A stretch of DNA of 10,078 nucleotides. Origin: Candidatus Iainarchaeum sp. Lineage in GTDB: Archaea > Iainarchaeota > Iainarchaeia > JAGGVJ01. The position numbers and the translations under genes are program-made. The stretch spans positions 1-10,078 of the forward strand of contig JAGGVJ010000024.1 in the NCBI GenBank assembly GCA_021158055.1. The letters are read 5' to 3'. The notes below the pieces were generated by a model. The model had not been told where the DNA came from. It searched no databases and was given only the letters and a program-made list of their open reading frames with translations. Below, one piece after another: positions 1-10,078 of this stretch; position 1 is the first letter of the stretch; every line of letters begins with the position of its first letter.

Positions 1-108
1 CCGTAAGTAATACATCTGAAACCGTAAGTAATACATCTGAAACCGTAAGTAATACATCTGAAACCGTAAGTAATACATCTGAAACCGTAAGTAATACATC
101 TGAAACCG
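1..108. repeat. 21-bp tandem repeat array, five perfect copies, truncated by window edge
   Basis: Five identical 21-bp units lie at 1-21, 22-42, 43-63, 64-84 and 85-105, followed by the first three bases of a sixth (106-108) before the sequence changes. There are no spacers, so this is a tandem array and not CRISPR. On the plus strand only the frame starting at base 3 is open; it reads VSNTSET five times and continues to a TGA at 192-194, so the array might be the tail of an upstream gene. All three minus-strand frames of the unit are also open. The two frames shared with the downstream methyltransferase and its neighbour contain TAA. The array starts exactly at the window edge, so the true copy number is unknown; a contig broken in a repeat would look like this. 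Confidence 0.95.
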
Positions 109-194
109 CGGATATTATATTATACTACACCGCAACACGTTCAAAGGGTGAAAGACGTTCAAAAGGTGAAAGAAATACAGGGAAAACTTCTTGA
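3..194 (+). other. Possible 3' end of an upstream reading frame (repeat-encoded tail)
   Basis: This frame is open from the window edge to a TGA at 192-194, 64 codons including the stop. It would encode five copies of VSNTSET, then a short stretch, then two copies of RSKGER from the 18-bp duplication. Every repeat period here is a multiple of three, which keeps the frame. It would overlap the methyltransferase start by up to 47 bp, much as the NcsA and ThiI genes overlap at the other end of the window. No start is visible and the composition is low complexity, so this may equally be non-coding. Confidence 0.2.
137..172 (+). repeat. 18-bp tandem duplication carrying two Shine-Dalgarno motifs
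   Basis: The segment 137-154 is repeated at 155-172 with one mismatch (A versus G in the run before GGTG). Each copy carries GGTGA (147-151 and 165-169), which is the archaeal Shine-Dalgarno core and the same motif that precedes the DRG gene at 805-809. The duplication therefore doubled the ribosome binding site of the methyltransferase gene. Both GTG codons that could start the gene (148 and 166) lie inside these GGTGA motifs. Confidence 0.85.
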
Positions 195-819
195 GATAGA
201 TTATTCCAAATCAGTTTACAGCCCGGCTGAAGACTCGGTTCTTCTTGCAGAAAGCGTCAGCGAAAGCATTGAAGAAAACCACTCGGTTCTCGAGATCGGG
301 TGCGGAACAGGTTTTGTATGCCTGCAGCTTGCCGGCAAGGCAAGGCATGTCACGGCAGTTGACATCAACCCCAACGCTGTTTTGCTTGCAAAGAAAAACG
401 CGAAAAAAAACAACATCAAAAATATTTCCGTGTTTGAATCAGACCTTTTTTCCAGAATCAGCACAGAAAAGAAGTTCAACATAATTGTTTTCAACCCGCC
501 TTACCTGCCAGACGACCACATCGGCTCAAAGGACATGCTTGACAAAGCCCTTATCGGGGGTCCTACCGGCCGGGAAGTATTGTTTTCGTTTTTTAAGGGT
601 GGTGGTGGTGGGAAGAGAGGAGTTAAAGACCACTTAAAGGAAAACGGGAAAGTTTTTTTTGTAATTTCTTCTTTCACAGGACAAAAAGAAGTTGAGGAAA
701 AACTCACAAGACACGGTTTTTGCTCCAGGGTGATCGCGTCAAAAAAACTTTTTTTTGAAACGCTGTTTGTTTACCTCGCAGGTTTTAAGAAGCAGGCCAA
801 AAACGGTGAGAGAAAATGA
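148..819 (+). CDS. HemK/Mtq2-like class I methyltransferase, probable release factor glutamine N5-methyltransferase
   Basis: The product (223 residues from GTG 148) is a SAM-dependent Rossmann methyltransferase. The archaeal/eukaryotic Mtq2 family methylates the glutamine of the GGQ motif in release factor 1, usually with the partner Trm112. Visible signatures are the PAED motif near residues 26-29, motif I EIGCGTG at 49-55, an acidic VDINPNA motif at 71-77, and the NPPY signature of amide methylases at 116-119. The C-terminal part keeps GREV at 141-144 and FVISSFTG at 171-178. A glycine run (151-155) is inserted in the helix before KVFF and looks like a local GGT expansion. The start is uncertain: GTG 148, GTG 166 or ATA 175 are in frame. 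By comparison with the DRG gene, the GGTGA at 165-169 points best to ATA 175. The gene ends in an ATGA overlap with the DRG gene, so the two are probably cotranscribed. The family is clear; the exact substrate is inferred. Confidence 0.88.
   Translation: MKDVQKVKEIQGKLLEIDYSKSVYSPAEDSVLLAESVSESIEENHSVLEIGCGTGFVCLQLAGKARHVTAVDINPNAVLLAKKNAKKNNIKNISVFESDLFSRISTEKKFNIIVFNPPYLPDDHIGSKDMLDKALIGGPTGREVLFSFFKGGGGGKRGVKDHLKENGKVFFVISSFTGQKEVEEKLTRHGFCSRVIASKKLFFETLFVYLAGFKKQAKNGERK
598..612 (+). repeat. GGT trinucleotide run inside the methyltransferase gene
   Basis: Four GGT codons and one GGG encode five glycines, preceded by a lysine and followed by GKRGV-like residues. The stretch sits between FSFFK and KDHLKENGK, where family members normally run directly through a helix into the next strand. 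It is in frame and the conserved C-terminal motifs continue after it, so the gene is not broken. Confidence 0.75.
805..809 (+). promoter_or_regulatory. Shine-Dalgarno site of the DRG GTPase gene
   Basis: GGTGA lies six bases before the ATG at 816, inside the end of the methyltransferase gene. It matches the archaeal 16S 3' end core and serves as the reference for judging the other starts in this window. Confidence 0.8.
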
Positions 820-1904
820 GCCTTGAGGAAAAAATAACCGAGCTTGAAGACGAAATCAGAAGGACTTCCTACAACAAGGCAACAATGCACCACATCGGAA
901 GACTGAAAGCAAGAATCGCAAGACTAAAAGATAACGCGAGAGCAAAAGCAAGCAAGAAAGGGCCAAAACACGGCTACAGCGTGAAAAAAACCGGGGACGC
1001 CACAGTCGTGATGGTCGGTTTTCCAAGCGTCGGAAAATCCACCCTCTTAAACAAGCTGACCAATGCAAAATCAACTATCGGTGCGTATCACTTCACCACT
1101 TTGACTGTTGTTCCTGGGATGATGATCTACAACCATGCAAAAATACAGCTTCTGGACATCCCCGGACTCATTAAAGGCGCAGCAGTTGGAAAAGGCAGCG
1201 GAAAACAAGTGCTTTCAGTTATCAGGAACTCCGACTTGATACTTATTATAGCTGACCCCAAGGAACCGCAGCAAGTTGAAATACTTAAAAACGAACTTTA
1301 CGAAGGGGGTTTCCGGTTAAACGCGGTGCCGCCTGATGTGATAATCAAAAAGAAAGACAAAGGCGGAGTCAACTTCCTCAGCACTGTCAGTTTGCCTGAG
1401 CTTGACGAAGAAATGGCGCGCGAGGTCTTAAACGAGTACTCAATCCACAACGCTGACGTGCTTGTCAGGGAAAAAATCGGCTTGTCTGAGTTCATTGACG
1501 CCGTGAACGGAAACAGGCATTACGTCCCGATGGTTGTGGTCTTCAACAAAATAGACACGGTTTCTGAAGCAAAACTCAAAAAAGCAGTGGAAACAATAGA
1601 CTGTGATGTGTTGTGCGTTTCGGCGTCTTCTGAAAAAAACCTTGACAAGTTGCGCGAAAGCATTTTCAGACACGTCGGCCTGATAAGGGTTTTCCTGAAA
1701 AAAATCGGCGAAGAGCCGGACCTTTCAGAACCGCTTATCATAAAAAAAGGCACGCGGATTATGGGCGTGTGCAGAACAATTCACAAGCGGTTTGCAGCGG
1801 ACTTTAAATTCGCACGGGTGTGGGGCTCATCAAAATTCGACGGGCAGCGGGTGTCAAAAGGATACGCGGTAAGTGACAAGGACATCGTTGAACTGCATTT
1901 TTAA
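816..1904 (+). CDS. DRG/Rbg-family GTPase with TGS domain
   Basis: This 362-residue protein belongs to the OBG-related DRG (Rbg) GTPases, found in archaea and eukaryotes, which associate with ribosomes and RNA. A charged helical N-terminus (1-45) precedes the G domain: P-loop GFPSVGKS at 68-75, switch I FTTLTVVPG at 93-101, DIPG at 114-117, NKID at 244-247 and the SAS loop at 269-271. The stretch between G3 and G4 (about 150-230) contains the extra region typical of DRG proteins, with the VPPDVIIKKKDKGG segment. The C-terminal TGS domain runs from about 289 to 362 and includes the family pattern VWGSSKFDGQRV. The length matches the family (about 360-370). The ATG overlaps the upstream stop as ATGA and has a GGTGA site six bases upstream, so the start is firm. 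All nucleotide-binding motifs are intact. Its pairing with a release-factor methyltransferase suggests a translation operon. Confidence 0.96.
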   Translation: MSLEEKITELEDEIRRTSYNKATMHHIGRLKARIARLKDNARAKASKKGPKHGYSVKKTGDATVVMVGFPSVGKSTLLNKLTNAKSTIGAYHFTTLTVVPGMMIYNHAKIQLLDIPGLIKGAAVGKGSGKQVLSVIRNSDLILIIADPKEPQQVEILKNELYEGGFRLNAVPPDVIIKKKDKGGVNFLSTVSLPELDEEMAREVLNEYSIHNADVLVREKIGLSEFIDAVNGNRHYVPMVVVFNKIDTVSEAKLKKAVETIDCDVLCVSASSEKNLDKLRESIFRHVGLIRVFLKKIGEEPDLSEPLIIKKGTRIMGVCRTIHKRFAADFKFARVWGSSKFDGQRVSKGYAVSDKDIVELHF

Positions 1905-1939
1905 CTGCTTGAACTTCAGGTTTTTTCCGCGCATTATTT
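1905..1939. terminator. Short convergent intergenic with T-rich stretch
   Basis: The 35 bases between the convergent DRG gene and the minus-strand exported-protein gene contain a run of six T after TTCAGG (1921-1926), consistent with an archaeal T-rich terminator for the plus strand. TTCAGGTTTTT occurs at 1915 and again at 1939, across the stop codon of the minus gene, so this may be another small duplication. There is no convincing hairpin. Confidence 0.4.
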
Positions 1940-2950
1940 TCAGGTTTTTCCTTCCACGTTTTCTTCCATTTCCTGAAACTGCTTTTTTATTTTTTCATCT
2001 TCATTTCTTGCCTTTATCGTAAGAATCACAAGAACTGCAATAAGAATCATGGCAACTGCCAGAAGAAAAAAACTGCTGTCTGACTTGACGCTGACAGTGA
2101 ATTCTCTTGAAACTTCGTGGTTTCCGAGTTCGTCGTCAAAAACTGTTTCGACAATCACAGGAAAACTTCCGCTTACCTGAAGGGCTTTGAAACAAAACTT
2201 TTTTTGCATGGCCGAATCAGTCGAGTTCCCGTTAAGCAAAGGGATGACAATTTCTTCACTGTTGCAGCCTGCTTTGATTAAATCCATGTCAAATGCGCTG
2301 CCAAGCTTTATTGTCGTGCTGATGTTCCTTATGTTTTCGTCTGAAATGTTTTTGAAATCAACAGTTATTGCGTTTGAGTCACCGTGCCTAACAGCGTTTC
2401 TTTCAAGAGAGTAACTGATTTGAAGAGGGCTTTTTACTATGCGCACTTCAGAGCCGATAAACTCAGACCTGTTTGAAATCCTTGCGTTTACAAAGTGAAT
2501 GCCTTCCGGAACATCAGAAGGCGTCTGGAAAACCACCTGAATGGTTTTTGCATCATTCGGCCTGAAGTCATAAACATCAATTGTTTTTTTGTCAGCGAGA
2601 AGTCCTTTGTCGTCAAGTATTTTCACATGCTCGCTTCCGGACACTTCAAGCTGAAAGGATTTTGTTTCAAAAGAAAAGTTCTTCAAAGTTATTATTGCAG
2701 TAAATTTTTCCTGCGGGTAAAAAATTGCCTGCCCGAAGTTTTTCGGAACAACTTCAATTATCCCAAACGGAGGCGTTGAAAAATCGGTTTCGGAAACGTC
2801 TTGCGCTTGTGTTTCACTGGCGTTCTGCCCGATTAAAACCGTGCTGTCTTCCGCTGAAAAAGCAGCTGGCAAAACAAAAAATAAAGAGGTCATGAAAACA
2901 AGTGCAGTAAATGCAATAATCTTATTTTTCCCATGGAAACACGTCTTCAT
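1940..2950 (-). CDS. Exported, C-terminally anchored protein with Ig-like beta domains, function unknown
   Basis: I do not recognise a specific family. From ATG 2950 the product has 336 residues. It begins with a positively charged N-terminus and a hydrophobic core (about 10-31), giving a signal peptide with a likely AFSA cleavage near residue 33. The outer part (about 60-290) looks like two beta-sandwich domains of the kind seen in archaeal surface proteins: strand-like segments about 62-172 and about 175-290, with only two cysteines (229 and 253) beyond the signal region, which could pair. A membrane helix at about 293-312 is followed by a charged, helical cytoplasmic tail rich in E and K. 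The longer frame back to 3028 was not used because it would put 26 residues in front of the signal peptide, and because GGGGAG at 2958-2963 sits seven bases before ATG 2950. The start overlaps the upstream minus-strand gene by 29 bp, so the two form an operon and may work as a pair. Confidence 0.8.
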   Translation of the reverse strand: MKTCFHGKNKIIAFTALVFMTSLFFVLPAAFSAEDSTVLIGQNASETQAQDVSETDFSTPPFGIIEVVPKNFGQAIFYPQEKFTAIITLKNFSFETKSFQLEVSGSEHVKILDDKGLLADKKTIDVYDFRPNDAKTIQVVFQTPSDVPEGIHFVNARISNRSEFIGSEVRIVKSPLQISYSLERNAVRHGDSNAITVDFKNISDENIRNISTTIKLGSAFDMDLIKAGCNSEEIVIPLLNGNSTDSAMQKKFCFKALQVSGSFPVIVETVFDDELGNHEVSREFTVSVKSDSSFFLLAVAMILIAVLVILTIKARNEDEKIKKQFQEMEENVEGKT

Positions 2951-4226
2951 CTGTTTTCTCCCCGTTGCTTTTTGCTTTTTTTTTATCTGGATGAAAATCA
3001 TGCCCGCCCATTCCAAAAGTGGCTGCAATGTCTTCGCGGTACTTATAACCTATGTAGAGCAGGATTAATAACGCTAATCCAAAAATTACTTCCCACTGAA
3101 AATATGACTGCGCCGGATTTTTTCCGTTATTTTTTATCTGGCTGATTAAATCAGACACCGTGATAAATTTTTTATCTGCTGCCTCAAAGTTCTTGTTTTG
3201 AATATCCTGCGTTAACTCCGACCAGGTGTCAAAAAGGTCATTTACTCCTTTTGCATCTTTATAATCTGAACCGCTGTTCACAATGTCCCTTACTTCGTCT
3301 TCAATTTCACTTACCTTCTCAAGTATGCTTTTTTCAAGATTGTCTCTTTCCGCGACTTCGCTTATACGCTGCACTGAAAGTTCAGAATATTGTGAAGCTT
3401 CTGTTTTTGATATCGAAAATATTTTTTCTGACGCTTCCTGATAATTCACCGCCGCACTATTAAATTGTCTTGATTCCATCAGCAAACTGGTTCCAAGCAC
3501 AATGTTTATGAAATCGCTTTTTTGTTCAGGCAACAATTCACTGCTGAAAATAATTTCGTTTGTCTGGGGGATCATTATGTCATAGTCTTCAATTTTCTCA
3601 GCCAACAGCGATATTTCCTCAAAGGCAAAGGAGTATTCTGCGGAAACAGTTTCTTTTAACTCAAAACCCGGGCTGTTCAAAAACTGCGATTCTGTTTCCG
3701 AAGCATCTGAAATGGCTGATTCGACCAAAAGAGCTTGTTCTTTAATGAACTTCAAAGAACTCAAAAGAGCATTGACGCTTGACTTCACACCCGAATCAAC
3801 ATCTTCACAGGAGACAATAAACTTGAGGCCGTATGTTTTTTTTTCAATGTCGTTTGCAAGCGAATGCATGTTTCCGGCATTTGACTGCGTAAAAAACGCA
3901 TTGTTCTGCCTCAAGTTGGCAATTTCAGAAAACACAAACGCTGTTTCAAGAACATCTGCTATTTTTTTTGAATCTTCCAAGACACTGCCGCTTGATGAAT
4001 CCACAAGAATGTATGAAGAAATTCTCCCGGCTTTTTGAATCTTTCCGACCCAATAGCCTTGCTCTTCAAGCCCGATCGGGGTTGAATTTAAAATCGTGGC
4101 ATCTTCACCGCTATAAAGATAGTTCTTCTGAATAAAATCAGCTGCTTCAACCTGATTTACACTGCTTGCGCCCGCGACCTGAAACAAAAGCAGGACCGAT
4201 ATCAAAAATACGTTTATCTTTGCCAC
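2922..4226 (-). CDS. Exported helical protein with C-terminal membrane anchor, function unknown
   Basis: No family is recognised. The product of 434 residues begins with a signal-peptide-like segment (1-20, core FLISVLLLFQVAGA). Residues about 27-85 (AADFIQKN, then GYWVGKIQKAG and YILVDSSSGSVLED) have the size and pattern of a PepSY-like beta domain; this is a resemblance only. Residues about 85-365 are mainly alpha-helical with heptad-like stretches, for example 200-214 and 285-318. A membrane helix lies at about 377-394, followed by a charged cytoplasmic tail that ends in DVFPWEK. The outside part has a single cysteine (140). The start is a GTG at 4226 with only a weak upstream GGTG; an in-frame TGA lies shortly upstream, so no long extension is possible. 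With the next gene it forms a two-gene operon of single-pass, outward-facing proteins with charged inner tails, suggesting a complex at the cell surface. Confidence 0.78.
   Translation of the reverse strand: MAKINVFLISVLLLFQVAGASSVNQVEAADFIQKNYLYSGEDATILNSTPIGLEEQGYWVGKIQKAGRISSYILVDSSSGSVLEDSKKIADVLETAFVFSEIANLRQNNAFFTQSNAGNMHSLANDIEKKTYGLKFIVSCEDVDSGVKSSVNALLSSLKFIKEQALLVESAISDASETESQFLNSPGFELKETVSAEYSFAFEEISLLAEKIEDYDIMIPQTNEIIFSSELLPEQKSDFINIVLGTSLLMESRQFNSAAVNYQEASEKIFSISKTEASQYSELSVQRISEVAERDNLEKSILEKVSEIEDEVRDIVNSGSDYKDAKGVNDLFDTWSELTQDIQNKNFEAADKKFITVSDLISQIKNNGKNPAQSYFQWEVIFGLALLILLYIGYKYREDIAATFGMGGHDFHPDKKKAKSNGEKTDEDVFPWEK
2958..2963 (-). promoter_or_regulatory. Shine-Dalgarno site choosing the start at 2950
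   Basis: On the minus strand GGGGAG is followed by seven bases and then ATG 2950. It lies inside the end of the upstream gene, which fits translational coupling of the two exported-protein genes. Confidence 0.75.
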
Positions 4227-4400
4227 GTCAATACACTCTCACACCGATAACATCAATACATTGTACACCAATACTTTATGTTAGATTTGCATTGATACAT
4301 TGCATAAATACAATAAGAATAAATCCACAAATCTTTATAATTGTTTAGTGAAAAACAACAAACATAAAAAACTATTAAACAAAAACCAAAGGGTGTAGTT
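4227..4400. promoter_or_regulatory. Divergent promoter region between exported-protein operon and TrmJ-like gene
   Basis: This AT-rich stretch separates two divergent transcripts. For the plus strand, TTTATAA at 4334-4340 is a good TATA box, predicting a transcript start near 4360 and a leader of about 40 bases with GGTG at 4392-4395. For the minus strand, CATAAAGT (complement of 4273-4280) predicts a start near 4250. The part nearest the minus gene is filled with imperfect short repeats around ATACATTG (4252-4260, 4295-4303) and CAATAC (4229, 4251, 4269). Confidence 0.5.
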
Positions 4401-5114
4401 ATCTTCAAAGTAATTTTAATCGAACCTGAATACCCGCAAAACCTCGGCCTCACTTGCAGGGCAATGAAAAATTTCAGATTGTCGCAACTTGTCCTGGTTA
4501 ACCCGAAAGCAAAACCAAGTGAAAGCTCTGCTATTTCAAGGTCAATGCACGGGCGCGACGTGCTTGAATCCGCAAAAACAGTTGATTGCATTGAAAAAGC
4601 CCTTGAAAACAGTGACCTGAGCGTAGGGTTCACTGCAAAAAGCTTTTTTGAGGACAAAATTCTCCGGACCCCCGTGAACCTGCGCGAGCTCTCGGCAAAA
4701 CTCAAGGGAAAAACAGGTTCTGTGGCGCTTGTCTTTGGAAGGGAGAGCAGCGGGCTTTCAAACAAAGAGCTTAAGCAATGCGACCTGACATGCGTGATTC
4801 CTTCAAACCCTGATTACGCGACACTGAACATTTCCCACGCGTGCGCAATTGTGTTCTTTGAGCTTTTTTCAGGCGGGTTTGGAAAAAAACTGCCTCTTGC
4901 AGACAAAAACACAAAGCAGACAATATTTGATTCTTTTTCAGACCTGGTATCTTCAACAAAATTTGACTTCAAGCGGCCGCAGGTGATGAGCACTGCATTC
5001 AAACGCGTTTTGAACAAAAGCCTGATGACTCAAAGAGAAGCGAACGTTATCGCATCTGTCTTTTCACGGCTTTGTGAAAAAGAAAAACAAAAAAACAAAA
5101 AAAACTCACAGTAA
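4401..5114 (+). CDS. trmJ: TrmJ-like SPOUT tRNA 2'-O-methyltransferase, apparent AUC start
   Basis: The protein belongs to the SpoU/TrmJ branch of the SPOUT methyltransferases, knotted dimers that methylate the 2'-OH of a tRNA ribose with SAM; archaeal TrmJ modifies C32. Motif 1 (KVILIEPEYPQNLGLTCRAMKNF, residues 3-25) is recognisable only if translation starts before the first ATG at 4464. Motif 2 is LVFGRESSGLSN at 110-121 and motif 3, the knot, is VIPSNPDYATLNISHACAI in the 132-150 region. The C-terminal helical extension (about 177-237) matches the family. In frame, TAA at 4365-4367 closes the upstream side and there is no ATG, GTG or TTG before 4464. The best initiator is ATC 4401, five bases after GGTG, giving 237 residues, the usual length. 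A start at 4464 would remove 21 conserved residues. A sequencing error is the alternative. The gene is monocistronic and convergent with the bPH2 gene. Confidence 0.85.
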   Translation: MFKVILIEPEYPQNLGLTCRAMKNFRLSQLVLVNPKAKPSESSAISRSMHGRDVLESAKTVDCIEKALENSDLSVGFTAKSFFEDKILRTPVNLRELSAKLKGKTGSVALVFGRESSGLSNKELKQCDLTCVIPSNPDYATLNISHACAIVFFELFSGGFGKKLPLADKNTKQTIFDSFSDLVSSTKFDFKRPQVMSTAFKRVLNKSLMTQREANVIASVFSRLCEKEKQKNKKNSQ

Positions 5115-5203
5115 CTTCGCCTGCTTGCCTGCGCTGTTTTCTGCTTCAGTAGCGTTGCTTTTAGCTTCAGTAGCTGAATAGCATTGCTTTCAACTTCAGT
5201 AGT
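5115..5203. other. Convergent intergenic region filled with duplicated gene tail
   Basis: The 89 bases between the convergent TrmJ-like and bPH2 genes are mostly repeat copies (see 5144-5221). A T-stretch near 5137-5140 could end the plus-strand transcript. No hairpin is convincing. Confidence 0.5.
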
Positions 5204-5221
5204 TCAATAGCATTCTTTCAG
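5144..5221. repeat. Imperfect tandem repeat, about 28 bp, at the 3' end of the bPH2 gene
   Basis: Three copies start with CTTCAGTAG at 5144, 5165 and 5194. The first is shortened (about 21 bp, lacking the middle CTGAATAG); the second and third are 29 and 28 bp and differ by a few bases. The third copy contains the stop codon (complement of 5204-5206) and last codons of the bPH2 gene. The other two lie beyond the stop, so the gene tail seems to have been duplicated downstream. Confidence 0.8.
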
Positions 5222-7618
5222 CTTGTCGTAAAATTCCCTGTAATCCGGAATGTCAACAACCACCAGCTCCGCGGTGCTGCTTCCCGTGGTGTTCACTGAA
5301 ACGTTTCCGTTTCCAAACATTTTGTTCAGCATGCCTTGATTGACATTGAGGTGGTCTATTTTTCTAAACAGGATAGACGTTTGTTTCTTGTACAAAATGC
5401 CTGATTTTTCAACAACCCTGTAGGGCTCAATGGAAAAAGACCTTACCTTTACGCTCCAGACCGCAAGCAAAACCACAACAGGCAAAACCAACAGCAGCGG
5501 AATCAAAAACTGCAAGAAAAGAACAAACAACAGCGTGACAACAACAGCCGGAACGCCCCAAACAACAATGGTGTTTGAAACATCCGGTTTCGCCGTGAGC
5601 ACCTGCGTTGATTCCTCAACGTAAGCCTGAATGTTCCGCTCAATGTCTTTGACTTCCTGCGCATTCGGGTTCCTGTAAAAAATTAGGTCTATCAATTCAT
5701 CTTTACTGCTTACGTCTTCAATGAAATCCACCTTAAAGCTGTTGGATATAACTACCGCGGTCTTCCCCTGCTGGACAACGCGTTCCCCTGCAATGTTAAA
5801 CTGCACAGAGCCGGACTGAGAAAACGGGTATTTCACTGTTGAAATGTCTTTTATGTCGTCGCGCAGGACAAAGTAAACTTCTTCAAAAAATATTCCCCTT
5901 GAACAATAGACATAGTTTTCAAAAAACGAAAGGTTCACCCTGTTTTGATAAACTGACTGGTAAACTGCAAAAATCAAAAACCCGACAATAATGATGACCG
6001 GGACTGCAAGAAACAAGGGCTCAAACAACAACGCTCCCGCAGAAAATGCAAACACGCCCAAAACCAATGCGACTGAAACAAAAAATGCCCCTTTCAACAG
6101 GTCAATCAAAGAAAAGCTCGGGTTCATTTCATAAATCTTTTCCTGTGGTTTTATCCCTGTTTTCGCAATCACTGCCTCGTACAGTCCCTCTGATTTTTTT
6201 ATGTTCCTGAACTGGAGGTCTTCTGCCGAACCGATCGACCAAAAATGAATGCTGCATGTGTTAAACCATTTGTCTATGAAGTTTTCCTTGAATATGACTG
6301 CGGTGATTTTCTCGTTTGCAAATTCAACGTTTTTCGAGTGGATAAAATTGTAACGCTGGGCCATGTTGTTTTCTTTGATGTTGTATTTTGTCGCGCCGAC
6401 TTCAATCACCTTCAATACAACAAGAATAACAATGACAACCAGCAAAGGAGGGAAAATCAGTGCAAACGGCAACAGCACAAGCAACGGTGCAAGTGTCCTT
6501 GCGCTGTCCATTTTGTGCTCTGAAGTATAAGTTGTGTCCCTGTCAAGCGCATGTTTTTGGTATGCTGCCTCTTGCGCGGTGCCGGAAACTTCTTCTCCTG
6601 CGATCCCCTGGGCCTGCGCAGTTTCTGCTGCCTGTGTCTTTGTTCCGACAAGCGAACCGGTTTTGCTTATGAGCTCATCAATGTTTGATTCAAGTTTCGG
6701 GCCGTTTGCCATGTTTTTGAACAGTATTTCCTGGGAACTGCCCTGGCAGCTGATCTTGACATCATACAAGCCGAATATTTTGTCAATCAATGTCTGGGTC
6801 ACAGTGGAATCAGACAGATTTTCTATGGGGATGACCGAGTAGTTTCTTGAAAGGAATCCTTCACTGTAAGTGATCGTGTCTGAATAAACATTATACACCC
6901 TGTTTTTCAGGTCAAGGAAGCGAAATGCAGAAACCAGAATCACTGCCGCCAAAACCAGCAGGGCGCCAAAAAACAACAAAGCAAGATCCACAGGGAGAAT
7001 ATCTGAAAGCGCGCTTGAAAGGCCTTCTGTACCGAAGTCAAAAACAATGTAAATAAAAAACAAGAACGCTCCCGCGATACCGCCGACTGTTTCAAAAAAC
7101 ACACCTATTGTGCTTGGCTTTTCCTGCTGGACCAGCTCTGTTTTTGACAGGCTGAAACCGTTGCTTTTGAGCATGTCCTGAATGTGTTCATAGATTTTTT
7201 CAGGTTTGTTTATGGAAGACATATATATTTCCGAAAGGCCGCTTCCCGCTGATTCAATGGCAATGCTTCCGGTTTTAAACAGTTTTTGTTCAATGAACGG
7301 CAATTTCATGTCAATGTGGGTAACGTTTCTTATGACAAGCTCGGTTTCGCTGTCTGAAATAATGGTTCCTGATTTCCGGATTATTTTGTCTGCAAAAAAA
7401 ATGTATTTTTCCTTGTTGTAGGAAACATTCAGGCAATAATAACAAAATGCTTCCAGCGCAACGAAAACAACTGCCGGATACACGACAGGCAGGTTAAAAA
7501 AAGCATTTGCAATAATGTGAATCACTGCAAAAATCACCAAAAGCAAAATTGAAATCTTGGCAAAGCCATAAGTCACAAACGAGGTCCTGTTAGGTTTAAG
7601 TTCATAAGAGTCAGCCAT
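5204..7618 (-). CDS. Multi-pass membrane protein with five bPH2 (YdbS/YdbT-like) modules
   Basis: From ATG 7618 the product has 804 residues. It alternates hydrophobic segments with soluble domains five times. Membrane segments lie at about 20-63, 172-232, 376-404, 504-553 and 684-722; soluble domains follow at about 66-155, 240-320, 409-490, 560-650 and 727-804. The soluble domains look like bacterial PH domains type 2 (formerly DUF304). The pattern is clearest in the last one: SFSIEPYRVVEKSGILYKKQ, then FRKIDHLNVNQG and a FGNGNVSVNTTG strand. YdbT of Bacillus subtilis is known to have fewer modules, so five is unusual. A low-complexity linker rich in A, Q and E spans about 324-360. The function of the family is unclear; in bacteria YdbS/YdbT have been linked to tolerance of certain toxins and to the envelope. 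The start at 7618 is supported by a TATA box centred 27 bases upstream (leaderless mRNA); the frame extends to a TTG at 7690, which is less likely. Confidence 0.85.
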   Translation of the reverse strand: MADSYELKPNRTSFVTYGFAKISILLLVIFAVIHIIANAFFNLPVVYPAVVFVALEAFCYYCLNVSYNKEKYIFFADKIIRKSGTIISDSETELVIRNVTHIDMKLPFIEQKLFKTGSIAIESAGSGLSEIYMSSINKPEKIYEHIQDMLKSNGFSLSKTELVQQEKPSTIGVFFETVGGIAGAFLFFIYIVFDFGTEGLSSALSDILPVDLALLFFGALLVLAAVILVSAFRFLDLKNRVYNVYSDTITYSEGFLSRNYSVIPIENLSDSTVTQTLIDKIFGLYDVKISCQGSSQEILFKNMANGPKLESNIDELISKTGSLVGTKTQAAETAQAQGIAGEEVSGTAQEAAYQKHALDRDTTYTSEHKMDSARTLAPLLVLLPFALIFPPLLVVIVILVVLKVIEVGATKYNIKENNMAQRYNFIHSKNVEFANEKITAVIFKENFIDKWFNTCSIHFWSIGSAEDLQFRNIKKSEGLYEAVIAKTGIKPQEKIYEMNPSFSLIDLLKGAFFVSVALVLGVFAFSAGALLFEPLFLAVPVIIIVGFLIFAVYQSVYQNRVNLSFFENYVYCSRGIFFEEVYFVLRDDIKDISTVKYPFSQSGSVQFNIAGERVVQQGKTAVVISNSFKVDFIEDVSSKDELIDLIFYRNPNAQEVKDIERNIQAYVEESTQVLTAKPDVSNTIVVWGVPAVVVTLLFVLFLQFLIPLLLVLPVVVLLAVWSVKVRSFSIEPYRVVEKSGILYKKQTSILFRKIDHLNVNQGMLNKMFGNGNVSVNTTGSSTAELVVVDIPDYREFYDKLKECY

Positions 7619-7639
7619 GCAATAAGAAACAGTAAACTG

Positions 7640-7652
7640 TTTTAAATAATTA
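7640..7652 (-). promoter_or_regulatory. TATA box for leaderless transcription of the bPH2 gene
   Basis: On the minus strand TAATTATTTAAAA is centred about 27 bases before the A of ATG 7618. This is the normal TATA-to-start distance in archaea, and there is no Shine-Dalgarno motif before the ATG, so the mRNA probably begins at the start codon. Confidence 0.6.
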
Positions 7653-7697
7653 TTCAATGCAATATGACAAAGAAACAAAACAAAGACCAAAGCAAAA

Positions 7698-7729
7698 TAT
7701 TTATATATTGAAAAAATAGTCTTTATATA
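7698..7729 (+). promoter_or_regulatory. TATA boxes for the NcsA-ThiI operon
   Basis: Two TATA-like elements lie in the divergent region: TATTTATATATT at 7698-7709 and TTTATATA at 7722-7729. The second predicts a transcript start near 7750, leaving a leader of about 140 bases before the likely start at 7891. That is long for an archaeal mRNA and contains the 24-bp repeat. Confidence 0.5.
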
Positions 7730-7806
7730 CCGTTTTGCATTAATTTTTTATTTTTTCAGTTTGTATGATTTTTTTAGTCGGTGTTTTTTCAAACAACTTG
7801 TTTTTC

Positions 7807-7864
7807 AGTTGCATTAATACATTCACATTCAATTGCATTAATACATTCACATTCAGTTGCATTA
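7807..7864 (+). repeat. 24-bp tandem repeat, 2.4 copies, in the leader of the NcsA-like gene
   Basis: Copies lie at 7807-7830 and 7831-7854 (one mismatch), with ten bases of a third at 7855-7864. Each full copy contains GCATTAATACATT. The period is eight codons, and the stretch is open in the frame of the downstream gene, reading SCINTFTF and NCINTFTF from the ATG at 7765. The same TTGCATTAAT motif appears once more at 7735-7744. Confidence 0.85.
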
Positions 7865-7878
7865 AACCCGCAAACAAC

Positions 7879-7882
7879 GGAG
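7879..7882 (+). promoter_or_regulatory. Shine-Dalgarno site choosing the start at 7891
   Basis: GGAG ends eight bases before ATG 7891. The in-frame ATG at 7765 has no such site and would add a repeat-encoded, hydrophobic segment. Confidence 0.65.
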
Positions 7883-7890
7883 AAAATCAA

Positions 7891-8805
7891 ATGTATCAAA
7901 AAACTGATCTGGAATTCAAAGAGTACTTTGAAAAAAAAATAAGGTACACGATCAGAAAATACAAGCTGTGCAGCAAAAAAGACAGGATAGCAGTGGCTGT
8001 GTCAGGCGGAAAGGATTCTACTGCCTGCCTTTATGTCCTCAACAAACTGGGTTTCAATGTTGAAGCAATTACAATAGATGTGCTGATTGGAGACTACACA
8101 AAGCAAAACCTTGAAAACCTCAAAAAGTTCTGCGCTGAAAACGACATAAAACTCAACACAGTGTCTTTTCAGGAAGAGTTCGGCAGACCACTTCGCTCTA
8201 TCCGCTCGGTTGTGAACTCAAAAGGTCATGATTATTCATCGTGCCGGATTTGCGGAATACTTAAAAGATACCTGCTGAACAAGTATTCAAAAGAACTGGG
8301 TTTTGACTTTCTTGCAACCGGCCACAACATGGACGACGAGGCACAGACGTTTCTGATGAACGTCTTCAAAAACGACCTGGTGCTTGCAAAAAGACAGGGC
8401 CCGGTTTCAGCAGGCAACGAAAGCAGGATATTTGTAAAAAGAATAAAGCCGTTGTACCTTTTGTCAGAAAAAGAAACTGAAATGTACTCGAAACTCATGA
8501 ACTTCCCTGTAAACTACGGCATCTGCCCTTGTTCTTCAAACGCTTTCAGGCGAAACTTCATCAACATTTTAAACAAGTTTGAGGAAAAGCACCCGAGCGT
8601 AAAAAGCAACATCGTGAACTTTCAGGAAAAACTTGCACAGGAAATAAAAAACCAAAACAACAATGCAAAAATCACAGCCTGCACACTTTGCGGGGAGCCT
8701 TCAAGCAACAGCGTCTGCAGAACCTGCCAGATACTCACTGCATTAAAAGAGGATGAACATGACAAACAAACAAAAAAGCAAGCCGGATACTGTGACAGTG
8801 CATAA
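7891..8805 (+). CDS. NcsA/TtuA (Ctu1)-like tRNA 2-thiouridine synthetase, N-terminal zinc finger missing
   Basis: The product (304 residues) adenylates a tRNA uridine and replaces its 2-oxygen with sulfur; family members act on U34 (NcsA/Ctu1) or position 54 (TtuA). The ATP PP-loop SGGKDS is at 38-43, the CRIC pair C118/C121 and C212 in GICPC match the three cysteines that hold the iron-sulfur cluster, and the family motif ATGHNMDDEAQ is at 142-152. RIKPLYLLSEKE (184-195) is also typical. A C-terminal zinc finger is formed by C264/C267 and C276/C279. Relatives usually begin with a second zinc finger before EYFEKKIRYTIRKYK; here it is absent, and the sequence upstream is repeat-derived instead. 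The start at 7891 rests on GGAG at 7879-7882; an in-frame extension from 7765 is possible. The 3' end overlaps the ThiI-like gene by 47 bp. Which uridine is modified cannot be told from sequence alone. Confidence 0.9.
   Translation: MYQKTDLEFKEYFEKKIRYTIRKYKLCSKKDRIAVAVSGGKDSTACLYVLNKLGFNVEAITIDVLIGDYTKQNLENLKKFCAENDIKLNTVSFQEEFGRPLRSIRSVVNSKGHDYSSCRICGILKRYLLNKYSKELGFDFLATGHNMDDEAQTFLMNVFKNDLVLAKRQGPVSAGNESRIFVKRIKPLYLLSEKETEMYSKLMNFPVNYGICPCSSNAFRRNFINILNKFEEKHPSVKSNIVNFQEKLAQEIKNQNNNAKITACTLCGEPSSNSVCRTCQILTALKEDEHDKQTKKQAGYCDSA
8749..8752 (+). promoter_or_regulatory. Shine-Dalgarno site choosing the ThiI start at 8759
   Basis: GAGG lies six bases before ATG 8759. It directly abuts the ATG at 8753, which is too close, so 8759 is preferred although the two differ by only two codons. 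Confidence 0.55.
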
Positions 8806-10078
8806 TGACAAACCGGACACAGTGATAGTGCATTACGACAAACCGGACACAGTGATAGTGCATTACGACGAGATAGGGCTCAAAGGAGCAAACAGACCTT
8901 ACTTTGAAAAGCTTTTGATGAAAAACATTGAAAGAAAACTAAGCAGCATTTCAGGGCACCCGGGCAAAGACAAAGGCAGCACGGTTGCCAGGAAACACAT
9001 CCGGGTTGCCGGGAAACACATCCGGGTTGCCGGAAAACACATCCAAATCGCCAGGGAACACGGCCAAATCGCCTTAAGCATCGGCGCGGGCGACAATCTC
9101 TTGGAAATAGCGGATGCTCTTTCAAAAATTCCTGGAATCGCGTTTTTTTCGTTTACAAAAAAAACAGGCCTTGACATCAAGTCAATCAAAGAAAGCTCTG
9201 TTGAATTCCTCAGGAAAGCAAAGTTTGAGTCGTTCAAGGTAAACTCAAAAAGGCACAACAAAAACGTGCCTTTCACTTCAATGGAGCTAAACGCATTGAT
9301 CGGCGAGGTGCTGATTGACGCATTCGGCAAAAAAGTGAAAATGAAGGGAGCTGACCTTGTCTTGAAAATCGAGGTTTCAAACAAGTTCTCTTACCTGTCC
9401 TGCAAAGACATTACAGGGGTGGGGGGACTCCCGACAGACAGCAGGCAAAAAGTGGTTTCGCTTATGTCAGGCGGGTTTGACAGTCCCGTCGCGTCTTACC
9501 TAATGATGAAAAGAGGCTGCGAAGTCATCCTTGTGCATTTCCAAAACCAGAACCTGTTGTCTGAATCTGTCGAGAATAAGATTGTCCGGCTTGCAAAACA
9601 CCTTTCAAAATACCAGGTAAAAACAAAGCTTTTCATCGTGCCTTTCGGGGAGATCCAAAACGAGATAATCTCAAAAGTCCACTCCGGTGTTAGGATGCTT
9701 GTCTACAGAAAGTTCATGATTGAAATTTCATCAACTATTGCAGACAAGGAAAAAGCAGGGTTTTTGGTTGTGGGGGACAGCTTGTCGCAAGTTGCGTCGC
9801 AAACCTTTGAAAACCTAAACGCTGTCTATTCCGGCTCAGAAAAGCACATCTTTTCCCCTTTGATCGGGCTGAATAAGCAGGAAATCATAGATATTGCAAA
9901 GGAGATCGGAACATATGACATCTCGGCGCTTCCTTACGGCGACTGCTGCAGTTACTTTGTTCCAAAGCACCCTGAACTCCGGGCAGGCAAGGAAACCCTT
10001 GAAAAATGCAAGGAAGCCATTGAATCTAAAAAATTAGTCGAAAGCGCAGTGAAAAACGCCAGGGTTTTTGTGTTTTAA
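8759..10078 (+). CDS. thiI: ThiI-like tRNA 4-thiouridine synthetase with two internal tandem expansions
   Basis: The product (439 residues) resembles ThiI, which makes 4-thiouridine at tRNA position 8 by ATP-dependent sulfur transfer. The order is an N-terminal ferredoxin-like domain (to about 135), a THUMP domain (about 136-220, ending near SYLSCKDITGVGGLPTDSRQ) and a PP-loop domain with LMSGGFDSPVASY at 235-247. VVGDSLSQVASQTFENL lies in the 337-353 region and PYGDCCSYFVPKHP at 392-405; C396 or C397 is the likely catalytic cysteine. No rhodanese domain follows; the protein ends at the last base of the window. Two stretches are unusual. Residues 8-37 repeat KPDTVIVHYD three times before the conserved EIGLKG, and residues 76-103 repeat a seven-residue unit four times (VARKHIR to IAREHGQ). 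All repeats keep frame and the conserved core is intact, so the gene is probably functional. It overlaps the thiolase upstream, forming a tRNA thiolation operon. Confidence 0.93.
   Translation: MTNKQKSKPDTVTVHNDKPDTVIVHYDKPDTVIVHYDEIGLKGANRPYFEKLLMKNIERKLSSISGHPGKDKGSTVARKHIRVAGKHIRVAGKHIQIAREHGQIALSIGAGDNLLEIADALSKIPGIAFFSFTKKTGLDIKSIKESSVEFLRKAKFESFKVNSKRHNKNVPFTSMELNALIGEVLIDAFGKKVKMKGADLVLKIEVSNKFSYLSCKDITGVGGLPTDSRQKVVSLMSGGFDSPVASYLMMKRGCEVILVHFQNQNLLSESVENKIVRLAKHLSKYQVKTKLFIVPFGEIQNEIISKVHSGVRMLVYRKFMIEISSTIADKEKAGFLVVGDSLSQVASQTFENLNAVYSGSEKHIFSPLIGLNKQEIIDIAKEIGTYDISALPYGDCCSYFVPKHPELRAGKETLEKCKEAIESKKLVESAVKNARVFVF
8780..8869 (+). repeat. 30-bp tandem repeat, three copies, at the NcsA-ThiI junction
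   Basis: Copies lie at 8780-8809, 8810-8839 and 8840-8869. The last two are identical; the first differs at six positions. In the ThiI frame they read KPDTVTVHND, KPDTVIVHYD, KPDTVIVHYD. The first copy also holds the TAA stop (8803-8805) of the upstream thiolase gene. Confidence 0.95.
8984..9067 (+). repeat. 21-bp tandem repeat, four copies, inside the ThiI N-terminal domain
   Basis: Copies lie at 8984-9004, 9005-9025, 9026-9046 and 9047-9067, followed by a partial ATCGCC. They encode VARKHIR, VAGKHIR, VAGKHIQ and IAREHGQ. The first three are nearly identical; the fourth is more diverged and matches the REHG strand expected in ThiI proteins, so it is probably the ancestral copy. Confidence 0.93.

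Follow-up and report, generated by a model that had tools for sequence, protein, structure and literature searches.

Lineage-specific excess of short tandem duplications, probably filtered by selection, in a reduced DPANN archaeal genome

Introduction

Satellite-rich prokaryotes, such as Methanobrevibacter ruminantium and Methanosarcina species, contain scattered, unrelated arrays with coding units that are divisible by three (PMC6749651). In the survey describing them, satellite-rich genomes have more than about 4 arrays per Mb, counted with at least four copies and units of 10 to 200 nt (PMC6749651), and M. ruminantium has 28.3 arrays of at least 4 copies per Mb (PMC6749651, Subirana and Messeguer 2019). 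The 20- to 21-nt tandem repeats of bacteria are constant in size and variable in sequence, with a short sequence common to the units (PMC8161180). Illegitimate recombination or replication slippage in bacteria depends on short homology (PMC2884548), and archaeal PolB and PolD slip in vitro between short direct repeats (PMC4134008). Among the papers searched, none on tandem repeats in DPANN archaea was on point.

The genome described here is of a known kind, being a satellite-rich prokaryote. In 0.566 Mb, 19 arrays of about 4 or more copies were found, or 16 with split contig-end arrays merged, which gives ~28 per Mb by TRF, a program other than that of the survey. The array density is therefore like that of M. 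ruminantium (28.3 versus ~28 per Mb, with different search programs) and is high for archaea in comparison with the published survey, the methods of which differ (PMC6749651). As in other satellite-rich prokaryotes, the arrays are many, short, unrelated, scattered, and patchy among relatives, and the unit is divisible by three in 16 of 17 coding arrays. Unlike in those prokaryotes, the genome is a reduced DPANN genome of 1.15 Mb and the units are mostly 15 to 34 bp, whereas 43% of the M. ruminantium units are above 30 nt and the arrays of Methanococcus voltae derive from AT-rich microsatellites (PMC6749651). A reduced DPANN genome thus grows minisatellites about as densely as the most satellite-rich archaea do. 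The arrays share with the bacterial 20- to 21-nt repeats a mostly noncoding location, species specificity, and a similar unit size, but their unit size varies (noncoding periods range from 16 to 44) and their units lack a common short sequence (PMC8161180). They resemble the products of short-homology slippage in having short direct repeats at their junctions, below the usual length for RecA-type recombination (PMC2884548, PMC4134008), with at least 4 bp of homology in 15 of 21 cases, and in the tolerance of in-frame variants in genes (PMC2884548); they differ in that minisatellite-scale tandem duplications dominate with no rise at the microsatellite scale (PMC2884548, PMC4134008).

Features of the window and the genome sample

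The window, a stretch of 10,078 bp, is an entire contig (C10) of a Nanoarchaeia-type DPANN archaeal genome of 1.15 Mb in 45 contigs. Its genes encode a HemK-like methyltransferase, a DRG-type GTPase, a SpoU-type methylase, a bacterial-PH-domain protein, a TtcA-like PP-loop protein, and ThiI, together with two proteins without a Pfam match. These two proteins, of 317 and 434 residues, are encoded by neighboring genes on the minus strand (1940-2893 and 2922-4226). The PH-domain protein (5204-7618, minus strand) has 804 residues and four bPH_2 (bacterial PH) domain matches. The nearest named relatives of ThiI are Candidatus Woesearchaeota and Nanoarchaeia sequences, with 54 to 57% identity.

The genome sample comprised 566 kb in stretches from 40 of the 45 contigs, about half of the genome. 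The stretches start at contig starts, so that contig-end arrays are slightly overrepresented (8 of 65 strong arrays). The comparison set consisted of 28 relatives (1.13 Mb), all of the same class only, with no shared genus, family, or order. TRF was run with identical settings on the sample, its order-3 Markov version, and the relatives, and a strong array was defined by a score of at least 70, a match of at least 85%, and a period of at least 10. Genes were called with a simple home-made codon-usage finder.

Tandem arrays in the window

The seven arrays listed in the preliminary description are all present, at or within a few bases of where it had placed them; they are given here on the plus strand, as delimited by TRF except for the GGT run. 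The first, at 1-108, is a perfect array of 5.1 copies of the 21-bp unit CCGTAAGTAATACATCTGAAA in an intergenic region with divergent genes on either side. An 18-bp unit repeated 2.1 times at 137-173 lies at the 5' end of the methyltransferase gene and, because each copy contains an in-frame GTG (148 and 166), represents a leader or the extreme N terminus. The glycine run encoded by GGT x4 within the same gene (598-609) is ordinary, with 1.8 trinucleotide runs of four copies per 100 kb in this genome and 1.7 per 100 kb in the relatives. An imperfect array of 2.8 copies of a 28- to 29-bp unit lies between convergent genes (5146-5224) and extends into the final codons of the minus-strand PH-domain gene. 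Farther along, 2.6 copies of a 24-bp unit (7804-7865) lie in the gap between divergent genes that precedes the TtcA-like gene (start at 7891), 3.0 copies of a 30-bp unit (8779-8869) span the TtcA stop (8805) and the ThiI N terminus, and 3.0 to 4.1 copies of a 21-bp unit (8983-9073) lie inside ThiI. The window forms a mild cluster, with 4 strong arrays versus 1.2 expected (P = 0.03, for a window picked after the fact), and another contig has 5 strong arrays within 10 kb.

The array at 1-108 is cut off at the contig end and carries on in contig C19. Eight contigs open with perfect or near-perfect arrays of 82 to 126 bp, the same array is common to both contig starts in three pairs, and other contig ends have overlaps of exactly 127 bp (k = 127). 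The assembler probably broke at arrays exceeding its k-mer length, so that several real arrays would exceed their assembled length and the number of copies at 1-108 is a lower bound. Some arrays grew to at least 5 perfect copies and break short-read assembly. At the right end of C10, within the end of thiI and free of tandem repeats, window positions 9952-10078 match contig C2 (L002) at its right end over exactly 127 bp, so that the two contigs adjoin or branch there.

Density of arrays in the genome sample

In total, 65 strong arrays were found by TRF in the 566-kb sample (11.5 per 100 kb) versus none in its order-3 Markov version, which indicates that the minisatellites are not due to chance. 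The 28 class relatives have 3.1 strong arrays per 100 kb on average, with none in 22 of them. The preliminary description had considered a slippage-prone replication or repair system and had named a repeat density equal to that of related archaea as a result that would speak against its view; at 11.5 versus 3.1 per 100 kb, the densities are not equal, and the genome is duplication-prone in comparison with its relatives. The excess fits a slippage or repair propensity specific to the lineage. One relative from another family (G027; loci L182 and L189-L193) is overall equally repeat-rich, but it was rejected as a parallel case because its size spectrum is a plain decay from short units and its sequence is AT-rich.

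Reading frame and placement of the arrays

The 65 strong arrays comprise 42 noncoding arrays, 6 straddling a gene edge, and 17 coding arrays. Period modulo three leaves remainders 0/1/2 in 13/14/15 of the noncoding arrays and in 16/0/1 of the coding arrays, and with a laxer score of 50 the corresponding counts are 27/31/29 and 41/0/2. Since the noncoding periods are uniform and the coding periods are nearly all multiples of three, frame preservation reflects selection and not the mechanism of duplication. Periods that are multiples of three even in noncoding leaders, as previously proposed from the window, are thus not a property of the sampled genome, in which just 13 of 42 noncoding arrays are divisible by three; that claim rested on two or three arrays, with the 28- to 29-bp array already its exception. 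A frame-preserving duplication mechanism is likewise contradicted by the uniform noncoding periods, the coding ones having been filtered by selection. This clean division, with periods modulo three uniform outside genes and almost fixed inside them, allows mutation to be told apart from selection and puts right an overreading that is easily made.

Noncoding DNA makes up 20% of the sampled bases yet contains 42 of the 65 strong arrays (65%; P = 8e-15). Within their own gaps, the distance of the noncoding arrays from a gene edge is not significantly smaller than under random placement (P = 0.23), and divergent gaps hold a slight excess of arrays (15 versus 9.0 expected; P = 0.03). Among the coding arrays, 9 of 17 are centered at most 100 bp from a gene end, versus 20% expected (P = 0.003), as would be the case were gene termini tolerant of insertions; ThiI is a clear example. 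The clustering at gene boundaries noted in the preliminary description therefore survives as intergenic enrichment and as the gene-end bias of coding arrays, and fails inside the gaps, where no edge proximity was found. The absence of boundary enrichment, which it had named as evidence against itself, accordingly applies in part, to the placement within gaps. "Gene boundaries" here means intergenic DNA plus tolerant gene termini. A duplication system using boundaries, also put forward there, does not hold up, given that the arrays are mostly intergenic, no motif is common to the units, and the gene-end enrichment of coding arrays agrees with the prediction from tolerance.

Junctions and unit sizes

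The units are unrelated, and none of the 5-, 6-, and 7-mers is found in a larger number of units than of random noncoding segments. A dispersed repeat family or common motif was rejected; apart from the split contig-end pairs, only two matches of 13 bases were found. Among the isolated exact two-copy duplications, 15 of 21 have junction homology of at least 4 bp, versus 3% expected, and 6 of 21 have just 0 to 2 bp; the microhomology is ~4 to 10 bp. Among such duplications in the relatives and the other loci sampled, junction homology reaches 4 bp or more in 6 of 18. Junction homology together with unrelated units points to misalignment between short direct repeats, and part of the homology could be a remnant of larger arrays.

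Exact duplications with units of 15 to 34 bp number 48 here (45 with split arrays merged) versus 1 in 490 kb of GC-matched relatives. Mono- to pentanucleotide runs are about as frequent as in these relatives, two-copy units of 6 to 9 bp differ little from them, and units of 1 to 9 bp as a whole are near background. The size spectrum shows a dip at 13 to 14 bp and a rise at 16 to 25 bp, both from small counts, rather than the steady fall of frequency with unit length that is expected from slippage. This preference for 16 to 25 bp is the only unusual part of the pattern and is the one point worth following, and a size range of 15 to 34 bp without a microsatellite signal provides a testable hint about the duplication process.

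Repair genes

Loss of classical mismatch repair is expected to raise microsatellites. MutS is absent from the genome, as from 35 of the 37 genomes of the set, and NucS, RadA, and the PolB exonuclease domain are present. The preliminary description had proposed to check whether mismatch repair genes are missing; MutS is, and its absence is the class norm, whereas NucS is present and microsatellites are at background. For the same reasons, with mono- to pentanucleotide runs not raised, mismatch repair loss was rejected as the cause. Because NucS leaves indels uncorrected (PMC8228993) and microsatellites are not raised, mismatch repair does not explain the excess.

Origin of the duplications

The excess of repeats is real, specific to the lineage, and of an ordinary kind, with de novo minisatellites probably arising by microhomology-linked tandem duplication and being filtered by selection. 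Head-to-tail duplication of segments of ~15 to 34 bp has occurred at many unrelated, mostly intergenic sites. The minisatellites in which this DPANN genome is unusually rich were quite probably born locally by slippage or template switching and then filtered by selection. Birth would take place in the course of replication or gap repair, when direct repeats of ~4 to 10 bp already flanking a segment allow slippage or template switching from one to the other. From two copies on, further slippage or unequal exchange may lengthen or shorten the array. Noncoding DNA would then keep any length, and genes would keep nearly only multiples of three, with a bias inside genes to termini and tolerant loops. 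Because of such a filter, frame preservation and boundary clustering would come from selection rather than from the duplication machinery.

The size spectrum also suits a lineage-specific process that makes units with a built-in size of ~16 to 25 bp, which simple slippage just expands, although this is unlikely. Such a process might involve, for instance, the processing of flaps or gaps, the filling in of staggered breaks, or the footprint of a protein. It would account for the 48 exact 15- to 34-bp duplications versus 1, for the near-background level at 1 to 9 bp and the dip at 13 to 14 bp, and for the lack of the 16- to 25-bp hump in G027, which is also repeat-rich. However, the units vary widely, up to 44 bp in noncoding DNA, and have no common motif, and the filling in of staggered breaks with subsequent joining requires no homology at the junction, which is nonetheless present in 15 of 21 isolated duplications. 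A duplication mutator with such a size signature, adding ~16 to 25 bp per event, sparing microsatellites, and missing from the GC-matched relatives, is an unlikely reading. That the arrays are functional, as binding sites, spacers, or small RNAs retained for their repeat size like the bacterial 20- to 21-nt repeats, is improbable: their mostly noncoding location, sizes centered at ~16 to 25 bp, and slight excess in divergent gaps (15 versus 9.0; P = 0.03) would agree with it, but the size is not constant, no short sequence is common, and repeats are also inserted in coding genes such as that of ThiI.

Several contigs of this metagenome-assembled genome join on perfect arrays at k = 127, where copy numbers are unreliable, and the arrays might accordingly be regarded as mainly assembly artifacts. 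This is very improbable, since copies have diverged in internal arrays, 16 of 17 coding arrays keep frame, and few arrays occur in the relatives, whose assemblies come from similar data. It is hardly credible that the duplication machinery itself keeps frame or targets gene boundaries, as first suggested by a window in which most periods are divisible by three and most arrays lie near gene ends; the 13/14/15 split of noncoding periods and the placement within gaps, not significantly near the edges, both argue against it. Slippage or template switching followed by selection is therefore preferred.

Repeats within ThiI and other genes

The array at 8779-8869 encodes repeats of KPDTVIVHYD, whereas the orthologues have one copy and a short N terminus. 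The array at 8983-9073 encodes 7-residue repeats of the (A/V)xGKHIRV type, which belong to an insertion of 29 residues within the ferredoxin-like domain of ThiI. Both in-frame insertions, the N-terminal repeat extension and the 29-residue insertion, are missing from 14 homologues, mostly archaeal, and the best-matching solved structures align to ThiI with a gap at the 29-residue insertion. Both insertions were made by the repeat duplications, which reshape housekeeping proteins such as ThiI. Elsewhere in the genome, the gene for the RadA recombinase (L025, 1822-2928) contains an in-frame repeat of 2.5 copies of a 24-bp unit close to the N terminus (L025:1848-1908).

Follow-up and report, generated by a model that had tools for sequence, protein, structure and literature searches.

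A probable AUC start codon in an archaeal trmJ gene and similar candidates elsewhere in the genome

Introduction

Where does translation of a tRNA methyltransferase gene begin when a conserved part of the protein is encoded upstream of every canonical start codon? A TrmJ-like gene raises this question in the window analyzed here, which is an entire contig of 10,078 bp (C10) from an archaeal genome assembly (45 contigs, 1.15 Mb in total, 95% complete). An earlier note on this DNA had proposed that the gene starts at an ATC at position 4401, exactly where its relatives start, and that the organism might tolerate AUH starts in general; it had also called for an alignment of homologues and for a survey of the genome for genes that lack canonical starts near GGTG.

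Near-cognate initiation is itself an already known phenomenon, and such starts are known in bacteria, for example the AUU codons of Escherichia coli infC and pcnB. A limited literature search found no paper on AUC starts in archaea. Archaeal reviews give AUG, GUG, and UUG as start codons (PMC7531240), and the initiation factor aIF1 has been reported to help in discriminating against non-canonical ones (PMC8211752). Citing the 64-codon survey of Hecht 2017, PMC10666635 puts the efficiency of AUU in E. coli at only about 0.3% of that of AUG.

Results

The features of the start region, all on the + strand, are as follows.

4333 to 4341, +: putative TATA-box-like element CTTTATAAT, read from the sequence and from established archaeal promoter geometry
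4365 to 4367, +: in-frame TAA upstream of trmJ, read from the sequence
4392 to 4395, +: Shine-Dalgarno (SD) core GGTG, complementary to the 16S rRNA 3' end GGATCACCTCCTT, five nucleotides before the ATC
4401 to 4403, +: ATC, candidate initiation codon, by alignment with homologue starts (family f2) and by SD spacing
4401 to 4463, +: conserved TrmJ N-terminus IFKVILIEPEYPQNLGLTCRA, preceding every canonical start, by profile, structure, and alignment matches
4464 to 4466, +: ATG, first canonical in-frame codon, without an SD; a start here would lose six invariant residues
4401 to 5114, +: TrmJ/YjtD family tRNA 2'-O-methyltransferase, 237 amino acids plus stop, by TIGR00050, PF00588, and PDB 4cnf

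The trmJ frame is open from the TAA to a stop at 5112 to 5114, and the codons that follow the TAA read AAA ACT ATT AAA CAA AAA CCA AAG GGT GTA GTT ATC TTC AAA GTA ATT TTA ATC GAA. Just as the earlier note had said, no ATG, GTG, or TTG occurs in this frame between the TAA and ATG 4464. Frameshift rescue of the start from another frame was ruled out, since no canonical start in the +1 or +2 frame reads into ATC 4401 without meeting a stop.

Also borne out was the claim that the conserved N-terminus lies upstream of ATG 4464. The ATC-started protein scores 168.7 bits against TIGR00050, above the curated cut-off of 167.15 and thus within TrmJ/YjtD, with an alignment that begins at residue 3 and covers positions 6 to 228 of the 233 in the profile. 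The PF00588 match likewise begins at residue 3, and Sulfolobus TrmJ (4cnf) aligns from residue 3 (E value of 6.6e-30), its C-terminal alignment extending to residue 232. The protein has a SPOUT domain with the N-terminal strand, invariant N14 and R20, and a C-terminal extension, as expected for a member of the family. In an alignment of eight sequences of the same class (the protein studied here and seven homologues), 27 columns are invariant, and 6 of these (L6, P9, Y11, N14, G16, and R20) fall within the 21 codons from ATC 4401 that precede M22, the residue encoded by ATG 4464. Judged by these matches, the stretch upstream of ATG 4464 is coding, and the gene is by its sequence an ordinary archaeal TrmJ-type SPOUT tRNA 2'-O-methyltransferase gene, with predicted activity at position 32. 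It resembles the TrmJ family (TIGR00050/COG0565; 4cnf) in matching the domain over its full length, from residue 3 through the C-terminal extension, and its start codon is the only unusual feature.

A start at ATG 4464 would have the advantage of being the sole canonical one ahead of the main gene body, and would yield an N-terminally truncated protein of 216 amino acids, a decayed or altered TrmJ. We regard this as highly unlikely, as such a protein would lack β-strand 1 of the SPOUT domain and all six upstream invariant residues, including N14 and R20, the ATG has no SD (-2.1 kcal/mol), and the remaining gene is intact across 237 codons.

The alignment of homologues places the start close to ATC 4401 and upholds the proposal that it lies exactly where relatives start for one family only. 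Homologues of family f2 begin with GTG-TTC-CGN-GT (VFRVVLVEPHYAGNIG) or ATG-CTT at the exact equivalent of ATC 4401 (IFKVILIEPEYPQNLG), and their N-termini read VFRVV or MLRVV. In the other families, by contrast, most homologues have their ATG or GTG start a codon further upstream, at the position of GTT 4398, so that in nearly all homologues the start falls within one codon of ATC 4401.

The 16S rRNA of the genome matches the archaeal family over its full length, and the GGTG lies five bases before the ATC, separated from it by TAGTT (4396 to 4400), in agreement with the coordinates of the earlier note. In a sample of 433 genes of this genome, GGTG precedes ATG most often at a spacing of 5 (N5, 43 cases), followed by N6 (18) and N7 (16), with 0 to 5 cases at other spacings; before TTG the peak also falls at N5 (18 cases). 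GGTG-N5 was seen in this sample before near-cognate codons as well (ATA, 1; ATC, 1; ATT, 1; CTG, 2), and the sole ATC so placed in the 5' regions is that of trmJ. The chance of a GGTG at one given spacing before an ATC is about 0.25% (10 matches over 17 spacings and 240 ATC codons of 5' regions). The predicted duplex with the 16S end has an energy of -6.5 kcal/mol for ATC 4401, compared with medians of -6.0 for ATG starts and -3.5 for background positions. Because about 14% of background positions also reach -6.5 kcal/mol, the duplex energy by itself is weak evidence, and the weight rests on the spacing together with the homologous position.

The same measurements bear on other non-canonical codons, namely GTT 4398, GTA 4395, or ATT 4374. 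That most homologues begin one codon upstream of the ATC speaks for such a start, but the spacings are wrong, with GTT only two nucleotides after GGTG, GTA overlapping it, and ATT upstream of it, and the duplexes are weak for GTT (-3.8 kcal/mol) and GTA (-2.0 kcal/mol). We know of no established pattern of GUU or GUA initiation, and we give these codons the slightest of chances.

Initiation at AUC 4401 is thus the best-supported reading, because it combines a homologous position, an SD at the spacing preferred by the genome, and an intact gene. We consider it likely that translation of trmJ starts there, as the earlier note had proposed, a conclusion drawn indirectly from these sequence features. 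The predicted protein would begin with MFK, or with FKVILIEPEYPQNLGLTCR if the methionine is removed. From the position of the TATA-like element, transcription would be expected to start near 4364, with a leader of about 37 nucleotides, whose secondary structure is ordinary (z of -0.25). An Rfam search of the window gave no match.

Genes of this kind were then sought in 961 kb (84%) of the genome, whose open frames were set against portions of the genomes of three relatives (578, 400, and 400 kb). This yielded 447 genes that have a homologue and for which an upstream stop is visible. Intrinsic coding scores computed ahead of the first canonical codon produced many spurious candidates from shadow open reading frames, as did an unfiltered comparison of open frames, and homology filtering was used instead. 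Genes were retained if conserved sequence preceded the first canonical codon and an SD stood about N5 to N6 before a near-cognate codon. Five of the 447 genes qualified: a nuoB/mbhJ-like gene, hxsB, pyrB, an APC permease gene, and trmJ, in which no canonical start yields the conserved N-terminus and the SD stands at a functional spacing. The other well-placed candidates are as follows, the last being outside the 447.

L037, 2306 to 2722, -: nuoB/mbhJ-like gene whose conserved region is preceded by no canonical start; CTG at 2722 after GAGGTGATC
L110, 13449 to 14894, +: hxsB radical SAM maturase gene with an apparent CTG start after AGGTGAT (TIGR03978, 435.5 bits)
L044, 4617 to 5537, +: pyrB, likely ATT start after GAGGGCGAT, by homology and SD
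L049, 1000 to 1677, -: phosphoribosyltransferase gene, likely ATA start after AGTGAT at N5

The CUG candidates are the strongest of these near-cognate cases. The nuoB/mbhJ-like CTG has the strongest SD among the own-genome candidates (-12.2 kcal/mol), its first ATG lies 34 codons in, and the alignment with 6cfw spans the region. In hxsB the first GTG lies 30 codons in and has an SD, but at a spacing of 14; a His-Xaa-Ser system may surround this gene. For pyrB, residue 2 of Pyrococcus aspartate transcarbamoylase (1ml4) aligns with the residue after the ATT, which puts Met1 on the ATT, with the caveat that a TTG lies seven codons downstream. For the phosphoribosyltransferase, residue 3 of 1wd5 aligns with residue 6 of the protein counted from the ATA, so that Met1 of 1wd5 corresponds to an ATT that lies three codons after the ATA and is likewise non-canonical. 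The APC permease, with a CTG after a weak SD, is a weak candidate. A trimethylguanosine synthase-like methyltransferase gene (L020, - strand, open reading frame from 4144) also has no canonical start before its conserved sequence; it lacks an SD and is possibly a fragment.

The survey thus returned a few candidates without a canonical start, and SD enrichment before near-cognate codons, AUA, AUC, and AUU among them, was absent across the gene starts of the genome. For the proposed tolerance of AUH starts this is a divided result: the AUU of pyrB and the AUA of the phosphoribosyltransferase resemble the AUC of trmJ, whereas the strongest cases are CUG and no genome-wide enrichment accompanies them. 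Because such enrichment is lacking, these starts are a rare use and not an altered initiation code.

The survey also bears on a sequence error or a minority strain variant, in which the true codon would be ATG 4401 or GTG 4398. The assembly is metagenome-like with its 45 contigs, a single base change would turn either GTT 4398 or ATC 4401 into a canonical start, and position 4398 is the start in most homologues. GTT 4398 is, however, too close to the GGTG, as described above, and the frames of the genome are otherwise clean, with about 1 internally broken gene among the 447 conserved genes, a count that leaves out matches at gene ends and tandem paralogues. The broken case is an asparaginase-like gene (L050, - strand, about 3550 to 4615), which is split by a frame change. 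With the codon usage found here, a single-base change within coding sequence creates a stop in about 4.3% of cases, and about 15 nonsense mutations would be expected for each lost start. As about 73 would be expected for five lost starts and about one broken gene was seen, random error or decay is rejected for the candidate set, though not for the single base in trmJ, for which we hold an error or variant to be unlikely.

Among the relatives, at least 1 of 317 genes in G016 qualifies, and no qualifying gene was seen in 184 genes of G003 or in 205 genes of G005.

L078, 14428 to 14955, + (relative G016): tRNA-splicing endonuclease gene with an apparent ATA start after AGGTG-N5 (-11.2 kcal/mol)

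The difference between 5 of 447 genes in this genome and at least 1 of 706 in the relatives (Fisher's test, P = 0.035) is only suggestive of an excess, because the candidates were picked by hand.

The first gene of the window, which is HemK2-like, had been thought by the earlier note to start at an AUA. GTG 148 and GTG 166 are in frame and the match to the family profile starts close to GTG 166, so that an AUA start is possible and not required; on the other side, AUA 175 has a GGTG at N6 (-8.5 kcal/mol) that is better placed than for either GTG. An 18-bp tandem duplication at 137 to 173 duplicates the SD region of this gene. Short tandem repeats with units of 18 to 30 bp occur in the window at 1 to 108, 137 to 173, 5146 to 5224, 7804 to 7865, 8779 to 8869, and 8983 to 9073. 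Two repeat arrays inside the ThiI frame add the repeated peptides DKPDTVIVHY and VAGKHIR. The longest open reading frame of a TtuA/NcsA gene (start region 7765 to 7893) runs from 7765, but ATG 7891 after GGAG fits better as a start, and the part ahead of this ATG is mostly encoded by repeats. Many tRNA matches in the genome exceed 85 bases, which suggests introns, and ARAGORN finds few tRNAs.

Discussion

Our results lead us to propose that a leadered trmJ mRNA would be set on the 30S subunit by pairing of GGUG (4392 to 4395) with the 16S 3' end, and that AUC would then occupy the P site at a spacing usual for the genome. The similar candidates in other genes of this genome speak for such a start. 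Initiator Met-tRNA (anticodon CAU) could initiate there with a third-position mismatch, making methionine residue 1, and expression of TrmJ from this codon is probably low. As in archaeal SD-led initiation (PMC7531240; PMC8211752), a GGUG(AU) motif, an anti-SD, and aIF1 are present, while the trmJ codon stands outside the AUG, GUG, and UUG set (PMC7531240). The aIF1 of this genome looks ordinary beside that of its relatives, which rules out its loss as the cause of near-cognate starts; a change in the initiator tRNA would be another conceivable cause. The presence of aIF1 counts against initiation at AUC, as do the absence of genome-wide SD enrichment before AUA, AUC, and AUU and the low efficiency of AUU in E. 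coli.

The proposed start shares with bacterial near-cognate starts (AUU, AUC, AUA, and CUG; infC and pcnB) a one-base difference from AUG and a well-placed SD; it differs in that the organism is an archaeon, the codon is AUC, the gene serves tRNA modification, and the case is known from sequence alone. The near-cognate starts considered here represent a rare tolerance and not a new code. It is possible, though we suggest it only tentatively, that this lineage checks start codons slightly less strictly, with about 1% of conserved genes beginning with an AUC, AUU, AUA, or CUG that follows an SD at a suitable spacing, all of which standard gene callers would truncate or misplace.

If these readings are true, AUC would be able to start an archaeal housekeeping gene despite the presence of aIF1, and gene callers restricted to AUG, GUG, and UUG would misplace or truncate roughly 1% of the conserved proteins that this genome encodes. 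The candidates named here (the nuoB-like gene, hxsB, pyrB, the phosphoribosyltransferase gene, and trmJ) make near-cognate initiation directly testable in uncultured archaea.
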